From: a virus
Virus record (IMG/VR): IMGVR_UViG_3300042988_000771
Span: 1 to 64,000 of that record
Direction: 5' to 3' (one strand)
DNA length: 64,000 bases
A program made the position numbers and the translations under genes. Positions 1 through 64,000 of the stretch are shown here, in pieces (within the stretch, counting starts at the first letter, position 1; every line of letters begins with the position of its first letter). The notes below the pieces were generated by a model, which saw nothing but the letters and a program-made list of their open reading frames with translations, was not told the DNA's origin and searched no databases.

Positions 1-745
1 TCCGTGCCCTCGCGATCCGGCTGTCCGTGCGCGAGATGACCCGCTCGTTGACGGTGTTCTGGCTGCCGATCCTGCGCGCCTGCTGACCCGCCTGGCGGGA
101 CTTGTAGCCCAGGACACCGGCTGCCCCCGCGCTTCCCGCTGCCCCACCGGCCAGCCCGTACTGCTCGGCCTTCATCCGGCGCTGGCGACGGTCCTCGGGA
201 TTCAGGCCTGAGTACCTCTTGCGCTTGGGCGGAGCAGCAGGCTTGGGTGCCATCTTGAACTTGCGCTGCTGCGGAGGAGCGACCATCTTCTTGCCCTCGT
301 CATCGACGTCGTCCTCGTAGCGGACGAACTTCCCCGCGGCGATCTTGTTGCGGTAGTCCTTCATCCCCTCGGCCTTGGCGCGTCGCGCGTCTGCCTCTGC
401 CCTCTTGGACTCCATGTCGACGACGGCCTTGTGGACGACTCCGAAGGCTGACTTGGCCACCTTCTCTTCCCTTCTCGCTAGGGCTCGCTCGTTGGCGGCG
501 AAGGTCAGGCCGCTGACCCCACCTACGCCTGCTCCGGTAGTGACCAGGCCCAGCGAGGTCTTGTCCAGGTTGTCAGCAGCCTTGGGCGTCAGGCGCAGCT
601 TCTCGGCGACCTGTGGCGCCCGCTTGAGGGCAGACCGCGTGGCAGCAGCCCCGCCCTTGGTTCCCAGCGCAGACAGGCCCAGCGTGGCTCCCGTGACCGA
701 GAGTCCCGCCTGAATCCGATGGCGCCGGGCCATGTCCTTGGCCAT
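1..745 (-). CDS. Partial Ala/Gly-rich basic protein with internal SAFGV tag
   Basis: The reading frame opens with an ATG that shares bases with the stop of the upstream gene (TGATG) and stays open to the window edge, so 248 codons are seen and the C-terminus is missing. Residues of about 13-30 and 64-84 are rich in Ala, Gly, Leu and Val and could form membrane-type or glycine-zipper helices. At residues 98-103 is KSAFGV followed by VHK, one of ten copies of a tag shared by eight proteins here. The rest is Lys/Arg-rich, with Pro-Lys stretches. Function unknown; its place after portal, MuF and protease genes suggests a virion-internal or head-assembly protein. Confidence 0.75.
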   Translation of the reverse strand, partial: MAKDMARRHRIQAGLSVTGATLGLSALGTKGGAAATRSALKRAPQVAEKLRLTPKAADNLDKTSLGLVTTGAGVGGVSGLTFAANERALARREEKVAKSAFGVVHKAVVDMESKRAEADARRAKAEGMKDYRNKIAAGKFVRYEDDVDDEGKKMVAPPQQRKFKMAPKPAAPPKRKRYSGLNPEDRRQRRMKAEQYGLAGGAAGSAGAAGVLGYKSRQAGQQARRIGSQNTVNERVISRTDSRIARAR

Positions 746-1212
746 CAGAACCTGTTCTTCCCCGAGACCGGGACGATCTTGATCTTGGAGTTGTGCCTGC
801 CCGCGTTGTACTGGCGGGCGATCTTGTTGGACCGGGCGTTGTGGGCCATGCCAGCCCCGGTCACACCCGCGCCCGCCGTGAAGACGCCGCCCAGCAGGCC
901 AGCGGCGGCCAGCTTGGGCTTGTCCGCCACCCGGCTGATGACCTTCGCCGCCCGCATGGAGCGTGGGCCGACGACCTTGTAGCCGCCGACATCCGTGGTC
1001 TTCTTGTTCGCCAGGAACGCCTGGTGGTTGACCGCGCGAACAGCCTCCGCCACCTGCTCGGGCCTTGCTGCCGCATACGCCCCGCCAGCAGCGGCTGCGC
1101 CCATGAGCGTTCCGCCCGCCGCCCGCCGCCTGTTGGCCTTCTGGCGATGCGACTGCACGCGGGTGATCTCGTCCGAGTAGAGGCCCTTGGAGACCCCGAA
1201 GGCGTCCCTCAT
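745..1212 (-). CDS. Small basic protein with N-terminal DAFGV tag
   Basis: 155 aa. The chosen ATG gives the N-terminus MRDAFGVSKG, which matches the start of several other proteins here and fixes the start; a longer reading upstream would run into the previous gene. After the tag come a Lys/Arg/Gln stretch and an Ala/Gly-rich segment near residue 37-50, then another hydrophobic segment near 110-125 (GLLGGVFTAGAGVTGAG type), and a basic tail. No enzyme motif seen. It sits two genes after the scaffold/protease fusion, so a role as an internal head protein or assembly factor is inferred, not shown. Confidence 0.75.
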   Translation of the reverse strand: MRDAFGVSKGLYSDEITRVQSHRQKANRRRAAGGTLMGAAAAGGAYAAARPEQVAEAVRAVNHQAFLANKKTTDVGGYKVVGPRSMRAAKVISRVADKPKLAAAGLLGGVFTAGAGVTGAGMAHNARSNKIARQYNAGRHNSKIKIVPVSGKNRF

Positions 1213-1213
1213 G

Positions 1214-2479
1214 TCAGTACCTACGCTGCTTGCCCATGCCGTAGCCCGCTGCCCCAGCCGTGCCAGCAGTAGCGCCAATGGTGCCGACAGCCGCACCCGT
1301 CGGGTGTGCAGCGGCGAAGTTGCCGACCTTGGTCGCGCCGGTCTTGATCTGGTTGAGGCCGGACTTGATGCCCGCTCCCGCGCCTACCGCCCGCGCACCG
1401 GCAGTGCCCGGCTTGTAGGGGGTCACGCCACCCTTGAAGCCAGTCTTGACTGCTCCGATGAGGGGCTTGAAGGAGATCTTCGAGACCTCCTCGTACTCGT
1501 GGTCCACCCCGAATGCGCTCTTGTGAATGTAGGACACGTTCGCCTCCCGCTCTGCGAGCCGCTGACGCAGCGACGCGTTCTCGGCCTCCATGGCCTTGCC
1601 ACGGGCCTTCTGGTACTTCTTCTTGGGGACGATGACGCCGTTGTGATACTCGCTCGCCCGCTCGCCCTTGCGGGCCGCACGCCAGTCGCCGGAGGCCAGC
1701 GCCTCGTTCTGGGCATCGCGTCCTGCGCGGTACTCGTTGGTGGCGGCACCGGACAACGCCCCCATGCCAGCGCCGACTCCTGCACCAATGCCCGCACCAG
1801 CGAGGAGCACCTTGCTCGGCACCCGCCCACCACTGGCAGCCATGCCAGCACCCGACGCCGCGCCCAGCCCTGCGCCCACGGCTGTGTGACCGCCCAGGGT
1901 CCGCCAGTTCTTGCCCGGCCGCTCGCCCTTCTTGGTGTAGCCAGCCTTGGACCGGATGTTGGCAGCGGCCCGCTCGCGCGCGTCCTCGGAGTCGAAGCCC
2001 CAGCCGCGGTCCTTCTTCTTCTCGATCTTGGACTTGTTGGGGTTGGCGCGCAGGTGACTGAGCTCGGCGCTGCGTCGCGCCTCCTGACCGGCAACAGACG
2101 CGCCGATGCGGCGCTTGCCCGACTTGCCGTGCCGGTAGGCCGCGTAGCCACCCACGGCGGCAGTGGTGCCAAGGAGCCCGCCAACGGCCCCGCCCGCACG
2201 CACGCGCGAGGCGCCCTCAACGGCCTTCATGGCGCTGAGGGTTCCGCCCACATTCGCGCTGCCCCCACTAGCAGCCCGCACGCCGTTCTCCACGGCGATG
2301 GCGCGCTGGGCACGGCTCACGTTGCGCAGCCTGGTGCCCGCCGTCCGTGCGCCGATCCGCTTGCCCGCGCTCTGGCCGACGATTGAGCCGCCCAGGAAGG
2401 CACCGGCGTACTTGGTGTTCCGCTTGTCGCCTTCCTCGCCCTTCCAGGCCTTGGCAACGCCGAACGCATCGGTGGTCAT
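1214..2479 (-). CDS. Gly/Ala-rich protein with two AFGV tags
   Basis: 421 aa, starting at an ATG that overlaps the stop of the protease-fusion gene (ATGA). It begins MTTDAFGV and carries a second copy, KSAFGVDHE, around residue 318, so it looks like two tagged modules joined. Three long glycine/alanine-rich hydrophobic stretches (about 92-112, 190-230 and 385-415) resemble glycine-zipper membrane segments, separated by strongly basic, charged linkers. No catalytic motif is visible. Candidates are an ejected internal virion protein or a scaffold-like factor. The tag and operon position are seen directly; the role is inference. Confidence 0.8.
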   Translation of the reverse strand: MTTDAFGVAKAWKGEEGDKRNTKYAGAFLGGSIVGQSAGKRIGARTAGTRLRNVSRAQRAIAVENGVRAASGGSANVGGTLSAMKAVEGASRVRAGGAVGGLLGTTAAVGGYAAYRHGKSGKRRIGASVAGQEARRSAELSHLRANPNKSKIEKKKDRGWGFDSEDARERAAANIRSKAGYTKKGERPGKNWRTLGGHTAVGAGLGAASGAGMAASGGRVPSKVLLAGAGIGAGVGAGMGALSGAATNEYRAGRDAQNEALASGDWRAARKGERASEYHNGVIVPKKKYQKARGKAMEAENASLRQRLAEREANVSYIHKSAFGVDHEYEEVSKISFKPLIGAVKTGFKGGVTPYKPGTAGARAVGAGAGIKSGLNQIKTGATKVGNFAAAHPTGAAVGTIGATAGTAGAAGYGMGKQRRY

Positions 2480-4821
2480 TTCACTGCTCTCCCTACCCGC
2501 AAAACCTCGTCGGCATGCGAAATGGCGTTGTTGATCTTGGCGGCCAGCTTGGGCTGGGGCTTGCTTGCTTCGGCACGCAGTTCCTCGATGGGACGGGCTG
2601 CGTTGGGCTTGCGGGCACGGCGTACGTGCCCGCTCATGAACCTGTCCGTCACCACCGTGGCCAGCGTGCGTGGGGCCTTCTCCGGGCGGTCCACGACCTT
2701 CACCGGGACCTTGTCCAGCCCCGCCCACTCGGATGCCTGGAGGCGATGGTGGCCGCCCCGGATGACCGACTTCCCGTTCTTGTAGCGGTGGACGACGATC
2801 GGCTCGTCGGGCTTGAACCCCGACTCGGCCATGTTGACGGCGATGCGGGCGGTGTGGGACCGGTTGCCCGCTCGCGCTCCGCCCCCGCGCGCGATGGCCC
2901 GCAGGTCGGACACGGAGGCCTGGCCGCTCTTGGCCGACTCCGAGATGCGCTCGGACGCCCCGCCGTCGTCAGGAAGCTTCTTCCAGTAGGGGGTGGCTGC
3001 TCCTCCTGCGACCGCCACGCCACCAGCGACGGCCGCTTCCTCCTTGTGGCCCTTGGAGATGTAGTTCTTCTCCACCCGCTTGCCCGAGCCGTGGATGGAG
3101 AAGCCCGTGCGCTCTCCGTTCTTGACCATGTCCCACTGCTTGTCGTCGTTCACCTTGAAGCCCACCCACCAGCCGTGGGGGAGAGCGTCCGAGCGCAGGC
3201 CCATCTTCTGGAGCTTCTCGGGGGTGACGACGAAGGACTCCACCATGTCCGAGGTGTGCAGGGGCAGCTCTCCGTCACGGGAGTGCATGTCCCCGCCCTT
3301 GCGGGAGTCGATGACGTAGGAGTACGCCGCCTTCTCGATCTCCTCCAGCGGGATGTAGTCGCCCTGGAGGTCGATGACCTCCTCGCCGTTCAGGTGGGTG
3401 ACCGTGCACCAGCCGAACACCTGGCGCTTGTCGGTGTCCATCTTGGCGATCTCGCCCGTCCAGGTCAGTTCGGGACCGGCATCCTTGCGGACCTTCTGCT
3501 TCTTGGGCTTGAGCGTCTTGCGGGGTGCATGGCCGATCGGCACGCCGTACTTCTTGGCCCGGTGGTTGGCACCCAGCTGAGCCACGCCCACCGGGATGGT
3601 CGCCGCGCCTGCCACGCCGCCCGCGCCGATGAGGGCGAGCTTGCGGCCCTTGCGGTAGAGCTTGTCACCCGTCTGGTTGACGGTGTTCGCAACGTGGTCG
3701 GCGGCGCCCTTGATCTGGCCACCGACGTTGTCGGCCGCCGTCTTGACGGAGCCTGCCGCGCCCTTGACGGCGTCCCGCGTCTCGTTGACGCCCGCCCGCA
3801 CGTCCCCGACAGTCCCGCGAACCTCGTCCACCGTGCGGTTGACGCTCTCGGGCAGCTTGCGCGACTCGGCACCTGCGGACTGAATCGTGGACCGGGCCTC
3901 CGTGCCTGCCGCCCGCACAGTGGTGCGAGCCTCCTCGCCCGCTGCCTTCATGCCGCCACGGATGACGTTCTGGGCCTCGTCCCCGCCCGCCTTGAGGGCG
4001 GCCAGGCCGATCTTGCCCGCCTCGGTCTTGAAGCTCTTGGTGATGTCGTCACGACGACGCAGGGCCAGCGGCTTGGTGGCCGCCTTGGCCTTCTTGTAGT
4101 TGCCGATCGCCTTCGTGGCGGCCGGGTCGATTGCCCGGTAGCCCTCCCGTGCCATCTGGACCTTCTTGGACGGGACGATCGCGCTCATGTCCACGAGCTG
4201 CTCGGCAGCCTGGTGGATCGCCCGCGCATCGGGGGAGTCGGCCTTGGCGACCGTGTCGAGCAGGTCGCTGGCCATGCGCACGGCGGTGTCCGTGTCGATG
4301 CGTCCTGCCCGGCGAGCCTGGACGATGTCCCCGAGCGCCTTCTTGATCTCCTTCTTGGCCTCGCGACCGAGCACCCGGTTGGCCACGACGTCGCCCACGG
4401 TGTTGCCCGCCTGGAGGGTGACCGCGCCACCGGCGCCGATCCGGTACAGCCGGGCACGCCCCTCCTTCGTGGCGAGGTAGCGCCCGGCAGCCGTCGATGG
4501 CTCCTTCGAGTGCTTCCCCGATGCCGCGAGCATGCTGGTGACCGGACCGCCCTTGTAGGCGTCCGGGATGCTGCGGCGCAGGGCGGGGTTCTTGGCAGCC
4601 GCGACGAGGGCGGCGCCACCGGCTGCCAGCCCGACGACGTTGGAGGCGAGGCCAACCTGAGCCTCGCGCTTCTCCCGCTTCGCCTTGGCGCTGGGAACAT
4701 GGACCTCGGACGCATCTGCCTGCTTGGACACCACATCCCAGAGTTCACGGGAGTCGACGGCGTTTCCGAAGAGCTCGGCCACGATCACGTCGAAGGCGTC
4801 CATGTTCCTATCGTCCTGCAT
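2476..4821 (-). CDS. Scaffold-like / XkdF-type prohead protease / ParB-like fusion protein
   Basis: 781 aa. GGAG lies 6 nt before the ATG. The N-terminal 440 residues are Ala/Lys/Glu-rich with a hydrophobic Ala/Gly segment near 55-75 and a long helical stretch of repeated small-residue heptads (about 300-380), as in scaffolds. Residues of about 447-584 look like the XkdF family of phage head-maturation serine proteases: a WTGEIAKMDTDKRQVFGW strand, a D-x-Q-GD segment, a conserved HSRDG region and a GWWVGFKV / TGFSIHGSG end. Residues of about 663-713 resemble a ParB/sulfiredoxin nucleotide-binding fold (V-I-R-GGHHRLQA-S-x-W-AG). Scaffold plus protease in one chain is known in phages; the ParB-like module is unusual. 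Self-processing is likely but not visible. Confidence 0.7.
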   Translation of the reverse strand: MQDDRNMDAFDVIVAELFGNAVDSRELWDVVSKQADASEVHVPSAKAKREKREAQVGLASNVVGLAAGGAALVAAAKNPALRRSIPDAYKGGPVTSMLAASGKHSKEPSTAAGRYLATKEGRARLYRIGAGGAVTLQAGNTVGDVVANRVLGREAKKEIKKALGDIVQARRAGRIDTDTAVRMASDLLDTVAKADSPDARAIHQAAEQLVDMSAIVPSKKVQMAREGYRAIDPAATKAIGNYKKAKAATKPLALRRRDDITKSFKTEAGKIGLAALKAGGDEAQNVIRGGMKAAGEEARTTVRAAGTEARSTIQSAGAESRKLPESVNRTVDEVRGTVGDVRAGVNETRDAVKGAAGSVKTAADNVGGQIKGAADHVANTVNQTGDKLYRKGRKLALIGAGGVAGAATIPVGVAQLGANHRAKKYGVPIGHAPRKTLKPKKQKVRKDAGPELTWTGEIAKMDTDKRQVFGWCTVTHLNGEEVIDLQGDYIPLEEIEKAAYSYVIDSRKGGDMHSRDGELPLHTSDMVESFVVTPEKLQKMGLRSDALPHGWWVGFKVNDDKQWDMVKNGERTGFSIHGSGKRVEKNYISKGHKEEAAVAGGVAVAGGAATPYWKKLPDDGGASERISESAKSGQASVSDLRAIARGGGARAGNRSHTARIAVNMAESGFKPDEPIVVHRYKNGKSVIRGGHHRLQASEWAGLDKVPVKVVDRPEKAPRTLATVVTDRFMSGHVRRARKPNAARPIEELRAEASKPQPKLAAKINNAISHADEVLRVGRAVK

Positions 4822-4834
4822 CAGTCACTCCACT

Positions 4835-6934
4835 TCACGGTGCGTCCAGCAGTTCGAGGTCGATGATGAGCACGCTCCTGACGGCCGGATCACCATCAGG
4901 TGACGGAACGTACTCATGCCTGGTCACCTTGTACTTGCCCTCGATCACCGACTTGTTTGGCGCATAGGGGCTGAGGTCTACCGGTCCCTCGTCGGTTCCC
5001 CACCATCCGTTCTTGAAGCGGAACAGGATGGGGACGATCGCGCGCGTGGAGCCCTCGTCCATTCCGTACCGGCTGATGGAGACGTCCTCGGGATCGTAGG
5101 AGCCGTACTGGCGTGCCTGTCGTGCGGCGTCCTGCCACAGTTCGCCCAGATTGTTCTCGCGCTCGTTGTTGACCGCAGCGGTCATCTCAATGGCAATCTC
5201 GCTGGCGCTGGCGCTCTTGATCCAGTGAGGATTGGTGAGCTCCTCGCTGGCCGCCGCCCGAGCAGAGTCTGCGGTCAGCGTCCGAGCGGCAAGGTGGGTC
5301 AGGTAGGTCTTCTCCTTTCCGGAGAAGGCCTCGGCAGCAGCACCCACCTCTGGGTCTGTGTAGATGTCGATCGCCCCGTCGATCTCGGCGTAGGAGGAGA
5401 TCGTCACGCCCATCCCATCGGCACCGATCTGGTTGCGCAGGAGATCGACCTCATCCGCCGCCATGGCCGCGTCGTAGGCGGAGGTGAAGGCAGGATGGTC
5501 GGCAAGGTCATCGACGAAGTTGTCCTCGGCATGGAGGACGGCGAACCCCTCCACCCCGTGCACGGAGGACGGGTCCTTCTGGATCACGCTGAAGTCGACG
5601 ATCTCCCCCTCGGAGGGCGGATCGTTCGCGTCGATATCAAGGCGTGTCGCGAGCACGTCGGGAACAGCCATCCACGCGTCCGTGTGGTGGACCCCCTCGC
5701 CGCCGAGGTTGGGGCGATCGTGATGCTGGACGATCGTCAGCGCCTGCTTCTTCTCGCCCACCAGGGCGTTCAGCACCGAGGCGTCCGCGACCTGCTGCTT
5801 GGTGTCCACCATCGTGCTCAGCACGGACGCGTCCGCGGCTCCGATGCTGTCCAGCACCGAGGCGTCAGCCAAGGCGCCCAGCACGGCAGCATCCGCCACC
5901 TGCTGGCCCTCGCGTGCCTTGGTGCGCACGGTCGTGCGCGCGTTGACCCGCGTGACCTTCGTGGCCTTGCGGGACTCCGTGGCGGCGAACTCCCCGTCGG
6001 CGTTCCGGTCGAACGGGTCCTTGCCCATCGCCTTGACGACATCGGTGCCCAGGTCGGGGTAGACCAGTTCCAGGTCGCACCGGCAGTTGGGATGGACGAC
6101 AGGGGCGTAGAACCGCTCCCCGCCGATGGTCTCGAAGCGCTCGTTGAGCGGGATGGTCACCCCGTGCAGCGGCCCGCACACCCCGCAGACCAGTTCGTCC
6201 TCGGCGGTGATCCACTTCTTCATGGTCCCCGGAGGCAACTGCCCGGTGCCCTCCATGATCATCCAGACCATGTTCTTGCCCACGCGCGAGGCCTTGTACG
6301 CCTCGGTGGTGCCCAGCCGGTCAGCCCGGTAGAGGAAGGCCCGGTCCACGAACATGCGGCTCGCGACCGGGATGGGATCGGTGACGTACTCGGTCTTGTC
6401 CAGCTTCGTCAGGCCCTGGACGTAGGACTGCATCTGGCGGGCGTCCAGTCCGTACGCCTCCCGCGAGCGCTGCCACGCGAGGTTGGCGCTCCATCCGGAG
6501 TTGACCTGGGCGTTGAACCCCTCCAGCAGCGCCTGCGTGGAGGTGCCGTGGACGTAGTCACCCAGTTCCGAGGCGTAGGAGGTCGCCAGCCGGGTCATCT
6601 CCTCGTAGGTCAACTGCTGGGTGGCACCCAGCCGATAGGCCTGGAGAACGGCTGGCACGGACGCCTGGAGCCACGCGGGGATGACCCGCTTGTAGATCCG
6701 CGCTGCTGCCTCGGCGATCTCCTTGTCGGTGAGCAGGTCCTCCTTGGAGAACTCGTGCTTCATCAGCAGGCGCAGGACCACCAGCGCAGCAGCGATCCCG
6801 ATGCCGATCTTGAGGTAGTCGGGGTGAGTGTCCACAGGCGCGTCCACAGCCTGTGGACCAGTCTCAAGGAAGGAAGGCTGGTTCAGGAACGCCGAGGGGC
6901 TCTGCGCGAGGAACTCCTCGGGCTGGATGCTCAC
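4835..6934 (-). CDS. MuF-like minor head protein with long C-terminal extension
   Basis: 699 aa; the ATG overlaps the stop of the AAA+ gene. A hydrophobic segment lies near residues 40-60. Residues of about 215-290 carry the signature of the MuF/SPP1 gp7 head-morphogenesis family: KKWITAEDELVCGVCGPLHG followed by an F-x-x-x-G stretch and HPNCRCDL, with four Cys and a His that could bind zinc. MuF proteins sit at the portal and are packaged into the head. Residues of about 345-395 contain three ADASVL repeats plus close variants. The remaining 300 residues are acidic and of unknown function; MuF C-termini often carry effector or toxin domains, but no known one is recognised here. Confidence 0.8.
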   Translation of the reverse strand: MSIQPEEFLAQSPSAFLNQPSFLETGPQAVDAPVDTHPDYLKIGIGIAAALVVLRLLMKHEFSKEDLLTDKEIAEAAARIYKRVIPAWLQASVPAVLQAYRLGATQQLTYEEMTRLATSYASELGDYVHGTSTQALLEGFNAQVNSGWSANLAWQRSREAYGLDARQMQSYVQGLTKLDKTEYVTDPIPVASRMFVDRAFLYRADRLGTTEAYKASRVGKNMVWMIMEGTGQLPPGTMKKWITAEDELVCGVCGPLHGVTIPLNERFETIGGERFYAPVVHPNCRCDLELVYPDLGTDVVKAMGKDPFDRNADGEFAATESRKATKVTRVNARTTVRTKAREGQQVADAAVLGALADASVLDSIGAADASVLSTMVDTKQQVADASVLNALVGEKKQALTIVQHHDRPNLGGEGVHHTDAWMAVPDVLATRLDIDANDPPSEGEIVDFSVIQKDPSSVHGVEGFAVLHAEDNFVDDLADHPAFTSAYDAAMAADEVDLLRNQIGADGMGVTISSYAEIDGAIDIYTDPEVGAAAEAFSGKEKTYLTHLAARTLTADSARAAASEELTNPHWIKSASASEIAIEMTAAVNNERENNLGELWQDAARQARQYGSYDPEDVSISRYGMDEGSTRAIVPILFRFKNGWWGTDEGPVDLSPYAPNKSVIEGKYKVTRHEYVPSPDGDPAVRSVLIIDLELLDAP

Positions 6935-9900
6935 GCGACCTTCTTGCGCCGGACAGCAGGAGGCTTCAGGCCCATGGCCCTGACGGCGTACTCCACGTCC
7001 GATGTGGTGAACTCGTCCTCCATCTCCGGCGTGACCTGGGGATGCGCCAGCAGCCGCTCGTCATGAGCATCGGCCACCTTCCCCAGGAAGGTGTCCACGA
7101 CGTCGCGTGCGTTGCCGTTGTACTTGGGGTGGGCGTGGATCTGGGCCACCGCATTGGAGATGCGCTTCTTGGTGGCCGCATTGGCCGTGCGGCCCTGCTT
7201 GTCCATCGCGTGGCTGGCGATCTGCACCAGCTCGGGCGCCGTGTAGTCGCGGAACTCGATCACCGTGTTCAGGCGCGACTGGAGGCCGGGGTTGGTCTCC
7301 TCGCGGAACTCCTGCATCTCCTTGGGGTAGCCCGCGAAGATGAACACCGTGTCGGGGTTCTCCGACATGAACGGCACCAGCTCGTCGATGACCTCACGTC
7401 CGTACTCGTTGGAGTTGAGGGTGTAGGCCTCGTCGATGAAGATCACCCCGCCCTTGCCCATCTCCAACTGGTTGCGGGTTCGCTCGGCGATGTCGTTGGC
7501 CGTGCCGCCCACGAGGTCCTTCTTGGACAGCTTGAGGAAGTTGGTGTTCTCGGTCAGGCCGATGTCGTAGTACAGCTTGGTCATGATCTCGGCCACAGTG
7601 GTCTTGCCGGTGCCGGGGTTGCCCGCGAAGATCATGCTCATCGGGCGGTCGGCGTTGGGCTTGCCCATTCGCTCGCGGCGCTTGGCGGCAGCCGCACGCG
7701 CGACCAGGCGGTCCATCTGGCCGACCATCTCGTCCATGCCCACCATCGAGGCGAGCTCGTTGCGGTAGGGAGCCGCTGCTGCCTTCAGGGCGTCGACCTC
7801 GTCGGCAGCCCCCTCCTCGGGGGCGTCATCTTTTGGGACGACCCCCGACAGCGCCTGCTTGGTCTCCTCGTCCGAGAAGGTGTGGATGACGCGGGATGCC
7901 TCGGCATCTGCCGCGGCCTTCTCCGCGTCCGCGCGCTCCTGACGCAGCCTGAAGGCCGTGGAGATGGCGGCGAGGTCCTCGGCCTCCCTGCGAATGTCCT
8001 TGCGCGAGAGGCTCGGCTGAGTGGAGATCAGCTCCTTGTCGTAGTTGTCCCACGCCTGCAAGAACCCGCGCAGGTTGGCGGCACGATCCTTGACGGCGGC
8101 CTTGACCTCGGCATGCGTGCTGTCCATCGTGATGCCCAGCGAGGCCACCTGGGGGTTGACGCTCTTGTTCAGCATCGGCGTGATGACCGACTCGTACCAC
8201 GCCGTCGTCTCCCCGCTGGGGATGCGGGACATGGCGAAGTCCCGGACGCCGAGATTGTTGACCAGCGTCATGTCGTCCTCGGGGAGGGGGATGACCTTGG
8301 GCGAGCGATCCCACATGCCCGCGTCGACGTCGAACATCTTCTTGCTCTTGATGAAGGTGAGTGCGGCCTCCACCTCGCGCTGCCCCGCGGGGTCAGCAAG
8401 GCGAGCCCGGACCTCGTCCTCGGTCCCTCCCAGGACGGCCTTGACCGGATCGGCCTCGCGGAACGCATCGGTGATCGCGCCCTGCGTTCCCGTGGTGTTC
8501 ATCGGGCTGAGCACCGTCTGCGCGCGCAGGGCGCGGATGAGGTCCAGTGTGGCGCTCTGGCGCGACTGCGCGGGATCAACAGGGGCGGGAGTGCGATCGG
8601 GAGACGGGCTGCTCACCCGCACTGTGGTCTGCTGCTCCTCCTCGTCAACGAACTCGTCGGCAGTGGGCTCAGGAGCGTCGCCGCTCTTCTTCCGACTGGA
8701 CCAGTTCTGGTAGTTGATCTGGTCCCCGTGGACCTTCCCCCGGCCCGTGATGGACTCGTCGTAGTAGCCAGTGGCGACCGAGTGCGGGCGGATGTAGCGA
8801 GGCTTGACGTAGCCCCTGTCAGTCTTGTCCGCCGCCAGTCCATCCGTCCACGGGGTGAAGACGGGGTCCTTGATGTAGTACGGGAACTGCTCCTTGAGGG
8901 CGTTCATGGCCGTGGCGTACCCGCGGGCGTTCAGGCGCAGGGGGTTGATCGACTCCGCGTAGACGCGGGTGGCCTTGTCGACCGCACGCTCCACGTCCTT
9001 GATGGCGGCCAGCTCCTCGGCCGCGGAGTCGGGGTTGGCCATCCGTGCGCGGAAGGCGGCCTTGTCCCCGCCCTGGCGGTCGATCTGGATCTCGCGGCGC
9101 TGCGCCCACTCGTCGACGTTGTTGCCCTTGGCGTTGTCGATGACGTGCTGGTTGATGGCGTCCCACTTGACCTTGTTGGTGGCCACCTCGCTGAGCTTCG
9201 GCTCCCTGGGCTCCTTCTCGATCAGGTCGTCCAGCGCCTTGCGGTAGCGATCAGAGTCCTTGGCCCCGTACTTGACGGCCTCCATCTCCAGCTCCACGCG
9301 GCGGTCATGCGGGATGCTCCCCAGGGAGACCTTCTCCGACTTGACCGCATCCAGGACCTGCCCGTAGCGGCCCACCATGCGGGCAGCCTTGTCGTTGTAG
9401 CGACGGGAGCCACGGAAGTCATCGTCGAACTCCATGGTGAACACCCCGGAATGCGACACCACAGTGACCGAGCGAGCGCCGCCCACCAGACCCGTGTAGA
9501 TGTCCTCGGTAGTAAGCCCACCATATGCGCGTGTGCGGATGTACTCCCCGCCCTGGAGCTTCGAGAGGTTCTTGAGGTTGAACGGGAGGTACCAGTCGTC
9601 CCCATAGCCCATCGCCTCCGTGACAACCTCGCCCTTGCGGTCGATGATGATGCCCTGCGAGGGAGGGATCGTCCCCGACTTCCGGTTCAGCTCGTACAGG
9701 CCAGGATCGGGAAGCAGCGAGCGCATGTGCTGGATGGTCCGCGACGGACGGCGATCCTCGCGGACGCCCTCCTCCGGGCGACGGGAGTTGCCCGTCTCGT
9801 CCTTGTACCCGTGGATGAGGGTGTCATGGGCAGCGCGGCCTGACCCCTTCTGCTGGCGCAGGGTGTCGATCTCGTCCTGGTAGCCGGTCCACGGCTTCTT

Positions 9901-10977
9901 CTCCACGCCGCGGTAGCGGTACGCGCTCTTGCGTGCGGTGGGGCCGATGACCTTCTCCGCCTCGGGCGCGTACTTGCCCGCCCACTCTCCGACATGCAGG
10001 GCGAGCTGGGCCTTCGGGGGCAGGTACTTGCCGCCCATGTCCAGCGCGAGCTTGGAGGAGGCCTCCAGGCGCCGCCACAGGCGATTGGTGTTGGAGGTCT
10101 GGTCCCGGTTCTGCCGGTCCGTCCAGGAGTCGCGGAATGCCCCGCCGCCTGCGACTCCTGCCACCCCAGCGCCCGTGGCGAAGTCAGCGAAGCCGGGAGA
10201 CCCGGTCATCGCCGTCAGGGCGTCCAGGGACAGCGTGCGCGCGTCCCCATTCCTCTCGGAGAGAGCAATGACCCGCTCCACACGGCGGTCGTTGGCGTAG
10301 TCACTCTCGGTGACCAGGCCGCGATCGGTCTGTGGGCTGGCCTGGTCGGTGAGCACCTGCGCGGCGCGCTGGGCCTGCCCGACCGTGCCATCGGTGTAGG
10401 CCGCCTGGACATAGGTGTCCGCGAGGCTGTTCCCCAGCGTTCCCCGCAGGTCATCCAGTGCACGGACCACCTGTGCGTAGTCATGCTGATAGGCGGCCTT
10501 GCGATCGGGGCTGAGCGTGGTGGGGTGCGCGCGCAGGCCGGTGGTCGCTGCCGCCACGTCGTCCGTCATGGGCGTACGAGGGCTGTTGTGGATGATCTTG
10601 CGGTTCATCACGCGCCAGCGACCACGCGCGTCGCGCATCTGGTCCTTGACCTCCTGGGAGCGCTCCCACTCGGTGAGCTGGCTGGCCTTGGAGATGAGCT
10701 CGACGATCCCCCGCGCATCCTGGGCGGACTTGGAGACCGAGCGGCTCAGGCCACGGGTGACCTCCTCGATGCGCTTGGAGACGTAGGCGCGGGAGACCTG
10801 CTCGATGTAGCCGGAGTTGTGCTCCATGAGCTGGGTGGTGTTGTCGAACAGCGCCTTGGAGACGACGAAGGGAGCCTCCTGGGGATGCTCCATGACCCAC
10901 TCGTAGGCATCGACCGCAGCCGCGAGGTTGAACGGCTCGTCCTCACCGATGCCGAAGAACTCCTTGGAGTACGTCAC
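6931..10977 (-). CDS. Giant head-cluster protein with C-terminal CbbX/EccA-like AAA+ ATPase domain
   Basis: 1348 aa, the largest gene here; GTG start in a GTGA overlap. The N-terminal 1050 residues match no family I recognise: charged, partly helical, with a short Gly-rich segment near 265-285 and acidic linkers near 750-775. The last 290 residues are a clear AAA+ module of the CbbX/EccA type: Walker A GNPGTGKT near 1115, Walker B VIFIDEA near 1177, the YGREVIDELVPFM and FIFAGYPKEM segments, an LQSRLNTVIEF arginine-finger region, and a helical lid with NARDV. Such ATPases remodel or unfold partner proteins. Lying between portal and MuF, it may act in head assembly or load tagged proteins into the prohead; that is inference. 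Confidence 0.75.
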   Translation of the reverse strand: MTYSKEFFGIGEDEPFNLAAAVDAYEWVMEHPQEAPFVVSKALFDNTTQLMEHNSGYIEQVSRAYVSKRIEEVTRGLSRSVSKSAQDARGIVELISKASQLTEWERSQEVKDQMRDARGRWRVMNRKIIHNSPRTPMTDDVAAATTGLRAHPTTLSPDRKAAYQHDYAQVVRALDDLRGTLGNSLADTYVQAAYTDGTVGQAQRAAQVLTDQASPQTDRGLVTESDYANDRRVERVIALSERNGDARTLSLDALTAMTGSPGFADFATGAGVAGVAGGGAFRDSWTDRQNRDQTSNTNRLWRRLEASSKLALDMGGKYLPPKAQLALHVGEWAGKYAPEAEKVIGPTARKSAYRYRGVEKKPWTGYQDEIDTLRQQKGSGRAAHDTLIHGYKDETGNSRRPEEGVREDRRPSRTIQHMRSLLPDPGLYELNRKSGTIPPSQGIIIDRKGEVVTEAMGYGDDWYLPFNLKNLSKLQGGEYIRTRAYGGLTTEDIYTGLVGGARSVTVVSHSGVFTMEFDDDFRGSRRYNDKAARMVGRYGQVLDAVKSEKVSLGSIPHDRRVELEMEAVKYGAKDSDRYRKALDDLIEKEPREPKLSEVATNKVKWDAINQHVIDNAKGNNVDEWAQRREIQIDRQGGDKAAFRARMANPDSAAEELAAIKDVERAVDKATRVYAESINPLRLNARGYATAMNALKEQFPYYIKDPVFTPWTDGLAADKTDRGYVKPRYIRPHSVATGYYDESITGRGKVHGDQINYQNWSSRKKSGDAPEPTADEFVDEEEQQTTVRVSSPSPDRTPAPVDPAQSRQSATLDLIRALRAQTVLSPMNTTGTQGAITDAFREADPVKAVLGGTEDEVRARLADPAGQREVEAALTFIKSKKMFDVDAGMWDRSPKVIPLPEDDMTLVNNLGVRDFAMSRIPSGETTAWYESVITPMLNKSVNPQVASLGITMDSTHAEVKAAVKDRAANLRGFLQAWDNYDKELISTQPSLSRKDIRREAEDLAAISTAFRLRQERADAEKAAADAEASRVIHTFSDEETKQALSGVVPKDDAPEEGAADEVDALKAAAAPYRNELASMVGMDEMVGQMDRLVARAAAAKRRERMGKPNADRPMSMIFAGNPGTGKTTVAEIMTKLYYDIGLTENTNFLKLSKKDLVGGTANDIAERTRNQLEMGKGGVIFIDEAYTLNSNEYGREVIDELVPFMSENPDTVFIFAGYPKEMQEFREETNPGLQSRLNTVIEFRDYTAPELVQIASHAMDKQGRTANAATKKRISNAVAQIHAHPKYNGNARDVVDTFLGKVADAHDERLLAHPQVTPEMEDEFTTSDVEYAVRAMGLKPPAVRRKKVA

Positions 10978-11822
10978 GACTTCTCCTTCTTCTTCGGGTA
11001 GCGCAGTTCCAGTCGGTGGACGCGCTTCTCGTCCCTCTGGTGCTGGCGGTAGTTGGCGACCGTCAGCGGTGCGCCCACAGCCACCACGGTGCCGCCCAGC
11101 AGCGCCGGATGGCTCACGATCCTGCCAGCCTTGCCGGGGAGATTCTTGCCTGCGCTCTGGGCCAGCGAGACCGGCTTGAGGACGCGGGTGTTGGTCAGCG
11201 CACCCGAGCCCGGAGCCTTCAACTGCCGCAGGTTGGGGTACTTCTCCGCCCAGCGGTTGTAGGTGCCGATGGCGGCGTGAGAGGCGCCTGCGGCCGTCGC
11301 CGTGCCCGCGAGGTCGGTGTTCAGGCCAGACTGGCGCTCCTTGAGCTTGGCCCGGCGCACGCGCTTGTCGTCCCCGATGGTGAAGGCCTTGGACACGCCC
11401 TTGGCACTGCGCATGGGCGGGTAGTACTCCTTGGTCTCCGGGTCGGTGTAGCCGTGCTTCTCGTAGTGGAGAAGTTCCTTCATCTCGCGATCCTGCGTCT
11501 TCTTGCGCTGGGCGCGAAGGTACGCAGGAGAGTCGTACTTGGACCGCTCGATGCCGCCTGTGGGTGCCTCGAAGCGCCCCGGCAGCGGCTGGCCGCCGCG
11601 ACCATGCAGGAGGCGCTTAATCCCCTTGTTGCGTGGGGCGAAGCCGTGGGTAGCTGGGCGCGTGTACTCCACGCCCTTGGCAGTGTTGCGCGACTGGACC
11701 TTGGCCGTCTTGGCCCACTCCTGCGCCTCACCCTGGTTGTAGGTGGAGTACTTGACCCGACCCTCAGGCACCAGTGGTCCGTCGGACTTGGACACGCGCT
11801 CTACACCGAAGGCGTCCTTCAC
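10974..11822 (-). CDS. Basic head-cluster protein with N-terminal DAFGV tag
   Basis: 282 aa; the GTG start overlaps the portal stop (GTGA) and yields MKDAFGVERVSKS, one of the best tag matches with the trailing Ser-Lys. The body is rich in Arg, Lys, Gln and Tyr (PATHGFAPRNKGIKRLL type), followed by an Ala/Gly/Thr segment near 170-190 and a hydrophobic stretch near 245-265 (ALLGGTVVAVGAPLTV). The end is again strongly basic. No enzymatic motif seen. Its place directly between portal and the AAA+ protein suggests it is a virion component or a client of the ATPase. Confidence 0.75.
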   Translation of the reverse strand: MKDAFGVERVSKSDGPLVPEGRVKYSTYNQGEAQEWAKTAKVQSRNTAKGVEYTRPATHGFAPRNKGIKRLLHGRGGQPLPGRFEAPTGGIERSKYDSPAYLRAQRKKTQDREMKELLHYEKHGYTDPETKEYYPPMRSAKGVSKAFTIGDDKRVRRAKLKERQSGLNTDLAGTATAAGASHAAIGTYNRWAEKYPNLRQLKAPGSGALTNTRVLKPVSLAQSAGKNLPGKAGRIVSHPALLGGTVVAVGAPLTVANYRQHQRDEKRVHRLELRYPKKKEKS

Positions 11823-13723
11823 TTCTTCTCCTCCGGCTTCTTCTTGGCAGCGTCAGCCTTGGGCTTGAACTTCATCGCCTTGAGCTTCTCGCCGTGGACC
11901 TCCTGGCCCTGCTTGGACTGCAAGCGGGCCTGACGGACCTTCTCCGCGGCCAACTGCGCCTCGGTCTTGGTGCCGATCTTCTCCCGCTCAAGGGCCTGCC
12001 GGTTGACGGCGTCGGTGTGCTTGAGCGCCATCTCCTTGTCGCGGGTGTCCGGGGGCTGGGTCTTGAGGGCGGCCTGAGCCTTCATCTCCTCCAGCGTCAA
12101 CTGGTGCTTCTCCTCGGCATGGCGCTGGAGCTGCTTCTTGCCCTCCAGGTCCAGTTCGCCCGACTGCACGGTCTGGGCAGCCTGAGCCGCCTGCACCTCG
12201 GGGTTGGACTGCTCGGAGGCCTGCTGCTCGGCCAGCGTCATCTGCTGGGCCTGCTGCTCCATGCCCATCTTCTGCTGCTCCATCTGCATGGCGCCCTGCT
12301 CCGCCTGCTGGCTCAGCCCGATCATCTCCACGCGCTGCTGCGCGAGGCGCATGATGTTGGCCTGCCGTGCCTCGGTCTCCTTGACCGCCTCGGACGTCTC
12401 GTCCAGCTTGGGCAGGCGAGCGGCATCGCGCAGGAACTTCTCCAGCTCCGGGTCCGGGAACCACTGGATGCCCGCGCTCTGCAACTGGCCCATGAAGGAG
12501 GACAACTGGGTGATGTCGGGCGGGTCGATGTCCCCGGCGATCAACTGGGGCAGCTCGTCCAGCTTCCACCCGTTGACCTCGAACAGGCGGGGGATGGCGT
12601 AGCGGTTGAAGACGTCCGCGATGGAGTCCGCGATGGACTGGATGCCCGCGCGGAACAGCCCGGTCTTGTCGGTGTGCAGGGAGTAGGAGCCCACGGACTG
12701 ATGGCCCACCAGGATGAAGTCGGCCAGCACCGTGCCGAGGATGCGCTCCTCGTAGCGCCGGATGATGCCGTTGATGTCGAACTGCCGCGTTCCTCCGCCG
12801 CCCAGCAGCGAGAAGTCGAACATGTCCTGCTTGGTGTCGGGGTCGATCATCCGCGGGATGATCACGCCCTCCTGCTCGTTGCGGCGCACGGAGCGGACCA
12901 TCGTCTTGAAGGCCTGGACCATCTTCTCCTTGTCCGTGCCCTTGGGGGCGGACAGGTAGTCGGCCGGGACGCGGGCCATCGGCAGGCCAGCGAGGTCGCG
13001 CTCGGCGCCGATCCCCTCCAGTTCCTCCAGGCGCTTCTTCATGTACCAGGGGCGGTAGGCGTTCCTCAGGAAGGAGCGGCCCTCAGGGTTGCCCTTGGCC
13101 GTGCTCACGCGGAAGAGCAGGGACTTCTCGATGGGGATGACGACCTGCTTGTAGGCCGGGGGAGCCATCTGCACCATGGCGCGGATGCCGCCCGTGTCAT
13201 CGAACACCCAGCGGGTGAGGGTCTCCTGAGCGCGGATGGGGATCTTCCGCCATCCGATGCGCCCGTCCGTGAACTTGGAGCGCTTCTTGGGGTCCTTCTC
13301 CCACGGGGAGACCCGGCGCTTGTAGACGATCTCGTGCCAGGACCAGCCGAAGGGCAGCATGGACAGCACCTCGGAGATGACGTCGTCCCAGGTGGAGGAC
13401 ATGTCCTCCATGCACTGCTCCACGAACTCCGCGGCCTTCTTGGCCTCGGCATCGGACCCCGAGGGCTCCACGCGCCAGTCGATGCCGCGCAGGAGGCGAT
13501 CCACGGCGAACAGCAGCGCCCCCACGATGGGGTCGTTGTCGGACATCTCCTTGTAGACCTGGACGGCCTTGCGCCCCTTGAGCTGGGGCAGGAACTCCTC
13601 GTTGATGAAGCCCGAGGTGCGACGAAGGCCCGTCGCGCCCAACTCGATGGTGGGCGAGACGTTCTTGGGGATCTCCTGACCGGGGAAGAGATCAGTCCCG
13701 CCCTCGTACTGGGTCGCACTCAT
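11819..13723 (-). CDS. Portal protein (Mu gp29 / DUF935-like)
   Basis: 634 aa, preceded by a GAGAGG ribosome site. Residues 60-150 show the portal pattern DPIVGALLFAVDRLLRGIDW, an acidic helix, and LPFGWSWHEIVYKRR, typical of the Mu gp29-type portals; further on are FRVSTAKGNPEGRSFLRN-like and VLADFILVGHQS segments. The portal forms the dodecameric ring at the head vertex and docks the terminase. The last 170 residues are a Gln/Glu/Lys-rich coiled coil, longer than in most portals, ending in a poly-Lys/Glu tail. It directly follows terL, the usual order. Confidence 0.88.
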   Translation of the reverse strand: MSATQYEGGTDLFPGQEIPKNVSPTIELGATGLRRTSGFINEEFLPQLKGRKAVQVYKEMSDNDPIVGALLFAVDRLLRGIDWRVEPSGSDAEAKKAAEFVEQCMEDMSSTWDDVISEVLSMLPFGWSWHEIVYKRRVSPWEKDPKKRSKFTDGRIGWRKIPIRAQETLTRWVFDDTGGIRAMVQMAPPAYKQVVIPIEKSLLFRVSTAKGNPEGRSFLRNAYRPWYMKKRLEELEGIGAERDLAGLPMARVPADYLSAPKGTDKEKMVQAFKTMVRSVRRNEQEGVIIPRMIDPDTKQDMFDFSLLGGGGTRQFDINGIIRRYEERILGTVLADFILVGHQSVGSYSLHTDKTGLFRAGIQSIADSIADVFNRYAIPRLFEVNGWKLDELPQLIAGDIDPPDITQLSSFMGQLQSAGIQWFPDPELEKFLRDAARLPKLDETSEAVKETEARQANIMRLAQQRVEMIGLSQQAEQGAMQMEQQKMGMEQQAQQMTLAEQQASEQSNPEVQAAQAAQTVQSGELDLEGKKQLQRHAEEKHQLTLEEMKAQAALKTQPPDTRDKEMALKHTDAVNRQALEREKIGTKTEAQLAAEKVRQARLQSKQGQEVHGEKLKAMKFKPKADAAKKKPEEKK

Positions 13724-13748
13724 AGGTCAATCCTCTCAGGCGCGTCAC
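13724..13748 (-). repeat. Intercistronic element, copy A
   Basis: Minus strand: GTGTGACG then CGCCTGAGAGGATTGACC, from the terL stop to the portal ATG. Shares TGACG-N2-CTGRGAGGAT with the copy at 26626-26650 (B). Confidence 0.4.
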
Positions 13749-15223
13749 ACCAGCAGGCTGAATCCGTTCGGGGTCTCATCCTTGACGTAGACCTCGATGG
13801 AGGCGGCAGGGGAGAACATCTTCTCCAACTGGCTCGGCTCATCATCGCGCTTGACCGTAACCGGCCCCGCGGCCCTTCCGCCGCGCCCCATGACCCGGAA
13901 GGCCAGGGCGAAGGAGCAGACCTCGTCGGGAAGGTGGAACTCCTGGCTGCGGGAGTACAGGTCGCCCACCTGCGCGTACTTGTGGGCGAGGTAGGCGCTC
14001 TTGACCCGCGGGGCCTTGAGGCGGCCCTTCTCCACGGCGTTGACGTACTCGGACAGCATGGCGTCCCGCTTCTCGCCCGTCATCAGGAACGAGCGAGCGC
14101 GGACATCAACGTAGTCATTGACCACGTTGCCAAGTCCAGTGCCATCGTGAATAGCATCCGCGCTATATCGCTGTATCGCATCGTTGAACCACCCGATCAT
14201 CTGTGGGTAGGGCCTGCGGTTCACCCGCATGTAGTAGACCAGTTCGAAGGGCTCGCGGTCGGCTCGCCACACGCTGATGACCGTGTAGTCCTGCTCCTTG
14301 CCCCAGTCGGCGCCTGCGACGTAGTGGCCGTCCCGCTCGTACTCCGCGAAGGTGTACTCCTCGAAGTCCTTGCTGACCTTCTCCTTCAGGGGCTCGGGAG
14401 CCTTGTCGAACATCCTGTCCACGGCCTCGGTGTTGAAGGCGCGGTTGCCGATGGCAGGCTCACCGAGCTCGTACTCGGTGCGCCACATCTCGGCCGGGAT
14501 CTCCAGCTTCTTGGCGTCGATGGTCTCCTGGGTGAGCCAGCCGTCGATGGGGTTGGCCGAGCACTGGTAGCACCACTGCACGATGGGCAGCCCGCGGTCC
14601 TCGAAGCGCTTCCTGACCTCAGTGAAGGTTCCCTCAGGGTTCTGCCAAGTAGAGCACATTACGGTGTAGGGCTGGATGACCTCGCCGAGGTAGTTCTTCT
14701 GTGGCATCGGCTGGCCGAGGGCCGCATCGAGGATGTCGATGTCCATCTCGTCGATCTCGTCGAGGATGAGGAACGGCGGGTGGGGGCCACGGACGGTCTT
14801 CTGGCTTGCCGTCAGCGGGCGGATCTTGGCCTTGTTCGTCAGCTTGATGAGCGTCTGGCTCTCGGTCTCGATCATGTACCGAGGGCTGTTCTCGTAGTTG
14901 AGGGCGTTCCTCATGTGCTCATGGAGGTTGGAGGACTGCGCGAGGGAGCCGCCCAGCAGGTTGGTGTCCGCGCCCAGCAGGAAGGTCTTGGTCAGCCCCA
15001 GGATGCCCAGCATGAAGGACTTGCCCGACAGGCCGCGGCTCCCATGCCACAGGCAGGTGCTCGGCCCCCTGTTGAAGTACGCGTCCGCGAAGGCCGTGAA
15101 GGGCGGGGTGTGGTCGGGGTTCCCGCAGGTGTGGCGCGGGATGACCACGCCCCACATCGTGTTGACGACGTGCCAGAGCTCGTCATCGGTCTCCGGCAGC
15201 CGCCCGAGGTAGAACTGCGGCAC
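13745..15223 (-). CDS. terL: Terminase large subunit
   Basis: 492 aa from the GTG at 15223, which has GGAG 8 nt upstream and overlaps the previous stop (TGAGGTG); a longer frame to 15301 exists but lies in the upstream gene. The ATPase domain shows Walker A GSRGLSGKS near residue 61 and Walker B FLILDEIDE near 152, followed by a STWQNPEGTF coupling motif. The C-terminal RNase H-like nuclease has GADWGKEQDY near 307 and DGTGLGN near 363 as metal-binding acids. The protein pumps DNA into the prohead through the portal encoded next door. Confidence 0.92.
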   Translation of the reverse strand: MPQFYLGRLPETDDELWHVVNTMWGVVIPRHTCGNPDHTPPFTAFADAYFNRGPSTCLWHGSRGLSGKSFMLGILGLTKTFLLGADTNLLGGSLAQSSNLHEHMRNALNYENSPRYMIETESQTLIKLTNKAKIRPLTASQKTVRGPHPPFLILDEIDEMDIDILDAALGQPMPQKNYLGEVIQPYTVMCSTWQNPEGTFTEVRKRFEDRGLPIVQWCYQCSANPIDGWLTQETIDAKKLEIPAEMWRTEYELGEPAIGNRAFNTEAVDRMFDKAPEPLKEKVSKDFEEYTFAEYERDGHYVAGADWGKEQDYTVISVWRADREPFELVYYMRVNRRPYPQMIGWFNDAIQRYSADAIHDGTGLGNVVNDYVDVRARSFLMTGEKRDAMLSEYVNAVEKGRLKAPRVKSAYLAHKYAQVGDLYSRSQEFHLPDEVCSFALAFRVMGRGGRAAGPVTVKRDDEPSQLEKMFSPAASIEVYVKDETPNGFSLLV

Positions 15224-15224
15224 C

Positions 15225-15905
15225 TCAGGCTCCGGGGTACTCGGCGACCGTGCCGTCCCCGGAAGCCTGGTAGTGGAAGTCGAAGGAGAGACCGAAGGCA
15301 CCCACGGTGAAGGTGTCGGCCGCGTTCGCGCCCTCGCGGAACAGGCGGCAGGAGAACACGCTGCTCACCCGCTTGCCCGTCCCATCCAGCGGGGCGAACT
15401 GCGCGATCTGGTGGGAGTAGGCCACTCCCGCCGCAGCGGCATTCACGTAGAGCGTGGTGCTCGCCGGGAAGGCCTCCGTGGCGTTGGCCCACGTGTACTC
15501 CAGCCCCCAGCGGACCACACCCGTGTTCGTGGAGTTGCCCGGCGACCAGTGCAGGTGCGGGCGGATCTCCGTGCCCTCGTCCCACGTGTGCGGGATCTGG
15601 GCGTCGAACATCACCGAGTTGGTGGCGTCCTGGATGAACCGGAAGCCCATCGTGGTGTTGCGGAAGTTGACCAGGGTCGGCGGGTCGGTGGACACCGCTG
15701 CCCGCACGATGGACACCCGCAGGTCGTCCCACAGCGGGTTGTCCCCACTGGCCGACCCCACGGGGGCACCATCAGCCGTGATCAGGCCCTGCTTGATCCG
15801 CAGCAGAGCCGATGACCCCAGCGACGCCGAAGGCACGACATCGCCGGGGCCATAGGTCACGCCGCCCACTGTGAGGGGGCGGACGGCGTAGTACGTAAGT
15901 GCCAC
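15225..15905 (-). CDS. Virion-associated protein, beta-rich
   Basis: 226 aa; GTG start overlapping the upstream stop (TAGTG). Composition is beta-rich with many Thr, Ser, Asn and Gly. The middle contains IPHTWDEGTEIRPHLHW, with a WGLEYTW strand, a pattern I associate with phage structural proteins of unknown function that often lie near tail or terminase genes. No catalytic motif. It probably belongs to the virion surface or tail, but this is judged only from composition and position between the lysis genes and terL. Confidence 0.6.
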   Translation of the reverse strand: MALTYYAVRPLTVGGVTYGPGDVVPSASLGSSALLRIKQGLITADGAPVGSASGDNPLWDDLRVSIVRAAVSTDPPTLVNFRNTTMGFRFIQDATNSVMFDAQIPHTWDEGTEIRPHLHWSPGNSTNTGVVRWGLEYTWANATEAFPASTTLYVNAAAAGVAYSHQIAQFAPLDGTGKRVSSVFSCRLFREGANAADTFTVGAFGLSFDFHYQASGDGTVAEYPGA

Positions 15906-16312
15906 TAGTGCTTCAACTCACCGAACGGGGTCCAGAACGAGTAGCCCAGGTAGCGCAGGCCCCAGCCAGGGAACGTGCGCGGGGCGTAGTCGATCTTGCC
16001 CTGCCGGACGTAGTCGTTGCTCAGGCACTTGTCGTGGGTCTTGATCCCCGCAGCAATGGCCACGTGTCCGTACTTTCCGCCCGCATAGTAGAGAAGCGCT
16101 CCGCGGGGAGCGGCCGTCACGGGCCGCCCGACGACCTTCTCGCGCCGGGGGATCTTGCCCCAGGCCGTGATGGCACTCGGGGCCCACGCCCTTACACCGT
16201 AAGCCTGCCTACAGTGGCTCTGGCAAAGTCCCTCCCACGACTGGGAGGGGTGCAGGATCTGGCCGCGGCTGAACAGGATGGCTTCGCGGACCGTGCGATC
16301 GAGGCTACTCAT
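15905..16312 (-). CDS. Endolysin-like cysteine amidase/peptidase (NlpC/P60 or CHAP fold)
   Basis: 135 aa from the ATG at 16312, with GGAGG 6 nt upstream. An early CQSHCRQAYGV segment offers the catalytic Cys and is followed, about 45 residues later, by PRGALLYYAGGKYGHVAIA, the Gly-His strand typical of CHAP and NlpC/P60 peptidoglycan hydrolases; a conserved aromatic end GWGLRYLGYSFW follows. Such enzymes cut the stem peptide or cross-bridge. A holin-like gene lies two genes upstream, so this looks like the lysis cassette, although a tail-associated lysin cannot be excluded. Confidence 0.65.
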   Translation of the reverse strand: MSSLDRTVREAILFSRGQILHPSQSWEGLCQSHCRQAYGVRAWAPSAITAWGKIPRREKVVGRPVTAAPRGALLYYAGGKYGHVAIAAGIKTHDKCLSNDYVRQGKIDYAPRTFPGWGLRYLGYSFWTPFGELKH

Positions 16313-16424
16313 CGCCCTCCTCCTCATTGGGCTGGTCGATGAACTTGCCGCTGGGAGCGGAAGTCTTCAGGTCGCCGTCCTCGTCATCGAACGGCAGGGC
16401 AGGCTGGTCATTCTCATCAGGCAT
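16305..16424 (-). CDS. Very small acidic protein
   Basis: 39 aa, MPDENDQPAL start, with 13 Asp/Glu residues and an acidic end EEEGDE. It overlaps both neighbours (8 nt into each), and its 3' end carries the GGAGG that serves the amidase gene, so it is translationally placed within the lysis cassette. No homology recognised. It may be a regulator or chaperone of the lysis proteins, or simply a spacer reading frame; the tight overlaps favour a real gene. Confidence 0.5.
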   Translation of the reverse strand: MPDENDQPALPFDDEDGDLKTSAPSGKFIDQPNEEEGDE

Positions 16425-16722
16425 TGGGCACATCCTTCTTGGGCGAGGTGGCTACCTCGATCTTCGGAGAGACCCCGTTCGGCTGCCAGAACCCCTTGTA
16501 CGTGGCGATGGTCGTGACCATGACGACGAGGATGGCCGTGGTGATGTCCACCCCGTTCAGCCTCCCCTCGAACCATGCCGTCCCGAAGCCTGCAATGGCT
16601 GAGGCAGCGAACATGACCAGCGAGCGCACCGGCTCGCTCCACGAAGGCTGCTGGACGACCGAGATGAGGATCGGCATGAAGAAGCCGACCACGAGTCCCC
16701 ACATGACGAGATTGGTATCCAC
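16417..16722 (-). CDS. Holin-like membrane protein
   Basis: 101 aa with three likely membrane helices: about 5-24 (LVMWGLVVGFFMPILISVV), 34-50 (LVMFAASAIAGFGTAW) and 58-75 (TTAILVVMVTTIATYKGFW), then a hydrophilic tail ending in Lys/Pro. Size, topology and the amphipathic first helix fit actinophage holins, which open the inner membrane to release or trigger the endolysin. The amidase-like gene follows directly downstream. Assigned by topology and context only. Confidence 0.6.
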   Translation of the reverse strand: MDTNLVMWGLVVGFFMPILISVVQQPSWSEPVRSLVMFAASAIAGFGTAWFEGRLNGVDITTAILVVMVTTIATYKGFWQPNGVSPKIEVATSPKKDVPNA

Positions 16723-16760
16723 TTGGGCACCTCCCTTTCCCCTTTAGTCTTTCACTCGTG

Positions 16761-17015
16761 TCACCTAGGCCGGTTGATGACGATCTGCTCGGGGATGTGC
16801 CCGCCTACCGCCCTGGCCCATGCCAGACCCTCCTCGGTGATGTTCCGGGAGTGGCAGGGGCGCAGCCCCGCCTCGTTGGCGAGGCTCCACATGAAACGCC
16901 CGACGCCCTTGCGCCTCCACTCAGGTTCCACCCACACCTTGTCGATCACGCCGTCCTCCCTGACGACGAGCCTGCCGATCTGCCTGCCCGAGACGCAGAC
17001 GGTGATCTCGTCCAT
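16761..17015 (-). CDS. GNAT-like acetyltransferase fragment or minimal domain
   Basis: 84 aa, shorter than a usual GNAT domain (about 140). The segment VWVEPEWRRKGVGRFMW matches GNAT motif A, where R-x-x-G-x-G binds the acetyl-CoA pyrophosphate. Flanking beta-strand and helix segments are present, but the N-terminal motifs C/D are reduced. It may modify a virion or host protein, or be a remnant. Located between virion genes and the holin. Confidence 0.55.
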   Translation of the reverse strand: MDEITVCVSGRQIGRLVVREDGVIDKVWVEPEWRRKGVGRFMWSLANEAGLRPCHSRNITEEGLAWARAVGGHIPEQIVINRPR

Positions 17016-17371
17016 CAGTCGTAGGTGTTGCTGCCGAAGGAGTGGATGCGCGTGCTCGCCGTGCTGGAACTCGCCCTCTCCTCCCTCATGGTCCGGATGC
17101 GCGAGTGCCTCTCGTCAACCCCATAGCCATCATCCCTCTGCTTCATGCGCATGGGAATGACGTCCCCTAGATCCGCGACAACGTGCGGCAGGGAGAAGAC
17201 CGCATATTCTCCCCAGTCCTCGTACTCGAACAGCGTGGTCTTGTAGCCCACCGCGAGGACGCTCTCCGCATACACCGTGACGGTGTTCCCGGTCTGCTCG
17301 TTGAACCGCGTGAGCGACACCTGCGAGGCGGCCGTCTCGCCCGTGACGGTGTTGAGCCAGTAGACCTTCAC
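17015..17371 (-). CDS. Small virion-region protein of unknown function
   Basis: 118 aa starting at the GTG in the GTGA overlap with the previous gene. The N-terminal half is beta-rich (VKVYWLNTVTGET, then VTVYAES), the C-terminal half Arg/Ser-rich and probably disordered. It follows a 607-aa structural gene without a gap, so it may be a small tail or adhesin accessory protein. No family recognised. Confidence 0.6.
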   Translation of the reverse strand: MKVYWLNTVTGETAASQVSLTRFNEQTGNTVTVYAESVLAVGYKTTLFEYEDWGEYAVFSLPHVVADLGDVIPMRMKQRDDGYGVDERHSRIRTMREERASSSTASTRIHSFGSNTYD

Positions 17372-19191
17372 GTGGGCACGCCCTTGTCGAGCCACGGGGC
17401 GAAGGCGACATGTCCCAGCCACGAGCTGGCCCTGATCTGGGAGACAGAGTGCGGCTCCCAGTCTGGCGTGGGAATCGTCCGCCAGTCGTTCGTGTATGCC
17501 AGCACGTCACCCGCGGTAGTCAACTGGCGATAGTTGATGGAAGACCCGCCGTACTGGTAGAACAACATGTCCCTTGGGCTGATGGGCATTCGCTCCCAGA
17601 ACTGCTCGCCTAGGCTCTCTATCGAACTGAGCGGTGGAGTGGCCCCTGTCCTATTGGGCCCCCACGGGGAGTTGAGGTCGCGCAGCTCGTAGTACCCGCC
17701 TCCTCGGTCAGTGGAGTCGATCTTGAACGTCATCGTCCCGGCTCCCCTACTCATCCACCCAGTGTTGCCGCACGGGTAGCTGTCGTAGCTGTAGTTCCTC
17801 CCCTGGATGGGATCGACGCTGTACTCCCAGTAGGGAGGGCTGATGTCCTGATATCCCGCGACCGAGTGGTAGAAGGGACCGCCATACCCGAGGACGTCGT
17901 ATGGGGTGGCGCCACCGTCGTCCAGCTCCTCGTCCGTGGGCCACCGTGTGTCGATCTCCACATGGAAGTCGTGATAGCCGGGTGGCGGGATCGGGATGTC
18001 GAACGACACGGATGCCGTGCACCATTCGGTGTAGTGGATGCTGCCCATGCTCGTGCCGAGGTAGATGTGCCCGGTCCCGTACCCGATGTTCGTGGCCACC
18101 ACCTCGCCGTTCACCCACATCGTCCCGTTGTGAGGGCCGTTCGCTGTCATGCGCTTGATGAAGGTCGGGTTGTTCTCGTAGCCGCCGAAGATGCCCGCGA
18201 GGAAGTAGCTGCTCCCCAATCCCCACGGGACCGAGAAGGTCATCGTGCACGACTCTGGGGTGTATACCGTGTCAAGCGTGTACCACGACCCGCCCCCGTA
18301 GGACCACCTCTCGCCGTTCGCATAGTCGGGCACGTAGAAGGTGTAGTCGTACTCCCCCTTGCTCCGCACCTCATTGGGGAACGTGGTCACGTCTTCATCG
18401 ACAGGGCGCATTCCTGTCATCAAGCCTGGTTCGTAGGGGTACTCAGGCCAGGTGAACTCGTACGACTCCCATCGGTAGTTCCGCAGGAAGTGCACGGGGT
18501 AGATGACCGTCCCACTGCTGCCCTCCAGGGACGAGTACATGCCGAAGTCGTTCCACCAGAACGGAGGAGTCGTGTTCTTCCACAGAAGCCTGTCGCCGGT
18601 GACGAACGACAGGATCTCGCCCGAGTAGGGGTCCTCTTCGTAGGCATGGTCGATCTGCCTTTCCAGGACGTGAGCGCCAGTCAGGTCCCAGCCGTCGATG
18701 ACGTAATCGTCGTAGATGAAGATCCTCTGCGAGTCCTGACTCACAAACAGCGCTCCTGACTTCAGGCTGCTGTTCTGGAGAAGGATCTTGGTCACCTTGA
18801 GCTTCGACTTGCTCCGCTCGATGATGAGGGCGAATGTCTCCGTCTCGGGGTCCGCCCAGTTGTCCGGGTACGTGGCTACGCACAGCCCTGCATCGTTGAA
18901 CGCGGTGTTGAACCTCTGGTCGGCCTCGAACCCGACCACGTAGGTGTCGATCACGATGGCGGGGATGTTCGTTATAGGGCTCGTCCGCCACAGCTGGAGC
19001 ACCCGGTGATCTGCATCGGTCCATGTCGTAGTGACGAAGTAGTCAGTGTCCAGGACTCCGACGATCCACGTCCCTGCGACTTCGCCACTGGGCACGTAGG
19101 TTTCGTAGTTGAATCCCCCGTTGTACGTTCCCGTCAGCGGCTGCGGCACCTCGGGAGAGGGAACCTTGGCAGGATCGAAGGGGTAGGCCAC
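17368..19191 (-). CDS. Large Tyr/Trp/Thr-rich structural protein (adhesin-like)
   Basis: 607 aa from a GTG. Very rich in Tyr, Trp, Gly, Ser and Pro, poor in Lys, with long beta-strand-like alternation and no helices or membrane segments; such composition is typical of phage receptor-binding or tail appendage proteins. Repeated short Gly/Tyr/Thr loops are present (for example YGGGSWYTLDT). No chaperone or carbohydrase motif recognised. It lies directly after the 865-aa gene, so both may form one tail-tip complex. Confidence 0.6.
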   Translation of the reverse strand: MAYPFDPAKVPSPEVPQPLTGTYNGGFNYETYVPSGEVAGTWIVGVLDTDYFVTTTWTDADHRVLQLWRTSPITNIPAIVIDTYVVGFEADQRFNTAFNDAGLCVATYPDNWADPETETFALIIERSKSKLKVTKILLQNSSLKSGALFVSQDSQRIFIYDDYVIDGWDLTGAHVLERQIDHAYEEDPYSGEILSFVTGDRLLWKNTTPPFWWNDFGMYSSLEGSSGTVIYPVHFLRNYRWESYEFTWPEYPYEPGLMTGMRPVDEDVTTFPNEVRSKGEYDYTFYVPDYANGERWSYGGGSWYTLDTVYTPESCTMTFSVPWGLGSSYFLAGIFGGYENNPTFIKRMTANGPHNGTMWVNGEVVATNIGYGTGHIYLGTSMGSIHYTEWCTASVSFDIPIPPPGYHDFHVEIDTRWPTDEELDDGGATPYDVLGYGGPFYHSVAGYQDISPPYWEYSVDPIQGRNYSYDSYPCGNTGWMSRGAGTMTFKIDSTDRGGGYYELRDLNSPWGPNRTGATPPLSSIESLGEQFWERMPISPRDMLFYQYGGSSINYRQLTTAGDVLAYTNDWRTIPTPDWEPHSVSQIRASSWLGHVAFAPWLDKGVPT

Positions 19192-19193
19192 GG

Positions 19194-21791
19194 CTACCTC
19201 GTGCTCAGGTCGCGGTACGCACGGCCCTTGACGTAGATCCAGCCAGCGTCACCGCTGACCACCTCGCCATCCTCGAACTGCGCATAGAGGGCAACACCGA
19301 TGGAGATGCCGTTCAGGCCCGTCAGGACCTCCGTCCTGTTCTTGCCCTCCTCGCTGGGGTTGAAGTCCTTGTTCTGCCCAGAGAAGTCGAACGACCAGCC
19401 AGCGCCGTCCACCATCATGCCCGTGGGGGTGGCGATGCCGTCCTTCATCCTCGGAGAGTAGCCAGCAGGGCGCTCGTAGGTGCCCCAGCCGATGATGAAG
19501 CCCTCCTGCGTGCGCGGGGCATACAGGTCGGGGTTGGGCCAGGGATTGCCGTTGGGCTGCCTGCTCTCGAAGGCGTTGGGGAACAGGGCAGCGTGCTGCG
19601 AGGTGTCGGGGTTGAGCGGCATGGACGATCGGTCGATGTTCCACACGTAGTAGAAGCTGACGTGGAACTCCACGGGCGCGAGCGTGCCGTCCTCGTAGTA
19701 GGCGGCGAACTCGGTGCGGTTGATCGACCCTGCCTGGGCCAGCAGCATGGGCATGAAGGCCCAGCGACGGTTCTGGTCGGCATCTCCCGCGTGCACGGCC
19801 ACGTAGGGGTTCTTCCCCTGGTGGACGTCCTTGGTCACCGTGTTGAGCATCTTCTCCCCCATGAGGATGTGCCTGGGGGTGTTCGGCCAGTCGGTGATGG
19901 TGGTGCGATGGTCGGTCTTGTAGAACTTGGATGGCGGGTCGGACAAGGTGCTGACCTCCCCGTCCAAGTGGGGGAAGGACGTGCTCCAGTCCGTGAAGCG
20001 CTGGGAGCGCGGGAAGTAGCCCGAGCCAGCGGTGTTGTTCCACGGGTAGACGAGGTCGTCGATCATCACCGATCGCTTGTTGACCTGGAGCGCCTTGATG
20101 GGTGTGAGGGTGTCACGACCGGAGGCGATGGCCTCCTCCACGGTCAGCAGGTCGCGGAACTTGGTGTCCACCGTCAGGGAGACCGACCCGCCCTGGGGGT
20201 TCATGTTCACCTGCGAGATGTGGAACTTGTTGATCCCCTGCTCCTCGGTGTTGAAGCCGTTGAAGCCCTTGACCAGGATGCACATGCCCGCGCGGATGTC
20301 CCACTTGCACACGGGGTCGCCATTGGAGTCGCGCAGGTCCACCTGGATGGTGATCTCCCCTGACCAGCCGGGGTCCTTGTCCCGCTCCAGCCAGTTCTCC
20401 GAGATCTCCTGCGCATCGGCGAGGTTGATCCCATCGGGGAACTGCGCCATGCGCTCGGCCACCACGATGCCCTCGGTGCGCTCCGTCCAGCCCTCGTAGC
20501 CGTCATAGAGCCGCTGCACCTGGTCGTCGCTCCAGTAGAGCTCGGCCGGGTTCTTGGGGCTGGGCGTGGGGTCACGCAGCTCAGGGATGTCAGGATCGGT
20601 CGGGAGGGGCTCGTAGCCGTAGTGGTAGACGTTGATGCCCCGGACGTCCTTGATGCTCGCCAGCGGCTCCCATGCGCTCCACGGGGCATCGTCAGGCTGG
20701 AAGACCGTCGTCCACGAGGTGTCGTCCATGCCGCGGCCGTTGCCGAACACCACGTTGGAGGCCTGATTGCCATCCCTGTTGACGCGCACCTCCACGCCCG
20801 GCTGCCCGTACCAGCACACCAGGTCGGGCACGCGCGTCTGCTTGCGCACGTACAGGCGCGGGATGCGGCCGGGGTCCTTGGTGATCGTCCACTGGTCGCC
20901 CTTCATCAGGGCTGTGGAGGAGTCGGACTTGGTGTAGAGGATGCTCAGCTGGCCCTGGATGTAGCCCGTCAGGGCCTTCTCCCATGACCCCGAGTTGCGC
21001 GTGACGAAGCCCGTGAAGGGCGGGTCGGGCTTGACCACGTAGGTCGACAGGTCCGGGTCCCACTCGGTCCCACCGGGGTAGATGCCCGTGGGCACGTAGC
21101 GCGGGCCGAGGTCGCGGTACTTCTTGCGCTTGGCGACGGTGTAGCGGCGCGTCCAGTCCTCGCCGTCCCTGATCACGCAGTCCTTGGAGTCGGGGACCGT
21201 ATCGGTGTAGGGGCCGTCCCCGAACTCGATCACCAGCGGCTGCGTCCACAGCCCGCGCCTGCGCGGGTCGAAGTAGCGGGCGATCATCGACTCCACGGTC
21301 TTGGGGCGCCACGGGAACAGGGGCTTGGCGAAGTAGCGATCCAGTTGGTACAGGCAGCCCTGGCAGGTGACCGATGTCCCTTCGGGAGAGGGATCGAGGC
21401 TGACGAAGAAGCCCTCCCACATGGGCAGGATGGGATCGCCCAACTGGTCCTTCTCGTGCAGATAGAGCGTGCGCTGGTTGGTGATGGGGTCGATGACCAA
21501 CTGCTCGCCTGTGTTCCACTGCGTGGAGGTGCAGGGCAGCCAGTAGATGTCGACGTTGGTGAACTCCTTGAGCCACGGCAGGCTGGTCACCCCGTCGAAG
21601 CCTGTCACCTGGGCGAACTTGAGCACGGCCGTGGCATCCCCGAAGGGGTCGGCGAAGGTCATGTTCTCCACGACTGTGGGCACGCCGCGAAGGTAGGTGA
21701 CGTCGTACTCGTCCCCCTTGGTGTTCCACACCTTGATCCAGAACAGCCCGTACCCGTTCGGGTTGACGCTGGTGTCGTAGGTCCAGCTCAT
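19194..21791 (-). CDS. Probable tail hub / minor tail protein
   Basis: 865 aa. The first 200 residues resemble the opening domains of siphovirus tail-hub and minor tail proteins: WIKVWNTKGDEYDVTYLRGV, an ENMTF..GDATAVLKF strand, a WEGFFVSLDPS barrel strand and a VTCQGCLYQLDRYF segment. The middle contains strands typical of a gp27/Tal-like hub; the last 300 residues are loop-rich, with Trp and Pro. These proteins sit at the tail tip and connect to fibres. No lysozyme domain recognised. Confidence 0.55.
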   Translation of the reverse strand: MSWTYDTSVNPNGYGLFWIKVWNTKGDEYDVTYLRGVPTVVENMTFADPFGDATAVLKFAQVTGFDGVTSLPWLKEFTNVDIYWLPCTSTQWNTGEQLVIDPITNQRTLYLHEKDQLGDPILPMWEGFFVSLDPSPEGTSVTCQGCLYQLDRYFAKPLFPWRPKTVESMIARYFDPRRRGLWTQPLVIEFGDGPYTDTVPDSKDCVIRDGEDWTRRYTVAKRKKYRDLGPRYVPTGIYPGGTEWDPDLSTYVVKPDPPFTGFVTRNSGSWEKALTGYIQGQLSILYTKSDSSTALMKGDQWTITKDPGRIPRLYVRKQTRVPDLVCWYGQPGVEVRVNRDGNQASNVVFGNGRGMDDTSWTTVFQPDDAPWSAWEPLASIKDVRGINVYHYGYEPLPTDPDIPELRDPTPSPKNPAELYWSDDQVQRLYDGYEGWTERTEGIVVAERMAQFPDGINLADAQEISENWLERDKDPGWSGEITIQVDLRDSNGDPVCKWDIRAGMCILVKGFNGFNTEEQGINKFHISQVNMNPQGGSVSLTVDTKFRDLLTVEEAIASGRDTLTPIKALQVNKRSVMIDDLVYPWNNTAGSGYFPRSQRFTDWSTSFPHLDGEVSTLSDPPSKFYKTDHRTTITDWPNTPRHILMGEKMLNTVTKDVHQGKNPYVAVHAGDADQNRRWAFMPMLLAQAGSINRTEFAAYYEDGTLAPVEFHVSFYYVWNIDRSSMPLNPDTSQHAALFPNAFESRQPNGNPWPNPDLYAPRTQEGFIIGWGTYERPAGYSPRMKDGIATPTGMMVDGAGWSFDFSGQNKDFNPSEEGKNRTEVLTGLNGISIGVALYAQFEDGEVVSGDAGWIYVKGRAYRDLSTR

Positions 21792-23092
21792 GAGGAGGGC
21801 TTCCCGTCCGTGATCGTGGGAGTGTCCATGTCCACCACGATGCCATGCAGCGCACGCAGGATGATGCCTCCCGCGACGGGTGGCGTGACGTCGATGGCAG
21901 CCTCAGGCGGGTCCTCGGGATCGGGCGTGGGCGGAACGTGGGGAGCAGGGGGCTCAGGCACCACGATGGTCTTGTGGACGATGGCACGACGCATCGTGGT
22001 GTCCATCGAGAAGGTGGCCGACCCCAGGGCGATCTCCGTGTAGAGGCTGGGCGGTTCGACTTCCGTGAGGTCCATGATCAGGATCTCCGAGAACACGGGG
22101 GCGAACAGCCACGGGGCGAACTGGAACACCCGCGAGGCATGCACGGTCAGCTCGGTGGCCATGTCCATGGAGCCGCTCAGTCCCTGGAAGGTCCAGATGT
22201 CCCCGGCAGGCTCGGTGCTGGCGTCGATGTTCCCGCTCAACCACTGGTACTCGTTCAGCTTCAGGTGTGCGGAGAGCTCCATGTCCATGGTCATGGACAG
22301 GTCGCCGTAGAAGGTCCGCTGGTCCCACATGACGGCGTCACCCACGAGGTCCGTCGCCATGTCCATGCGGCCGACAGCGTTCCAGGAGTAGTCCAGGTGG
22401 AGCGGGTCAACCTCAGCCGTGGCGTCGATGTCGCCATGGAGCTGGCCCACCATCGCGATGTCCTGGGAGAACTCCAGCCAGGTGTTGAGCGTGGTGGTCG
22501 TGGACCCGCTGGCTGTGGCATCGGCGTAGGAGCCGTAAGCCATAGCCTGGATGCTGGCGCTCATGGAGGTGGCCGAGACGTTGAATGCCCGGACGCCCAC
22601 CTCGACGACGAGGCGATCCCCATCGAGGGCATCCACGCTGCTCAGGGTTGCCCCTGTCGAGGCCCCACCGGGGAACCACGTCGTGTAGTACGAGGACGTC
22701 GACTGGGTCAGCTCATTGGCCAGCGTGGTGGCGAGGTCACCTGCATAGAGCGTGCCCCGCACGGTCGTGCCATCCCCGGACACGACCTTGGCGATGATCT
22801 GCGGTCGGTAGTCGCCCGCCGTGCTGGACTCACGCGCGCGTAGGAGCGTCTTGAGCGTGCCCGAGATGGTCTGGTCACCGATCAAGGGGGCGGACACGAA
22901 CTGGTAGGCGAGGTAGTCCAGTTGGGCTGTGGTGGAGGTCTCGGTGTTCACCACTGTCGTGGTGGTGGTCACCAAGGAGGGACGATGCTGGATGGCACGC
23001 CGAAGAGCGCTGGCGGTGACGTTCCACTCAGCGTCAAAGGCAGGCGATACCGGGGGAGTAGTCGCCTGGTCGACATACAGGCGAGTGGCCAT
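21788..23092 (-). CDS. Structural protein with MDMATEL-type internal repeats
   Basis: 434 aa. The N-terminal part has a Thr-rich stretch (VTTTTTVVNTETST) and beta-sandwich-like strands. From about residue 225 to 330 the chain repeats a unit with G-x-(I/M)-D-(A/M)-(A/S/T)-(T/A)-(D/E) every 25-50 residues (GDIDATAEV, GRMDMATDL, GNIDASTEP, GSMDMATEL), followed by a Pro/Glu hinge and a short conserved end. Probably a tail-tip or fibre protein; it overlaps the hub gene by 4 nt. Confidence 0.6.
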   Translation of the reverse strand: MATRLYVDQATTPPVSPAFDAEWNVTASALRRAIQHRPSLVTTTTTVVNTETSTTAQLDYLAYQFVSAPLIGDQTISGTLKTLLRARESSTAGDYRPQIIAKVVSGDGTTVRGTLYAGDLATTLANELTQSTSSYYTTWFPGGASTGATLSSVDALDGDRLVVEVGVRAFNVSATSMSASIQAMAYGSYADATASGSTTTTLNTWLEFSQDIAMVGQLHGDIDATAEVDPLHLDYSWNAVGRMDMATDLVGDAVMWDQRTFYGDLSMTMDMELSAHLKLNEYQWLSGNIDASTEPAGDIWTFQGLSGSMDMATELTVHASRVFQFAPWLFAPVFSEILIMDLTEVEPPSLYTEIALGSATFSMDTTMRRAIVHKTIVVPEPPAPHVPPTPDPEDPPEAAIDVTPPVAGGIILRALHGIVVDMDTPTITDGKPSS

Positions 23093-23095
23093 GGA

Positions 23096-23518
23096 CTACG
23101 TCCCAGGCATCGTGATGGTGAGTGCTCCTGGAGCGAAGGCAGCCTGGACACCAGTGAGGACAGGAGCGGGGTTGTCCAAGGCTCCCCAGCCCACGAAGTT
23201 GCCACCCGAGATGGCGTCGTAGATCACGAAGTGGGTGAGGTCTGAGCCCGAGGCCCAGTCGGCGGTGGCCACGGCGAAGGTGACGTTCTGGGCGTTGGCC
23301 TTGACCCGCGAGACTGCTGCGCTCCAGTAGGTGGCGCTGTTGGTCACGCCCACACGCGCATACCCGCTGCCTCCCGCAGGCTCGGTGACATTGGTGCCGG
23401 TGTCCGTGGGCTCGGTGCTGGACAGCCCGACGTAGAAGATCGCGGGGAAGGTGTTGGTCGCCTTGCCAAAGGCGATGTCCAACGTGAGGTTCGCGTACGT
23501 GTTCGACAACTTGCCCAT
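23096..23518 (-). CDS. Tail-fibre-like protein, paralogue 1 of 3
   Basis: 140 aa. Contains the pattern FYVGLSSTEPTDTGTNVTEP, then GYARVGVT, W-x-x-A, and a HFVIYDAISGGNFVGWGAL strand. This matches the small phage tail-fibre-like fold found in groups in actinophage and other phage tails. Two neighbours of similar size and layout follow. Function in the virion is inferred from family resemblance and from the flanking structural genes. Confidence 0.6.
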   Translation of the reverse strand: MGKLSNTYANLTLDIAFGKATNTFPAIFYVGLSSTEPTDTGTNVTEPAGGSGYARVGVTNSATYWSAAVSRVKANAQNVTFAVATADWASGSDLTHFVIYDAISGGNFVGWGALDNPAPVLTGVQAAFAPGALTITMPGT

Positions 23519-23534
23519 CAGTTCTCCTCAGTAG

Positions 23535-23960
23535 TCATCCTTCGCCGCCACCGCCACCGCCATCAGGCGGAAGGGCTGTCGTCCCGTCGTTCATCTGCAA
23601 GATCACCCGGTTCCACCCCAGCACGAGGCTATCGCCCTCGCCCACGTTCACGTAGGTGCTGAATCCACCCGACCATGACACGTCCATCTCGGTCAGCCCG
23701 TTGACCACGAACCATCCCGCGATGGCCCCTGCGGGCAGGTTGAGGAAGGTGATGTCCGCGTTGTTCGTCAACGCCGTCGTGTCATAGGGCTGGAGATCGG
23801 CATCGGGGACGAGGGCGACGCGGGTGCCAGCAATCTCACAGGCGGCCAGGTCCACCTTGGGCTCGCCTCCTGGGGTGTAGAGGCCGATGTACCACTCGTA
23901 GGCGAGGAAGGGCTCGATGCCCATGATGTGGTTGAGGATGGGGACGAGGTAGGAGCCCAT
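23535..23960 (-). CDS. Tail-fibre-like protein, paralogue 2 of 3
   Basis: 141 aa. Layout parallels the neighbours: an N-terminal helix, WYIGLYTPGGEP strand, a GTRVALVP segment, an ITFLNLPAGAIAGWFV strand, then a terminal strand and a Gly-rich end (GGGGGGEG). The Gly-rich tail may be a flexible linker. Sequence similarity to the flanking paralogues is weak but the order of strands is the same. Confidence 0.5.
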   Translation of the reverse strand: MGSYLVPILNHIMGIEPFLAYEWYIGLYTPGGEPKVDLAACEIAGTRVALVPDADLQPYDTTALTNNADITFLNLPAGAIAGWFVVNGLTEMDVSWSGGFSTYVNVGEGDSLVLGWNRVILQMNDGTTALPPDGGGGGGEG

Positions 23961-24367
23961 CAGAACGCCTCCACCGAGAGGGAGTTGGACGGGATCGTGA
24001 CGAAGGACAGGGCCTTGATCGTCACCGTGTAGGGCAGGGGCGCATAGAGGACGACCTCACCATCGACGCTCTCGGTGCACAGCGCGTAGTGGCGCAGGAT
24101 GGGCCAGTCGGCATCGGCGTTGGAGTAGATGAGCGGTGCCGTGAACAGGCTGGCACCCGCCGTGGTCGCCGTCCAGGAGGTCAGCCCGTCCAGGGGGATC
24201 TCCTGGCGCACGTAGGCAGGGTCCGTGGGCTCGTAGGCGGCGATGTCCGTGCCCGTGTCATCGGCGGCAGCGGTGGTGTCCAGCAGGGCGAGCCACAGGC
24301 TGGTGGGCATGGTCTGCTGCCCGGTGAGCACGCCCACCATGAGGTTGGCCCCGTACTGGCTCAGCAT
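23960..24367 (-). CDS. Tail-fibre-like protein, paralogue 3 of 3
   Basis: 135 aa. Contains LWLALLDTTAAADDTGTDI, then YVRQEIPLDG, WTATTA, and a WPILRHYALCTESVDGE strand ending in YAPLPYTVTI. The same strand order as the two genes downstream, so the three probably arose by tandem duplication and form a tail or adsorption complex. ATG overlaps the upstream stop by one base. Confidence 0.58.
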   Translation of the reverse strand: MLSQYGANLMVGVLTGQQTMPTSLWLALLDTTAAADDTGTDIAAYEPTDPAYVRQEIPLDGLTSWTATTAGASLFTAPLIYSNADADWPILRHYALCTESVDGEVVLYAPLPYTVTIKALSFVTIPSNSLSVEAF

Positions 24368-24813
24368 CAGAACGCTCCGCTCAGCGCGACGGGCTTGCGC
24401 GGGACCTGGAAGGTCGTCACCGCGTAGAGGGCGTGCAGGTGGACGGTGTCGAACTGGACCATGTAGTCCGCGGCCTCACAGTCCCATGCGTGCTGCTGGG
24501 AGCCCACGGTGATCATCAGGGTGTAGCGGTCCTGGCAGAAGGCGGTGATGAGGGCACCGATCTTGGTGTCCATGTCCGCCTGCGTGCTGCCCTTGACGTA
24601 CACGCTCAGGGGCTCCATGACGTTGGTCCGCCTGCGGGAGACGGTGATGTCCCCATCCACCCAGGGGGCGGACACCTGCCTGCGGTCCCAGGACACCTGC
24701 GCGCCCATGGCCGAGGGACCTGCCAGCACATAGGAGGTGTGGTCGTTGATGTCCAGGTCACCCAGGCTCAGGGCTGTCCTGGTGACCTTGGCGACGATGG
24801 TGAGATCGGTCAT
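24367..24813 (-). CDS. Small structural protein of the tail region
   Basis: 148 aa, beta-rich with a helix near residues 70-95 (TQADMDTKIGALITAFCQ). Segments LTIVAKVTRTALSLGDLDIN and VDGDITVSRRRTNVMEP, with a YTLMITVGSQQ strand, resemble tail-completion or tail-tube-linked proteins that begin with an 'observable' strand and end in a beta-hairpin. Sits between the tagged-protein cluster and the fibre paralogues. Exact role unknown. Confidence 0.55.
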   Translation of the reverse strand: MTDLTIVAKVTRTALSLGDLDINDHTSYVLAGPSAMGAQVSWDRRQVSAPWVDGDITVSRRRTNVMEPLSVYVKGSTQADMDTKIGALITAFCQDRYTLMITVGSQQHAWDCEAADYMVQFDTVHLHALYAVTTFQVPRKPVALSGAF

Positions 24814-25292
24814 GCGGTCCTCAGCAGGGTCTTGGGCAGGCTTGCTGCTGCCATCCCAAGGTAGTCAGGCCGGTAGCCGATCTGCTGCATGAAGGCGCCC
24901 ATGGCGCGTCGTCCACGCTTGCTGGAGTGCACGAGCTTGTCCCCTGCGGACAGGACGTTGACCTGCGCCTTGACGGGCGCCTCCTTGGCCTTGAGCGTGA
25001 GCGTCCTGCCCCGCGAGATGACCTTCTGCGCTCCTGCGCCCTTGGACACGTGCTCAACCCCGAAGGCATCGCTCTTGCCGAACGACATGCGGGTGGCGTA
25101 GCGCTCCTGCTGGGTGGCAACGGCCTTCTTCGTTGCGGGATCGAGGAGAGCCTTGGCCTTCACCGGGTCCCAGTGGACGAAGTTGCCGGGCTGTGCTGGT
25201 ACGAGCTTGACCTTCTGAGCAGCCTGAGCGCCCCTCTTGACTGGACGAACCACATCCAGGAGGGACTTGTTGACTCCGAAGGCATCGGTCAT
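24810..25292 (-). CDS. Basic protein with two DAFGV tags
   Basis: 160 aa. N-terminus MTDAFGVNKS; a second tag, KSDAFGVEHVSKG, lies at about residues 73-85, so the chain looks like two tagged units of about 70 and 90 residues. Lys/Ala-rich between them; the end has a GYRPDYLGMAAASLP segment. No catalytic motif. A Lys before the internal tag could mark a processing site, which would release a product with a new tagged N-terminus; this is inference. Confidence 0.78.
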   Translation of the reverse strand: MTDAFGVNKSLLDVVRPVKRGAQAAQKVKLVPAQPGNFVHWDPVKAKALLDPATKKAVATQQERYATRMSFGKSDAFGVEHVSKGAGAQKVISRGRTLTLKAKEAPVKAQVNVLSAGDKLVHSSKRGRRAMGAFMQQIGYRPDYLGMAAASLPKTLLRTA

Positions 25293-25519
25293 CGGCGCAC
25301 CAGCTTGAGCAGCTTGGCAGCCACCTTGCCCTTCTTGCGCGGGAAGGCGTCAGAGGCCGTGTAGCGCATGACCTCGCGGGTGTCCATCCGCGCCATCAGG
25401 CGGCCACGCTCGGTCATGTCCGGGCCGGTGTACTTGGGCTTGGGTGTTCCTCCCCGCAGCATGGCATCGGCCTGAGCCTCGGTCATGGCCTTGTGAACGA
25501 CCCCGAACGCGCTGATCAC
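25289..25519 (-). CDS. Small basic protein with N-terminal SAFGV tag
   Basis: 76 aa; starts MISAFGVVHKAM, nearly the same as the internal copy in the left-edge protein (SAFGVVHKAV). The rest is helical and basic, with an ASDAFPRKKGK segment that may be a decayed tag copy near the C-terminus, and a KLLKLVRR end. Four-base overlap with its neighbours on both sides. Function unknown. Confidence 0.72.
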   Translation of the reverse strand: MISAFGVVHKAMTEAQADAMLRGGTPKPKYTGPDMTERGRLMARMDTREVMRYTASDAFPRKKGKVAAKLLKLVRR

Positions 25520-26250
25520 AGGTGGACCTTCGCGTCCTTGTTGCGCCCACGACCAGCAACGGCTCCTGCACCCGCGAGCAGGACAGCAGGGGCAGCGACA
25601 GCAGCGGCCGTCTTGCCCTTGCCCCAGCGACCGATGCGCCCGAGCTTGGGGTTGAACACCTTGCCCGCAGCCTTCTCCCCCGGCGTGCGGATGTCCTTCA
25701 TGGAGGGCGTTCCGCCCTCATGGAGCTGGTGACCTGCCCAGATCTTGCTCTCCAGGGGCGTCTGGGCCTTCGTGGGCAGATGGTCGGCGTTCCACGTCTT
25801 GCGTCCCGCTGCCACCACGCCAGCCCCAGCGCCTGCGCCTGCACCGCCACCGGCAATGCCCATGACCGTCGAGGTCTTGTCGGACTTGGCCACCTTGGTC
25901 TTGTGGGCGGCGAACGAGCCACCTGCGGCTGCGCCACCGAGGACGGGGACCGCTGCCAGGGCAAGGCCTGTCTTGCCGCCCTTGACCCGCGCTGTGCGTG
26001 CCCACTCCATCGGGTTGTACGCCCCGCCTACGCCCTTGGCTGCGCCCTTGAGCGCTCCGCTGCGGGAGTGGACAGCGTGCTTGCCCTTCTCGCCGTAGCC
26101 CACTGAGCCACGCTGGGCTGCTGCCAGGGCTGCCAGAGGGGCATTGCCCAGCACTGCACCACCTGCTGCTGACCCACCGATGATGGCTGCTCGCTTGGTC
26201 TTCTCGCCCTTGCTCACGAGGTCCCGGTCAACACCGAATGCGTCCTGCAT
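25516..26250 (-). CDS. Gly/Ala-rich membrane-type protein with N-terminal DAFGV tag
   Basis: 244 aa beginning MQDAFGVDRDLVSKG. Four glycine/alanine-rich hydrophobic segments (about 22-45, 93-113, 127-150 and 213-236) alternate with basic linkers, as in ejected pore-type or glycine-zipper proteins. GGAGG lies 7 nt upstream of the ATG, and a 10-bp hairpin lies just before that. No enzymatic motif. Could be an internal virion protein that inserts into the host membrane at DNA delivery; this is only inferred. Confidence 0.75.
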   Translation of the reverse strand: MQDAFGVDRDLVSKGEKTKRAAIIGGSAAGGAVLGNAPLAALAAAQRGSVGYGEKGKHAVHSRSGALKGAAKGVGGAYNPMEWARTARVKGGKTGLALAAVPVLGGAAAGGSFAAHKTKVAKSDKTSTVMGIAGGGAGAGAGAGVVAAGRKTWNADHLPTKAQTPLESKIWAGHQLHEGGTPSMKDIRTPGEKAAGKVFNPKLGRIGRWGKGKTAAAVAAPAVLLAGAGAVAGRGRNKDAKVHL

Positions 26251-26267
26251 CTGTCCTCCTAAGTCGG

Positions 26268-26340
26268 GCCAGCAGGGCTATGCCCACCTCACCCTGCTGG
26301 CTATGACCAGTCTCTCAGGGGCGTCACGCAGGGCTGACTA
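26268..26340 (-). repeat. Intercistronic element, copy C, with hairpin
   Basis: After the TAG stop at 26338 the minus strand repeats AGCCCTGCGTGACG and CCCCTGAGAG of copy B, here outside any gene, and then forms a 10-bp hairpin GCCAGCAGGG/CCCTGCTGGC (26268-26301) before the ribosome site of the next tagged gene. A relic of the duplication that produced the tagged paralogues. Confidence 0.45.
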
Positions 26341-26625
26341 CTGCGACGCCCTCCACCGGGCCATCTCGGCGTCATGACGACGCCCAGCAGCGAGATCCTT
26401 GTTGCTCTGCTCCACGCGTGCTGCACGCGTGGACGCAGCGTTGGCGTTCACCCTGCGCAGCTGATTGCGTCCCGCCTTGGTGGTGCGGGGGAAGTGGGTG
26501 GTCAGGTAGCGCTTGACGGGGTTGGCCCCAAAGCCCGCCCTGAAGTTGTTCTTGGCCGCTACGGCTGCTGGCTGGAACAGTCCCTTGGAGATGTCCCCGC
26601 GCTCTACCCCGAATGCGTCTCTCAT
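26338..26625 (-). CDS. Small Arg-rich protein with N-terminal DAFGV tag
   Basis: 95 aa beginning MRDAFGVERGDISKG, the longest tag match with the trailing Ile-Ser-Lys-Gly. The remainder is highly basic (Arg, Lys) with Asn and Ala, and likely helical; it could bind DNA. It is the first gene of the tagged cluster in transcription order. The start is preceded by GGGAGG in an intercistronic element that recurs at two other places here. Confidence 0.74.
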   Translation of the reverse strand: MRDAFGVERGDISKGLFQPAAVAAKNNFRAGFGANPVKRYLTTHFPRTTKAGRNQLRRVNANAASTRAARVEQSNKDLAAGRRHDAEMARWRASQ

Positions 26626-26655
26626 AGCTCTATCCTCCCAGCGACGTCACGCAGG
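26626..26655 (-). repeat. Intercistronic element, copy B
   Basis: Minus strand: AGCCCTGCGTGACG then TCGCTGGGAGGATAGAGCT before an ATG. Its first part encodes the last residues and TGA stop of the zinc protein gene. Confidence 0.45.
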
Positions 26656-27066
26656 GCTGTCGAACATGGCGGTGCGGACGTTCATGGGCTTGGCGAAGGG
26701 CTCGGGTGGCTCGGGGATGGAGATGTCATCGACCACGCTCATGTAGTTCTTCTTGTAGGCGATGGCCCACTGGTCCCAGCCGTCGGGGATGGGCCTCTTG
26801 CCGATCCAGCACGGCTCACCATTGTGGGCAACCACGAAGTCCTCGTTGAGGGTGTACTCCCCGACCCCTGCCTTGGCTGTCCCTGAGCCATAGCGCTGGG
26901 GGTTGAACCTCCAGTCCTCGGGGATGGAGTCGATGATCTCCTGCGCTGTTGCAGTGTGCCTGTGCTCCCTGCGCCACTCTTTGGCAGCGTCTGCTTCCTT
27001 CACCGGGTTGTACCCAGTGGGGGTGTACTCGAAGTGTGCCCCACAGGAGCAGGTCTCCTTGATCAT
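26647..27066 (-). CDS. Small zinc-binding protein of unknown function
   Basis: 139 aa. N-terminal CSCGAHFEY and EWRREHRHT provide Cys and His residues of a small zinc finger, a pattern common in actinophage proteins. The middle has WRFNPQRYG and a YTLNEDFVVAHNGEPCW segment; the end is Pro-rich. The ATG overlaps the stop of the tiny membrane gene upstream. No function assigned. Confidence 0.6.
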   Translation of the reverse strand: MIKETCSCGAHFEYTPTGYNPVKEADAAKEWRREHRHTATAQEIIDSIPEDWRFNPQRYGSGTAKAGVGEYTLNEDFVVAHNGEPCWIGKRPIPDGWDQWAIAYKKNYMSVVDDISIPEPPEPFAKPMNVRTAMFDSPA

Positions 27067-27164
27067 CTCCACCCCACCTCGTGCAGCCCTACGACCATCG
27101 CGATGAGGGCCAGCAGGCTCAGCCCGATCACGAAGGAGAGGAACGTCCCTGTGCTGTCCTTCAT
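27063..27164 (-). CDS. Tiny single-pass membrane protein
   Basis: 33 aa, MKDSTGTFL start, with one membrane helix of about residues 8-27 (FLSFVIGLSLLALIAMVVGL) and a short tail HEVGWR. ATGA overlaps at both ends tie it to its neighbours, which is the main support. Could be a lysis regulator or exclusion peptide, but nothing in the sequence decides this. Confidence 0.5.
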   Translation of the reverse strand: MKDSTGTFLSFVIGLSLLALIAMVVGLHEVGWR

Positions 27165-27469
27165 CTGGTCGGCTCCGGTTCCATCACGTCGTATCGGCAG
27201 TAGAAGCAGGCGCAGGTGCGCTCATGGGAGTTGACCCACTGGATGGGGGCGTTGCGCTGGGCAGTGCAGGAGGGCAGATGGCGGAAGTCCCTATCCCCAC
27301 AGGTAGGGCAGGTTCGCTCCTCCTCGGTGTACTCCTTGATCTCGTCAAGGATGACGAAGTGTGGGCGCATCCCGTTGATCCTCTGCCGCTTGATGTTCTT
27401 GATCTTGCCCTTCTTGGTCACCCGCAGCCCGAAGGCGCGGTAGACATCCTCCTCGCGAAAGAAGGTCAT
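27161..27469 (-). CDS. Cys-rich zinc-binding protein
   Basis: 102 aa. Four Cys groups: CPTCGD, a single Cys in LPSCTA, and CACFYCRYD, enough for two zinc sites. The N-terminal half is Lys/Arg-rich (GLRVTKKGKIKNIKRQR) and then PHFVILDEIKEYTEEE. May bind nucleic acid or a host protein. Overlaps the Acb2-like gene by 4 nt. Confidence 0.6.
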   Translation of the reverse strand: MTFFREEDVYRAFGLRVTKKGKIKNIKRQRINGMRPHFVILDEIKEYTEEERTCPTCGDRDFRHLPSCTAQRNAPIQWVNSHERTCACFYCRYDVMEPEPTR

Positions 27470-27702
27470 GCGTACTTCCCCTTCGGCTCAGGGTCACGGG
27501 CAATGGCAGCGTTCCCCCAGAACATGGCCTCCTCCAACTTGGTGATCGCGAGGCTCTTCTCCCGCCCATCGGGCAGGGAGGAGTCCATGATCCGCGCCAG
27601 GGCCAGGCAGGTGGTCCTCATGGTCTCGTGCTTCTGGACGATCACCTCGTCCTTGGGCGGGTGGTATCCGAAGCGGTTGATGAGGTCCTTGTCCCCGATC
27701 AT
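27466..27702 (-). CDS. Acb2/Tad1-like cyclic-nucleotide sponge (anti-CBASS/anti-Thoeris family)
   Basis: 78 aa from an ATG in ATGA overlap. The chain has the hallmarks of the Acb2/Tad1 hairpin domain: an N-terminal INRFGYHPPKDE loop, a first helix (MRTTCLALARIMD), then PDGREKSLAITKLEEAMFW and GNAAIARD, matching the family pattern of Pro-rich loop, helix, S/G-REK-S/A-LA-T-L-E and W-x-NA-A-IAR. Known members form hexamers that bind cyclic di- or trinucleotides or gcADPR and so block CBASS or Thoeris defence. Family membership is read from memory; ligand unknown. Confidence 0.68.
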   Translation of the reverse strand: MIGDKDLINRFGYHPPKDEVIVQKHETMRTTCLALARIMDSSLPDGREKSLAITKLEEAMFWGNAAIARDPEPKGKYA

Positions 27703-27950
27703 GAGCCCTCCATCCAGCGAATGTGCTCCGAGCGCCTCTGGCGCTCCTGGTCCTCGCGCATCTGGGCCACTCCATCCCTGACCAGCCCATCGAGCCTGTC
27801 CAGACCTGAATAGTCGTGGGTGTAGGTCTTCTTGAGCGCTTCGCGCTCCAGCTTCCTGGAAGCCCTGATCTCCACGATGGTCATGTGGATGCCGGTGTAG
27901 GCCAATGCCCCCAGCAGCGCCCACAGGCTGTACTCGGCTATCTGCTGCAT
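27699..27950 (-). CDS. Single-pass membrane protein with charged helical tail
   Basis: 83 aa. One membrane helix of about residues 7-27 (YSLWALLGALAYTGIHMTIV), followed by a Lys/Arg/Glu-rich coiled-coil-like tail with two acidic clusters. Could be a Rz-like spanin component or a small anchor; it lacks a lipobox. ATG start overlaps the stop of the preceding zinc-finger peptide by one base. Confidence 0.55.
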   Translation of the reverse strand: MQQIAEYSLWALLGALAYTGIHMTIVEIRASRKLEREALKKTYTHDYSGLDRLDGLVRDGVAQMREDQERQRRSEHIRWMEGS

Positions 27951-28048
27951 CAGTCCTCATCCTCATCGTGTTGGGTCTGGAGGTGCTCGTAGTACTTGCC
28001 CGCAGGCACGCAGGTGTTGCAGTGGGAGCAGACGACGGTGGCGTTCAT
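27950..28048 (-). CDS. Tiny C2H2-like zinc-finger protein
   Basis: 32 aa. CSHCNTC near residues 7-13, then YYEHLQTQH near 20-28 make a C2H2-type finger in almost the minimal size, with an acidic DEDED tail. ATGA overlap with the upstream gene supports translation. It probably binds DNA or a protein; no target visible. Confidence 0.55.
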   Translation of the reverse strand: MNATVVCSHCNTCVPAGKYYEHLQTQHDEDED

Positions 28049-28299
28049 GACTCCTCGCGGAAGTTGCTGGCATTGCGCATGAGCCTGTTCCGCAGAGTGT
28101 CCCCCATGCTCACCACCATGCCAAGGGCTTCGGTGGGCGTGAGCGACTTGGAGGTCATCTCCCGGTACCTGACCTCCCCTTCGGGGTTCAGGCACTTGAC
28201 CACCAGCACGTATTCCAGAGGAGTCCAGCCCTTCCCGAGGTTGAAGAACCCCATCGAATCTCGGGGGATTGCATCCTCAGGTTTTGGCTGTGGCTTCAC
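28045..28299 (-). CDS. Conserved small phage protein of unknown function
   Basis: 84 aa, GTG start in GTGA overlap. Pattern IPRDSMGFFNL, GWTPLEYVLVVKCLNPEG, REMTSKSL and LGMVVSMGDTLR; I have seen similar small proteins in actinophages but know no function. Alpha/beta layout, no Cys pairs. Located between the TerS-like gene and a zinc-finger peptide. Confidence 0.55.
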   Translation of the reverse strand: MKPQPKPEDAIPRDSMGFFNLGKGWTPLEYVLVVKCLNPEGEVRYREMTSKSLTPTEALGMVVSMGDTLRNRLMRNASNFREES

Positions 28300-28760
28300 T
28301 CTGACTGCCCGCCATTCACCAACTGGAGCGAGCGAATGAAGTCCTGTGTGTCCCCCTGCACGACGACAGTGTTGTGGTTGACGGTCCCATTGCCCTGGGC
28401 GATGAGTTCGAGTCCCAGCAGCTTGGCGCGGTGGGCCATGACCCGCAGCACGCTGTCCACGGCCTTGGTGTCCCCGTCCATGGCGGCATCCCACACCGCG
28501 CTCTGGAGGGCATCGAGGCGAGCCATCTCGATGCCGAGGACTTCCTCCCGCTTCGCCATGTCCATCTGGACGGCCGCGCGGGTGATGTACTGGCGCACCT
28601 CGACTTGAGCGGTCTTGCCGTTGGCGTAGCCGAGGACCTTGGCCACTTCCTCCCAGTCCTTGCCCCCGAGGTGCATCTGGTAGGCCTGGTACGCGTTGTC
28701 CTGGACGGAGCCGCGGATGGCCAGCCCGTCCTCACGCATCGCGACGTCGGATCGACTCAT
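28296..28760 (-). CDS. Terminase small-subunit-like DNA-binding protein
   Basis: 154 aa. Starts with an HTH-type region (AYQMHLGGKDWEEVAKVLGY), followed by long helices and MARLDALQSAVWDAAMDGD then MAHRAKLLGLELI. The order HTH, helix, RLD-x-L-x-x-x-W-x-A-x-x-GD and RA-x-LLGL is that of phage small terminase subunits, which recognise the packaging site. TerL is 13 kb downstream on the same strand, so the two are not adjacent; an HTH regulator is the alternative. Confidence 0.5.
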   Translation of the reverse strand: MSRSDVAMREDGLAIRGSVQDNAYQAYQMHLGGKDWEEVAKVLGYANGKTAQVEVRQYITRAAVQMDMAKREEVLGIEMARLDALQSAVWDAAMDGDTKAVDSVLRVMAHRAKLLGLELIAQGNGTVNHNTVVVQGDTQDFIRSLQLVNGGQSE

Positions 28761-29163
28761 ACTTCTTCTCCCTCCCCTCCAGGTAGTCCTGCACCACTTC
28801 GATGATGGTGACCTCCCCCAAGTCTACGAGGGCGAGGATGCGTCCCCGTGTCCTCTTGGATGTCCCCGCCCATATTCCGTGACGTTCCGGTGTGGTCAGG
28901 GCATGGGTCAGGCACTGGACAAAAACGGGGCAGGAACGACAGAACTCCTTGACCTCACGGATCTTGGTGATGGTCAAGGAGGTCCTGGTGGTGTAGCCGT
29001 CCTCCTCCGGGTCCTTCTCCCCGAAGAACATGTCGTCGGGCTTCTCCACGGTGCGGCACTTGGCGTTCTCGTGCCACTCGGGCATCAGGTTGCGGCGGAT
29101 CACCTGCTCGGTGACCACGGCCTCGGGGTAGGTCTGGGTGGTGACGAGCAGGTCAGCCCGCAC
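28732..29163 (-). CDS. WhiB-family Fe-S transcription regulator
   Basis: 143 aa from the GTG at 29163 (GGAG 9 nt upstream, overlapping the RuvC-like stop); an ATG at 29178 lacks a ribosome site. WHENAKC gives the first Cys, EFCRSCPVFVQC the C-x2-C-x5-C set that binds a 4Fe-4S cluster, and GIWAGTSKRTR the turn and basic DNA-binding end, with Ala replacing the usual second Gly of GxWGG. WhiB proteins bind sigma-A and exist only in Actinobacteria and their phages; phage copies can repress host WhiB2 or block superinfection. Confidence 0.85.
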   Translation of the reverse strand: MRADLLVTTQTYPEAVVTEQVIRRNLMPEWHENAKCRTVEKPDDMFFGEKDPEEDGYTTRTSLTITKIREVKEFCRSCPVFVQCLTHALTTPERHGIWAGTSKRTRGRILALVDLGEVTIIEVVQDYLEGREKKYESIRRRDA

Positions 29164-29608
29164 CCAGACTCGCTCCATAGAGCGCGATGCAGGTGGCGTC
29201 GATGTAGTTCTGATTACCGGCACAAGCCTCAAAGTGGGCCGGATGGCGACGCTTGAGCCACCGAGCGACGAGGTCCTTTGAGGCTGACCCATTGCCTACC
29301 GTCCCGAGCTTCCACGTGGATACGGGGACGAGGGTGGCCGGTGTAGAGCAAGCCACAACGCCACTGACCTGCGATAGGTGGAGGAAAGTCTGGAGGTTGC
29401 GAGCGCCTGCCAGCGGGGGTTCTTCCGCCCACCAGGTACCAGCGGGCGGGAACTGCTGAAGCCAGGCTCTAAGGGCAGAGAGCTCAACGCATCGGTCCTG
29501 CTTGTGGATACGGAGGCTGCTATGGGAGTAGAGATCCAGGCGCCCGTCATCAAGGCGGGCAACGTAGAGGCTCCGTACTCCAAGGTCCACTCCCCAGATG
29601 GCGGTCAT
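29153..29608 (-). CDS. RuvC-like Holliday-junction resolvase
   Basis: 151 aa. RNase H-fold layout: strand IWGVDLGVRS with the first catalytic Asp, a WWAEEPPLAGAR segment with a catalytic Glu near residues 60-64, a helix, and the end NQNYIDATCIALYGASL with the final Asp. This is the RuvC/YqgF pattern of phage resolvases that cut branched DNA before packaging. Slightly short compared with E. coli RuvC (173 aa), as phage members usually are. Confidence 0.7.
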   Translation of the reverse strand: MTAIWGVDLGVRSLYVARLDDGRLDLYSHSSLRIHKQDRCVELSALRAWLQQFPPAGTWWAEEPPLAGARNLQTFLHLSQVSGVVACSTPATLVPVSTWKLGTVGNGSASKDLVARWLKRRHPAHFEACAGNQNYIDATCIALYGASLGAG

Positions 29609-29640
29609 CTTGGGACGGACTGTAACGCACTCTCAGGCTT

Positions 29641-29856
29641 TTAGTCCTCTTCAGGAAGCGGCGCGTCCCAGTTCTCGCGCTCATGACGATCGTCACGGCC
29701 CTCCACCCGATCGCGCTCCCGCACGCGGATGTTGACCCGACGCTCGTACTTGCGCTCCTTGGCCGCAGGTCCCCATTTGTAGTTGGCCCACAGGCCGATG
29801 GCCGTGGCGATGGCCCCCGCCAGCACGGCTATCGCGCTATCAAGACCTGGCGACAT
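29641..29856 (-). CDS. Small membrane protein with charged tail
   Basis: 71 aa; one hydrophobic helix of about residues 5-24 (LDSAIAVLAGAIATAIGLWA), then a very charged Arg/Glu/Asp tail. Size and shape fit a type III-like holin or an antiholin, but the true holin candidate lies at 16.4 kb. Overlaps the upstream membrane gene by 16 nt. Confidence 0.5.
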   Translation of the reverse strand: MSPGLDSAIAVLAGAIATAIGLWANYKWGPAAKERKYERRVNIRVRERDRVEGRDDRHERENWDAPLPEED

Positions 29857-30223
29857 TTAGACGCTCCCTCTGGCGGGCATGGCCCTCCTTGACGTAGGAG
29901 CCTATGGCGATGACCCCCACCGCCAGCCCCAGCCACACCCCTATGGCATCCCAGCCGTGGTCCACCCCGATGAACACGCTTCTGGTCACGGTCGTGAAGC
30001 CGGTGAGGATGAACCCCACCGAGAGCATCCGGGAGTTGTTGACCGCCCATCCTGCGGTGATGGACACCAGTGCCACCGAGGCGAAGGCGATGAGCAGGTC
30101 GGACAGGAAGAGGTTCTCGATCACGTCGATGTGGAAGAGGTTGAACGCGAGGATTCCGAGCAGGTAGAGGCTCAATCCCAGCCCAACCGGGTGCCAGCCG
30201 CGCTTGTTGATGAACCTGATCAT
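29840..30223 (-). CDS. Four-helix membrane protein
   Basis: 127 aa with about four predicted membrane helices (residues 14-30, 42-62, 67-85 and 95-112) and short loops; ends with a basic tail HARQRERLN. No family recognised. Next to another membrane gene, so the two may act together in lysis or membrane modification. Confidence 0.52.
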   Translation of the reverse strand: MIRFINKRGWHPVGLGLSLYLLGILAFNLFHIDVIENLFLSDLLIAFASVALVSITAGWAVNNSRMLSVGFILTGFTTVTRSVFIGVDHGWDAIGVWLGLAVGVIAIGSYVKEGHARQRERLNVARS

Positions 30224-30265
30224 GCCTGCTCCATGGTCCTATTGTCCCCCGAGCGTCTACCGTCC

Positions 30266-30493
30266 CTACAGGCTCAGGAAGCCCCACGACTCCACCAGGG
30301 GAGGCGGAGGGGGAACGGGGTCGAACAGGAAGCTCGTCAGCATGGCCTGCACCCCGACCCCGGTGTAGGTGGTCGCTGACGCTGAGGGGAACCCTGACCC
30401 GCTGAAGATGTGGAAGCGCTGGCCCCCGTAGAAGCGCATGGGGTAGCCATCGACGTCCAGCGGCCCCAGGTGCCTGGGCGAGACGATGCTCAT
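30266..30493 (-). CDS. Small virion-region protein with poly-Pro segment
   Basis: 75 aa, ATG overlapping the upstream stop. MSIVSPRHLGPLDVDGYPMR opening, a SGSGFPSAS loop, then a PPPPP stretch before LVESWGFLSL. Lies right after two paralogous structural genes, so may be a fibre accessory. Function unknown. Confidence 0.5.
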   Translation of the reverse strand: MSIVSPRHLGPLDVDGYPMRFYGGQRFHIFSGSGFPSASATTYTGVGVQAMLTSFLFDPVPPPPPLVESWGFLSL

Positions 30494-31290
30494 CAGCCGT
30501 TCGCAATCTCGAACAGGGCGTTCAGCCCCGCTGATGTCGCCGCGCTGGCCACCCACAGCGCGGTGTCCTGATGGACCGGCATCAGACCGGTCTCGAAGAG
30601 GTCGTAGAAGCGCTCCTCGGGGATGGTCCATGACATGGTGGGGAACAGTGGCAGTTTCCTGAGCACCCAGACGTTGAACGATCCTGTGGTGAGCGAGGTG
30701 CCGACGATGGTGATGTTCTGGACCGACTGCACCCCGGTGTCGCCTGACTGGAGGGTGAAGTAGTTCACGTATCCCGCCGCCCTGCCGGACATGCCTGTCT
30801 GGCTCGTCACCCGGCCTGCCGTCCCGTCCTGATTGGTGTAGCCCACGGTCACCGCCGACGTCCCAGACGAGGTGGCCTCACAGACCTCCCACGCCAGCAC
30901 CGTGTTGGTGTAGTCGGAGTTGGGGATGCGTCCTGAGTAGGACGGCTGGCTGGCGAGCGTGAAGGTCTGCACGGTCAGGTGGGACAGCGCTCCCACGCCG
31001 AACACCGCGTCGTAGATGGTCACCAGCCCCTGGCCCGACTGGGCTACCTGAAGGCTGGCCAGGTACCCCGTCGCCCCTGCCCCGAAGGTGTCGATGTGGG
31101 GGAAGCCAGCAGTGTCACCCGTGGGCACGATGCCCGTCGTCGTGTTGCCAAGCGTCAGGCCTGCCGACGATGCCGCCAGAGCCGTGGGGTATCCGACCTG
31201 AACTCGCGGCCCTGTGCCTTGCAGGATCTTCTGGTAGGAAAGAACCTGCGTCGGCGCAGACCGCAACTGCTCCAAGGTCGTGATCGCCAT
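30493..31290 (-). CDS. Structural protein, paralogue of the upstream gene
   Basis: 265 aa. Shares with the upstream 269-aa protein the same order of motifs: MAIT start, GNTTTGIVPTGDTAGFP then IDTFGAGATGYLASL, SGRIPNSDYTN, VGYTNQDGTAGRVT, GDTGVQSVQNI and a LFEIAN end. Thr/Ser/Gly-rich and all-beta. Such proteins probably form trimers or decorate the particle. The start codon overlaps the upstream stop (TAATG). Confidence 0.65.
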   Translation of the reverse strand: MAITTLEQLRSAPTQVLSYQKILQGTGPRVQVGYPTALAASSAGLTLGNTTTGIVPTGDTAGFPHIDTFGAGATGYLASLQVAQSGQGLVTIYDAVFGVGALSHLTVQTFTLASQPSYSGRIPNSDYTNTVLAWEVCEATSSGTSAVTVGYTNQDGTAGRVTSQTGMSGRAAGYVNYFTLQSGDTGVQSVQNITIVGTSLTTGSFNVWVLRKLPLFPTMSWTIPEERFYDLFETGLMPVHQDTALWVASAATSAGLNALFEIANG

Positions 31291-32099
31291 TACAGGTTCG
31301 CAATCTCCAGCTGACAGTCCACCGTTCCGCTGGAGGTGGAGTCGGGGATCATGCACACCAGCAGCGCCGAGTCCGCGTAGACGATGGGCAGCCCCGTCTT
31401 GTCCAGCCCGTGGATGTCCTGGAAGTTGGCTGCTGGCACGCGCCCCGTCCACAGCGGACGCATGACGTTGATGTTGAAGGCACCCGTAGCCGCAGCAGTG
31501 CCGCCCACGACGATGGTCTGGATCGACTGGACACCCGAGTCGCCCGCCTGAAGGGGCAGTTCGACCCAGCGCCCGATCACGAAGCCCGACAGGGAGGCCG
31601 TGGTGCCCGAGGTCCGTCCCGTCGTGCCCGCCTGGTTGGTGTAGGTGACGTAGACCGTCGTCGCGCTCGAAGCCAGCGTGGTCGTGACCTCAAGGAAGAT
31701 CCTCAGCCCCGTGTAGTCGGAGTTGGGGACGCGGGAGGAGAACGAGGGGACCGAGGCCAGCGTGATCGTGCGGGTGGGGGTGGTGGCGTGCGCTCCGCAG
31801 GAGAACAGCCGGTCCCACACCTCAAGCCTGCCTGCCACGCTCCCGCTGAAGTTGATCCGCGACAGGTAGCCGGTGGCGCTCCCTCCGAACGCGTTGATGA
31901 CCGGGTATCCCGCCGTGGCATCGGTGGGGACCACGCCGTTGGCGGTGTTGCCCGCCGACAGCGTGCCCGCGCCGGGGTTGCCCGCCTTGTCGAAGGATGA
32001 GCAGCGGTTGGCTGCCACGACGGTGGTCGTCGCCGTCTTCACGTACGGGATGATCTGCTTCGATGACGCGATGTAGTCATCGACGGACGTGATGGCCAT
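31290..32099 (-). CDS. Structural protein, paralogue of the downstream gene
   Basis: 269 aa. Motif order as in its neighbour: MAIT, GNTANGVVPTDATAGYP, INAFGGSATGYLSRI, SRVPNSDYTG, VTYTNQAGTTGRTSG, GDSGVQSIQTI, ending QLEIANL. The pair is an evident tandem duplication with about one third identical residues by eye. Likely capsid decoration or tail proteins; I do not know the family name. Confidence 0.65.
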   Translation of the reverse strand: MAITSVDDYIASSKQIIPYVKTATTTVVAANRCSSFDKAGNPGAGTLSAGNTANGVVPTDATAGYPVINAFGGSATGYLSRINFSGSVAGRLEVWDRLFSCGAHATTPTRTITLASVPSFSSRVPNSDYTGLRIFLEVTTTLASSATTVYVTYTNQAGTTGRTSGTTASLSGFVIGRWVELPLQAGDSGVQSIQTIVVGGTAAATGAFNINVMRPLWTGRVPAANFQDIHGLDKTGLPIVYADSALLVCMIPDSTSSGTVDCQLEIANL

Positions 32100-32122
32100 T
32101 TACATCTCCTCCAAGGGGTTGC

Positions 32123-32347
32123 TCACATCAACTCCGGCATGACGTAGATGCAGGCGTTCAGGGCGTTCATGGCGGCCAACTGGACCTCCATGCTCGGGTC
32201 GGTGGACAGGATGTTGTACATATCATCCCGCCCAGCGGACTTGGCGGCGACGATCTTGGCGCACTGGAAGCAGGTTGCCGTCTCATACAGCCCGCAGGTG
32301 ACTCCGTGAGTGGAGTGGCCGCACTCGGCCAGGTGTGGGTAGGGCAT
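32123..32347 (-). CDS. Small Cys/His-rich protein
   Basis: 74 aa. CGHSTHGVTCG and CFQCAK supply four Cys and two His, a likely zinc knuckle, followed by a helical half (MEVQLAAMNALNACIY). Lies between FN3-domain and decoration-like genes, unusual for a zinc protein. No function assigned. Confidence 0.52.
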   Translation of the reverse strand: MPYPHLAECGHSTHGVTCGLYETATCFQCAKIVAAKSAGRDDMYNILSTDPSMEVQLAAMNALNACIYVMPELM

Positions 32348-32355
32348 GTGATCTC

Positions 32356-32709
32356 CTAAGGCTGGAACGTCACGTAACTAGACCAAGCGCCAGCGCCTAT
32401 CGCGTTGACTGCCCGAAGGCGGAAGTCGTGAGGGTCGCTGGAGCCGTCCATCATCGCAACGTCAGCGAGTGAACCGCTGACAGGACCGAACGATCCAGAA
32501 GTAGGGCTGAACGTCTGATTGGTCGCCTCCCACTCGTATCCGGTGATCGCTGATCCGCCGTTGCCGGGGACCGTCCATGTGATCGCCAGCCACCAGCCGC
32601 CAGCGTCCTCCCACGTGTTTCCCCAGTCGACAGCGAGATTGGTGACCTGATCGGGAACTGTGGCGACAACCTGCATCAAGAACGGGTTGATCAGGAGGTT
32701 CCCGCTCAT
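32356..32709 (-). CDS. Fibronectin type III-domain virion protein
   Basis: 117 aa; either GTG 32712 or ATG 32709 can start it. PDQVTNLAVDWG opening, WWLAITWTVPGNGGSAITGYEW, then FRLRAVNAIGAGAWSSYVTF, the classic FN3 strand set (B, C, F, G with the Y-x-x-R/x-A-x-N-x-x-G signature). FN3 domains decorate phage virions and help in cell-surface binding. Single domain, at the end of the fibre cluster. Confidence 0.7.
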   Translation of the reverse strand: MSGNLLINPFLMQVVATVPDQVTNLAVDWGNTWEDAGGWWLAITWTVPGNGGSAITGYEWEATNQTFSPTSGSFGPVSGSLADVAMMDGSSDPHDFRLRAVNAIGAGAWSSYVTFQP

Positions 32710-34184
32710 CACGGCACCGTGTAGTAGAGGACGACTTTCAGGCCCTTGGCCCCTGTCCCGGCCACGTCGATGTCGAAGGTGATCTCCGCATCGTCAGCGA
32801 TGCTCGTGGTGACCAGGGAGGTGGCCGTGGCTGCTGTCGTGGAGGTCTTCTCGTTCGCGTCGATGGCCAGCTTGTTGGTGGCATGCAGGATGGAGGAGCC
32901 GCCCACGTTGATGTCCACCGTGGGGTTGCCCGAGCTGGACGCGGTGTTCAGGCTGGCGCGGGGGATCTGCGTGAGGATCATGGCCGAGGGCGCTCGCATG
33001 GTCACCTTGGCCGTGCCTGTCGTGATGGCTGTGGCCTCATCGCTCAGCGCCACGGTCATCGTCTGGTTGAGGATTCCGCCACCCGTGGAGTCCCGGTAGC
33101 GGATGAACACCACGAGGTCGGACCCCGCGACGGTGGAGCCGATCTGGTCGACGTCCACCGTCAGGTAGTCGCCCGCCGCGAAGGAGGTGACGTCCATGTT
33201 GGTGACCTCAGTCGCATACAGGGCGGAGTCAGCAATAGCCGGTCGGTTGCCCTGCGTAGTGAAGATCGTGGTGCCGTTCTTGTTCACGTCCACAATGAGC
33301 GAGGCACCCGTGGGTGCTGTCCCCACAGCCGCGCTCACGCCGAGGATCGTGGCGGCGAAGGGGAAGCGGAACTTGGTGACGCCGGTAGCCACCGCAATAG
33401 TCCCAGCACGCCCGTAGGGGATGACCGACTGGCCGATGGGCCCCTGAGCGCCGGGTGCGCCGTCTGCTCCAACCCCGCCGAAGGGACCGACCGTGGACCC
33501 GTTGATGCGGGCGTAGAGGCCGCTCGTGGTGGTCCAGAGGTCGCCATTGGCGGGTGAGGTCGGGGCCACCCCGTGAGGGAGGTTCATGCTCGCGTACCCC
33601 GCCACCGAGGTGGCGAGGAGGAACTTGCCACCAGCGATGCTGGCGTAGGTGGGGTAGACGAAGAGGTTGGTCTCCGCCCCGGTGTCGTAGGCGCGGATCT
33701 TGGCGTGGCCATCGGTGTACGCGATGATCTGGGTGACGGTGTTCGTCGCGCTGTCTGACGAGTAGAACGCCCCGCTGGAGCCGGTCAGCATCATGTTGAC
33801 GTCTTTGGTCCCGGCAGCCGAGAAGACGTCGACGGAGATCAGGGCTGGCGCTATCGACACGCTGCCGTAGTCCGTGGTGGGCGCGGCAGGAGCGCGGGAG
33901 ATGGTGTCGAACGTGGAAGTGGTCGTCGTGGTGGACGTCTCGTCAAAGACGTTGCTGCCCGTGAAGGTCTGGTTGTTGGCGAGGTAGACGTCTCCGCCCC
34001 CACCACCGGTTCCCAACGGGCCGACCGTTGCTCCGTTGACCCGCACGTACAGGCCTGCGGTGGTCGTCCACACGTCCCCGTTGGTAGGAGCGGAGGGCGC
34101 CGTACCGTGAGGGATGTTGGCCGAGGCCCCGGCCGTCGTGGAAGCCGGGAAGGTGAAGGGGACTAGCGACTTCCTGCTCGCCAT
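32709..34184 (-). CDS. Tail-fibre / head-fibre-like protein
   Basis: 491 aa, Thr/Ser/Gly/Ala-rich, all-beta. Two copies of a 30-residue unit: APSAPTNGDVWTTTAGLYVR near residue 28 and APTSPANGDLWTTTSGLYAR near 210. A collagen-like bit GAPGAQGPIG precedes two jelly-roll-like C-terminal modules containing TKFRFPFAATILGVSA and a K-V-TMRAPSAMILTQI segment. Likely a receptor-binding fibre. Confidence 0.68.
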   Translation of the reverse strand: MASRKSLVPFTFPASTTAGASANIPHGTAPSAPTNGDVWTTTAGLYVRVNGATVGPLGTGGGGGDVYLANNQTFTGSNVFDETSTTTTTSTFDTISRAPAAPTTDYGSVSIAPALISVDVFSAAGTKDVNMMLTGSSGAFYSSDSATNTVTQIIAYTDGHAKIRAYDTGAETNLFVYPTYASIAGGKFLLATSVAGYASMNLPHGVAPTSPANGDLWTTTSGLYARINGSTVGPFGGVGADGAPGAQGPIGQSVIPYGRAGTIAVATGVTKFRFPFAATILGVSAAVGTAPTGASLIVDVNKNGTTIFTTQGNRPAIADSALYATEVTNMDVTSFAAGDYLTVDVDQIGSTVAGSDLVVFIRYRDSTGGGILNQTMTVALSDEATAITTGTAKVTMRAPSAMILTQIPRASLNTASSSGNPTVDINVGGSSILHATNKLAIDANEKTSTTAATATSLVTTSIADDAEITFDIDVAGTGAKGLKVVLYYTVP

Positions 34185-34193
34185 AGACGAACT

Positions 34194-36044
34194 CTATCCG
34201 TGAATGACGAAGCGGTAGGTGTTGGCGGTAGGTGCAACCGCGAAGTTGAAGGTGGTCACCGAGGTGCTCGTGCACACCACGTCGACCTCCACCTGCGAGA
34301 GGGTCGCCACCTCGTAGACCTGGGCCATCACCCACTGCTGGCCGAGGTTGTGGGTGATGGCGATCGAGGTGGCCGAGGCGTGCGTGGCCGTGGTGAACAG
34401 CTGCGGGACATGGGCGTTGTTGGTGCCCGTGCGGTCCACTGCCACGGCGTCTGCCGTGACCGCGATGCCCGTGCCCGCGCCCACCGCGAGGATGTTGGAG
34501 GACTGGGTGAGGCCGTTGCCCGCCTGCGTGGCCGTGACCGTGAACATGAAGGCCCACGTGGAAGTGCTGGTTCCCGGCACCCATGGAGTGGCGGCAGTGG
34601 CGGTGCAGTAGTAGAACGTGTTCGCCACGCCCGTACCGGCTTCGACCGGGACCACCGTTCCGATGCCGATCTCGCCATTCGCATCAGCGTCTGTCGCACG
34701 CGTGGGCGCACCCGAGGAAGCAACGATGTAGATGCCGTTCTCAGCCGCTGCCGTCTGGCCTGCCAGCAGGATGCGGTCGCCCGTGGCCAGCGTGAGGCCG
34801 TTGAGGGTCTGGCCGTTGGCGTAGGCGGTGGCGAGGGCCCCCTGCGTGAGGGCGATGGTGCGGACCGAGGCCTTCCAGTCCAGCCCCTGAATGAGTCCCT
34901 GCACCTGTCCCCATGTGGCCGCGTCAGTGGCCGCCGTGCCATCAGTCAGGTTCGTGATCTTGTGCGAGGCCATCGAGAAGTCGGCGGTGGTCGCACCGAG
35001 GTGGTTGATCGTGACTGCCGAGTGGGCAGCACCGTCGTGGGTCGGCCCCTGATGCTGGTGGTTGGCCAATGCAAGCGCAGTGCCGGTTCCGTTGGAGTTG
35101 GTCCCTCCGAATGCAACGGAGACGGGGGTTCCGATGGCCACATCGAACTTGACGTCCGACTGGGACGAGACGTCCGTGGCCGTGGCCGTGGTGTAGGTGC
35201 CGTTGACGAAGTTGATGACGTTGCGCTGGGTGATCGCCGCAGCGTTGTTGGCCTTGATCGACTGGTTGTAGACCGTGCCGCCAGCCGAGGCCCACGTACC
35301 CGGCGTGCCGCCCGCGGTGCAGACCCACATCACGCCGTTCTGGGAGACGATCCAGTCACCCGTGACGAACGTGCCGGTGGCCGGAGAGCCCGAGGCGGTG
35401 GAGCCGACGTAGCGGGAGGCGGCCGTGGCACCCGTCAGGCCAGTGGCGATGAGCGCCGTGCCCGAGATGGTGTTCGACATGGTGATCGAGCCAGTGCCCG
35501 ACACCGCCGCGTTGAAGGCGTTCGTGCCCGACCACGTGTTGTTCGCGCCGAAGACCCAGTTGCCGACCCGCGCCCAGGTGCCGGGGGTGCCGCCCGAGGT
35601 GTTGATCCAGACGTCGCCGCCCGTGGTGACGATCCAGTCGCCCGTGGCGAAGGTGCCCGAGGCCGGGGCGCCGGAGGCCGTGCCGCCCGCGTACTTGGTG
35701 GACACCGCAGCGCCGGTCTGGCCGGTGGCGGTGTGCTGGGTGGCGCTGAACACGCCACCGACGCTGGACCCGCCCACGCCGGTCAGGTTGATGGTGCTAT
35801 TGCCCGTGACCGCGCCGTTGAAGACGTTGGTGGAGGTCCACGTGTTGGCCAGTCCCAGCAGGGAGGCCGGGTTCAGGTTCACCCAGGCGGAGTTGCTCCG
35901 GTACCACGGGGAGTGGGAGACCGTGTCGTGGTAGATCTGGCCCTCAACGGGGGTGCCAGGAGCTGCCGCCAGGTTCTGGATGACAGCGTTCTGGATCTCC
36001 AGCTTCTGGAAGTCGAAGGGTACGCCTACCTTGCGTGCGGCCAT
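34194..36044 (-). CDS. Tail-fibre protein with tandem repeats
   Basis: 616 aa starting MAARKVGVPFDFQKLEIQNA, a helical trimerisation-type start used by fibres. Then PWYRSNSAWVNLNP and two tandem units each holding TGDWIV, G-x-x-W-x-x, T-x-GGTPGTWA (near residues 130-165 and 220-255). The middle has the DFSMASHKITNLTDGTAAT hinge and TDAATWGQVQGL, common in phage fibres, followed by a LTLATGDRILLAGQTAAAENG module that recurs in many long fibres. Confidence 0.75.
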   Translation of the reverse strand: MAARKVGVPFDFQKLEIQNAVIQNLAAAPGTPVEGQIYHDTVSHSPWYRSNSAWVNLNPASLLGLANTWTSTNVFNGAVTGNSTINLTGVGGSSVGGVFSATQHTATGQTGAAVSTKYAGGTASGAPASGTFATGDWIVTTGGDVWINTSGGTPGTWARVGNWVFGANNTWSGTNAFNAAVSGTGSITMSNTISGTALIATGLTGATAASRYVGSTASGSPATGTFVTGDWIVSQNGVMWVCTAGGTPGTWASAGGTVYNQSIKANNAAAITQRNVINFVNGTYTTATATDVSSQSDVKFDVAIGTPVSVAFGGTNSNGTGTALALANHQHQGPTHDGAAHSAVTINHLGATTADFSMASHKITNLTDGTAATDAATWGQVQGLIQGLDWKASVRTIALTQGALATAYANGQTLNGLTLATGDRILLAGQTAAAENGIYIVASSGAPTRATDADANGEIGIGTVVPVEAGTGVANTFYYCTATAATPWVPGTSTSTWAFMFTVTATQAGNGLTQSSNILAVGAGTGIAVTADAVAVDRTGTNNAHVPQLFTTATHASATSIAITHNLGQQWVMAQVYEVATLSQVEVDVVCTSTSVTTFNFAVAPTANTYRFVIHG

Positions 36045-36053
36045 GTCTATCTC

Positions 36054-36458
36054 CTAGGTGCAGTAAGCCGTTCCGGCGAATGCGAACGACGAGCGTGAGT
36101 ACAAGGAGTTCAGGTCGATGTACTCGATTTCAGTCTCCCATGACGTTCCACCAGAGTCCTGGACCGCGACGTTGGGGTGGTACCCGAGGTTGTGGACGAT
36201 CAGCCAGACGTCCGAGGCAACCATCTGGTCGTGCTTGTAGTAGACGTTCCCCGTGACCGTGACGTCGCCGGGATCGCCTTTGGGTCCGGGTGGGCCGGGG
36301 ACTCCGGGGTCCCCAGCGGGGCCGGTTCCGCCCTGCAATCCGGTGGCGGCGATCTCCACCACGACGACGGCAGGCTCAATGACCACCTCTGGGGGAGCCG
36401 TGGTGTCCACCGTGACGACGAGGAGGTCCTCGTTGAAGGTGACCTCGGAGACGCTCAT
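36054..36458 (-). CDS. Collagen-like tail-fibre protein
   Basis: 134 aa. N-terminal Val/Thr-rich strands, then eight or so Gly-x-y triplets at about residues 39-65 (GPAGDPGVPGPPGPKGDPG), which form a collagen-like triple helix, and a C-terminal beta domain with HNLGYHPNVAVQDSGG, a motif found at the tips of phage fibres. Start codon overlaps the upstream stop by 4 nt. Confidence 0.72.
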   Translation of the reverse strand: MSVSEVTFNEDLLVVTVDTTAPPEVVIEPAVVVVEIAATGLQGGTGPAGDPGVPGPPGPKGDPGDVTVTGNVYYKHDQMVASDVWLIVHNLGYHPNVAVQDSGGTSWETEIEYIDLNSLYSRSSFAFAGTAYCT

Positions 36459-36841
36459 TCGGCCACGTTCTTCCAGACGATCCAGTCACCCACCACGAAG
36501 GGGACCTCCTGGCCGGACGGCTCCTCCAGGAGGATGTCCAGCTTCCCGCTTCGCAGGCCCACCAGGGTCATGTCCTCGTCGGGTACGACGATCTTCACCC
36601 AGGTCCCTGTCAGGGGCGCGAGAGCCGCCTCGAAGGTGATCGACCCATCGTCCGATGAGGCGGTGACGACAGGGGTCTCGTCGTACTTGGCGGTCATGGC
36701 GAAGCGGGCCTTGTAGCCCGTGGAGTTGGTCAGGCCAGCGTGACGGATGTTCATCCGCAGGGTCCTGCCACGGAAGACCAGGACGCTGATGGAGCCGTCG
36801 TCGTTGAGGACGATCGGCTGCTTCGGGGTCGGGTTCCCCAT
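36455..36841 (-). CDS. Beta-rich virion protein (baseplate/fibre adaptor-like)
   Basis: 128 aa from the ATG at 36841, which has GGGAGG 5 nt upstream. Segments GYKARFAMTAKYDE, GSITFEAALAPLTGTWVKIVVPDEDM and GKLDILLEEPSGQEVPFVVGDW are typical of small immunoglobulin-like proteins near phage fibre genes. First full-size gene of the late block. Exact role unknown. Confidence 0.62.
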   Translation of the reverse strand: MGNPTPKQPIVLNDDGSISVLVFRGRTLRMNIRHAGLTNSTGYKARFAMTAKYDETPVVTASSDDGSITFEAALAPLTGTWVKIVVPDEDMTLVGLRSGKLDILLEEPSGQEVPFVVGDWIVWKNVAE

Positions 36842-36883
36842 GAGCACCTCCCAGTACCAAGCGTACTGAGCGGGTCACATCAC

Positions 36884-36955
36884 TCAGAAGACTCCGACCA
36901 CGGCGAGGACCAGAAGGATCACCAGCACGATGATGATGATCCCTACGAGGCTCAT
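36884..36955 (-). CDS. Tiny hydrophobic membrane peptide
   Basis: 23 aa, MSLVGIIIIVLVILLVLAVV, essentially one membrane helix. ATGA overlap with the preceding tiny membrane gene supports translation as a pair. Could be a toxin-like or exclusion peptide or a lysis helper; nothing decides. Confidence 0.45.
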   Translation of the reverse strand: MSLVGIIIIVLVILLVLAVVGVF

Positions 36956-37035
36956 CTTCGCCAGCCGAGCAGCACCAGGATGAGGATGACGACGAGCAGG
37001 ACGGTGTCGATGATCAGCAGTACGTTGTTGTCCAT
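36952..37035 (-). CDS. Tiny single-pass membrane protein
   Basis: 27 aa: MDNNVLLIID, then a membrane helix (TVLLVVILILVLLGW) and a basic RR end. It is the first reading frame after the intrinsic terminator at 37.07 kb and is coupled to the next tiny membrane gene. GAGG is 12-15 nt upstream, a weak ribosome site. Confidence 0.45.
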   Translation of the reverse strand: MDNNVLLIIDTVLLVVILILVLLGWRR

Positions 37036-37061
37036 ACCCACCACAGTCCTCGCATGTGGGG

Positions 37062-37095
37062 CAAAAGGAAAGGCCCCCAGGTTTCCCTAGGGGCC
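37062..37095 (-). terminator. Intrinsic terminator ending the replication operon
   Basis: On the minus strand a 10-bp stem (GGCCCCTAGG with CCTGGGGGCC, one G-U pair) closes on a GAAA tetraloop and is followed by TTTCCTTTT. It lies 155 nt after the last small gene of the replication operon and just before the late block, so it separates early from late transcription. Confidence 0.75.
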
Positions 37096-37249
37096 GTCCT
37101 CGGTCAACTAACGGCCAAGGCCGGTCGTCTACCTACTTCCCCACCTACGGGATTTCAGGTCCCGCTGGAGTCCTCGGGCCACGGGGGTCCTGAGGCGCTT
37201 GAGTCCGGTTCCCTCGCAGGTTCCGGTCCGTGGTTCAGCAAGGAGGAAT
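37096..37249 (-). other. 154-nt non-coding gap before the terminator
   Basis: No reading frame with a start and ribosome site is evident. The minus-strand RNA can form GGGACC...-GGTCCC type hairpins near 37155. I see no convincing promoter, tRNA or repeat; it may be a 3' UTR or carry a late promoter of non-consensus type. Confidence 0.4.
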
Positions 37250-37441
37250 CTAGGTGTCCTCCGCGCTCATGTCAAGCACCCTGTAGGTGATGGAGCCATC
37301 GGGGTTGTTGAACCTCTGGAGGACGTCAGTCGTCTTCAGATTGAGCATCGTGCTCACGGTGACGGTGATCTCCCCACCCGCCTGAGCCACCAGCAGGGTG
37401 ATGGCCCGAACAGCCTCGTAGAACAGATCCTCATCGTCCAT
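37250..37441 (-). CDS. Small acidic protein, last gene of the replication operon
   Basis: 63 aa from ATG 37441 (a GTG lies 6 nt further up). MDDEDLFYEAVRAITLLVAQ helix, then a VSTMLNLKTTDVLQ segment. Overlaps the upstream gene by 11 nt. No family recognised. Confidence 0.52.
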   Translation of the reverse strand: MDDEDLFYEAVRAITLLVAQAGGEITVTVSTMLNLKTTDVLQRFNNPDGSITYRVLDMSAEDT

Positions 37442-38138
37442 TGCCACTCCCGTCGATGATGGCGAGGACATCCAGCAGGTACTCCATCGCTCGCTTGACT
37501 GTCGCTGATCCGTCGTCGGTCTTAGCGATCAGTTCGCACTCAGCGATCCACTTCTCCCGCTCGTCACGCTGGCCGTAGCCAACGATCTGACGGGCGATGA
37601 CCCGCAATCCCTCGTCGGTGTAGGTGATGTCCAGACCGATGGTCTGGAGCAGTTGCACCGCGTCGTCGACGGACTGGCAGGCGTCTAGAGCGGCTCGCTC
37701 GTCCCGCACGCCCTGCTCGTAGCGCATATTCCCGTACTCCACGGTGTCGATGCGAGCGGGCGCCCCGTAGTCCTCACCAGCCGGGGCCACGCTGGTTTCG
37801 GAACCGATGGGGGCGGTGGCGTGAGGAGTTGACGCCTCACCATCGGGGGAGGTCTCTGGGTGGCAGTTGCAGGAGCCACCAGATAGGAAGGTGCAGTCCG
37901 TACCGTGGATTCCGCCACCCGCAGCGATGGCGTCACGCTGGCCCTGCTCCTCGCCGTCTGCGTACCCATCGGCGTAGGCCTGCGCCCAGTTCACGGTGAG
38001 GTTCTTGCCTTCCTTGATGCCACGTCGCTCGGCCTCCGCGACGGCGGCAACGTGGTCGGCGTAGGTGACGTAGCGGCCACCAATCGACGGTTCCATGCGC
38101 CCGACCACGCTTACCTGCGTCCACCGCTGGATGCTCAT
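37431..38138 (-). CDS. Unknown protein with Cys/His cluster and helical ends
   Basis: 235 aa from ATG 38138. A helical N-terminus with HVAAVAEAERRGIKEGK, a central CTFLSGGSCNCHPE that may bind metal, a Ser/Ala/Pro linker, and a C-terminal helical domain with GQRDEREKWIAECE. Layout resembles small actinophage proteins of the replication operon; function unknown. Confidence 0.55.
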   Translation of the reverse strand: MSIQRWTQVSVVGRMEPSIGGRYVTYADHVAAVAEAERRGIKEGKNLTVNWAQAYADGYADGEEQGQRDAIAAGGGIHGTDCTFLSGGSCNCHPETSPDGEASTPHATAPIGSETSVAPAGEDYGAPARIDTVEYGNMRYEQGVRDERAALDACQSVDDAVQLLQTIGLDITYTDEGLRVIARQIVGYGQRDEREKWIAECELIAKTDDGSATVKRAMEYLLDVLAIIDGSGNGR

Positions 38139-38440
38139 GGTGTCTCCTCCCCGTCGATGACAGCGAGGATGCCATCTACTGACGTGACAGCCGTCAGGTG
38201 CGCCCACTTGTCACCGGGGTCTGCCCAAGTGACGTGGATGACCTTCAACCCCTCCACCGCCTTGCGGATACGGTCCTGCTCGGATTCGACAGCGACCTTG
38301 ATGTGACCCGGCTCACCCCACCCGTCGTCCATCGCCTCGCCGTACCCACGGTCGCGTGCCAGGCGAAGCCGGTCGCAGATGCAGACGCCGCTCACGATGA
38401 CGGTTTCGGCTAGGAAGCACTCGGGCAGATGCTCAGCCAT
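38135..38440 (-). CDS. Small unknown protein with CxCDRLR motif
   Basis: 101 aa. N-terminal PECFLAETVIVSGVCICDRL contains a C-x-C-D-R-L-R signature that I have seen in many short actinophage proteins; the second half is alpha/beta (KVIHVTWADPGDK). 4-nt overlap with the next gene. No function known to me. Confidence 0.55.
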   Translation of the reverse strand: MAEHLPECFLAETVIVSGVCICDRLRLARDRGYGEAMDDGWGEPGHIKVAVESEQDRIRKAVEGLKVIHVTWADPGDKWAHLTAVTSVDGILAVIDGEETP

Positions 38441-38705
38441 TGAGAGCCTTCACGTTGATGTCGGGATGGACGTAGACCGGCCACTTGCGACGGTCGGTCT
38501 CGTTGCCCTCGTCGTCCACGTAGATCCGCGCCATCCACTCCAGCCGGTACCGGATGACAGGGAACTCGGCCAAGGGAGTCTCCTCAGCGGTGAGGAAGGC
38601 AGCAGGCGGCAGCATTCCCGGCTCCATGTACTCCTGCGGAAGCGGATCGGGGACGTTGTACTCCTCGCCATCCCTATGACCGCCGAAGATGGTGACCCTA
38701 GTCAT
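38433..38705 (-). CDS. Small unknown protein
   Basis: 90 aa from ATG 38705: MTRVTIFGGHRDGEEYNVPD start, a Pro-rich middle, and a FPVIRYRLEWMARIYVDDEG strand set. Resembles short beta-rich proteins common in actinophage early genes. The start overlaps the upstream gene. Confidence 0.52.
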   Translation of the reverse strand: MTRVTIFGGHRDGEEYNVPDPLPQEYMEPGMLPPAAFLTAEETPLAEFPVIRYRLEWMARIYVDDEGNETDRRKWPVYVHPDINVKALNG

Positions 38706-38961
38706 GGACGTGCCCGACGTCCACGGCCTCCTCGTGGACATGGTCGTCAGCGCGGTGGATCTCGTAGACCCGCTTGGTGACCATGACGTCCCCGTTGTGG
38801 AGCATCAGCTGACCGGCGATCTTCCCGCCGTCTACGGGCACCCGCACGTAGAGGGTGATGATCACGCCGTTGGGGCTGATCAGGATCTCGGCCACATCGT
38901 TGGGGTCGACCTCGGCCTCAAGGATGAGGGCGTTGATGGTGTCGAACTCGATCATGTTCAT
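38698..38961 (-). CDS. Small unknown protein with His-rich end
   Basis: 87 aa. Acidic helix followed by beta strands (VIITLYVRVPVD) and a C-terminal HRADDHVHEEAVDVGHVHD with five His, possibly metal binding. ATGA overlap with the upstream gene. Confidence 0.52.
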   Translation of the reverse strand: MNMIEFDTINALILEAEVDPNDVAEILISPNGVIITLYVRVPVDGGKIAGQLMLHNGDVMVTKRVYEIHRADDHVHEEAVDVGHVHD

Positions 38962-39362
38962 AGCGAATCCGCCCTTCTGGCGTCTGCGAGGAGTGCTTCC
39001 TGGGTGAGTCGTCGGGAACCGAGGTCAGCGCACTTGCGAGCAAGCTCGATGAAGGCCTTCAGTTCCCCTGTCCTGAACTTATAGAGCGGCGAGCCACGGT
39101 GGACCAGCCCCTCGCGCTCGGCCGCGTGGATGCGCATGTCGATCTCCTGCGCTCGGGCGTAGTAGGCCGTAGCGACCTCCATCATGGCGAGGTAGGGCGA
39201 GTCAATGGGCGAGGGCTCGCGGCCCAGCAGGATGTCCACGTAGCCCTGCAACTCGGCCCACAGGTGCTCCACGGAGTCCAGGCCGATCTCGACCTCGACG
39301 CTGGACAGCGTCCTGCCGAACTGGACGTCCGTGGAGCTGGCACGCCGGATGCGAACGCTCAC
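38958..39362 (-). CDS. Unknown helical protein
   Basis: 134 aa; GTG in GTGA overlap with the nuclease gene. Strand-rich start (VSVRIRRASSTDVQFG), then mostly helical and charged with an EIDMRIHAAEREGL segment. Its coupling to the RecB/Cas4-like gene suggests a DNA-metabolism role, but no motif shows this. Confidence 0.55.
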   Translation of the reverse strand: MSVRIRRASSTDVQFGRTLSSVEVEIGLDSVEHLWAELQGYVDILLGREPSPIDSPYLAMMEVATAYYARAQEIDMRIHAAEREGLVHRGSPLYKFRTGELKAFIELARKCADLGSRRLTQEALLADARRADSL

Positions 39363-40129
39363 TCCTTCCCCCTCGGGAAGATCTTGATCTTCAGGCAGGA
39401 GTCCTTGAACGGGCAGTTGCGGAAGGGACCGACCGGAGACATCGCCGCGCACTCAGGCAGGACGGGCGGCAGCTTCTTGTTGTCCAGGTACTCGTTCAGC
39501 CGCTCGATGGACTCGCGGACGTCCCTGATCGTCTTCTCGTTGCGGGGGACGAGGAACTCCCGCCACTCCTGGGTGTCCTTGTTCTCGTAGACGATGGAGA
39601 AGTGGTCCAGGCCCCCGAGGTACATGTAGTGATGGACCTGGAAGTCGTGCATGTCCTTCGGGCCGTAGGTGTTGACCGACCCGAAGCCACGGGAGTTGAT
39701 GCTCTTGAGCTCGAACCCGCCGTCGTCATGGCAGATCCCGTCCATCGTGCCACCGGCCCGCAGGTCGTCCCGGTCCACCGGGACCTCGGCCACCTTGAGC
39801 CAGCCCGCCGTCAGGCCCTGCATCTGCCACTTGAGGTGGATGAAGTGGCCCGTGGCGAAGATGGCGGCGAGGTCGGGGGTGATCTTCTCCATCTTCGGGA
39901 CACCTGCCATGGCGAGCACCTGCCTGCGGGTGCACTGACCCGCCGAGGATGCGCGGAACATGCGCTTGCGCAGCCGCTGGGAGCCGGACTTGCCTGCCAA
40001 CTGCGTGGCGGCGAACTCCTGGGCTGCCTTGGAGTAGTGCGGCTCGGGGTTGGCAGTCATCCACTCCTCGTGCATGACCGTGATGGGCAGGCCCTTCTGG
40101 ACCGCCGCGATCTGGCTCTTGAGACTCAC
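39359..40129 (-). CDS. RecB/Cas4-like PD-(D/E)xK exonuclease with Fe-S-type cysteines
   Basis: 256 aa, GTG start in GTGA overlap. The nuclease core shows an early Ser-Ala-Gly-x-C-x-RR motif (SSAGQCTRRQ), GTMDGICHDDGGFELKS with the D and E-x-K catalytic set near residues 130-146, and a Q-x-H-x-Y helix (DFQVHHYMYLGG). C-terminal CAAMSPVGPFRNC and CPFKDSC supply Cys that, with the early Cys, could hold a 4Fe-4S cluster as in Cas4/AddB. Likely acts in recombination or DNA-end processing beside the polymerase. Confidence 0.72.
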   Translation of the reverse strand: MSLKSQIAAVQKGLPITVMHEEWMTANPEPHYSKAAQEFAATQLAGKSGSQRLRKRMFRASSAGQCTRRQVLAMAGVPKMEKITPDLAAIFATGHFIHLKWQMQGLTAGWLKVAEVPVDRDDLRAGGTMDGICHDDGGFELKSINSRGFGSVNTYGPKDMHDFQVHHYMYLGGLDHFSIVYENKDTQEWREFLVPRNEKTIRDVRESIERLNEYLDNKKLPPVLPECAAMSPVGPFRNCPFKDSCLKIKIFPRGKE

Positions 40130-40335
40130 ATCTGCTCCTCGTACGGCTCGGTGTAGGTCCAGCGGATCTCCCACGTCGGCTCAGCGTCGTCAGGCCAGCC
40201 TTCCTTGGCCTTTGTCTTCTCGAACGACTTGCGTAGGGTCCCCATGAAGATGCCCACGATGTCCACCGCCGCCCGGTTGAGCGCCGCGTCAGTGAACAAG
40301 GTGTGGTCGCCCCACGTCCTCGGCATGCGGCTCAT
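40126..40335 (-). CDS. Small unknown protein of the replication operon
   Basis: 69 aa from ATG 40335 (ATGA overlap). MSRMPRTWGDHTLFTDAALN, a helix AVDIVGIFMGTLRKSFEKTK and a Trp/Tyr/Glu-rich end. No family recognised; coupling on both sides indicates translation. Confidence 0.52.
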   Translation of the reverse strand: MSRMPRTWGDHTLFTDAALNRAAVDIVGIFMGTLRKSFEKTKAKEGWPDDAEPTWEIRWTYTEPYEEQM

Positions 40336-40535
40336 GCCCGGCACGCGTTCCCGCGGTCGATGAGCTGCCGGGACAACTCGGAGACGTAGCCCTCCCACGC
40401 GGGCGGCGTGTCGGCCGGATCAAGGTTGATGAGCATGGTCGCCAGCGCGAAGGCATCGGTCGCGTCCATCTCCATGACGACCCTCTTGGACTGCGTGCTC
40501 GGAGTCATCGTCAGGGCGGTGTAGATCTGGATCAT
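40332..40535 (-). CDS. Small unknown protein of the replication operon
   Basis: 67 aa; ATGA overlaps on both sides. Contains a strand KRVVMEMDATDAFALATML followed by a helix; alpha/beta layout. No known motif. Confidence 0.52.
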   Translation of the reverse strand: MIQIYTALTMTPSTQSKRVVMEMDATDAFALATMLINLDPADTPPAWEGYVSELSRQLIDRGNACRA

Positions 40536-40867
40536 GAGGCCCTCCTCGGGTACTTGGCGGACAGGTACTGGTCGGACCCGTCGTAGACGATCTGGCCGTT
40601 CTCAGTGGTGATGTAACCGTCGATGAGGACATCGCCCTTGTAGGCATCCCCGCCATCAGCGCACTCATGGCAGCGAGGGCACAGCGCGATGAGGTGGTAG
40701 GTCTCGTTGATGGAGTCGAGGATGCGTCCTCCACGGGCCTTGGTCAACGCGTGGTGAACCTCCACGGGTCCGAGCCCGCATCTAGTCCAAGCGTCGGAGC
40801 CTTCGATGTAGACCATCGCCTCACAGTGTCCGTTGGCCCTCTGACGGACCAGTTCGATGTTCTTCAC
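40532..40867 (-). CDS. HNH endonuclease
   Basis: 111 aa, GTG in GTGA overlap with the polymerase stop. HCEAMVYIEG and a second Cys in RCG, then VEVHHALTKARGG with the paired His, N-E-T-YHLIALCPRCHECAD with Asn and a Cys-x2-Cys-His, giving a full zinc-stabilised HNH fold. May cut DNA in packaging, host DNA breakdown or homing; its fixed place inside the replication operon argues for a phage function over a homing element. Confidence 0.78.
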   Translation of the reverse strand: MKNIELVRQRANGHCEAMVYIEGSDAWTRCGLGPVEVHHALTKARGGRILDSINETYHLIALCPRCHECADGGDAYKGDVLIDGYITTENGQIVYDGSDQYLSAKYPRRAS

Positions 40868-43542
40868 CGGCCCTCCAGGAGATCGTCCAGCGCCCCGGCC
40901 TCGTGCAGCTTGCCGATGACCCCGATCTGGAGGTCGCCGTCCTCCAAGTAGGGGCCGGACCCGCTGACCTTGGTCAGGCGGCACAGTTCCTCCATCGAGG
41001 TGAACCCCTCGGCAGGGCGGGCAGCGGTGATCTTGTCCGCCGTCTTCGGGCCGATGCCCTTGATCGACCCCAGCCCCTTGCGGATGGCGTTCGTCCTCTT
41101 GTCCACGGTGTAGGACGAGCCGGAGATGTTGACGTCCGCACGGCGCAGGCTGATGCCCCGCTCGCGGGCGTTGCGGAGGTAGATCTGCTCCTTGGTCTCC
41201 CGCTCCCCCTTGCGCTTCTGGCTGCCCTCAGCGACCTTCAGCAGGGCGGCGAAGAACTCCACGGGGTGGTGGGTGGCGAGGTAGGCGCAGCGGTAGGCGG
41301 TCAGCCCGTAGGCCGTGGAGTGGGCCTGGTTGAACCCGTAAGCGGCGAAGCCCTCGATGGCCTCCCACAGCCAGTCCCAGTCCTTGCTGGTGAAGCCCTC
41401 GTCGATGGCCATGTCCCGCACCTGCGCCCGGTAGCCCTCGATCACCTTGCCCGCGTCCCCGATGGACTCGTTCGACGCCTTGACCGCCTTCAGGAAGGCG
41501 GTGAGGTCGTCGGCGCCCATCCCCAGGTCGCGCAGGATGGAGATGACCTGCTCCTGGAAGAGCATGATCCCGTAGGTCTTGAGGGTGTGGCGTTCGATGA
41601 TCTCGTGGCGCTTGGGCACCTCCCACTCGCCCTTGCGCCGGGAGATGTAGTCGTCCGTGGCACCGGAGTTCATCGTGGCCGGGCGGAACAGCGCCATGGC
41701 CGCGACGATGTCGGCGATCTTGGTGGGCTTGAGACGACGGCAGCCCTTGGCGGCCGTGTAGCCCTCCAGCTGGAAGACGCCCGCGGTGTCGCCGCGGCTG
41801 ATGGCTGCGTACGTCTTGGGGTCCGACAGCGGAATCCAGTCCAGCCCCGCGTAGATGTCCCGGCCGAGGTTGTCCATGCACTCGTGCAGCACGGACAGCG
41901 TCTTGAGGCCGAGGACGTCCAGCTTGACCAGCCCAAGTGCTTCGACGTCCTTCATCTCGTACTGGGTGACGATGGTGTCGCTGGACGCCACCTTCATCAG
42001 CGGGACGAGGTTGTTCAGCTCCGCTTCGGTGGTGGTGATGACAAGACCCGCCGCATGAGTCCCATACGCGCTAAACGGCGCGATGTCGGCGATGGCCTGG
42101 AGGTGTGCCTTGTCTGCCTCAGGGACTTCAGACCAAGCGCCAACAGGGCTGCCAGCCCGAGACTGAGCAGCGTAGTACTTGACGCGAAGGCTGCCCTTTG
42201 CCCCGTCGTCATCCTCGTCTTCTCCATGAAGGCTGTACTCCTGCCATGTGCCGATCTGCGTGACCGAGAACCGACCGCGCAGGTAGGTGATCAACTCCTT
42301 GCGTCGGGAGTGCTCCACATCCAAGTCGATGTCCGGGGGCTTTGTCCTGTCACGCGAGATGAACCTCTCGAACGACAGCCCCCACTTGAGCGGGTCGAAC
42401 TGCGTGATGCCCAGCAGCCAGCAGGCCATGGACCCCGAGGCCGACCCGCGCGCCTGGTAGAACACCTTGTTGATCCGGCACCAGTCGGTGACCTCCTTGA
42501 CCAGCAGGAGGTAGCCCGCCATCCCGGTGTCCTTGATGACCTCCAACTCGCTCGCCAGACGCGCACCGCGCTCGGCCTGCGCCTTGCCGCCGAACTTCAT
42601 GTCCAGCAAGGCGTTGAAGCAGGTCGCCTCCAACTCCTTGTCGGGGTCGTCGACGGTGAACGGGATGTTGTAGTGGTAGGTGTCTAACTCGGGAATGGCA
42701 AGGTCATGGGCTCCCAGGAGGTCTGCAAGTCCCTCGGCGCCGTAGGCGTATCGGGCAGCATCGTGGCGATCTGCGAACCAGAGCGCGTCGGCAAGTCCAA
42801 AGCCGTCTCCTGGAAACGTGGCGTCGTCGGGGTCAGGTCCGAACGAAACAAGTCGCTTGAGCGCATTGTGAATCTCCTGATCGTCATGCTCGCAGTAGTG
42901 CGAGTCCTGGGTGAGAACGGCTGGTATGCCCAGCCCGTAAGACATCTGGAACAACTGCTCGGCAAGGTCGTTGTCGTTCCAGCCGTCGCCGTGGTCGATG
43001 TTGTGGTTCTGCAACTCCACGTAGAACTTGTCGAACCAGCCGTTATAGGCCTTCATCAACTGCATGGAGTGCTTGAAGTCGCCCGTGACGATGCCCTGAG
43101 CGATGAAGCCGAAGTAGCAGCCGGAAGTGGCGGCGATGCCCTTGAGCAGCCCCGCCTCGCTCAACTCCGCCATGTCGGCGTGGTCGATGACCGGCTTGTT
43201 GTAGAAGTTGCGGTGCGTCTGGCTGCTGAGTCGAACGAGGTTCTTGTAACCCTCGGTCGTGTAGGCCACGACGCACATGTGGTGGCGCTTGGCCTTCTTG
43301 TCGTTGCGGTCGTGCACGACGTACAACTCGGAGCCGGGGAAGGGCTTGATGCCCGCGGCCTTGCAGTGCTTGTAGAGCTGGATGGTCCCCGCCATATTGC
43401 CGTGGTCCGTCAAGCCAAGGGCGGGCTGCCCGTAGCGAGCGACGGTCTTGACCATGTCCTTAACGTCGGGCAGCGCGTCGCCAGCGGAGAAGCGCGAGTG
43501 CGAGTGAAGGTTCCAGATGCTGCTGCTGCGCTTGATCCTCAC
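40864..43542 (-). CDS. dnaE: DNA polymerase III alpha-type replicative polymerase with PHP domain
   Basis: 892 aa, GTG in GTGA overlap. N-terminal PHP domain: NLHSHSRFSAGDAL, LTDHGNMAGT and a later Asp/His set, possibly a proofreading nuclease or relic. Polymerase core: QARGSASGS, RFISRDRTKPPDIDLD with the catalytic Asp pair near residue 400, YGTHAAGLV and LKTLSVLHECMDN. Near 830 a helix-hairpin-helix GLGSIKGIGPKTADKI binds DNA. At 892 aa it lacks the OB and tau-binding tail of the bacterial enzyme (about 1160 aa), so it should work without the host clamp-loader contact. Confidence 0.9.
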   Translation of the reverse strand: MRIKRSSSIWNLHSHSRFSAGDALPDVKDMVKTVARYGQPALGLTDHGNMAGTIQLYKHCKAAGIKPFPGSELYVVHDRNDKKAKRHHMCVVAYTTEGYKNLVRLSSQTHRNFYNKPVIDHADMAELSEAGLLKGIAATSGCYFGFIAQGIVTGDFKHSMQLMKAYNGWFDKFYVELQNHNIDHGDGWNDNDLAEQLFQMSYGLGIPAVLTQDSHYCEHDDQEIHNALKRLVSFGPDPDDATFPGDGFGLADALWFADRHDAARYAYGAEGLADLLGAHDLAIPELDTYHYNIPFTVDDPDKELEATCFNALLDMKFGGKAQAERGARLASELEVIKDTGMAGYLLLVKEVTDWCRINKVFYQARGSASGSMACWLLGITQFDPLKWGLSFERFISRDRTKPPDIDLDVEHSRRKELITYLRGRFSVTQIGTWQEYSLHGEDEDDDGAKGSLRVKYYAAQSRAGSPVGAWSEVPEADKAHLQAIADIAPFSAYGTHAAGLVITTTEAELNNLVPLMKVASSDTIVTQYEMKDVEALGLVKLDVLGLKTLSVLHECMDNLGRDIYAGLDWIPLSDPKTYAAISRGDTAGVFQLEGYTAAKGCRRLKPTKIADIVAAMALFRPATMNSGATDDYISRRKGEWEVPKRHEIIERHTLKTYGIMLFQEQVISILRDLGMGADDLTAFLKAVKASNESIGDAGKVIEGYRAQVRDMAIDEGFTSKDWDWLWEAIEGFAAYGFNQAHSTAYGLTAYRCAYLATHHPVEFFAALLKVAEGSQKRKGERETKEQIYLRNARERGISLRRADVNISGSSYTVDKRTNAIRKGLGSIKGIGPKTADKITAARPAEGFTSMEELCRLTKVSGSGPYLEDGDLQIGVIGKLHEAGALDDLLEGR

Positions 43543-43868
43543 TTCTTGGACCCCCGCAACTGCCTGGTGTTGAACATGCCCGCCCACTCGGGATGCACGC
43601 GCATCATCTTGCGCGAGTAGTAGGCGGCGAAGTTCTGGTTGATCTTGTACTGGTCGCCCGAGGTGCGCATCATCGACCGCCACCGGAACTGCCCGATGAT
43701 CATCTCGAACCCGCAGCGCTTGACGCCTGCGTCACGTACCTCCGCGCAGATGCGCTCCAACTCCGGGAACACGTGCGGATTCTTGCTGTCGAACTCCTTG
43801 GCGAGCCGCTCCCACTTGGTTGAGCGGTCCTCAGGCTCCTTGCTTCGCTTGACGATGATGACTGCCAT
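43539..43868 (-). CDS. Conserved phage protein of unknown function
   Basis: 109 aa from ATG 43868, GGAGG 7 nt upstream. Pattern FEMIIGQFRWRSMMRTSGD, then YKINQNFAAYYSRKMMR and P-x-x-AGMFNTRQLR; I have seen this layout (W, YK-x-N, YY-AR-x-M, F-x-x-R-LR) in proteins beside nuclease and polymerase genes but know no function. Basic N- and C-termini fit a DNA-binding helper. Confidence 0.6.
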   Translation of the reverse strand: MAVIIVKRSKEPEDRSTKWERLAKEFDSKNPHVFPELERICAEVRDAGVKRCGFEMIIGQFRWRSMMRTSGDQYKINQNFAAYYSRKMMRVHPEWAGMFNTRQLRGSKK

Positions 43869-43880
43869 GTCGTACCTCCG

Positions 43881-43949
43881 TGCACTGGCCCGACTCGAAC
43901 GGGCAAGCGGCCACCGCACCTTCCCACGGATTGCGGCCCACGCAGCGCT
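43881..43949 (-). ncRNA. tRNA-like element in intercistronic gap (not a canonical tRNA)
   Basis: A perfect T-arm (GCCCG, loop TTCGAGT, CGGGC) is followed by CAGTGC, which can pair with GCGCTG at the 5' end of the element, as an acceptor stem would. The 38 nt between do not fold into standard D and anticodon arms, although CCGCA/TGCGG can pair. It fills the only sizeable gap of the replication operon. May be a decayed tRNA, a processing signal or coincidence. Confidence 0.3.
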
Positions 43950-43956
43950 GGTGTTG

Positions 43957-44754
43957 CTAGACCCCTGCCTCATCCAGCAGGAGCCGAATGATGGTCGACT
44001 TCTTCGCCCCAGCGGGGATGTCGACCTCGGCCTTGGCCGCGATGGCCTTCAGCTCGGGGATCGTCATGTCGATGAGGGCATCCTCATCCAGCACCAAGTC
44101 GTCATCCTCTGCGGCAGAGGACTTGGTCTCAGAAGGGATCTCGTCCTCGTCGTCCTTGACGACACGGCGAGCCGAGCGCGGCACGACCTCGTCGCCCTCG
44201 TCGTCCTTCTCGAAGCGGGACGCCTTGGCGGGCTTGGCAGCCTGACCGGGGGCGTTCTCCTCGAAGGACTTCGCCAGGATCTCCTCGATGTCCTTGCCAT
44301 CCTTCAGCAAGGCCTTGATGTTGACCTCGTACTTGTCGTCGGCCTCCACGTCGTAGTCCGTCTCCAGACCCTTGCCCGACCGCATGACGATGTAGTCGCG
44401 GTTGGTGATCGTCCCGTCGTTGCGCTCGGCGCGGGCGAACATGCGCTTCGCGAGGCTGATCGGGATGCGGTGAGGAGCAACGTAGTTGCCCTTGACCACG
44501 TGGACGTTGGTGGCGTACTTGCGGCTGGACCGCTGCACGTCCTCGTCGTCGCTGGTGCAGCCGGGGCACGTGTCCTTGTCCCGCGTGCACGGGAAGGAGC
44601 GGCGGTCGGAGGTGTAGTGCTCGCGGAACTCGATCCAGTCGTCCGTCTCCTGGAGGAAGCGGACCTTCTGCTCGCCGTCCTTGAAGTTGCGGAGGTACAG
44701 GCCGTCGTTGTCGAACTCTTCGGGTGCTTCTGACTTCTTTGTTCCAAAGCGCAT
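43957..44754 (-). CDS. Single-stranded DNA-binding protein, gp32-like
   Basis: 265 aa. The layout follows phage gp32-type SSBs: QKVRFLQETDDW, a zinc site CTRDKDTCPGC near residues 56-66, then ATNVHVVKGNYVAP and an OB-like core, an acidic linker with Asp/Glu clusters, and a C-terminal LEM/HeH-like helix pair (IDMTIPELKAIAAKAE... TIIRLLLDEAG) instead of a plain acidic tail. It coats ssDNA at the fork. Beside primase, helicase and polymerase genes. Confidence 0.68.
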   Translation of the reverse strand: MRFGTKKSEAPEEFDNDGLYLRNFKDGEQKVRFLQETDDWIEFREHYTSDRRSFPCTRDKDTCPGCTSDDEDVQRSSRKYATNVHVVKGNYVAPHRIPISLAKRMFARAERNDGTITNRDYIVMRSGKGLETDYDVEADDKYEVNIKALLKDGKDIEEILAKSFEENAPGQAAKPAKASRFEKDDEGDEVVPRSARRVVKDDEDEIPSETKSSAAEDDDLVLDEDALIDMTIPELKAIAAKAEVDIPAGAKKSTIIRLLLDEAGV

Positions 44755-44767
44755 TGTGCTCTGCTCT

Positions 44768-44965
44768 CTACTGGTAGTTGCTGACTGTTTCCACTGTCTG
44801 CTCGATGATCTCGATCAGCTTCTTGTTGACCTGCTCGGCCAGCAGGTCGATATGGGTGTTGACGTCCATGCCCTCGGACACGTCGTCCGAGATGGCCAGA
44901 CGCACCCACGACTTGTCACCCTTGATGGTGACCTCGTGGGTGATGCCGACTTCGATGCGCGTCAC
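44768..44965 (-). CDS. Small unknown protein
   Basis: 65 aa, GTG in GTGA overlap. Begins TRIEVGITHEVTIKGDKSWV, a two-strand sheet, followed by an acidic helix with NTHIDLLAEQVNKKLIEII. Possibly interacts with the SSB encoded next; no evidence beyond position. Confidence 0.55.
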   Translation of the reverse strand: MTRIEVGITHEVTIKGDKSWVRLAISDDVSEGMDVNTHIDLLAEQVNKKLIEIIEQTVETVSNYQ

Positions 44966-45438
44966 TTCTTCTTCAACTCCTTGACGATCTCGTCCACGCG
45001 CTTCTGCGCCGCGGCTGCCCCGGCTTCGTCGCCCCGCTCGGTGAGCAGCTTGACCCTGTTCTTCCAGTACCAGGACTTGGAGTACATCCGCGAGCGCCAG
45101 TCCCGCTCGGACTGGGTGTAGCGCGGAGGACGGCCGATCCGCTTGGCCTGCCCGTCGTGCTCGAACACCACGGTCTTGGACTTCATGTAGTTCTGGATGC
45201 TCTTGATGTCCTCGCGGGTGTAGAGGTAGATCTTCACCTTGCCGAACATCGTGTACTTGCTGGGCTGGCATCCCGGCACGTCGTCCGCGATGTACTTGCG
45301 CAGCACGTAGTCGCTCACCCCGCAGGAGGCAGCAGCCTCGCGGAGGAGGAAGTAGTCGCCCGGCAGCGAGCGCACGAAGCGCGTGGCCGGGTCGATGGTC
45401 ACCGTGCGGTCCATGACCTCAGGCGGGGTGATGCTCAT
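44962..45438 (-). CDS. HTH DNA-binding protein (MerR/excisionase-like)
   Basis: 158 aa. FLLREAAASCGVSDYVLRKYI is a helix-turn-helix and IYLYTREDIKSIQNYM the beta-wing and following helix of the MerR/Xis winged-helix type. The rest is basic and Trp/Tyr-rich (YSKSWYWKNRVKLL) and a coiled coil ending in poly-Lys. With no integrase in the window, a regulator or replication-origin binding role is more likely than excision. Confidence 0.65.
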   Translation of the reverse strand: MSITPPEVMDRTVTIDPATRFVRSLPGDYFLLREAAASCGVSDYVLRKYIADDVPGCQPSKYTMFGKVKIYLYTREDIKSIQNYMKSKTVVFEHDGQAKRIGRPPRYTQSERDWRSRMYSKSWYWKNRVKLLTERGDEAGAAAAQKRVDEIVKELKKK

Positions 45439-45830
45439 TCGGGGTCTCCCGTGTCCTTGGTCACCCGCACATAGGGCTTGTTCGGGGTGATGGAGATGAA
45501 GGCCGACAGGCTCTCAGGCGAGAGCGGCATTGCCGGGTCCTTGATCGCGGCCTCCAGCAGCTTCTTGTCCACCTTGTAGGTGCACAGGCGCTTGAACACG
45601 CGCTTGCCGAGGTACTTCTCCAAGCCCTTCTCGTCCACGCGCACGGTCTCCCCTGCGACGACGGTGACCTTGTAGTCGTCGCCCCGAACGCAAACGAGGT
45701 CCGACTTGGTCTGGCTGACCAGCATCTCCTGGCACAGCTCGTTCTCGACCTTGTCGAACCTCTCCTTGGCGACCTCCAAGGCCGCCTTTGCGACCTGGTA
45801 CTCGAAGACCAGTTCCTCGTTGATTGCCAT
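45435..45830 (-). CDS. Unknown protein with N-terminal coiled coil
   Basis: 131 aa from ATG 45830; a longer frame to 45914 lacks support. Residues 5-40 are a charged coiled coil (FEYQVAKAALEVAKERFDKV), then a strand set with VCVRGDDYKVTVVAGETV, and a winged-helix-like basic part ending in KPYVRVTKD. Resembles Gam- or Gp157-like host-nuclease inhibitors in layout only. Unassigned. Confidence 0.58.
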   Translation of the reverse strand: MAINEELVFEYQVAKAALEVAKERFDKVENELCQEMLVSQTKSDLVCVRGDDYKVTVVAGETVRVDEKGLEKYLGKRVFKRLCTYKVDKKLLEAAIKDPAMPLSPESLSAFISITPNKPYVRVTKDTGDPE

Positions 45831-45840
45831 GAGTGTGACC

Positions 45841-46662
45841 CTACCTTTGAGTAGATGTAGATGCAAGTGTCTTTGCCAAAGTATCCGAACGTGTATCAAG
45901 GTCCATCTCGCCAAGGTCCTTGAAGCGGTCGGACCAGAACAGGCGGCGGGTCAGGACGCCCGCGAGGTTGAGCGCCCACTCCGCCTTGCTGGCGCCCAGA
46001 TGCCCCGCCCTGTCCATGTCGTAGGCGATCCAGACGATGCGTGGGCCCAGCGCCACGATCTGCTTGACCTGCTTGTCGTCCAGCAGCGAGCCGTAGGACC
46101 CAATGGCATCATGCCCTGCCTGCCTGACAGCGCAGACGTCCATCGCGCCCTCCACGAGCACCAGGACGTCGGTCTGCACCAACTCGGGTACGCCGAACAG
46201 CAGCTCGGTCTTGCGTACGCCCTTGGGGTAGCGGTACTTGGGTCCACCGGGGTCGTCGATGTTGCGGTGCACCACGCCCAGCGGCCTGCCGTTCATGGCG
46301 CGGATCGGGTAGCAGGGCTGGTCCTTGAACCCGTCCCAGCCGAGACGGTAGGTGCGGGAGGTCTCCTCCTCGAAGCGGGCGATCCAGTAGTCGTGCACGG
46401 GGCCGGAGTCGAACTGGTCCAGCCACGACTCGGACTTCTCCAGCGACAGGTAGTCCAGCGTCTCCATGGCCTGGTCCAGCAGGAGGTCGACATCGGGGGT
46501 GTAGCCCTGCGTCGTGCCCTTGGCCCCGCAGACCATGCACACCCACTTGCCGGTGTTCACGTTCACCCGCGCCGAGGGGTTGGTGTCGTCGTGCTTGGGA
46601 CAGGTGAACGATCGCCACTGGCCATGCCCCTTGGCCAGCGCCTGGTCCAACGTGATGAGCAT
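45841..46662 (-). CDS. DNA primase with zinc and Toprim domains
   Basis: 273 aa. Zinc ribbon: FTCPKHDDTNPSARV and WVCMVCG with three Cys and a His near residues 20-45, as in DnaG-type CHC2 domains. Toprim: VLVLVEGAMDVCAVRQAG near 167-185 with the catalytic Glu, and IVWIAYDMDRAG with the D-x-D. Short compared with DnaG (580 aa) and without a helicase-binding end, as usual in phages where primase and helicase are separate. ATG overlaps the helicase stop by one base. Confidence 0.85.
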   Translation of the reverse strand: MLITLDQALAKGHGQWRSFTCPKHDDTNPSARVNVNTGKWVCMVCGAKGTTQGYTPDVDLLLDQAMETLDYLSLEKSESWLDQFDSGPVHDYWIARFEEETSRTYRLGWDGFKDQPCYPIRAMNGRPLGVVHRNIDDPGGPKYRYPKGVRKTELLFGVPELVQTDVLVLVEGAMDVCAVRQAGHDAIGSYGSLLDDKQVKQIVALGPRIVWIAYDMDRAGHLGASKAEWALNLAGVLTRRLFWSDRFKDLGEMDLDTRSDTLAKTLASTSTQR

Positions 46663-47921
46663 CAGTCGTCCTCCTCCATCTGCGCGTCGCGCATGGCGAT
46701 CTCCTTGGCCCGCTCCATCTTGATCTCCTCGAACCGCCCCTCGTTGGGCAGGAACATCGTGGAGTAGATGACTCCCGACTCCCCCGAGCGATTGGCGTCG
46801 ATGAGGTAGGTGGCGACCGACTTGCTGCGGCGCTTCATGGTGACGATGACGTCGGCGTCCTGACCGAGGGCGTCGGACTGCGCGAGGTTCTTGGTGCGCG
46901 GTGGCTTCCAGCCCTTGACCTCGCCCTCGCGGTTGATCTGCGCGGCAGCGACGATGGGGACGGAGTTGACCTGCGCGATCTCCTTGGTGATGTTGGAGAT
47001 CGCGGCCATCATGCGCCAGTCCTCCACCGCCCTCTTGCCGAACGGGCTGATCAGCAGGCCCATGTGGTCGATCACGGCGAACTCGGTCTCCTTGGTGTGG
47101 GCGGCGATGGTCGCCGTGGAGATGCCGCCCTTGGAGGTGTCGATGACGAACAGTTCCGCACCGTTGAGGTGCTCGTTGATCTGCCCGACGAGCTTGCGGT
47201 AGCGGATGGGATCGAAGTGGCGCCCGTGCAGGTCCGTGTGCCGCACGTCCCTGATGCCCAACTCGTAGGCGAGCATGACGTGGATGCGGGTCATCACCTG
47301 CTTGCTCGGCATCTCACAGGAGAACAGCGTCGTGCGCCTGCCCGCGAGCAGCGCGTGGACGATCATGCTCGCCAGCGTCCATGACTTGCCCTGCTTGAGC
47401 CGGGCGGCGACCACCCAGAAGTCCCCAGCAGAAGGCCCACCCGTCGTCTTCTGAAGGGTGGGCCAGGGCATTTCGATGGAGTCGATCTTCTCGTCGTAGG
47501 TGTCCAGGAAGCTGAGGTCCTGCAACGCATTCGTCAGCTTGTAGGTGGCGAAGTTGCTGGGGTGCTGGATGGACGAGAAGAACGCGTAGGCCTCGTCGGT
47601 GTCGCCGTTCCGCAACGCCTCTCCTGCTCCTTGGAGTGCGGTCACCATGGTGCGGTGCGTGTGCTTGTCCTTGACCTCGTCGCAGATGAAGCCGACATCG
47701 ACGAACGCCTCGGAGTAGGGGAAGTCGGGGTACTTGGTCTTCAGCGCCTCGGCGCTGGGCTGCTTGTCGTAGTTCGACGGGTAGGCGATGAGCCAGCGGT
47801 ACTCCGACTGGTAGGTCTGGAACATCTCCGGAACCACCCCATACAGAGCCGCGGCCGAGGCATCGCCGATGTTGATCAGCGCACTGATCAACCTGGACTC
47901 GGTATTCGGTCGTTCGGGCAT
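46662..47921 (-). CDS. dnaB: DnaB-like replicative helicase
   Basis: 419 aa from ATG 47921 (a GTG 6 nt upstream is possible). RecA-type motor: GGPSAGDFWVVAARLKQGKSW with an atypical Walker A (R-L-K-Q-G-K-S, not GxxxxGKS) near residue 170, FSCEMP (H1a Glu), FAVIDHMGLL as Walker B near 285, and AAQINREGE plus SDALGQDADVI at H4. The N-terminal 110 residues are the DnaB helical domain. First gene of the replication operon, facing a divergent promoter. Confidence 0.85.
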   Translation of the reverse strand: MPERPNTESRLISALINIGDASAAALYGVVPEMFQTYQSEYRWLIAYPSNYDKQPSAEALKTKYPDFPYSEAFVDVGFICDEVKDKHTHRTMVTALQGAGEALRNGDTDEAYAFFSSIQHPSNFATYKLTNALQDLSFLDTYDEKIDSIEMPWPTLQKTTGGPSAGDFWVVAARLKQGKSWTLASMIVHALLAGRRTTLFSCEMPSKQVMTRIHVMLAYELGIRDVRHTDLHGRHFDPIRYRKLVGQINEHLNGAELFVIDTSKGGISTATIAAHTKETEFAVIDHMGLLISPFGKRAVEDWRMMAAISNITKEIAQVNSVPIVAAAQINREGEVKGWKPPRTKNLAQSDALGQDADVIVTMKRRSKSVATYLIDANRSGESGVIYSTMFLPNEGRFEEIKMERAKEIAMRDAQMEEDD

Positions 47922-47927
47922 GGGCAC

Positions 47928-47976
47928 ATTCCTACACTCTATTTACTATTCTGTCCAGACAAGTAGAATCTTCAGC
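47928..47976. promoter_or_regulatory. Divergent promoter region between the two genome arms
   Basis: An AT-rich stretch between helicase (minus) and HNH gene (plus). On the plus strand TAGAAT at 47964-47969 is a good -10 with TTTACT 16 nt upstream; it ends 7 nt before the ATG. On the minus strand TTCTAC and TAAATA with 17 nt between could serve the replication operon. Confidence 0.55.
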
Positions 47977-48435
47977 ATGAGAGAGCATCGTGGCCCTTCG
48001 TGGGAAGAGCGCTTCTGGAAGTACGTCACCGTTGGCGCACCGGACGAGTGCTGGTTGTGGAAGGGATCGCGGACCCGCGCATACGGGTCGATGATCATCC
48101 GCGGCAGGCATTGGTATGCCCATCGAGTGTCGTGGACCATCGCGAACGGACCGATTCCCGATGGGGCCTTCATCCTCCACTCGTGTGACGTTCCGCTTTG
48201 CGTCAATCCGAGCCACCTGCGCCCTGGTGACGCCGCTATGAACGCTCGCGACATGGTCGAGCGGGGACGGCACTTGTTCGCAGCGGGAGGCTGGTGCATC
48301 AACGGGCATCAGTACACGCCTGACAACCTGATGCCCCCAGATCATCAGTGGAAGTGTCGTGCGTGCTACGAGGCACGACGTGCTCCTATGTCCAAGCGAG
48401 GCAACCGCGGCATGGAGCTTGTCCTTCCTGCTTAG
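47977..48435 (+). CDS. HNH endonuclease, probably leaderless
   Basis: 152 aa. WEERFWKYVTVGAPDECWLW, YGSMIIRGRHWYAHRVSW, then HSCDVPLCVNPSHLRPGD and NARDMVERGR follow the HNH_3-type homing/phage endonuclease pattern (H-x-C-x-x-P-x-C-x-NP-x-H). The C-terminal half adds WCINGHQYTPDN and CRACYEARR, a second Cys-rich zinc module. No ribosome site precedes the ATG, which lies at the expected +1 of the TAGAAT promoter. First gene of the right arm. Confidence 0.75.
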   Translation: MREHRGPSWEERFWKYVTVGAPDECWLWKGSRTRAYGSMIIRGRHWYAHRVSWTIANGPIPDGAFILHSCDVPLCVNPSHLRPGDAAMNARDMVERGRHLFAAGGWCINGHQYTPDNLMPPDHQWKCRACYEARRAPMSKRGNRGMELVLPA

Positions 48436-48650
48436 ACCTTGCTGTCCAGTCCCCTGTGCCGGGCGGGGCAGGTACTCCTGTTCCCGGAAAGCAAGGGGTC
48501 ATGGGAGTCCTTGAGGCGAAAGGGTCAAGCTCCTACGACCCCGCCCGGCTGTGCATCCACACCGCCAGGAGACGGACGTCGAACGTAGCACCGCGTCCAT
48601 GTACGTGTCTCGCCATAGCCCGTACCCTGAGTAAGCGGGACAACCCGCGC

Positions 48651-49070
48651 ATGAAGATGGGAGCGCCGTTGTTCAACCACGATCTGACGGCCTTGGAGCA
48701 CAAGATCGACCTGCTTGCCCACGCCCTTCACCACATCGACGCACGACTAGACAGATTGGAACACCGCATGGCTACTCTCGAAGAGGTCACCGTTGCCCTT
48801 GAGGCCGCTGTCGACCGCATCGGCACGATCCTGACGGACGTCACGGCCGTCGCTACCAACGCACAGGCCGCTGCCACCGCAGCGCAGGAGGCCCTCGATG
48901 CCGCGAACGCCGCGGATGCCACCGAGGACGCCGACTTCCAGGCGCAGATCGACGCGCTGACCGCTGCCCTCACCGAGGCGCAGGCTGCTCTCCAGGCCCA
49001 GGCCGACGCGAACACCAACGCCGCTGCGCTCGTGCAGTCGCAGGTGGACGAGCTGAACGCCCTTCAGTAG
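48651..49070 (+). CDS. Coiled-coil protein
   Basis: 139 aa from ATG 48651; ATG 48657 or 48768 are alternatives, none with a clear ribosome site. After residue 10 nearly all helix: HKIDLLAHALHHIDARLDRL, then a long Ala/Glu/Asp/Thr heptad region up to the end (ALTEAQAALQAQAD). Compositionally like small phage spacer or fibre-core proteins. The following terminator hairpin closes its unit. Confidence 0.6.
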   Translation: MKMGAPLFNHDLTALEHKIDLLAHALHHIDARLDRLEHRMATLEEVTVALEAAVDRIGTILTDVTAVATNAQAAATAAQEALDAANAADATEDADFQAQIDALTAALTEAQAALQAQADANTNAAALVQSQVDELNALQ

Positions 49071-49090
49071 CCCCCCACGCTGAAGGGGAA

Positions 49091-49123
49091 GAGGCCCGCC
49101 ACCGGTCAGCGGTGGCGGGCCTC
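49091..49123 (+). terminator. Strong hairpin after coiled-coil gene
   Basis: A perfect 13-bp stem (GAGGCCCGCCACC with its complement) and 7-nt loop, starting 20 nt after the stop. No U-run follows, and the next promoter begins 4 nt later, so it insulates two transcripts. Confidence 0.6.
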
Positions 49124-49127
49124 GCTG

Positions 49128-49157
49128 TTGACACCGGTCGGGATCGGGGTCTAGAAA
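49128..49157 (+). promoter_or_regulatory. Sigma-70-type promoter
   Basis: TTGACA at 49128-49133 and TAGAAA at 49152-49157 with an 18-nt spacer. It lies right behind the hairpin terminator and 120 nt before the next start codon, leaving a long structured leader. Confidence 0.65.
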
Positions 49158-49222
49158 TGGACCACCCCCGCCGACCGAGGCAGGTCAACGGGGGTGAACG
49201 TCCAGCGAGGTGGTGCCCTCGC

Positions 49223-49271
49223 GTATTCCGATCCTACGGAATACCCACACCTCGTGACAAGCCCGAGGTGT
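49223..49271 (+). promoter_or_regulatory. Two leader hairpins, the second sequestering the ribosome site
   Basis: Hairpin 1 is an 8-bp stem GTATTCCG/CGGAATAC with loop ATCCTA. Hairpin 2 pairs ACACCTC (49247-49253) with GAGGTGT (49265-49271); GAGGTG is the only Shine-Dalgarno sequence of the next gene, 6-8 nt before its ATG, so folding would block translation. Upstream ACCCCC..GGGGGT can form another stem. Confidence 0.55.
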
Positions 49272-49276
49272 TTTCC

Positions 49277-49474
49277 ATGAACAACGGACAGCGTGGGTAT
49301 TCCCAGCGCGAAGCCAAGCGCCGCCACCAGAAGACCATCTGGGTTGGCCGCACTCTTGGACGCGACGTCATCTGCCACAAGTGCAACAGCAGGATCTCGC
49401 GCGGCGAGCAGGGATTCACCAAGGCGAATCAGGTTGATCTCACCGAGTGGCACTGCGAGCCCTGCGTGACCTAG
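49277..49474 (+). CDS. Small zinc-ribbon protein
   Basis: 65 aa. MNNGQRGYSQREAKRRHQK is basic; CHKCNSRISRGEQGF and WHCEPCVT give a C-x2-C...C-x2-C zinc ribbon. The start is fixed by GAGGTG in the leader hairpin. Likely a nucleic-acid or host-RNAP-binding protein; unassigned. Confidence 0.62.
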   Translation: MNNGQRGYSQREAKRRHQKTIWVGRTLGRDVICHKCNSRISRGEQGFTKANQVDLTEWHCEPCVT

Positions 49475-49629
49475 TCGGCTGGCGCCGACATCATCCCCGA
49501 GCGGCGTGGTTACAGCGGGGAGGCTGTCTGTCGGGTCCCGGTGGTTGGGCGACGGATACGCGAAGGATGCAGAACGCCCCCCCGCCTATAGGTGGCTCTT
49601 GTCTGAAAGCTGGTCACTGATGCTGGTGA

Positions 49630-49648
49630 GGGGGGGCTCCGCCCCCCC
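49630..49648 (+). terminator. GC-only hairpin
   Basis: Seven G, then C-TCC-G, then seven C: an 8-bp stem with a 3-nt loop, 13 nt before the next promoter. Probably ends the zinc-ribbon transcript; 155 nt between that gene and the hairpin hold no convincing gene. Confidence 0.5.
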
Positions 49649-49660
49649 CAAGCATGTGAC

Positions 49661-49689
49661 TTGCGACATACGAACGAACTGTCTAACCT
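49661..49689 (+). promoter_or_regulatory. Promoter for a leaderless gene
   Basis: TTGCGA at 49661-49666 and TAACCT at 49684-49689, spacer 17 nt. The ATG at 49696 is 6 nt after the -10, where transcription should begin. Confidence 0.5.
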
Positions 49690-49695
49690 CAGACT

Positions 49696-49848
49696 ATGGA
49701 AGCGATGGGTATTGGAGAGTGCGATTCCTGCACTCGCCTCTACTTCCCCGGTGATGAGGTCTTCTCCCACATGGGTCAGACCTTCTGTTCCGCGTGCCAT
49801 GTGAAGTCTTCCTCGCGGTTCGCTGGCATCCTGCTCTGCTCTCATTAG
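49696..49848 (+). CDS. Small leaderless zinc-ribbon protein
   Basis: 50 aa: MEAMGIGECDSCTRLYFPGD start; CDSC and CSACH form a C-x2-C...C-x2-C ribbon with FSHMGQTF between. No ribosome site before the ATG, which sits at the predicted transcription start, so it is likely a leaderless mRNA. Short but well supported by promoter and Cys pattern. Confidence 0.55.
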   Translation: MEAMGIGECDSCTRLYFPGDEVFSHMGQTFCSACHVKSSSRFAGILLCSH

Positions 49849-49869
49849 GGACAGGTCTGCCCTGCGGGC

Positions 49870-49898
49870 TTGCACCACAGTAGAAGGTGCGCTATAGT
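49870..49898 (+). promoter_or_regulatory. Promoter with palindromic spacer
   Basis: TTGCAC at 49870-49875 and TATAGT at 49893-49898, spacer 17 nt. GCACC and GGTGC within it form an inverted repeat that could be an operator. Confidence 0.6.
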
Positions 49899-49904
49899 GA
49901 ACGT

Positions 49905-50042
49905 GTAAGTCGAGGTTGGCTCTGCTGATCATCCAACCGCCCACAGCCTGAACAAGTGGTCACCCCGGTCGCCGGGAGGGGTTCGAGTCCCCAAAGGGCT
50001 GAGACTGACACCCAGGCCGCTGAGGATTCCCTCGCGGCCTTC
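49905..50042 (+). ncRNA. Candidate stand-alone small RNA with T-arm-like element
   Basis: About 138 nt with its own promoter and no reading frame or ribosome site. It can form GGTTGG/CCAACC (49914-49938); a three-way fold in which CAGCC (49944) pairs with GGCTG (49997-50001) around CCCGG/CCGGG and the T-arm-like GGGG TTCGAGT CCCC; and a final stem GGCCGC-GAGG/CCTC-GCGGCC (50015-50039) ending in TTCG, which may terminate. The next promoter starts 5 nt later. Together with the following leader this explains the 340-nt gene-free stretch. Confidence 0.45.
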
Positions 50043-50046
50043 GATC

Positions 50047-50075
50047 TTGAGTCACACACGAAAGTGTGGTAAACT
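50047..50075 (+). promoter_or_regulatory. Promoter with CACAC-N6-GTGTG operator
   Basis: TTGAGT at 50047-50052, TAAACT at 50070-50075, spacer 17 nt made up of CACACACGAAAGTGTGG, an inverted repeat shared almost exactly with the promoter near 53.03 kb. Confidence 0.68.
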
Positions 50076-50079
50076 GTAT

Positions 50080-50164
50080 GCGAGCGCCAGAGGTGTATCT
50101 GTCTCCCCCGTCAGATTGCCTCTGGCGCTCGCTTTTTGACCCCCAGGCACTCCCGCCTGGGGGT
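50080..50164 (+). terminator. Tandem leader hairpins (intrinsic terminator plus CCCCAG hairpin)
   Basis: A 14-bp stem (50080-50093 with 50119-50132) with a nested ATCTG/CAGAT hairpin is followed by TTTTT: a textbook intrinsic terminator placed just after the transcription start. A second 10-bp stem, ACCCCCAGGC/GCCTGGGGGT (50139-50164), with TTCGTC after it, precedes the gene. The arrangement suggests attenuation, so that the gene is expressed only on read-through. Confidence 0.6.
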
Positions 50165-50188
50165 TTCGTCGTGTAGGAGGTGGTCACC

Positions 50189-51235
50189 TTGGTCGCTGAC
50201 CTTGGTGGTTTCGATGACATGTCCAAGAAGCTCATCCGCTCGATGGAGGCGTGTGGATGGACGGGACGACGAACAAGCAAGGGGCACTGGATAGGCAAGG
50301 CGCCTGATGGCTACACCATCACCGTCCCGCCGAAGATGTCCCGCGGCAATCGCACAGCGCAAAACTGCGAAGCGCAGTTCGCCCGCTGGCTACGCAGGCA
50401 AGCGCCTGAGGAGATTGCCGCCATCGAGGGAACCGACCTCATCGAGGACCCCATCCTCGCGGAGACGGTTCGCAACAAGGCTGTTCAGAAGGCCACGGAC
50501 GCCCTCTTGAAGAAGGCTCCCGTGGACCCGCTCAAGCAGTTCGAGCACGACATGGAGGTCCTCACCACGGCTATCACCGGCCCCAAGCCGGAGACCCGCG
50601 AGTTGGTCTCCACTCGCCCCTGGCTGGCCCGCAAGAAGCATGGGCCGATCGGTGGCGAGCGGTACGAGTCAGAGGCAGTGGTGGAGAACCGCTACTCCGA
50701 TGGCTCCGTGGAGTACGTCTGCGCCTTCGGGTGCGGCTACTCCAATCCGAACCCCAAGGGTGTGGCCGTCCACTACGGGCGCTCCCACACCATGAAGGGC
50801 GAGGTAGCGCCAGCCGGTGAGGGTCCACGCCACGTGGACGTCACCTACACCGAGCCGTCGTTCCACCGCGCCTACAACCCGCAGGAGCGCCTCGTGAAGG
50901 CGCTCACGTCGTGGTTGGAGGAGAACTGGACGGCCGAGCTGGACATGGACGAGGTCGCCACCATGTTCCTCACTTGGGCGCACGAGCGCCCCGATCTGGA
51001 GCATGTGGAGCGGGACGTCACCGCCTACACCGACGAGGAGATGGTCCAGCGCATCCGCGCGATCGTGGGCCAGCCCTTCTCAGTGGAGTTGAAGGACGCC
51101 ACTGCTGAGAACGACGCTCTGAAGGCGCTGGTGGAACAGCGCACGATAGAGCGTGATGAGGTCACCGCGCAGCTCGCGAAGGTGCAGCGTGACCTCGATG
51201 CCATCCGGGACATGTTGGGTGGCATAGGGCACTAA
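50189..51235 (+). CDS. Protein with HicA-like N-terminus and C2H2-type finger
   Basis: 348 aa if the TTG at 50189 is used (GGAGG 8 nt upstream); GTG 50180 and ATG 50219 are alternatives. Residues of about 10-55 (KKLIRSMEACGWTGRRTSKG, then HW, TITVPP) look like the HicA/dsRBD-like fold seen in toxin-antitoxin and phage proteins. Residues of about 175-200 carry a finger: VCAFGCGYSN, then VAVHYGRSHT. The C-terminal 60 residues are a coiled coil. Possibly a DNA- or RNA-binding regulator. Confidence 0.6.
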   Translation: MVADLGGFDDMSKKLIRSMEACGWTGRRTSKGHWIGKAPDGYTITVPPKMSRGNRTAQNCEAQFARWLRRQAPEEIAAIEGTDLIEDPILAETVRNKAVQKATDALLKKAPVDPLKQFEHDMEVLTTAITGPKPETRELVSTRPWLARKKHGPIGGERYESEAVVENRYSDGSVEYVCAFGCGYSNPNPKGVAVHYGRSHTMKGEVAPAGEGPRHVDVTYTEPSFHRAYNPQERLVKALTSWLEENWTAELDMDEVATMFLTWAHERPDLEHVERDVTAYTDEEMVQRIRAIVGQPFSVELKDATAENDALKALVEQRTIERDEVTAQLAKVQRDLDAIRDMLGGIGH

Positions 51236-51238
51236 CCC

Positions 51239-51268
51239 TTGACACTAAGTGTTAGGGTGTGGCATACT
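51239..51268 (+). promoter_or_regulatory. Promoter with related operator
   Basis: TTGACA at 51239-51244, CATACT at 51263-51268, spacer 18 nt. The spacer contains ACACTAAGTGT palindrome parts and GTGTGGCATACT, resembling the GTGTGGTARACT of the two sister promoters. It starts 3 nt after a stop codon. Confidence 0.62.
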
Positions 51269-51272
51269 AAAG

Positions 51273-51329
51273 GCATCGGGCGACAGCTGTCTCTCGATGC
51301 AGCCCCCACAGGGCCTTCCTGTGGGGGCT
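51273..51329 (+). promoter_or_regulatory. Leader with two adjacent hairpins
   Basis: The RNA should start at the first stem, GCATCG/CGATGC (51273-51300), whose loop holds GCGACAGCTGTC. Right after it is a 12-bp stem AGCCCCCACAGG/CCTGTGGGGGCT (51301-51329) followed by TTTCGGCG, the CCCCAG-type leader hairpin. AAGGAG and the GTG start follow 12-23 nt later. Confidence 0.55.
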
Positions 51330-51351
51330 TTCGGCGTTCTAAGGAGTCATC

Positions 51352-51519
51352 GTGGCTACCACGACAACCGTTCGTACCGCTGGTCACCTGAGCGAGATGC
51401 TGGTGGACGGCGTCCAAATCCTGGTCGGATGCACCTGTGGCTGGACGTGCAGCTGCGCAGTCTCCGACCAGGTCACGGCGTACGCGATGTACGCCTCCCA
51501 CGCCAAGGCTGCTCAGTAG
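51352..51519 (+). CDS. Small Cys-rich protein
   Basis: 55 aa from GTG with AAGGAG 5 nt upstream. Central CTCGWTCSC gives four Cys in eight residues, followed by an Ala-rich helix with a His (AYAMYASHAKAA); this C-x-CGW...H pattern is common in short actinophage proteins and probably binds one metal ion. Function unknown. Confidence 0.58.
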   Translation: MATTTTVRTAGHLSEMLVDGVQILVGCTCGWTCSCAVSDQVTAYAMYASHAKAAQ

Positions 51520-51527
51520 CCAAGGCG

Positions 51528-51571
51528 AGCCCGCATAGGCGCAAGTGCCAGGTTCGAATCCTGGGCGGGCT
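51528..51571 (+). ncRNA. tRNA-like acceptor/T-arm minihelix
   Basis: AGCCCGC (51528-51534) pairs perfectly over 7 bp with GCGGGCT (51565-51571); directly inside the 3' strand is a perfect T-arm CCAGG TTCGAAT CCTGG. A 13-nt linker replaces D and anticodon arms. Size and stacking are those of the top half of a tRNA. No CCA is encoded. Lies in the 5' leader of the next gene. Confidence 0.5.
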
Positions 51572-51575
51572 GCTA

Positions 51576-51599
51576 AGCCCCAGTCAACCGGCTGGGGCT
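51576..51599 (+). promoter_or_regulatory. CCCCAG-type leader hairpin
   Basis: 8-bp perfect stem AGCCCCAG/CTGGGGCT with an 8-nt loop and TTCTTC after it, 23 nt before the start codon. Same design as the hairpins at 50139, 51301 and 53136. Confidence 0.5.
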
Positions 51600-51622
51600 T
51601 CTTCAATGATGAGGGAGTCATC

Positions 51623-51925
51623 ATGAGCATCTTCACCGACTTCACCGCAGCCCGCGAGACCCGCTACCCCGTGGGTGCCTATGTCGGGTACGACGGTTCC
51701 GTCGCAGAGTTCAAGGGCCACTGCGCCTTCGTGACGGACAGCGTCACGCTGGGCAGCGAGACCCGCTACACCCTCCGGTTCGGTAGCCGGGACGCCCTGA
51801 CCAACGTCAGGGGCCAGTCGATCTACTACGTCGCCATCACGCCTGAGACGCGTGAGCGCGGCGAGGCCATCCGCCGAGCGTGGATGCTCAAGCGGGGCCG
51901 ACTGAACGACCCCTACGCGAAGTAG
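51623..51925 (+). CDS. Small beta-rich protein of unknown function
   Basis: 100 aa; GAGGGAGTCATC before the ATG. YPVGAYVGYDGSVAEFKGHC and a YTLRFGSRDALTNVRGQS strand set suggest a small SH3-like barrel; Arg/Lys-rich helix at the end. The hammerhead ribozyme starts right after its stop codon. Confidence 0.58.
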   Translation: MSIFTDFTAARETRYPVGAYVGYDGSVAEFKGHCAFVTDSVTLGSETRYTLRFGSRDALTNVRGQSIYYVAITPETRERGEAIRRAWMLKRGRLNDPYAK

Positions 51926-51930
51926 GGAGC

Positions 51931-51981
51931 AGGGCGAAACGCCGTGAGGCGTCCGCGGGTTGGTCCCGCGCTGATGAGCCC
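51931..51981 (+). ncRNA. Type II hammerhead ribozyme
   Basis: In order: GGGC (stem II 5'), GAAA core (51936-51939), stem III CGCC/GGCG closed by GTGA, A-U pair and cleavage-site C (GUC, cut expected after 51953), stem I CGCGGG/CCCGCG closed by TTGGT, core CTGATGA (51971-51977), and GCCC (stem II 3'). Every invariant core position fits the hammerhead consensus, with stem II open, that is type II. It lies between two genes and would cut their shared mRNA 54 nt before the downstream ATG. Confidence 0.8.
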
Positions 51982-52006
51982 ATCAGACAGCGGTGAGGGA
52001 GTCACC

Positions 52007-52183
52007 ATGACCAAAGACGAGTACATCCGCGCTCAGTTCCAAGCGCAGATCGACGTCGCCTCGCTAGAGCTGACCACCACCCCGCTGGGGCGTCTGCTGG
52101 CTGTCGTCAGCGGCACTCCTCCCCTGGGGTGGACGAAGGAGCAGTTCGAGTCCGCCGTCGCAGCCCGCGGCGGTGTGCTGTGA
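52007..52183 (+). CDS. Small helical protein downstream of the ribozyme
   Basis: 58 aa; GAGGGAGTCACC before the ATG. MTKDEYIRAQFQAQIDVASL helix, a loop, then a WTKEQFESAVAARG helix: an alpha-hairpin protein. No known motif. Its mRNA 5' end would be set by the hammerhead cut. Confidence 0.55.
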   Translation: MTKDEYIRAQFQAQIDVASLELTTTPLGRLLAVVSGTPPLGWTKEQFESAVAARGGVL

Positions 52184-52209
52184 TTTTCAACTACAAGAAG
52201 GAGGAGCCC

Positions 52210-52812
52210 ATGGCACAAGCCGGTGGCAGCAAGGAAGCGTGGAACGCCCGTCAGAACCTGATGGACGCTGCACACCTGATCGAATCCGCCTGCGCATGGG
52301 CGGAGAAGGACGAGGAGGTCTACGACCGACTCGCCGCGTTCGAGTGGAACGTCGTCTCTGCTCCACTCGAAGAGAGCGCCCAGGAACTCCGCAGGGCCGC
52401 GGAGTCCATCGTCACCGCTCCTGCCCAGAAGTTCGAGGTCTGGGAGACCACCGAGCACCTGTGTGGCTACAGCGTGGCCTCCGGGGAATCGGACTACTGC
52501 TTCCACGAGGGCTGCTGGGAGGAGATGGTCTCGATCCGGCAGGCGCTCAGCTTGCAGCAGGCCGCGCGTCACCTCCTCCACAACTTCGAGGTGGACGAGG
52601 AGGACCGCTGGGACCAGGGCTACTCCTCCATGGTCACCAATCTTGCCGAGTGGCATGAGTGGTGGAACGCCTACATGAGCGGCTCCAAGAAGCAGTACGA
52701 CGCGCTCACCGAGGAGCAGAAGCAGCGGATCTCCTCCGTTGTGGACAACGGAGGGAAGTTCGAGGACTTCATCGCCCGCGAACTCTTCTTCATCGAGGAG
52801 GGGTCGAAGTGA
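52210..52812 (+). CDS. Unknown helical protein
   Basis: 200 aa from ATG 52210 with AAGGAGGAG 4 nt upstream; a GTG at 52180 overlapping the previous stop is the alternative. Mostly helical, Glu/Trp-rich; a central HEGCWEEM segment and WHEWWNAYMSG. No membrane segment or enzyme motif. A small protein is coupled downstream. Confidence 0.6.
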   Translation: MAQAGGSKEAWNARQNLMDAAHLIESACAWAEKDEEVYDRLAAFEWNVVSAPLEESAQELRRAAESIVTAPAQKFEVWETTEHLCGYSVASGESDYCFHEGCWEEMVSIRQALSLQQAARHLLHNFEVDEEDRWDQGYSSMVTNLAEWHEWWNAYMSGSKKQYDALTEEQKQRISSVVDNGGKFEDFIARELFFIEEGSK

Positions 52813-53036
52813 AGATCAAGAAGTGGAACCCGATCTTCAAGGAGATGATCCGGCAGTACAAAGAGTGGAAGTTCCTGGACGGTAAGGACTTCACGGTCCA
52901 CGTCGTTCCGCTGGATGTCTCCGACGACATCTCCAACGTGCTCAACGGAGAGCCCATCCCCGACGACCTACGTCGAAGGTGGGCAGACACCTTGGTCTAC
53001 GCCAAGACTCCGTCGATCATGAAAGCCACACACTAA
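52809..53036 (+). CDS. Small basic protein
   Basis: 75 aa, GTG in GTGA overlap. Lys/Trp-rich start (VKIKKWNPIFKEMIRQYKEW), then VHVVPLDVSDDISN. Its stop codon lies inside the operator of the next promoter, so its translation could compete with repressor binding. Function unknown. Confidence 0.52.
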   Translation: MKIKKWNPIFKEMIRQYKEWKFLDGKDFTVHVVPLDVSDDISNVLNGEPIPDDLRRRWADTLVYAKTPSIMKATH

Positions 53037-53049
53037 AGTGTGGTAGACT
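53021..53049 (+). promoter_or_regulatory. Promoter with CACAC-N6-GTGTG operator
   Basis: TAGACT at 53044-53049; the -35 (GAAAGC) is poor. The 17-nt spacer CACACACTAAAGTGTGG forms the inverted repeat CCACAC/GTGTGG and differs at one base from the promoter near 50.05 kb. A weak -35 with a conserved operator suggests activation or tight repression. Confidence 0.6.
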
Positions 53050-53055
53050 AAGGGC

Positions 53056-53160
53056 CTTCCCTGCGACAGCTCTATCCGAAATCCACCTGTCAGCCGGTCT
53101 CGTACCGGCTGGCACCGAGGCTTTTCGGAGCACTCAGCCCCAGACACTCCGTCTGGGGCT
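53056..53160 (+). promoter_or_regulatory. Structured leader with CCCCAG hairpin
   Basis: TCCGAAA (53075) pairs with TTTCGGA (53123) around an 8-bp hairpin CAGCCGGT/ACCGGCTG; then the 10-bp stem AGCCCCAGAC/GTCTGGGGCT (53136-53160) with TTTCGTC. GCGACAGCT near 53062 recurs in the 51.27-kb leader. May be a riboswitch-like or attenuator RNA; no known class recognised. Confidence 0.5.
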
Positions 53161-53183
53161 TTCGTCATGTTGAGGGAGTCATC

Positions 53184-53714
53184 ATGTCCAAGTCCGACAA
53201 CGCTCTGACCGTCGCCAAGATCGCTGGCCTGTTCGCGCTGGCCGGTCTCGCAGGCTACGGCGCCTACGTGCAGGCAGAGGCCGAGGCCGCCACCGAGGCG
53301 ACCGACGACCTGGCGACCCGCTTCGCCAAGGGCCTGCTCACCGAGGAGTACACCTTCTCGGGCATCCGCCGCACCAACGAGAACACCGTCTTCGTCCTCC
53401 ATGTGGTGGGCAAGGATGAGCAGTTCATCGACATCGCCCTCCAGCAGGGCGAGCAGGCGCTCGTGATCGACACCAACCTGCCCGGCGTCAAGGTCGGCAA
53501 GGCTGTCGTCATCACCAACGAGCGCCTCAGCGCGGAGGTTGACCGCTACGTCCGCACGGGCCACTCCTACTACGCGACCGATCGCCGCGTGCGGTTCTTC
53601 AGCATGCCGTTCGGCCAGCGCAACGAGGCCTTCCTCTTCGAGGTCCTCAAGAAGGGCGAGTTCGTCCCGATGTTCCTCGCGAACACGACGGACATGACCC
53701 TCTCGGTGCTCTGA
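53184..53714 (+). CDS. Membrane-anchored or exported protein
   Basis: 176 aa; GAGGGAGTCATC before the ATG. Residues 8-28 form a membrane helix or uncleaved signal (VAKIAGLFALAGLAGYGAYV), followed by an Ala/Glu helix and a beta-rich domain (TVFVLHVVGKDEQFIDIALQ). The end is hydrophobic. First gene of a unit controlled by the operator promoter. Unknown function. Confidence 0.6.
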   Translation: MSKSDNALTVAKIAGLFALAGLAGYGAYVQAEAEAATEATDDLATRFAKGLLTEEYTFSGIRRTNENTVFVLHVVGKDEQFIDIALQQGEQALVIDTNLPGVKVGKAVVITNERLSAEVDRYVRTGHSYYATDRRVRFFSMPFGQRNEAFLFEVLKKGEFVPMFLANTTDMTLSVL

Positions 53715-54169
53715 TGGAGCGCATCGAGCCCAAGCCGGGAGGCATCGTCCTCCCGGTGTTCGAGGAGAACGCCATCGTGCTGCATGCCGATGGGCAGTTC
53801 CACACCGTGGAGTTCCCCGAGAGCGAGAGTGAGCTGAACACGCTCCTCCACTCCACGGTGAACGGGTCACCGGAGCGCGTCGCCACCTACGTGGAGGGCG
53901 AGCGCTACGACCTGTGGGTCAACGACGAGTTCCTCGTCATCCCTGACCCGCCACCGTTCAACGTCATCGCGACGTTCTTCCACATGCTCGGACTCAAGGA
54001 CGAGTTCAAGGACACGGCCTTCATCGCGGGTGACGCCATCCTCACGGGTGGCGTCTCCTGGGATGGCATGACCCAGTCCTTGCGTCCCGAGCAGACCATG
54101 GCGCTCCTTGATCTCATCGCCTCGATCAAGGAAGCCGTCGAACACCATAGGAGGCGCATGGAGGGGTAG
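53714..54169 (+). CDS. DUF3846-like protein
   Basis: 151 aa; ATG overlaps the previous stop (TGATG). Alpha/beta, with DGQFHTVEFP opening, YVEGERYDLWVNDEFLV, then FNVIAT and FIAGDAILTGG, the N-x-x-A-T...GD-x-x-x-xG pattern I associate with the DUF3846 family of small actinobacterial and phage proteins. Function of the family is not known to me. Confidence 0.5.
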   Translation: MERIEPKPGGIVLPVFEENAIVLHADGQFHTVEFPESESELNTLLHSTVNGSPERVATYVEGERYDLWVNDEFLVIPDPPPFNVIATFFHMLGLKDEFKDTAFIAGDAILTGGVSWDGMTQSLRPEQTMALLDLIASIKEAVEHHRRRMEG

Positions 54170-54688
54170 ATGGGCAAGGACCACTTGATGGTGCTGTCCG
54201 TCTGCCCCGAGCGGGCTCGACCGCCAAATCGCCCGCCCGGATACGAGCAGGCGGACAACATGCTCATAGTCGGCGCCAGCAAGTACGACTGCTGGACCGT
54301 CGCGCAGGACATCCTGCATCAGAACCAGCCGTCTTCGCAGTACCCCGACGAGGGGTTCGTGGAGAGCGATTGCTGGGTCCTCTCGTGTGACTTCGACTGG
54401 CCGGAGAACGGCGTGGTTCTGGTCGACGAAGAGGACGAGGACTATCAGTACGACGACATCTTCAGTCGCATCGACGCACTGTCCGACATGGTGTCGCAAG
54501 ACGGTACCTACCTCGCCCATATGGACGGGGTGGATGCCACGCAAAACTGCGCCTGGTTGGTTGGGGACCTCCTCAACCTGACCTATCCCCAGGAGGGCGT
54601 CGATTTCTGGGAAGCGCGATGCGAGCCCTACGTGGAATGGCGGGCTTCGCTGTATGGCGGGAGGTTCCGCAACCGCACGGCCAGCTAG
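54170..54688 (+). CDS. Unknown acidic protein
   Basis: 172 aa, directly abutting the previous stop. N-terminal half has DNMLIVGASKYDCWTVAQDI, a small alpha/beta start; the middle is very acidic (VDEEDEDYQYDD), the end Trp/Arg-rich. No family recognised. Confidence 0.55.
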   Translation: MGKDHLMVLSVCPERARPPNRPPGYEQADNMLIVGASKYDCWTVAQDILHQNQPSSQYPDEGFVESDCWVLSCDFDWPENGVVLVDEEDEDYQYDDIFSRIDALSDMVSQDGTYLAHMDGVDATQNCAWLVGDLLNLTYPQEGVDFWEARCEPYVEWRASLYGGRFRNRTAS

Positions 54689-54737
54689 ACCGGACCCGTC
54701 AATCGTCGGGTCTGTGGCATCGAGGGAAGGAGCGGCC

Positions 54738-54917
54738 ATGCGCCGCAACTCTCTGTCACGCGCCGACAACGCGACCTTCCTGGGTCTCGTCGTGCTCGTG
54801 GTGCTGCTCACGGCTCCCATGTGGGCAGTTGCAGCGGCTGGCCTTGCCGCCCCGCTGCTGATCGCAGGCGTCATCGCCGTCGCGATCGTCGCTGGCATCG
54901 CCAGCATCTTCAGCTAG
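54738..54917 (+). CDS. Small two-helix membrane protein
   Basis: 59 aa with GGAAGGAG 6 nt before the ATG. Two membrane helices, about residues 14-34 (FLGLVVLVVLLTAPMWAVAA) and 38-57 (PLLIAGVIAVAIVAGIASIF), with a short basic N-terminus. May cooperate with the next, larger membrane protein. Confidence 0.58.
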   Translation: MRRNSLSRADNATFLGLVVLVVLLTAPMWAVAAAGLAAPLLIAGVIAVAIVAGIASIFS

Positions 54918-54923
54918 GCCTTC

Positions 54924-54944
54924 TAACCAACCAACCCTAGGAGC
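54924..54944 (+). repeat. Start-associated sequence, copy 1 (divergent)
   Basis: TAACCAACCAACC followed by CTAGGAGC, 10 nt before the ATG of the membrane-protein gene. Shares the CCAACC part with four other copies but has a changed ribosome-site half. Confidence 0.5.
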
Positions 54945-54952
54945 TGGGACAC

Positions 54953-55687
54953 ATGTCCGAGACCACCATCACGACGGCCGAGCCCGTCGTCGAGACGACT
55001 GAGGTCGTCTCCGAGGAGACTCCCAAGCGGGGCTTCCTCAAGCGCTTCGCCTCGGCCTTTGCGGCCAAGGTCACCCAGGCGGCCAAGGCCGTCCAGTCCG
55101 CGTTCGTCCGCCTCTTCGGAGACAACGAGACCGAGATCCCCGAGAACGAGGGCTTCGTTCGCAAGGCCGCACGGTTCATCACCGCGATCCCGAAGTGGGC
55201 CACGCTGGTGGCCCTCAAGGCAGCGCAGGCCGTCGTGTGGTTCGCGCTGCTCGTCATCACCGTGGTCGTCACAGTGGTGCTGCTCATCGCAGCCGCTATC
55301 GTCTTCGCAATCGCGCTGGCGATCCAGACGGTCTTCAAGGTGCTCCAGGGCATCGCGCTGATCGCCCGCACTCCCTACCTGCTGGTCCGTGGCGACGACT
55401 GCTTCGCGACCGACTGGAAGGGCTACCTCCTCGGCTGGACCCCGCGCTTCTTCATGACGACCAGCATCCAGCAGGTCTACTTCATGAGGCAGTTGGACGC
55501 CGAGACGGCCGAGATCGTGGCGGAGAACCTCGCGGAGACCGAGGCCCCGCTGGAGGCCAAGCCCACGCTGACCGCTCACGCGGGTGGCAAGGGCAAAGCC
55601 ACGCCGCGGCGCAAGCCGAAGTCCAGCCCGCGCACCAAGCGGACTGAACTCCACACGCTTGCTGGCACGGCCGTTGCGCCTGCGTAG
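54953..55687 (+). CDS. Membrane protein with charged ends
   Basis: 244 aa. N-terminal Thr/Glu-rich region, a basic amphipathic helix (RGFLKRFASAFAAKVTQAAK), two strong membrane helices at about 80-130 (VVWFALLVITVVVTVVLLIA and following), and a basic Lys/Arg C-terminal tail with PRRKPKSSPRTKR. Probably inserted in the host membrane with the tail in the cytoplasm; function unknown. Confidence 0.6.
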   Translation: MSETTITTAEPVVETTEVVSEETPKRGFLKRFASAFAAKVTQAAKAVQSAFVRLFGDNETEIPENEGFVRKAARFITAIPKWATLVALKAAQAVVWFALLVITVVVTVVLLIAAAIVFAIALAIQTVFKVLQGIALIARTPYLLVRGDDCFATDWKGYLLGWTPRFFMTTSIQQVYFMRQLDAETAEIVAENLAETEAPLEAKPTLTAHAGGKGKATPRRKPKSSPRTKRTELHTLAGTAVAPA

Positions 55688-55930
55688 ATGTCGTTCCTGA
55701 CGCTGCGCAACACGAAGTGGACGGGCGGCGACGTCACCATCTCCGACGACGGTGAGTACATCGTCATCGAGATACGTGACGTCGCCCCCGTTCGCGGGTA
55801 CATGATCGTCGAGATCGCCACTGGCCAGGTCATCAAGGGCCAGTGGCGTTCGCTGTTTGAGGCCCAGACGGCTGCGAACAGCCTCCGCAAGTCAACCAAT
55901 CAACCGGAAGAGGGAGAAACCCGTGGCTAA
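55688..55930 (+). CDS. Small beta-rich protein
   Basis: 80 aa beginning MSFLTLRNTKWTGGDVTISD, directly abutting the previous stop. Strand pattern YIVIEIRDVAP, then YMIVEIATGQVIKG: a small barrel. Its 3' end carries the start-associated sequence for the next gene. Confidence 0.52.
   Translation: MSFLTLRNTKWTGGDVTISDDGEYIVIEIRDVAPVRGYMIVEIATGQVIKGQWRSLFEAQTAANSLRKSTNQPEEGETRG
55892..55916 (+). repeat. Start-associated sequence, copy 2
   Basis: TCAACCAATCAACCGG then AAGAGGGAG, 6 nt before the GTG of the next gene and inside the coding end of the previous one. Confidence 0.5.
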
Positions 55931-56180
55931 GGAGCCAGTGGTTCTTGTCGTCCACGTCGAGATCGTTCTCGACGACGGCAAGCTCAAGCCTGGTGTCAAC
56001 CTGGACACCATCGCTGAGCAGATCGACACCGCAGTGTGGGGAGTGGTTGTCCCCCACAGCGAGATCAAGGCGACGCGCAAGCGCTGCCTGAAGTCCAAGG
56101 CGCACGTCCACGACGGTGCTGCGCCCTGCCAGAAGTGCGTCAACTACGCCTACAACGAGAGGAACTCCGAGAATGTCTAA
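55923..56180 (+). CDS. Small zinc-binding protein
   Basis: 85 aa, GTG start after AGAGGGAG. VVLVVHVEIVLDDG strand, then a basic KRCLKSKAHVHDGAAPCQKC with three Cys and two His for one zinc. Overlaps the AAA+ gene by 8 nt; perhaps an accessory to it. Confidence 0.55.
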   Translation: MAKEPVVLVVHVEIVLDDGKLKPGVNLDTIAEQIDTAVWGVVVPHSEIKATRKRCLKSKAHVHDGAAPCQKCVNYAYNERNSENV

Positions 56181-57798
56181 GCCCGCGACCATCAGTTACG
56201 AGGACCGCGAGTCCCTCTCCGTCGGCATTGACCACGGCGACCTGAAGAACCTGGACAAGATCGCCTATGCGGTCAACCTCGCCTCTGAGGACGCCCAGGA
56301 GGAGTACGGCAAGGATGCCGTCCTCACCGTCAACGGCCAGCCGATCGACCCGCTGGTCGGTGCAGCAGCCATCCGTGCGGCCTACATCAAGATGCACGGG
56401 ATCGAGCCGATCGGCATGGAGTGGCAGGGGATGCTCCCGGTCACCAAGCCGTTCGAGACCCAGGACCGCCTGTTCCGCCTCATCAGCGGGGAGACCGTCC
56501 TGGAGACCGTCTTGGAGTCCCCGCGCATCTGGAACGCCGAGAAGCTCTCGATCTACCTGTCCGAGTGGCACCCCGAGTTCGTCCAGCCCAAGGTCGTCTA
56601 CCCCAGCCACCGCAAGATGCTGCTGGCGGAGGTGCTCAAGGGCGCGACGATGATCGGCATGCCCACTCGCACGGTGGACGTGCCGTGGGGCGGCGTGGCG
56701 TGGCCGGTCAACGAGGACCGGGTGGACATGACCATCGTGGCCACCGAGAAGCCGGGCAACGAGTTCGGCCTGCCGAACAAGATGGTCGCTCGGTTCATCG
56801 TGGTCGCCAAGAAGATGCACGCCGGGGCTGTGGACGAGTTCTACAGCCTGGTCCTGGAGGAGGTGCGCCGGGTCTACCAGAACAAGTACATCGTCTGGAA
56901 CGACGGCCGCATCTCCTACGAGGACGTCCACACCAAGGTCAAGGTCGGGGAGATCATCCTCAACGAGGACTTCGAGGCGGAGCTGGAGACGCGCATCTAC
57001 AAGCGCATCCGCAACGTCGAGGAGTGCCGTCGCACCGACCGCCGGATGCTCAGCGCCAAGTACGTCTTCTCGGGCGAGGCGGGCACCGGCAAGACCATGA
57101 CCGCCCAGTTGATCGCGATGGAGTCGCTCAACAACAACTGGACGGTTGTCCTCATCCAGCCGGGCGACGACGAGGACTTCGGTCGCGCGATGGACTTCGT
57201 CGCCCAGTTGGACGGTCCGGTCCTCGTGATCGTGGAGGACCTGGAGAAGATGATGCCCGACCAGGAGGGCCTGACCACCAAGCAGCGGATGGAGGAGCGC
57301 TCCAAGCTCCTTGACCGCTTCGACGGCGGGGTCATCAAGGGCAAGGAGATCGTCTTCATCCTGACGACGAACTTCAAGATGATGTGGATCAGCGCCATGG
57401 CTCGCCACGGTCGCTGCGACGGATTCTGGGAGTTCGTCCCGCTCGATCGGGTGGGCTTCGAGAAGCTCATGCGGATCAAGCTCAAGGGGCGGCTCGCCGA
57501 CGACGTGGACTTCGACATCGTCTTCGAGTACGTCAAGGACATGTCGTCCTCGTTCCTGGCAGCCATGGCGGACTACGCCCGCGACGACTGCCTCGGTGAG
57601 GGCACGGACTACCGGCTGACCACGGATCGTCTGGTCGTGCTCACGCGCGGCCTGCGTCGCCAGTACCAGTGGTACATCGAGCTCGTGGACAACGAGTTGT
57701 CCCAGCGGGCTCAGACGCTCAGCGAGCACTACGAGGCGCTGGTCGGTCCTATCGTGGACGCGAGGTTCGCAGCGGCGGGCTTCGCAACCGTCAAGTAG
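56173..57798 (+). CDS. AAA+ ATPase with large N-terminal domain
   Basis: 541 aa. Residues 1-270 are alpha/beta with no known motif (long strands such as VDMTIVATEKPGNEF). The ATPase: YVFSGEAGTGKTMTAQ Walker A near 302, VLVIVEDLEKMM Walker B near 350, IVFILTTNF sensor 1, then an MARHGRCDGFWEF segment that may hold the arginine finger. Related in form to 26S/ClpX-like or Rubisco-activase-like AAA proteins. Could remodel host or phage complexes in early infection. Confidence 0.72.
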   Translation: MSKPATISYEDRESLSVGIDHGDLKNLDKIAYAVNLASEDAQEEYGKDAVLTVNGQPIDPLVGAAAIRAAYIKMHGIEPIGMEWQGMLPVTKPFETQDRLFRLISGETVLETVLESPRIWNAEKLSIYLSEWHPEFVQPKVVYPSHRKMLLAEVLKGATMIGMPTRTVDVPWGGVAWPVNEDRVDMTIVATEKPGNEFGLPNKMVARFIVVAKKMHAGAVDEFYSLVLEEVRRVYQNKYIVWNDGRISYEDVHTKVKVGEIILNEDFEAELETRIYKRIRNVEECRRTDRRMLSAKYVFSGEAGTGKTMTAQLIAMESLNNNWTVVLIQPGDDEDFGRAMDFVAQLDGPVLVIVEDLEKMMPDQEGLTTKQRMEERSKLLDRFDGGVIKGKEIVFILTTNFKMMWISAMARHGRCDGFWEFVPLDRVGFEKLMRIKLKGRLADDVDFDIVFEYVKDMSSSFLAAMADYARDDCLGEGTDYRLTTDRLVVLTRGLRRQYQWYIELVDNELSQRAQTLSEHYEALVGPIVDARFAAAGFATVK

Positions 57799-57804
57799 AG
57801 AGCC

Positions 57805-57849
57805 GGGGTCGGGGCGGGGTTCACGACTCCCTCGCCCCGCCTCGGCCCC
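57805..57849 (+). terminator. Long GC hairpin after the AAA+ gene
   Basis: GGGGTCGGGGCGGGG pairs with CCCCGCCTCGGCCCC over 15 positions with two mismatches or wobbles; loop 15 nt. No U-run follows; a terminator or an mRNA-stabilising end. Confidence 0.5.
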
Positions 57850-57867
57850 CTACAACGAAGGAGAGAC

Positions 57868-58182
57868 ATGTCAGACGATCTGTTGCAGGACGCCTTGGCG
57901 ATGATGGAGGGCACCGAGGAGGTTCCTCCGTTCATCAGTGAGGCCACGATCGAGCACGTCGCCACCGACTTGGCGACGTGGTGCTTCGAGTCATTCCAGA
58001 AGGCGAACGAGGAGGCCCCCGAGGGGCTGGCCGAGGACGTCTTCATCGCGTTCGTGACGAACGCCATCGGGGCTGCCTTCATCGCAGGCTGCCTCAGCAC
58101 ATCAACCAACCCGCAAGAAGCCCCCAGCCACACCGTGGTCGGCGGGCAGTCAGGAGCCATCTACAACTTCTATTTCAACTAG
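57868..58182 (+). CDS. Small acidic helical protein
   Basis: 104 aa; GGAGAG 5 nt upstream. MSDDLLQDALAMMEGTEEVP start, helices throughout, and a hydrophobic segment VFIAFVTNAIGAAFIAGCL that may be buried. No known motif. Confidence 0.55.
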   Translation: MSDDLLQDALAMMEGTEEVPPFISEATIEHVATDLATWCFESFQKANEEAPEGLAEDVFIAFVTNAIGAAFIAGCLSTSTNPQEAPSHTVVGGQSGAIYNFYFN

Positions 58183-58191
58183 GAGGACCCC

Positions 58192-58491
58192 GTGGGGTTC
58201 ATCGAAGCATTCAAGTCCATCTGCAAGCGCGTGATCGCCAACGTCATCTCGGCGATCCAGCGCATGTCAGCACAGGAGGTCGTCGTCTCCGAGGACGGCG
58301 AGATCATCATCCGCGAGCCGCTCGTCAAGGACATCGCGGACAAGCTCAGTGCGGTCGTCGTGGCCAGCGCTGCCCTGTTCTTCCTGATGTCTCCGCTCCA
58401 GGGAGCGACGGCGATGAAGATCGGGGACCAGTTGCTCCGCCTGGCCACCGTGATGTGGAACGGCGAACCGGAGGTGGTGGTCAGTGGCTAA
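58192..58491 (+). CDS. Small membrane-associated protein
   Basis: 99 aa, GTG start with AGGAGG 5 nt upstream. Amphipathic N-terminal helix (FIEAFKSICKRVIANVISAI), then a hydrophobic helix near 55-70 (LSAVVVASAALFFLMSPL). Overlaps the next gene by 8 nt. Confidence 0.52.
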   Translation: MGFIEAFKSICKRVIANVISAIQRMSAQEVVVSEDGEIIIREPLVKDIADKLSAVVVASAALFFLMSPLQGATAMKIGDQLLRLATVMWNGEPEVVVSG

Positions 58492-58804
58492 GCCCTACGT
58501 TCTTCCCGGCACTACGACGGAGACGCTGGAACTGTGCGACTACTGCTTCCAGCAGCGAGAGCGTGAGACGCGTCTCAGCAAGCACACGGACGTCGCCATC
58601 TGCCGCGAGGAGAACCTCATCGTGGAGGACGACTACGCCCACTACTTCTCGTCCTACACGCTGGAGACCTTGTGGTACTGCGATTACTGCGAGGAGATGA
58701 AGAACAGCGAGGACGTGTACGAGAAGGCCGTGGCGACCTGGTGCTGTCCGACCTGCCACGAGCAGTACGGCGACGAGTACGACGCAGCGAACTGCTGCGA
58801 CTAA
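58484..58804 (+). CDS. Double zinc-ribbon protein
   Basis: 106 aa, GTG start. Cys pairs CDYC, CDYC and CCPTC plus a terminal CC and a His give at least two zinc sites, spaced by acidic helices. Probably protein- or nucleic-acid binding. The TAA stop is the first part of the start-associated sequence of the next gene. Confidence 0.55.
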   Translation: MAKPYVLPGTTTETLELCDYCFQQRERETRLSKHTDVAICREENLIVEDDYAHYFSSYTLETLWYCDYCEEMKNSEDVYEKAVATWCCPTCHEQYGDEYDAANCCD

Positions 58805-58823
58805 CCAACCGGGAAAGAGGGAG
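58802..58823 (+). repeat. Start-associated sequence, copy 3
   Basis: TAA stop, CCAACCGG, GAAAGAGGGAG, then one base to the ATG. Same element as at 61786 and 63183. Confidence 0.55.
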
Positions 58824-58824
58824 C

Positions 58825-59319
58825 ATGGAAGAAGTCAGGATGTACGACAGCTTCGAACAGATGCTGGCGGACATCGAACAGAACACCCAGATCGCCATCG
58901 CCAGCATGACTGACGAGCAGCGCGACCTGTGCGACGGCAACGAGCACTACGCGTTCTACCTCGATGCCGCAGACGGATCACTCGCCGTGGTCCACGTCCT
59001 GTCCCGCCAGCAGATCCTGGATGGCAAGTACCCCGACGAGGTCGACCTCTGGTTCGACGACGAGGGGAAGGCCAGCCGGGGCTACCTGCCGTGTCGGACC
59101 TGGGACGCCGTGTACTACGTGTGGCCTGACGATCCGGACCTGCACGACCGGCATGCGTCGATCCTCATGAAGTGCAGCAAGGAGGAGTTCGAGCACATGC
59201 GCGAGAACAAGTGTCTTTTCGCGCCCCTGTTGAACGACATGCACTACGTCAACCTGCTCAACAGGTACGTTGCCCTCCTCCACGAGAAGTACAGGAAGGA
59301 GCGCGATGCCAGGGCTTGA
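58825..59319 (+). CDS. Unknown acidic protein
   Basis: 164 aa. MEEVRMYDSFEQMLADIEQN start, DGSLAVVHVLSRQQILDGKY, a Trp/Asp/Tyr-rich middle (YYVWPDDPDLHD) and a helical end. The opening helix plus beta strands resemble short actinophage early proteins without known role. Confidence 0.55.
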   Translation: MEEVRMYDSFEQMLADIEQNTQIAIASMTDEQRDLCDGNEHYAFYLDAADGSLAVVHVLSRQQILDGKYPDEVDLWFDDEGKASRGYLPCRTWDAVYYVWPDDPDLHDRHASILMKCSKEEFEHMRENKCLFAPLLNDMHYVNLLNRYVALLHEKYRKERDARA

Positions 59320-59881
59320 GAAGCAGGCAGTTGCCGCCATGGAAGGGGCGCGCGAGACCTACATGACCTTGGGGCACGACAACTTCGATCCCATGCTCCA
59401 TGTCATCCAGAAGAACGACGACCGCGACGTCATCATCCTGATGAAGGGTGTTCCCACGGGCTACCTCTACGAGGCGGTCCAGCGAGTGCTGTCGGAGATG
59501 GGACTTGATCCCGAGGCCATCTTCGTCATCAACGACGCCTACGGGGTCTACTACGGAGAGGAATCCACGCAGGAGCAGCGCGAGTACGAGGAGGCGCAGC
59601 TGGCTCTCGGAGGCATGCGTACACCCCTGGGCGAGCGATTCGCCAAGGGTGATCCGTGGGTCCGGGAGATGCTCACGGTGACCGGGCTCTCGTCTACCGA
59701 GACGGTCCTGGTCAATCAGATCTACCGGTGGACACCGGTAGACGGATGGGAGTGGAATGAGCCCAAGATCACCTCGGAGTCCACTACCGACTGGGTATGG
59801 GACAGGCTGGTCAACGGCCAGCCCAAGCCCGAGATGACCGAGATGATCAACAGGGCTAAGGAGATCGGGGAGCAGGAGTGA
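59306..59881 (+). CDS. Unknown alpha/beta protein
   Basis: 191 aa from ATG 59306, overlapping the previous gene by 14 nt. LHVIQKNDDRDVIILMKGVP strand set, then a long helix with Glu/Arg, and IYRWTPVDGWEWNEP. No motif recognised. Confidence 0.55.
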   Translation: MPGLEKQAVAAMEGARETYMTLGHDNFDPMLHVIQKNDDRDVIILMKGVPTGYLYEAVQRVLSEMGLDPEAIFVINDAYGVYYGEESTQEQREYEEAQLALGGMRTPLGERFAKGDPWVREMLTVTGLSSTETVLVNQIYRWTPVDGWEWNEPKITSESTTDWVWDRLVNGQPKPEMTEMINRAKEIGEQE

Positions 59882-60111
59882 GCGTGTGGGTGGGGTTCTG
59901 GGTTCTTGGCGTTCTGGCTTTCGTGGCGAGCATCTGCTCGGCATACTGGTTCGGCAAGGACGCAGGGACACGTGAGGCCTACAAGTGGCGCACACGGTAC
60001 GAGCATCAGCGGCGGGAGAACTCCCTTCTCCGGCAGACGATGAGCGCACCCTTCGAGTCCGCCTGGAACAACGTACGAGTCGTTCCAGACGAGTCCTACG
60101 ACGCGTCGTAG
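59878..60111 (+). CDS. Single-pass membrane protein
   Basis: 77 aa, GTG in GTGA overlap. Membrane helix of about residues 3-24 (VWVGFWVLGVLAFVASICSA), then a basic helical tail. The last codons and stop lie in an 18-bp perfect palindrome. Could be a lysis accessory to the transglycosylase gene that follows. Confidence 0.55.
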   Translation: MSVWVGFWVLGVLAFVASICSAYWFGKDAGTREAYKWRTRYEHQRRENSLLRQTMSAPFESAWNNVRVVPDESYDAS

Positions 60112-60112
60112 G
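60095..60112. promoter_or_regulatory. 18-bp perfect palindrome
   Basis: CCTACGACG followed by CGTCGTAGG, spanning the stop codon of the membrane gene. A candidate operator or transcription-end signal; no similar copy found elsewhere here. Confidence 0.35.
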
Positions 60113-60127
60113 CGCCCTTCGGGGCAC

Positions 60128-60149
60128 GGCGGTTAGCGAAAGCGCCGCC
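60128..60149 (+). promoter_or_regulatory. GAAA-loop hairpin before transglycosylase gene
   Basis: GGCGG/CCGCC outer stem with an inner GC-GAAA-GC. Lies 31 nt before the GTG start; likely a leader structure or weak terminator. Confidence 0.4.
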
Positions 60150-60180
60150 ACTCCTTGTAGTCGAAAGGAAGGACGAGCAT

Positions 60181-60504
60181 GTGTTTGACGCTCTGATGAT
60201 GACAGCCGCTCTAGCACTGCCCGCCAAGGACACAGCATCTCCTGCTGTGTCCTTTCTCAACTGCGTGATCGCGCATGAGAGTGGCGGGAATCCGCGGGCT
60301 GAGAATCCGACTAGCACGGCTAGTGGGCTTTTTCAGTTCATCGACGGAACCTGGAGGCATTACGCCTCCAAGGTTCCCAGCGCTAGGAAGTACTACCACG
60401 CAGCGCACGCTCCTGCGAAGGTTCAATGGGAGGTCGCACTGCTGGCAGTCAAGTGGAACGGCCACGGGCATTGGCGTGGCACCAACTGCGGATATGGCAC
60501 CTAG
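60181..60504 (+). CDS. Secreted lytic transglycosylase / Rpf-like muralytic enzyme
   Basis: 107 aa, GTG start with AAGGAAGGA upstream. Residues 1-22 look like a signal peptide (MMTAALALPA). The catalytic region reads NCVIAHESGGNP with the active Glu, then TSTASGLFQFIDGTWRHY, AKVQWEVALLAVKWNG and HWRGTNCGYGT, with two Cys that may pair. This is the lysozyme/SLT fold of resuscitation-promoting-factor and phage transglycosylases that cut glycan chains. Placed in the right arm, far from the holin/amidase cassette. Confidence 0.75.
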   Translation: MFDALMMTAALALPAKDTASPAVSFLNCVIAHESGGNPRAENPTSTASGLFQFIDGTWRHYASKVPSARKYYHAAHAPAKVQWEVALLAVKWNGHGHWRGTNCGYGT

Positions 60505-60531
60505 GAACACGCAACACTGATCGCCCACAGG

Positions 60532-60559
60532 GAGGCCCCCGGTTCACGCCGGGGGCCTC
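60532..60559 (+). terminator. Hairpin terminator after the transglycosylase gene
   Basis: 11-bp perfect stem GAGGCCCCCGG/CCGGGGGCCTC, loop TTCACG, followed by TCGCTCATT. Ends the transcript; the next gene has its own GAGGGAGG ribosome site. Confidence 0.6.
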
Positions 60560-60579
60560 TCGCTCATTGAGGGAGGAAC

Positions 60580-61008
60580 ATGTTCGGATCACGAGTCTGC
60601 ACATCGACAGACCTGCTCTACATGGCCACCATGGCCGACAAGCACGAGTTCAACCGCAGGGTCGAAACAGAGAAGCTCGCTGCTCAGATCGACCACAACG
60701 GCATCAACATCATCGAGTGCATGATGATGTACCACCGCGCGTCCTTCGGGCCGACGCCCAAGGACAAGCCCATCTGGCCGGACCATCACCGCTGCTACGT
60801 CTACGCCAAGATCAAGGGCCAGGACGAGCCGGTCAACTTCTTCCTGGACGTGGAGGCGTCCTTCTGGGACCGCCTCAAGACCGTGGAGGAGTTGGAGGCG
60901 GCGATGGCCGACCCCATCACGATGGGGATCGCCCGCGCACGACTGGCCTCCGTCGAGGAGCAGTTGATCCTGGACGGCGCATCGACCGTGGAGGACTCCG
61001 ATGGCTGA
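60580..61008 (+). CDS. Unknown protein
   Basis: 142 aa; GAGGGAGG 5 nt upstream. Helical start (DKHEFNRRVETEKLAAQI), a middle with CMMMYHRASFGPTPKDKP and a beta strand set, acidic helical end. No known family. Confidence 0.56.
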   Translation: MFGSRVCTSTDLLYMATMADKHEFNRRVETEKLAAQIDHNGINIIECMMMYHRASFGPTPKDKPIWPDHHRCYVYAKIKGQDEPVNFFLDVEASFWDRLKTVEELEAAMADPITMGIARARLASVEEQLILDGASTVEDSDG

Positions 61009-61135
61009 GCACTACCGCAAGGGCGTTACCTGCGAGCCGTGCTTGGACGGAGAGCACGCGACCACCGAGCACATCCTGGACAACGACGGCAAGTACGTGT
61101 CCACCGTGTGCCTGTGCTGTGAGGAGGAAGTATGA
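61001..61135 (+). CDS. Tiny zinc-binding protein
   Basis: 44 aa; overlaps the previous gene by 8 nt. CEPCLDGEH and CLCC supply Cys residues for one zinc, with two His between. ATGA link to the next gene supports it. Function unknown. Confidence 0.52.
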   Translation: MAEHYRKGVTCEPCLDGEHATTEHILDNDGKYVSTVCLCCEEEV

Positions 61136-61788
61136 GAAGCGAGGGCGAGTACGACCCCACGATGAACGTGGGACACATCATCACGGGACTGATGGACAAG
61201 ATCAGCCAGCTCAAGGAGCAGCGCGACAACCTGGATGCTCGGGTGGCTTCTCTGGCAACGGAGAACGCCGACATACGCATCGAGTCAAACGACACGCTCA
61301 AGAGTCTGAGGGCGCAGGTCGATCAGCTGACCTACCGCAACGGCGTCCTGCACAACGAGATTCGCAATGAGCGTGAGCAGATCGGCAAACTGGAGGAGCA
61401 TCTCCGCGCTTCTGAGAAGACCGCCAAGTACTGGGAGCAGGAGGCTGTTGCCCGCGCTCGTGCGGTCACTGACCTCATCAAGGCGAATCAGGAGTTGAAG
61501 GGCAACCCGCTCATTCAAGTAGACACGACGGCCCAGGCGAGGGTTGAGGAGCTGGAGGAAGAACTCCGTTCGGTTCAGTCTGACCGCGACTATTGGAAGA
61601 CCTTGGCGCTGGAACATGGCGCGGCGCTTGCCGAACTGCGGGCCAAGGGACAGGCTCCTGTCTCTCATCCCGACGTCCTCTTGCAGCAGGCGCGCATTGA
61701 CGACCTGCTCAAGGACAACGAGGACCTGCGCCACAACATGCGCAACATCCGCGACAACGTCATGCGCTGGACTAACAAGTTCGTCTAA
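61132..61788 (+). CDS. Coiled-coil protein
   Basis: 218 aa, nearly all heptad coiled coil from residue 15 to 215 (KISQLKEQRDNLDARVASLA type), with one Pro break near 125. Forms a long parallel dimer or trimer. Could be a cytoskeletal or scaffold-type early protein. Its TAA stop starts a start-associated sequence. Confidence 0.62.
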   Translation: MRSEGEYDPTMNVGHIITGLMDKISQLKEQRDNLDARVASLATENADIRIESNDTLKSLRAQVDQLTYRNGVLHNEIRNEREQIGKLEEHLRASEKTAKYWEQEAVARARAVTDLIKANQELKGNPLIQVDTTAQARVEELEEELRSVQSDRDYWKTLALEHGAALAELRAKGQAPVSHPDVLLQQARIDDLLKDNEDLRHNMRNIRDNVMRWTNKFV

Positions 61789-61805
61789 CCAACCGAAAGA
61801 GGGAG
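61786..61805 (+). repeat. Start-associated sequence, copy 4
   Basis: TAA stop, CCAACCGAAAGAGGGAG, then two bases to the ATG. The cleanest copy of the element. Confidence 0.6.
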
Positions 61806-61807
61806 TC

Positions 61808-62653
61808 ATGAGTCACTTCGTAGTGCTGGTCCTCGGGGGTACGCCCGAGACCATCGACGAGTACCTGGAGAAGACGCTGGAGCCGTACAACGAGAACACC
61901 CCGGTCGCGCCCTACTGGGAGGAAGAGGCCACCAACGCCCAGGACCACTGGGCATGGAGCTACACCGAGGAGGCCGTGGTCCCCATCGCGACGATGGTGG
62001 AGTACGCCGAGTTCCTCAACAAGCGCTACTCGGAGGACGGGTACAAGTACCGCGTCCGCGATGGCGTGCTCCAGCGTCAGTCCACCTACAACCCTGAGTC
62101 CAAGTGGGACTGGTGGGTCGTCGGCGGTCGCTGGTCGAACATGCTGATGCTCAAGGACGGCAGGCACGTGGACGAGGCCTACATCCGCGACGTCGACTGG
62201 GTGGGCATGCGCGCCGTCGCCCGCAAGAAGGCCGAGGACGACTTCGACCTGATGTGGAACATCATCGGCAAGCGCACTCCGCTGGTCGCATGGAAGTCGT
62301 TCATGGCCAAGTACCCGAACGACATCGCCAAGGCTCGCGAGGAGTACAACGCGCAGGAGACCCTCAAGGTCCTGCGCAGCTCCAACGTCGCAGCGCCCGT
62401 CTTCGGATGCCCGGTGGAGACCTACCACCTGGACGCCCCCAATCCGAGGGAGTCCTTCGTCGAGGCCAGCGTCAACGCCATCCCCTGGTGCTACGCCGTC
62501 GTCAAGGACGGCAAGTGGGTCACCCAGGGGAGCATGGGCTGGTGGGGCATGTCGAAGGACGACATGACCGACGACGAGTGGAAGGCCATCGTCCGCAAGC
62601 TCATCGACGACAGCCCCGATGAGTACGTCACCGTCGTGGACTGCCACATCTGA
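61808..62653 (+). CDS. Conserved phage protein, ferredoxin-like start
   Basis: 281 aa. MSHFVVLVLGGTPETIDEYL, LEPYNENTPV and SKWDWWVVGGRWSN match a protein type seen in many phages and some bacteria (start SHF-x-V-L-V, later a G-G-R-W segment), without known function. The rest is alpha/beta with a WWGMSKDDM end. Single-copy gene in the right-arm operon. Confidence 0.6.
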   Translation: MSHFVVLVLGGTPETIDEYLEKTLEPYNENTPVAPYWEEEATNAQDHWAWSYTEEAVVPIATMVEYAEFLNKRYSEDGYKYRVRDGVLQRQSTYNPESKWDWWVVGGRWSNMLMLKDGRHVDEAYIRDVDWVGMRAVARKKAEDDFDLMWNIIGKRTPLVAWKSFMAKYPNDIAKAREEYNAQETLKVLRSSNVAAPVFGCPVETYHLDAPNPRESFVEASVNAIPWCYAVVKDGKWVTQGSMGWWGMSKDDMTDDEWKAIVRKLIDDSPDEYVTVVDCHI

Positions 62654-62940
62654 TGGAGACGCGACTCAGCCCTGAGGCGAAGTGCAACAGGTGCGGGTAT
62701 CCGATCGACACGGCCACCGGGATCACAGGAAGGATTCCCGATCCCGGTGACCTGTCGGTCTGCATCGCCTGCGGCATGCCGGAGATGTTCATCATGTGCC
62801 CGACGGGGATGATCACCCGCCCGTGCACGGAGGAGGAACTGACACAGGTCCTCACCGACGATGTGGCGGTCAAGCTGATCGCCATCATCGCTGTCAAGAG
62901 CGCCACCGATCCCGACTGGCCGAAGGGACCAAGGGAATGA
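62653..62940 (+). CDS. Small zinc-ribbon protein
   Basis: 95 aa; TGATG overlap. CNRCGYPIDTATG and CIACGMPEMFIMC give a four-Cys ribbon; a helical C-terminus follows. Similar in kind to other short zinc proteins here. Confidence 0.56.
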   Translation: METRLSPEAKCNRCGYPIDTATGITGRIPDPGDLSVCIACGMPEMFIMCPTGMITRPCTEEELTQVLTDDVAVKLIAIIAVKSATDPDWPKGPRE

Positions 62941-63185
62941 CATTCGACGACGACTTCATTCGCATCCCCATCTCAGTGATCGACCGGAGCATCAACGTCC
63001 CGCTGAAGATGTTGGGACTGGAGTGGCCTCCTCCCGAGGAGATCTCCTACTCAGGCTTGATCTACAAGCGCGAGCGCTACTCCGAGATCACCGACGAGCA
63101 GCGCAAGGACATGACTCACGTCGTTCGCGGCGCGGAGTACTCCTACGTCGGGCTGGACCCCGACTACGTCAGAGGGCAGCAGTAA
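62937..63185 (+). CDS. Small unknown protein
   Basis: 82 aa; ATGA overlap. FDDDFIRIPISVIDRSINVP strand and helix, a Pro-rich segment, then an Arg/Glu helix. TAA stop opens a start-associated sequence. Confidence 0.54.
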   Translation: MTFDDDFIRIPISVIDRSINVPLKMLGLEWPPPEEISYSGLIYKRERYSEITDEQRKDMTHVVRGAEYSYVGLDPDYVRGQQ

Positions 63186-63207
63186 CCAACCAACCGAAGA
63201 GAGGGAG
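63183..63207 (+). repeat. Start-associated sequence, copy 5
   Basis: TAA stop, CCAACCAACCGAAGAGAGGGAG, then one base to the ATG; carries an extra AACC unit, as copy 1 does. Confidence 0.55.
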
Positions 63208-63208
63208 C

Positions 63209-63631
63209 ATGGACGAACACTTCTGGAAAGACTGGGAGGAGGCCACGAACAAGTTCGTGGTCGTTGAGCATCGTGTGTGGGGTGTCCCCACCATGATGAA
63301 CCGCTACCTGCACGCGGAGGCCGACACGGGCTCCAAGTACGAGGTGCTGGGAATGGACGCGCAGGCCGACTGGCGCTCGGTTGACGAGACGTACTTCATC
63401 ACGGTGTCGCTGCCGTGGTGCGCGACGTGGACGTCGGCCTTCGGGTCGGTCATCTACCCCAACTACGCGATGGAGCACTGGCGCTCGCCCCGCAGGACGA
63501 TGAACGAGATGCACGGCGGCGACGCAGCCGCCCTGACCATCGCGCTCAACATCATCTGCGGGCACAACCTGGAGCACGCAGTCTCCTTCGCCAAGTCGTT
63601 CATCGTTCCGGAGGCCAGCGATGCACAGTGA
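63209..63631 (+). CDS. Unknown protein
   Basis: 140 aa. MDEHFWKDWEEATNKFVVVE start, Trp/Tyr-rich strands (WCATWTSAFGSVIYPNYAM) and a C-terminal helix with CGHNLEHAVSFAK. No motif recognised. Overlaps the next gene by 11 nt. Confidence 0.54.
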   Translation: MDEHFWKDWEEATNKFVVVEHRVWGVPTMMNRYLHAEADTGSKYEVLGMDAQADWRSVDETYFITVSLPWCATWTSAFGSVIYPNYAMEHWRSPRRTMNEMHGGDAAALTIALNIICGHNLEHAVSFAKSFIVPEASDAQ

Positions 63632-63929
63632 GTCGCATCCCCTGAAGGACAAGATCGTCCTTCTCAACTCCACCACCGAGGACCCCCTGAGGGGGCTGGT
63701 GGTGGAGGGAGCAGCCTTCGAGATTCTGGACTGGTGGGACCTGCTCACCGGCAAGTCCTGGATGGACTCGAACGGCAATCCCGCCTGCTTGCAGTACGCA
63801 GCGCGTTCGGGGCTCTCGCCCGCGAACATCCCCACGGACGACGAGGTCGTCTACGGGAAGATCCGCACCAAGGATGGGATTGGCCTCGGCCACCTCGTCC
63901 ACGTCACGGAACTCGGAGAGGAGATCTGA
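63621..63929 (+). CDS. Unknown protein
   Basis: 102 aa; start overlaps the previous gene. Beta-rich opening (KDKIVLLNSTTEDPLRGLVV), acidic alpha end. No known family; GGAGGCC lies about 6 nt before the ATG. Confidence 0.53.
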   Translation: MHSESHPLKDKIVLLNSTTEDPLRGLVVEGAAFEILDWWDLLTGKSWMDSNGNPACLQYAARSGLSPANIPTDDEVVYGKIRTKDGIGLGHLVHVTELGEEI

Positions 63930-64000
63930 TGGGCTGGTGGAGCACGAACAAGGAAGGTCGGTCGTTCGCGGAGAACGACGGCCCGGAGATGCTGTGGGGC
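63929..64000 (+). CDS. Partial unknown protein at right edge
   Basis: Starts MGWWSTNKEG in a TGATG overlap with the previous stop; 24 codons are visible before the window ends. Trp-rich start. Nothing further can be said. Confidence 0.5.
   Translation, partial: MGWWSTNKEGRSFAENDGPEMLWG

Follow-up and report, generated by a model that had tools for sequence, protein, structure and literature searches.

The window considered here is a stretch of 64,000 nucleotides that covers the opening 64 kb of an IMG/VR virus record 78,015 bases long. Its DNA polymerase is closest to the DnaE-type polymerases of Gordonia and Brevibacterium phages (35–37% identity), and because its nearest counterparts come from such phages, the host is probably an actinobacterium. 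No near-identical phages were found for positions 30001–55000, and the sole syntenic relative recovered, the locus L149, shares 59 matching reading-frame hits and a DNA polymerase that is about 85% identical. On the + strand of the window two small genes of unassigned function follow each other, one at 51623–51925 (100 aa) and the other at 52007–52183 (58 aa). An IMG/VR search with the upstream 100-aa protein returned no relatives, and among the neighboring proteins compared with PHROG none was matched except that of 53714–54169, which hit one family of unknown function. The downstream gene is preceded by a ribosome-binding site, GAGGGAG (51995–52001, +), which a possible hairpin, GGUGA-GGGAG-UCACC (51992–52006), would place in its loop.

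Several other elements are visible in this part of the genome. The start-site module TGAGGGAGTCAyCATG is repeated, both in the window (51992–52006, around 51604–51625 and 53171–53186) and in L149 (11559–11575 and 11832–11846), and in several copies the ribosome-binding site GGGAG constitutes a 5-nt hairpin loop on a stem that varies between copies with its pairing kept. Just 5' of the small-gene cassette, at 51239–51268, there is a promoter-like element (TTGACA-18-CATACT with a TG extension) that is conserved in L149, and GTGTGG repeats related to it occur at 50050 and 53024. A tRNA-like element at 51527–51574, devoid of full D and anticodon arms, combines an acceptor-like 7-bp stem (AGCCCGC/GCGGGCU) with a T-arm (CCAGG-UUCGAAU-CCUGG) and is followed by a terminator-like hairpin at about 51575–51600; it is conserved in L149, resembles the 3' halves of phage tRNAs and has a fold z-score of −3.05, and ARAGORN called no tRNA in it.

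Between the two small genes lies, with near-certainty, an RNA predicted to cut itself: a type II hammerhead ribozyme (51932–51981, +), recognized by direct reading, by the phage covariance model R2 and by Rfam RF02276, which reads GGGC-GAA-ACGCC(GUGA)GGCGU-C|CGCGGG(UUGGU)CCCGCG-CUGAUGA-GCCC. It begins with the 5' strand of stem II (GGGC, 51932–51935), seen both by eye and by a structural descriptor, which pairs with the 3' strand GCCC (51978–51981) to form the open end of the motif. There follow the core bases G12 A13 A14 (GAA, 51936–51938), which are invariant in alignments A1 and A2, and the stem III hairpin (51939–51952, ACGCC-GUGA-GGCGU), with a GNRA-type loop and the A15.1–U16.1 pair, which covaries among relatives. 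The cleavage site predicted from its position relative to the core falls between C17 (51953) and N1.1 (51954), and beyond it come the stem I hairpin (51954–51970, CGCGGG-UUGGU-CCCGCG), evident from reading and from comparison with L149, and the core segment C3–A9 (CUGAUGA, 51971–51977). Stems I, II and III thus comprise 6, 4 and 5 bp, with stem II open and stems I and III closed by loops, as in the type II permutation. Every position of the core set is there (C3 U4 G5 A6 N7 G8 A9, G12 A13 A14, A15.1–U16.1 and H17, the last being the C at 51953 in a GUC triplet), and the core-adjoining pairs 1.1–2.1, 10.1–11.1 and 15.1–16.1 are C–G, G–C and A–U. This direct reading agrees with the original prediction as to the fit of the core, the A–U closing pair, the GUC triplet, the G–C pair at the base of stem II and the site after 51953.

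The motif also stands out statistically. In the 64-kb window the structural descriptor found 51932–51981 and one weak, implausible match, and none of 150 dinucleotide shuffles, searched on both strands, attained stems of 5/6/3 bp. Model R2, which was built from 37 phage hammerheads with the window copy and its nearest relative left out, gave 51932–51981 a score of 53.5 bits in the window (E = 2.9e-14) and its runner-up E = 0.21, these E-values being rough. In the 78,015-base record the phage model found no second clear copy, and additional hammerheads elsewhere in the record were rejected. RF02276 gives the same 50 positions 29.6 bits (E = 9e-4 in 1 kb), which falls short of the gathering score of 37, and at that threshold the window has no match; the 37 bits are a detection cut-off rather than a property of the molecule. 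This low score might be taken to mean that the motif is a decayed or inactive look-alike, and 4 of 18 consensus-fitting hammerhead RNAs proved inactive in vitro, according to Perreault et al. 2011 (PMC3088659). That reading is nevertheless highly improbable, given the intact core, the R2 E-value, the compensation of stem I changes in L149, and the fact that the sister hammerheads of L149 and of another phage locus, L140, likewise score below the Rfam threshold.

The comparison with L149 is instructive in another respect. Its alignment with the window reaches the start of the gene preceding the ribozyme, and both flanking genes are then non-homologous; at L149 12342–12396, set against window 51932–51986, the ribozyme and the tail that follows it persist, and just two pairs of stem I differ, both in a compensated manner (G–C to A–U and G–C to C–G). 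Such compensated changes, in L149 and across the relatives at large, back the three-stem architecture. With a model built independently of the window copy, covariation in a syntenic locus and hundreds of phage relatives, the assignment to type II hammerheads that had been proposed for this site is well founded. Since the ribozyme has been conserved while both neighboring genes were replaced, it may mark the boundary of a gene cassette.

A BLAST search of 50,697 phage records with the ribozyme retrieved the Streptomyces phages R4, phiELB20, Paedore, Loofah, Spernnie, phiRKBJ001, Wentworth and Puginator, with the similarity confined to the ribozyme in all eight, and a pattern scan of IMG/VR with a strict filter yielded at least 235 hammerheads in 114 of 123 loci, with up to 9 per locus. 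These hammerheads sit in tight intergenic gaps between co-directional genes: the upstream stop codon lies a median of 3 nt before stem II and the next start codon a median of 26 nt 3' of the motif. In the window the genes are likewise co-directional and the stop codon of the upstream one is 6 nt before stem II, a position which, as in the relatives, is consistent with the suggestion made for this site that cleavage might separate the mRNAs of the two small genes. Type II arrays are found in the small-gene regions of R4 (8 copies by the phage covariance model, 9 by Rfam), Spernnie and Paedore (7 each by the descriptor), phiRKBJ001 (5–6), Wentworth (4–6) and Puginator (3), and are absent from the record annotations shown for these phages. 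In R4 (NC_019414.1) the annotated starts of gp79 (an acetyltransferase) and gp77, at 48913 and 48230, are AUGs within the hammerhead core CUGAUGA; they are probably misannotations, with the true starts likely downstream.

What distinguishes the window copy is the strand that follows it. The tail CAUCAG (51981–51986) is complementary to the core itself, such that C3–G8 can pair with it in a hairpin, CUGAUG-AGCC-CAUCAG (51971–51986, +; 6 bp and −5.7 kcal/mol in isolation), which shares 51981 with stem II and is attested by conservation and covariation. As the core bases concerned pair with a tail directly past stem II, this anti-core fold and the active fold are mutually exclusive. We define the anti-core subclass by the presence, at or just past the end of stem II, of a CNUCAG complementary to CUGANG inclusive of position 7; the window copy, with U at position 7, belongs to it. 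Position 7 is the sole variable base among the six core bases and therefore affords a clean test of covariation. In equal-effort scans of IMG/VR the matched combinations U7...A and C7...G occurred in 45 and 56 stretches and the mismatched combinations C7...A and U7...G in 6 and 24; under the strict hammerhead filter the counts were 22, 29, 1 and 6, respectively (window copy included), and all six filtered U7...G cases have their tails at offsets of 7–9 instead of 3–5. When position 7 and its partner were both left free, 47 of 47 viral matches were paired (28 C–G, 18 U–A and one G–U), and a free scan of 257 billion bases of genomes returned a single match, which is bacterial, unpaired at position 7 and without hammerhead stems. 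For INDEPENDENCE, the 47 tailed loci fall into at least 19 nucleotide-similarity groups, at least five of which contain both pair types; L140 has, within a single phage, two hammerheads with identical stem I letters, one of them U7/A and the other C7/G. The anti-core hairpin is thus conserved, and covaries, across dozens of phages; with the rest of the core fixed and one of the six pairs free to vary, covariation here means a single position together with conserved complementarity. An alignment of 25 tailed sequences has 99.6% standard pairs over the hammerhead and anti-core helices, with position 7 as U–A in 14, C–G in 11 and unpaired in none, though, holding the window and having been chosen for the tail, it serves as an illustration and not as a test. 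Some further tails, AAUCGUUAG, form 7 bp with CUGACGA, one of which is G–U (L136 13784, L177 10413, L179 11790 and L200 2897); these are likely to be additional anti-core hairpins containing a wobble, outside the exact-scan counts. Two BLAST probes for isolate phages with the anti-core tail produced only short matches, of 20–26 letters.

A rival account would be a plain mRNA-processing hammerhead whose tail complementarity is incidental and without a role. It coincides with the published picture of phage type II ribozymes (PMC3088659), and most phage hammerheads are without an anti-core tail; the existence of many such copies, those of the isolates R4 and Wentworth included, means that the hairpin is dispensable for the use of the ribozyme in general. 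However, among 207 hammerheads sampled without selection, 7 have the exact anti-core hexamer as their tail, as opposed to a mean of 0.16 for permuted hexamers, i.e., an approximately 40-fold over-representation, and the joint change of position 7 and its partner, with both pair types present in five phage groups, contradicts an incidental origin. We accordingly regard an incidental tail as quite improbable. Chance complementarity as such was rejected by the free scan, the permuted hexamers and counts split by the length of stem II.

These split counts bring out a further regularity. Where stem II has at least 4 bp, tail–core pairing scores of 12 or more (wobbles allowed) occur in 24 of 88 cases against an expected 2.8, and where it has at most 3 bp in one of 119 against an expected 2.9. 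Pairing between loop I and the tail—the published pseudoknot feature, counted as at least 4 loop-I/tail pairs, and common rather than universal—shows the opposite pattern, being strong with a stem II of at most 3 bp and, in the anti-core-tailed class, no better than with swapped loops; hence, the possibility that the tail of the subclass is the published pseudoknot strand was rejected. In the window itself, the loop UUGGU could form only a wobble-dependent pairing with the tail segment AUCAG, or alternatively one of UGG with CCA. These opposite dependences on stem II suggest that a tail does one of two jobs, and it seems from the sequences to be either a pseudoknot partner or an anti-core strand. 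Judged by these comparisons, the anti-core hairpin seems to take the place of the loop-I/tail pseudoknot where stem II has at least 4 bp. The tailed hammerheads have a characteristic build: stem II is 4 bp in 45 of 52, loop I has 3–5 nt in 50 of 52, and the tail–core complementarity ends at C3 in 46 of 52.

This last property also bears on a reading in which CTGANG...CNTCAG is an inverted repeat with a role independent of the ribozyme, be it as a 5'-end stabilizer, a translation element or a site bound by a protein in DNA or RNA. Hairpins at the 5' ends of mRNAs slow their decay, and in the window and its relatives the repeat is situated just 5' of the ribosome-binding site. Nevertheless, the pairing covers exactly the core from C3 to G8, the variation tracks the one free core position of the ribozyme, and a mere stabilizer would not need to reuse a catalytic core; we consider such an independent role improbable.

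Nearest-neighbor energies, which ignore the tertiary contacts of the hammerhead and Mg2+, place the anti-core fold below the active fold in 51 of 52 sequences, by 3.2 kcal/mol on average. In the window the two stand at −26.6 and −26.1 kcal/mol, a gap of only 0.5, and such near-equal folds do not allow a lock to be told from a rapid exchange by energy. When folded in a 201-nt context, the sequence has a predicted energy minimum some 10 kcal/mol under the active fold. In 48 of 52 cases, as tallied by script, the 3' cleavage product has a fold of stem I plus anti-core hairpin that lies no more than 1 kcal/mol above the minimum.

A course of events compatible with this would start with the hammerhead cutting the phage transcript at 51953/51954 during its synthesis, which would give the upstream and the downstream gene separate mRNAs. 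The cut, Mg2+-dependent if it follows the hammerhead type, would leave a 5'-OH and a 2',3'-cyclic phosphate. The upstream mRNA would have the stem III hairpin as its 3' end, about 28 nt past its stop codon, and the downstream mRNA would begin directly with the stem I hairpin, leaving no base unpaired at the 5' end. Since synthesis of the ribozyme finishes at 51981 and that of the hairpin at 51986, the ribozyme would have a head start of about five nucleotides, after which the tail strand 51981–51986 could pair with C3–G8 and dissolve the active site along with stem II. On a cleaved RNA the anti-core hairpin would form abutting stem I, release the upstream fragment (which only 4 bp hold), prevent religation and shield the 5'-OH end, so that the downstream mRNA would start with two adjoining hairpins ahead of its ribosome-binding site. 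On an RNA not cut in time it would freeze the ribozyme in an inactive state, and some polycistronic mRNA might persist. To this combination of co-transcriptional mRNA separation with the anti-core hairpin as a subsequent lock—against religation, capping the 5' end and inactivating late RNAs—we would give an even chance. A more tentative extension, possible though clearly less probable, is that the ribozyme times itself, having one short co-transcriptional chance to cut before being permanently turned off with the reversal blocked.

Alternatively, the hairpin might act before cleavage as a regulated off-switch, keeping the ribozyme inactive until its core is freed and thereby letting cleavage alter the expression of the two genes; the release might come from a protein or metabolite, from the speed of transcription or from a ribosome reaching the end of the upstream gene. 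The mutually exclusive, near-isoenergetic folds of the window are in keeping with this, as is the stop codon adjoining stem II in most relatives, from which it follows that a ribosome terminating there would sit over the ribozyme's 5' half. Yet neither a third strand nor a ligand-binding domain nor an anti-anti sequence was seen, the hairpin is completed only after the ribozyme, which thus gets its head start, and most relatives favor the hairpin by 2–5 kcal/mol, so that a pure off-switch would be mostly off. We therefore hold such a switch to be doubtful, though not remote. Of the original prediction regarding 51971–51986, the competing hairpin stands as real, conserved and covarying, while the suggestion that it is a switch gives way to a lock or latch, which fits somewhat better.

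The ribozyme as such is of an already known kind. The anti-core hairpin is absent from the tail of the Rfam consensus, and in the literature on type II and phage hammerheads, religation and alternative hairpins, taken mainly as titles and abstracts and largely outside the subscription journals, we found no anti-core tail; with the subscription literature for the most part out of reach, it is likely, if not certain, that this subclass has not been described previously. It has its own anatomy, with a 4-bp stem II, a short loop I and no loop-I pseudoknot, and a conserved, covarying strand that can dismantle a freshly made catalytic core is a direct clue that selection keeps a means to stop or seal the reaction. 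If self-timing is true, RNA sequence alone would let the phage fix how much of its mRNA is cut and how much stays whole, with the speed of transcription or translation possibly adjusting that proportion. An anti-core ribozyme might also provide a compact building block of natural origin for the timed processing of RNA.

The closest published counterparts are the type II hammerheads of Perreault et al. 2011 (PMC3088659; RF02276), a study that reports prophage hammerhead arrays that flank genes and cleave in vitro, and proposes as a possible role the cutting of long transcripts into gene-length mRNAs. The permutation, the core and the intergenic position are common to both. In the consensus given there, the tail past stem II forms a pseudoknot with loop I, whereas that of the window subclass pairs with the core; the latter differs further from the published type II in its 4-bp stem II and loop I of 3–5 nt, and the window has a single copy instead of an array. 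R4, phiELB20, Paedore, Spernnie and Puginator (Arquatrovirinae and similar) belong to the small set of named phages whose DNA resembles the window element, the stem III hairpin of which is identical to that of one R4 copy. The R4-type arrays nevertheless differ in having 3 to 9 copies per phage, a stem II mostly of 3 bp and a pseudoknot-type tail in lieu of the anti-core one. The hammerheads of phiRKBJ001 and Wentworth are like that of the window in their 4-bp stem II, short loop I and location between small genes, but unlike it in that stem II nearly abuts the ribosome-binding site and the anti-core tail is lacking. A parallel might also be drawn with the hammerheads of viroids and satellite RNAs, in which a transient active fold gives way to a competing inactive one within the long rod-like folds of circular RNAs. 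That likeness is an analogy of working and not a family relation, for in the present case the competing fold is a 6-bp hairpin adjoining the core, in a phage mRNA.
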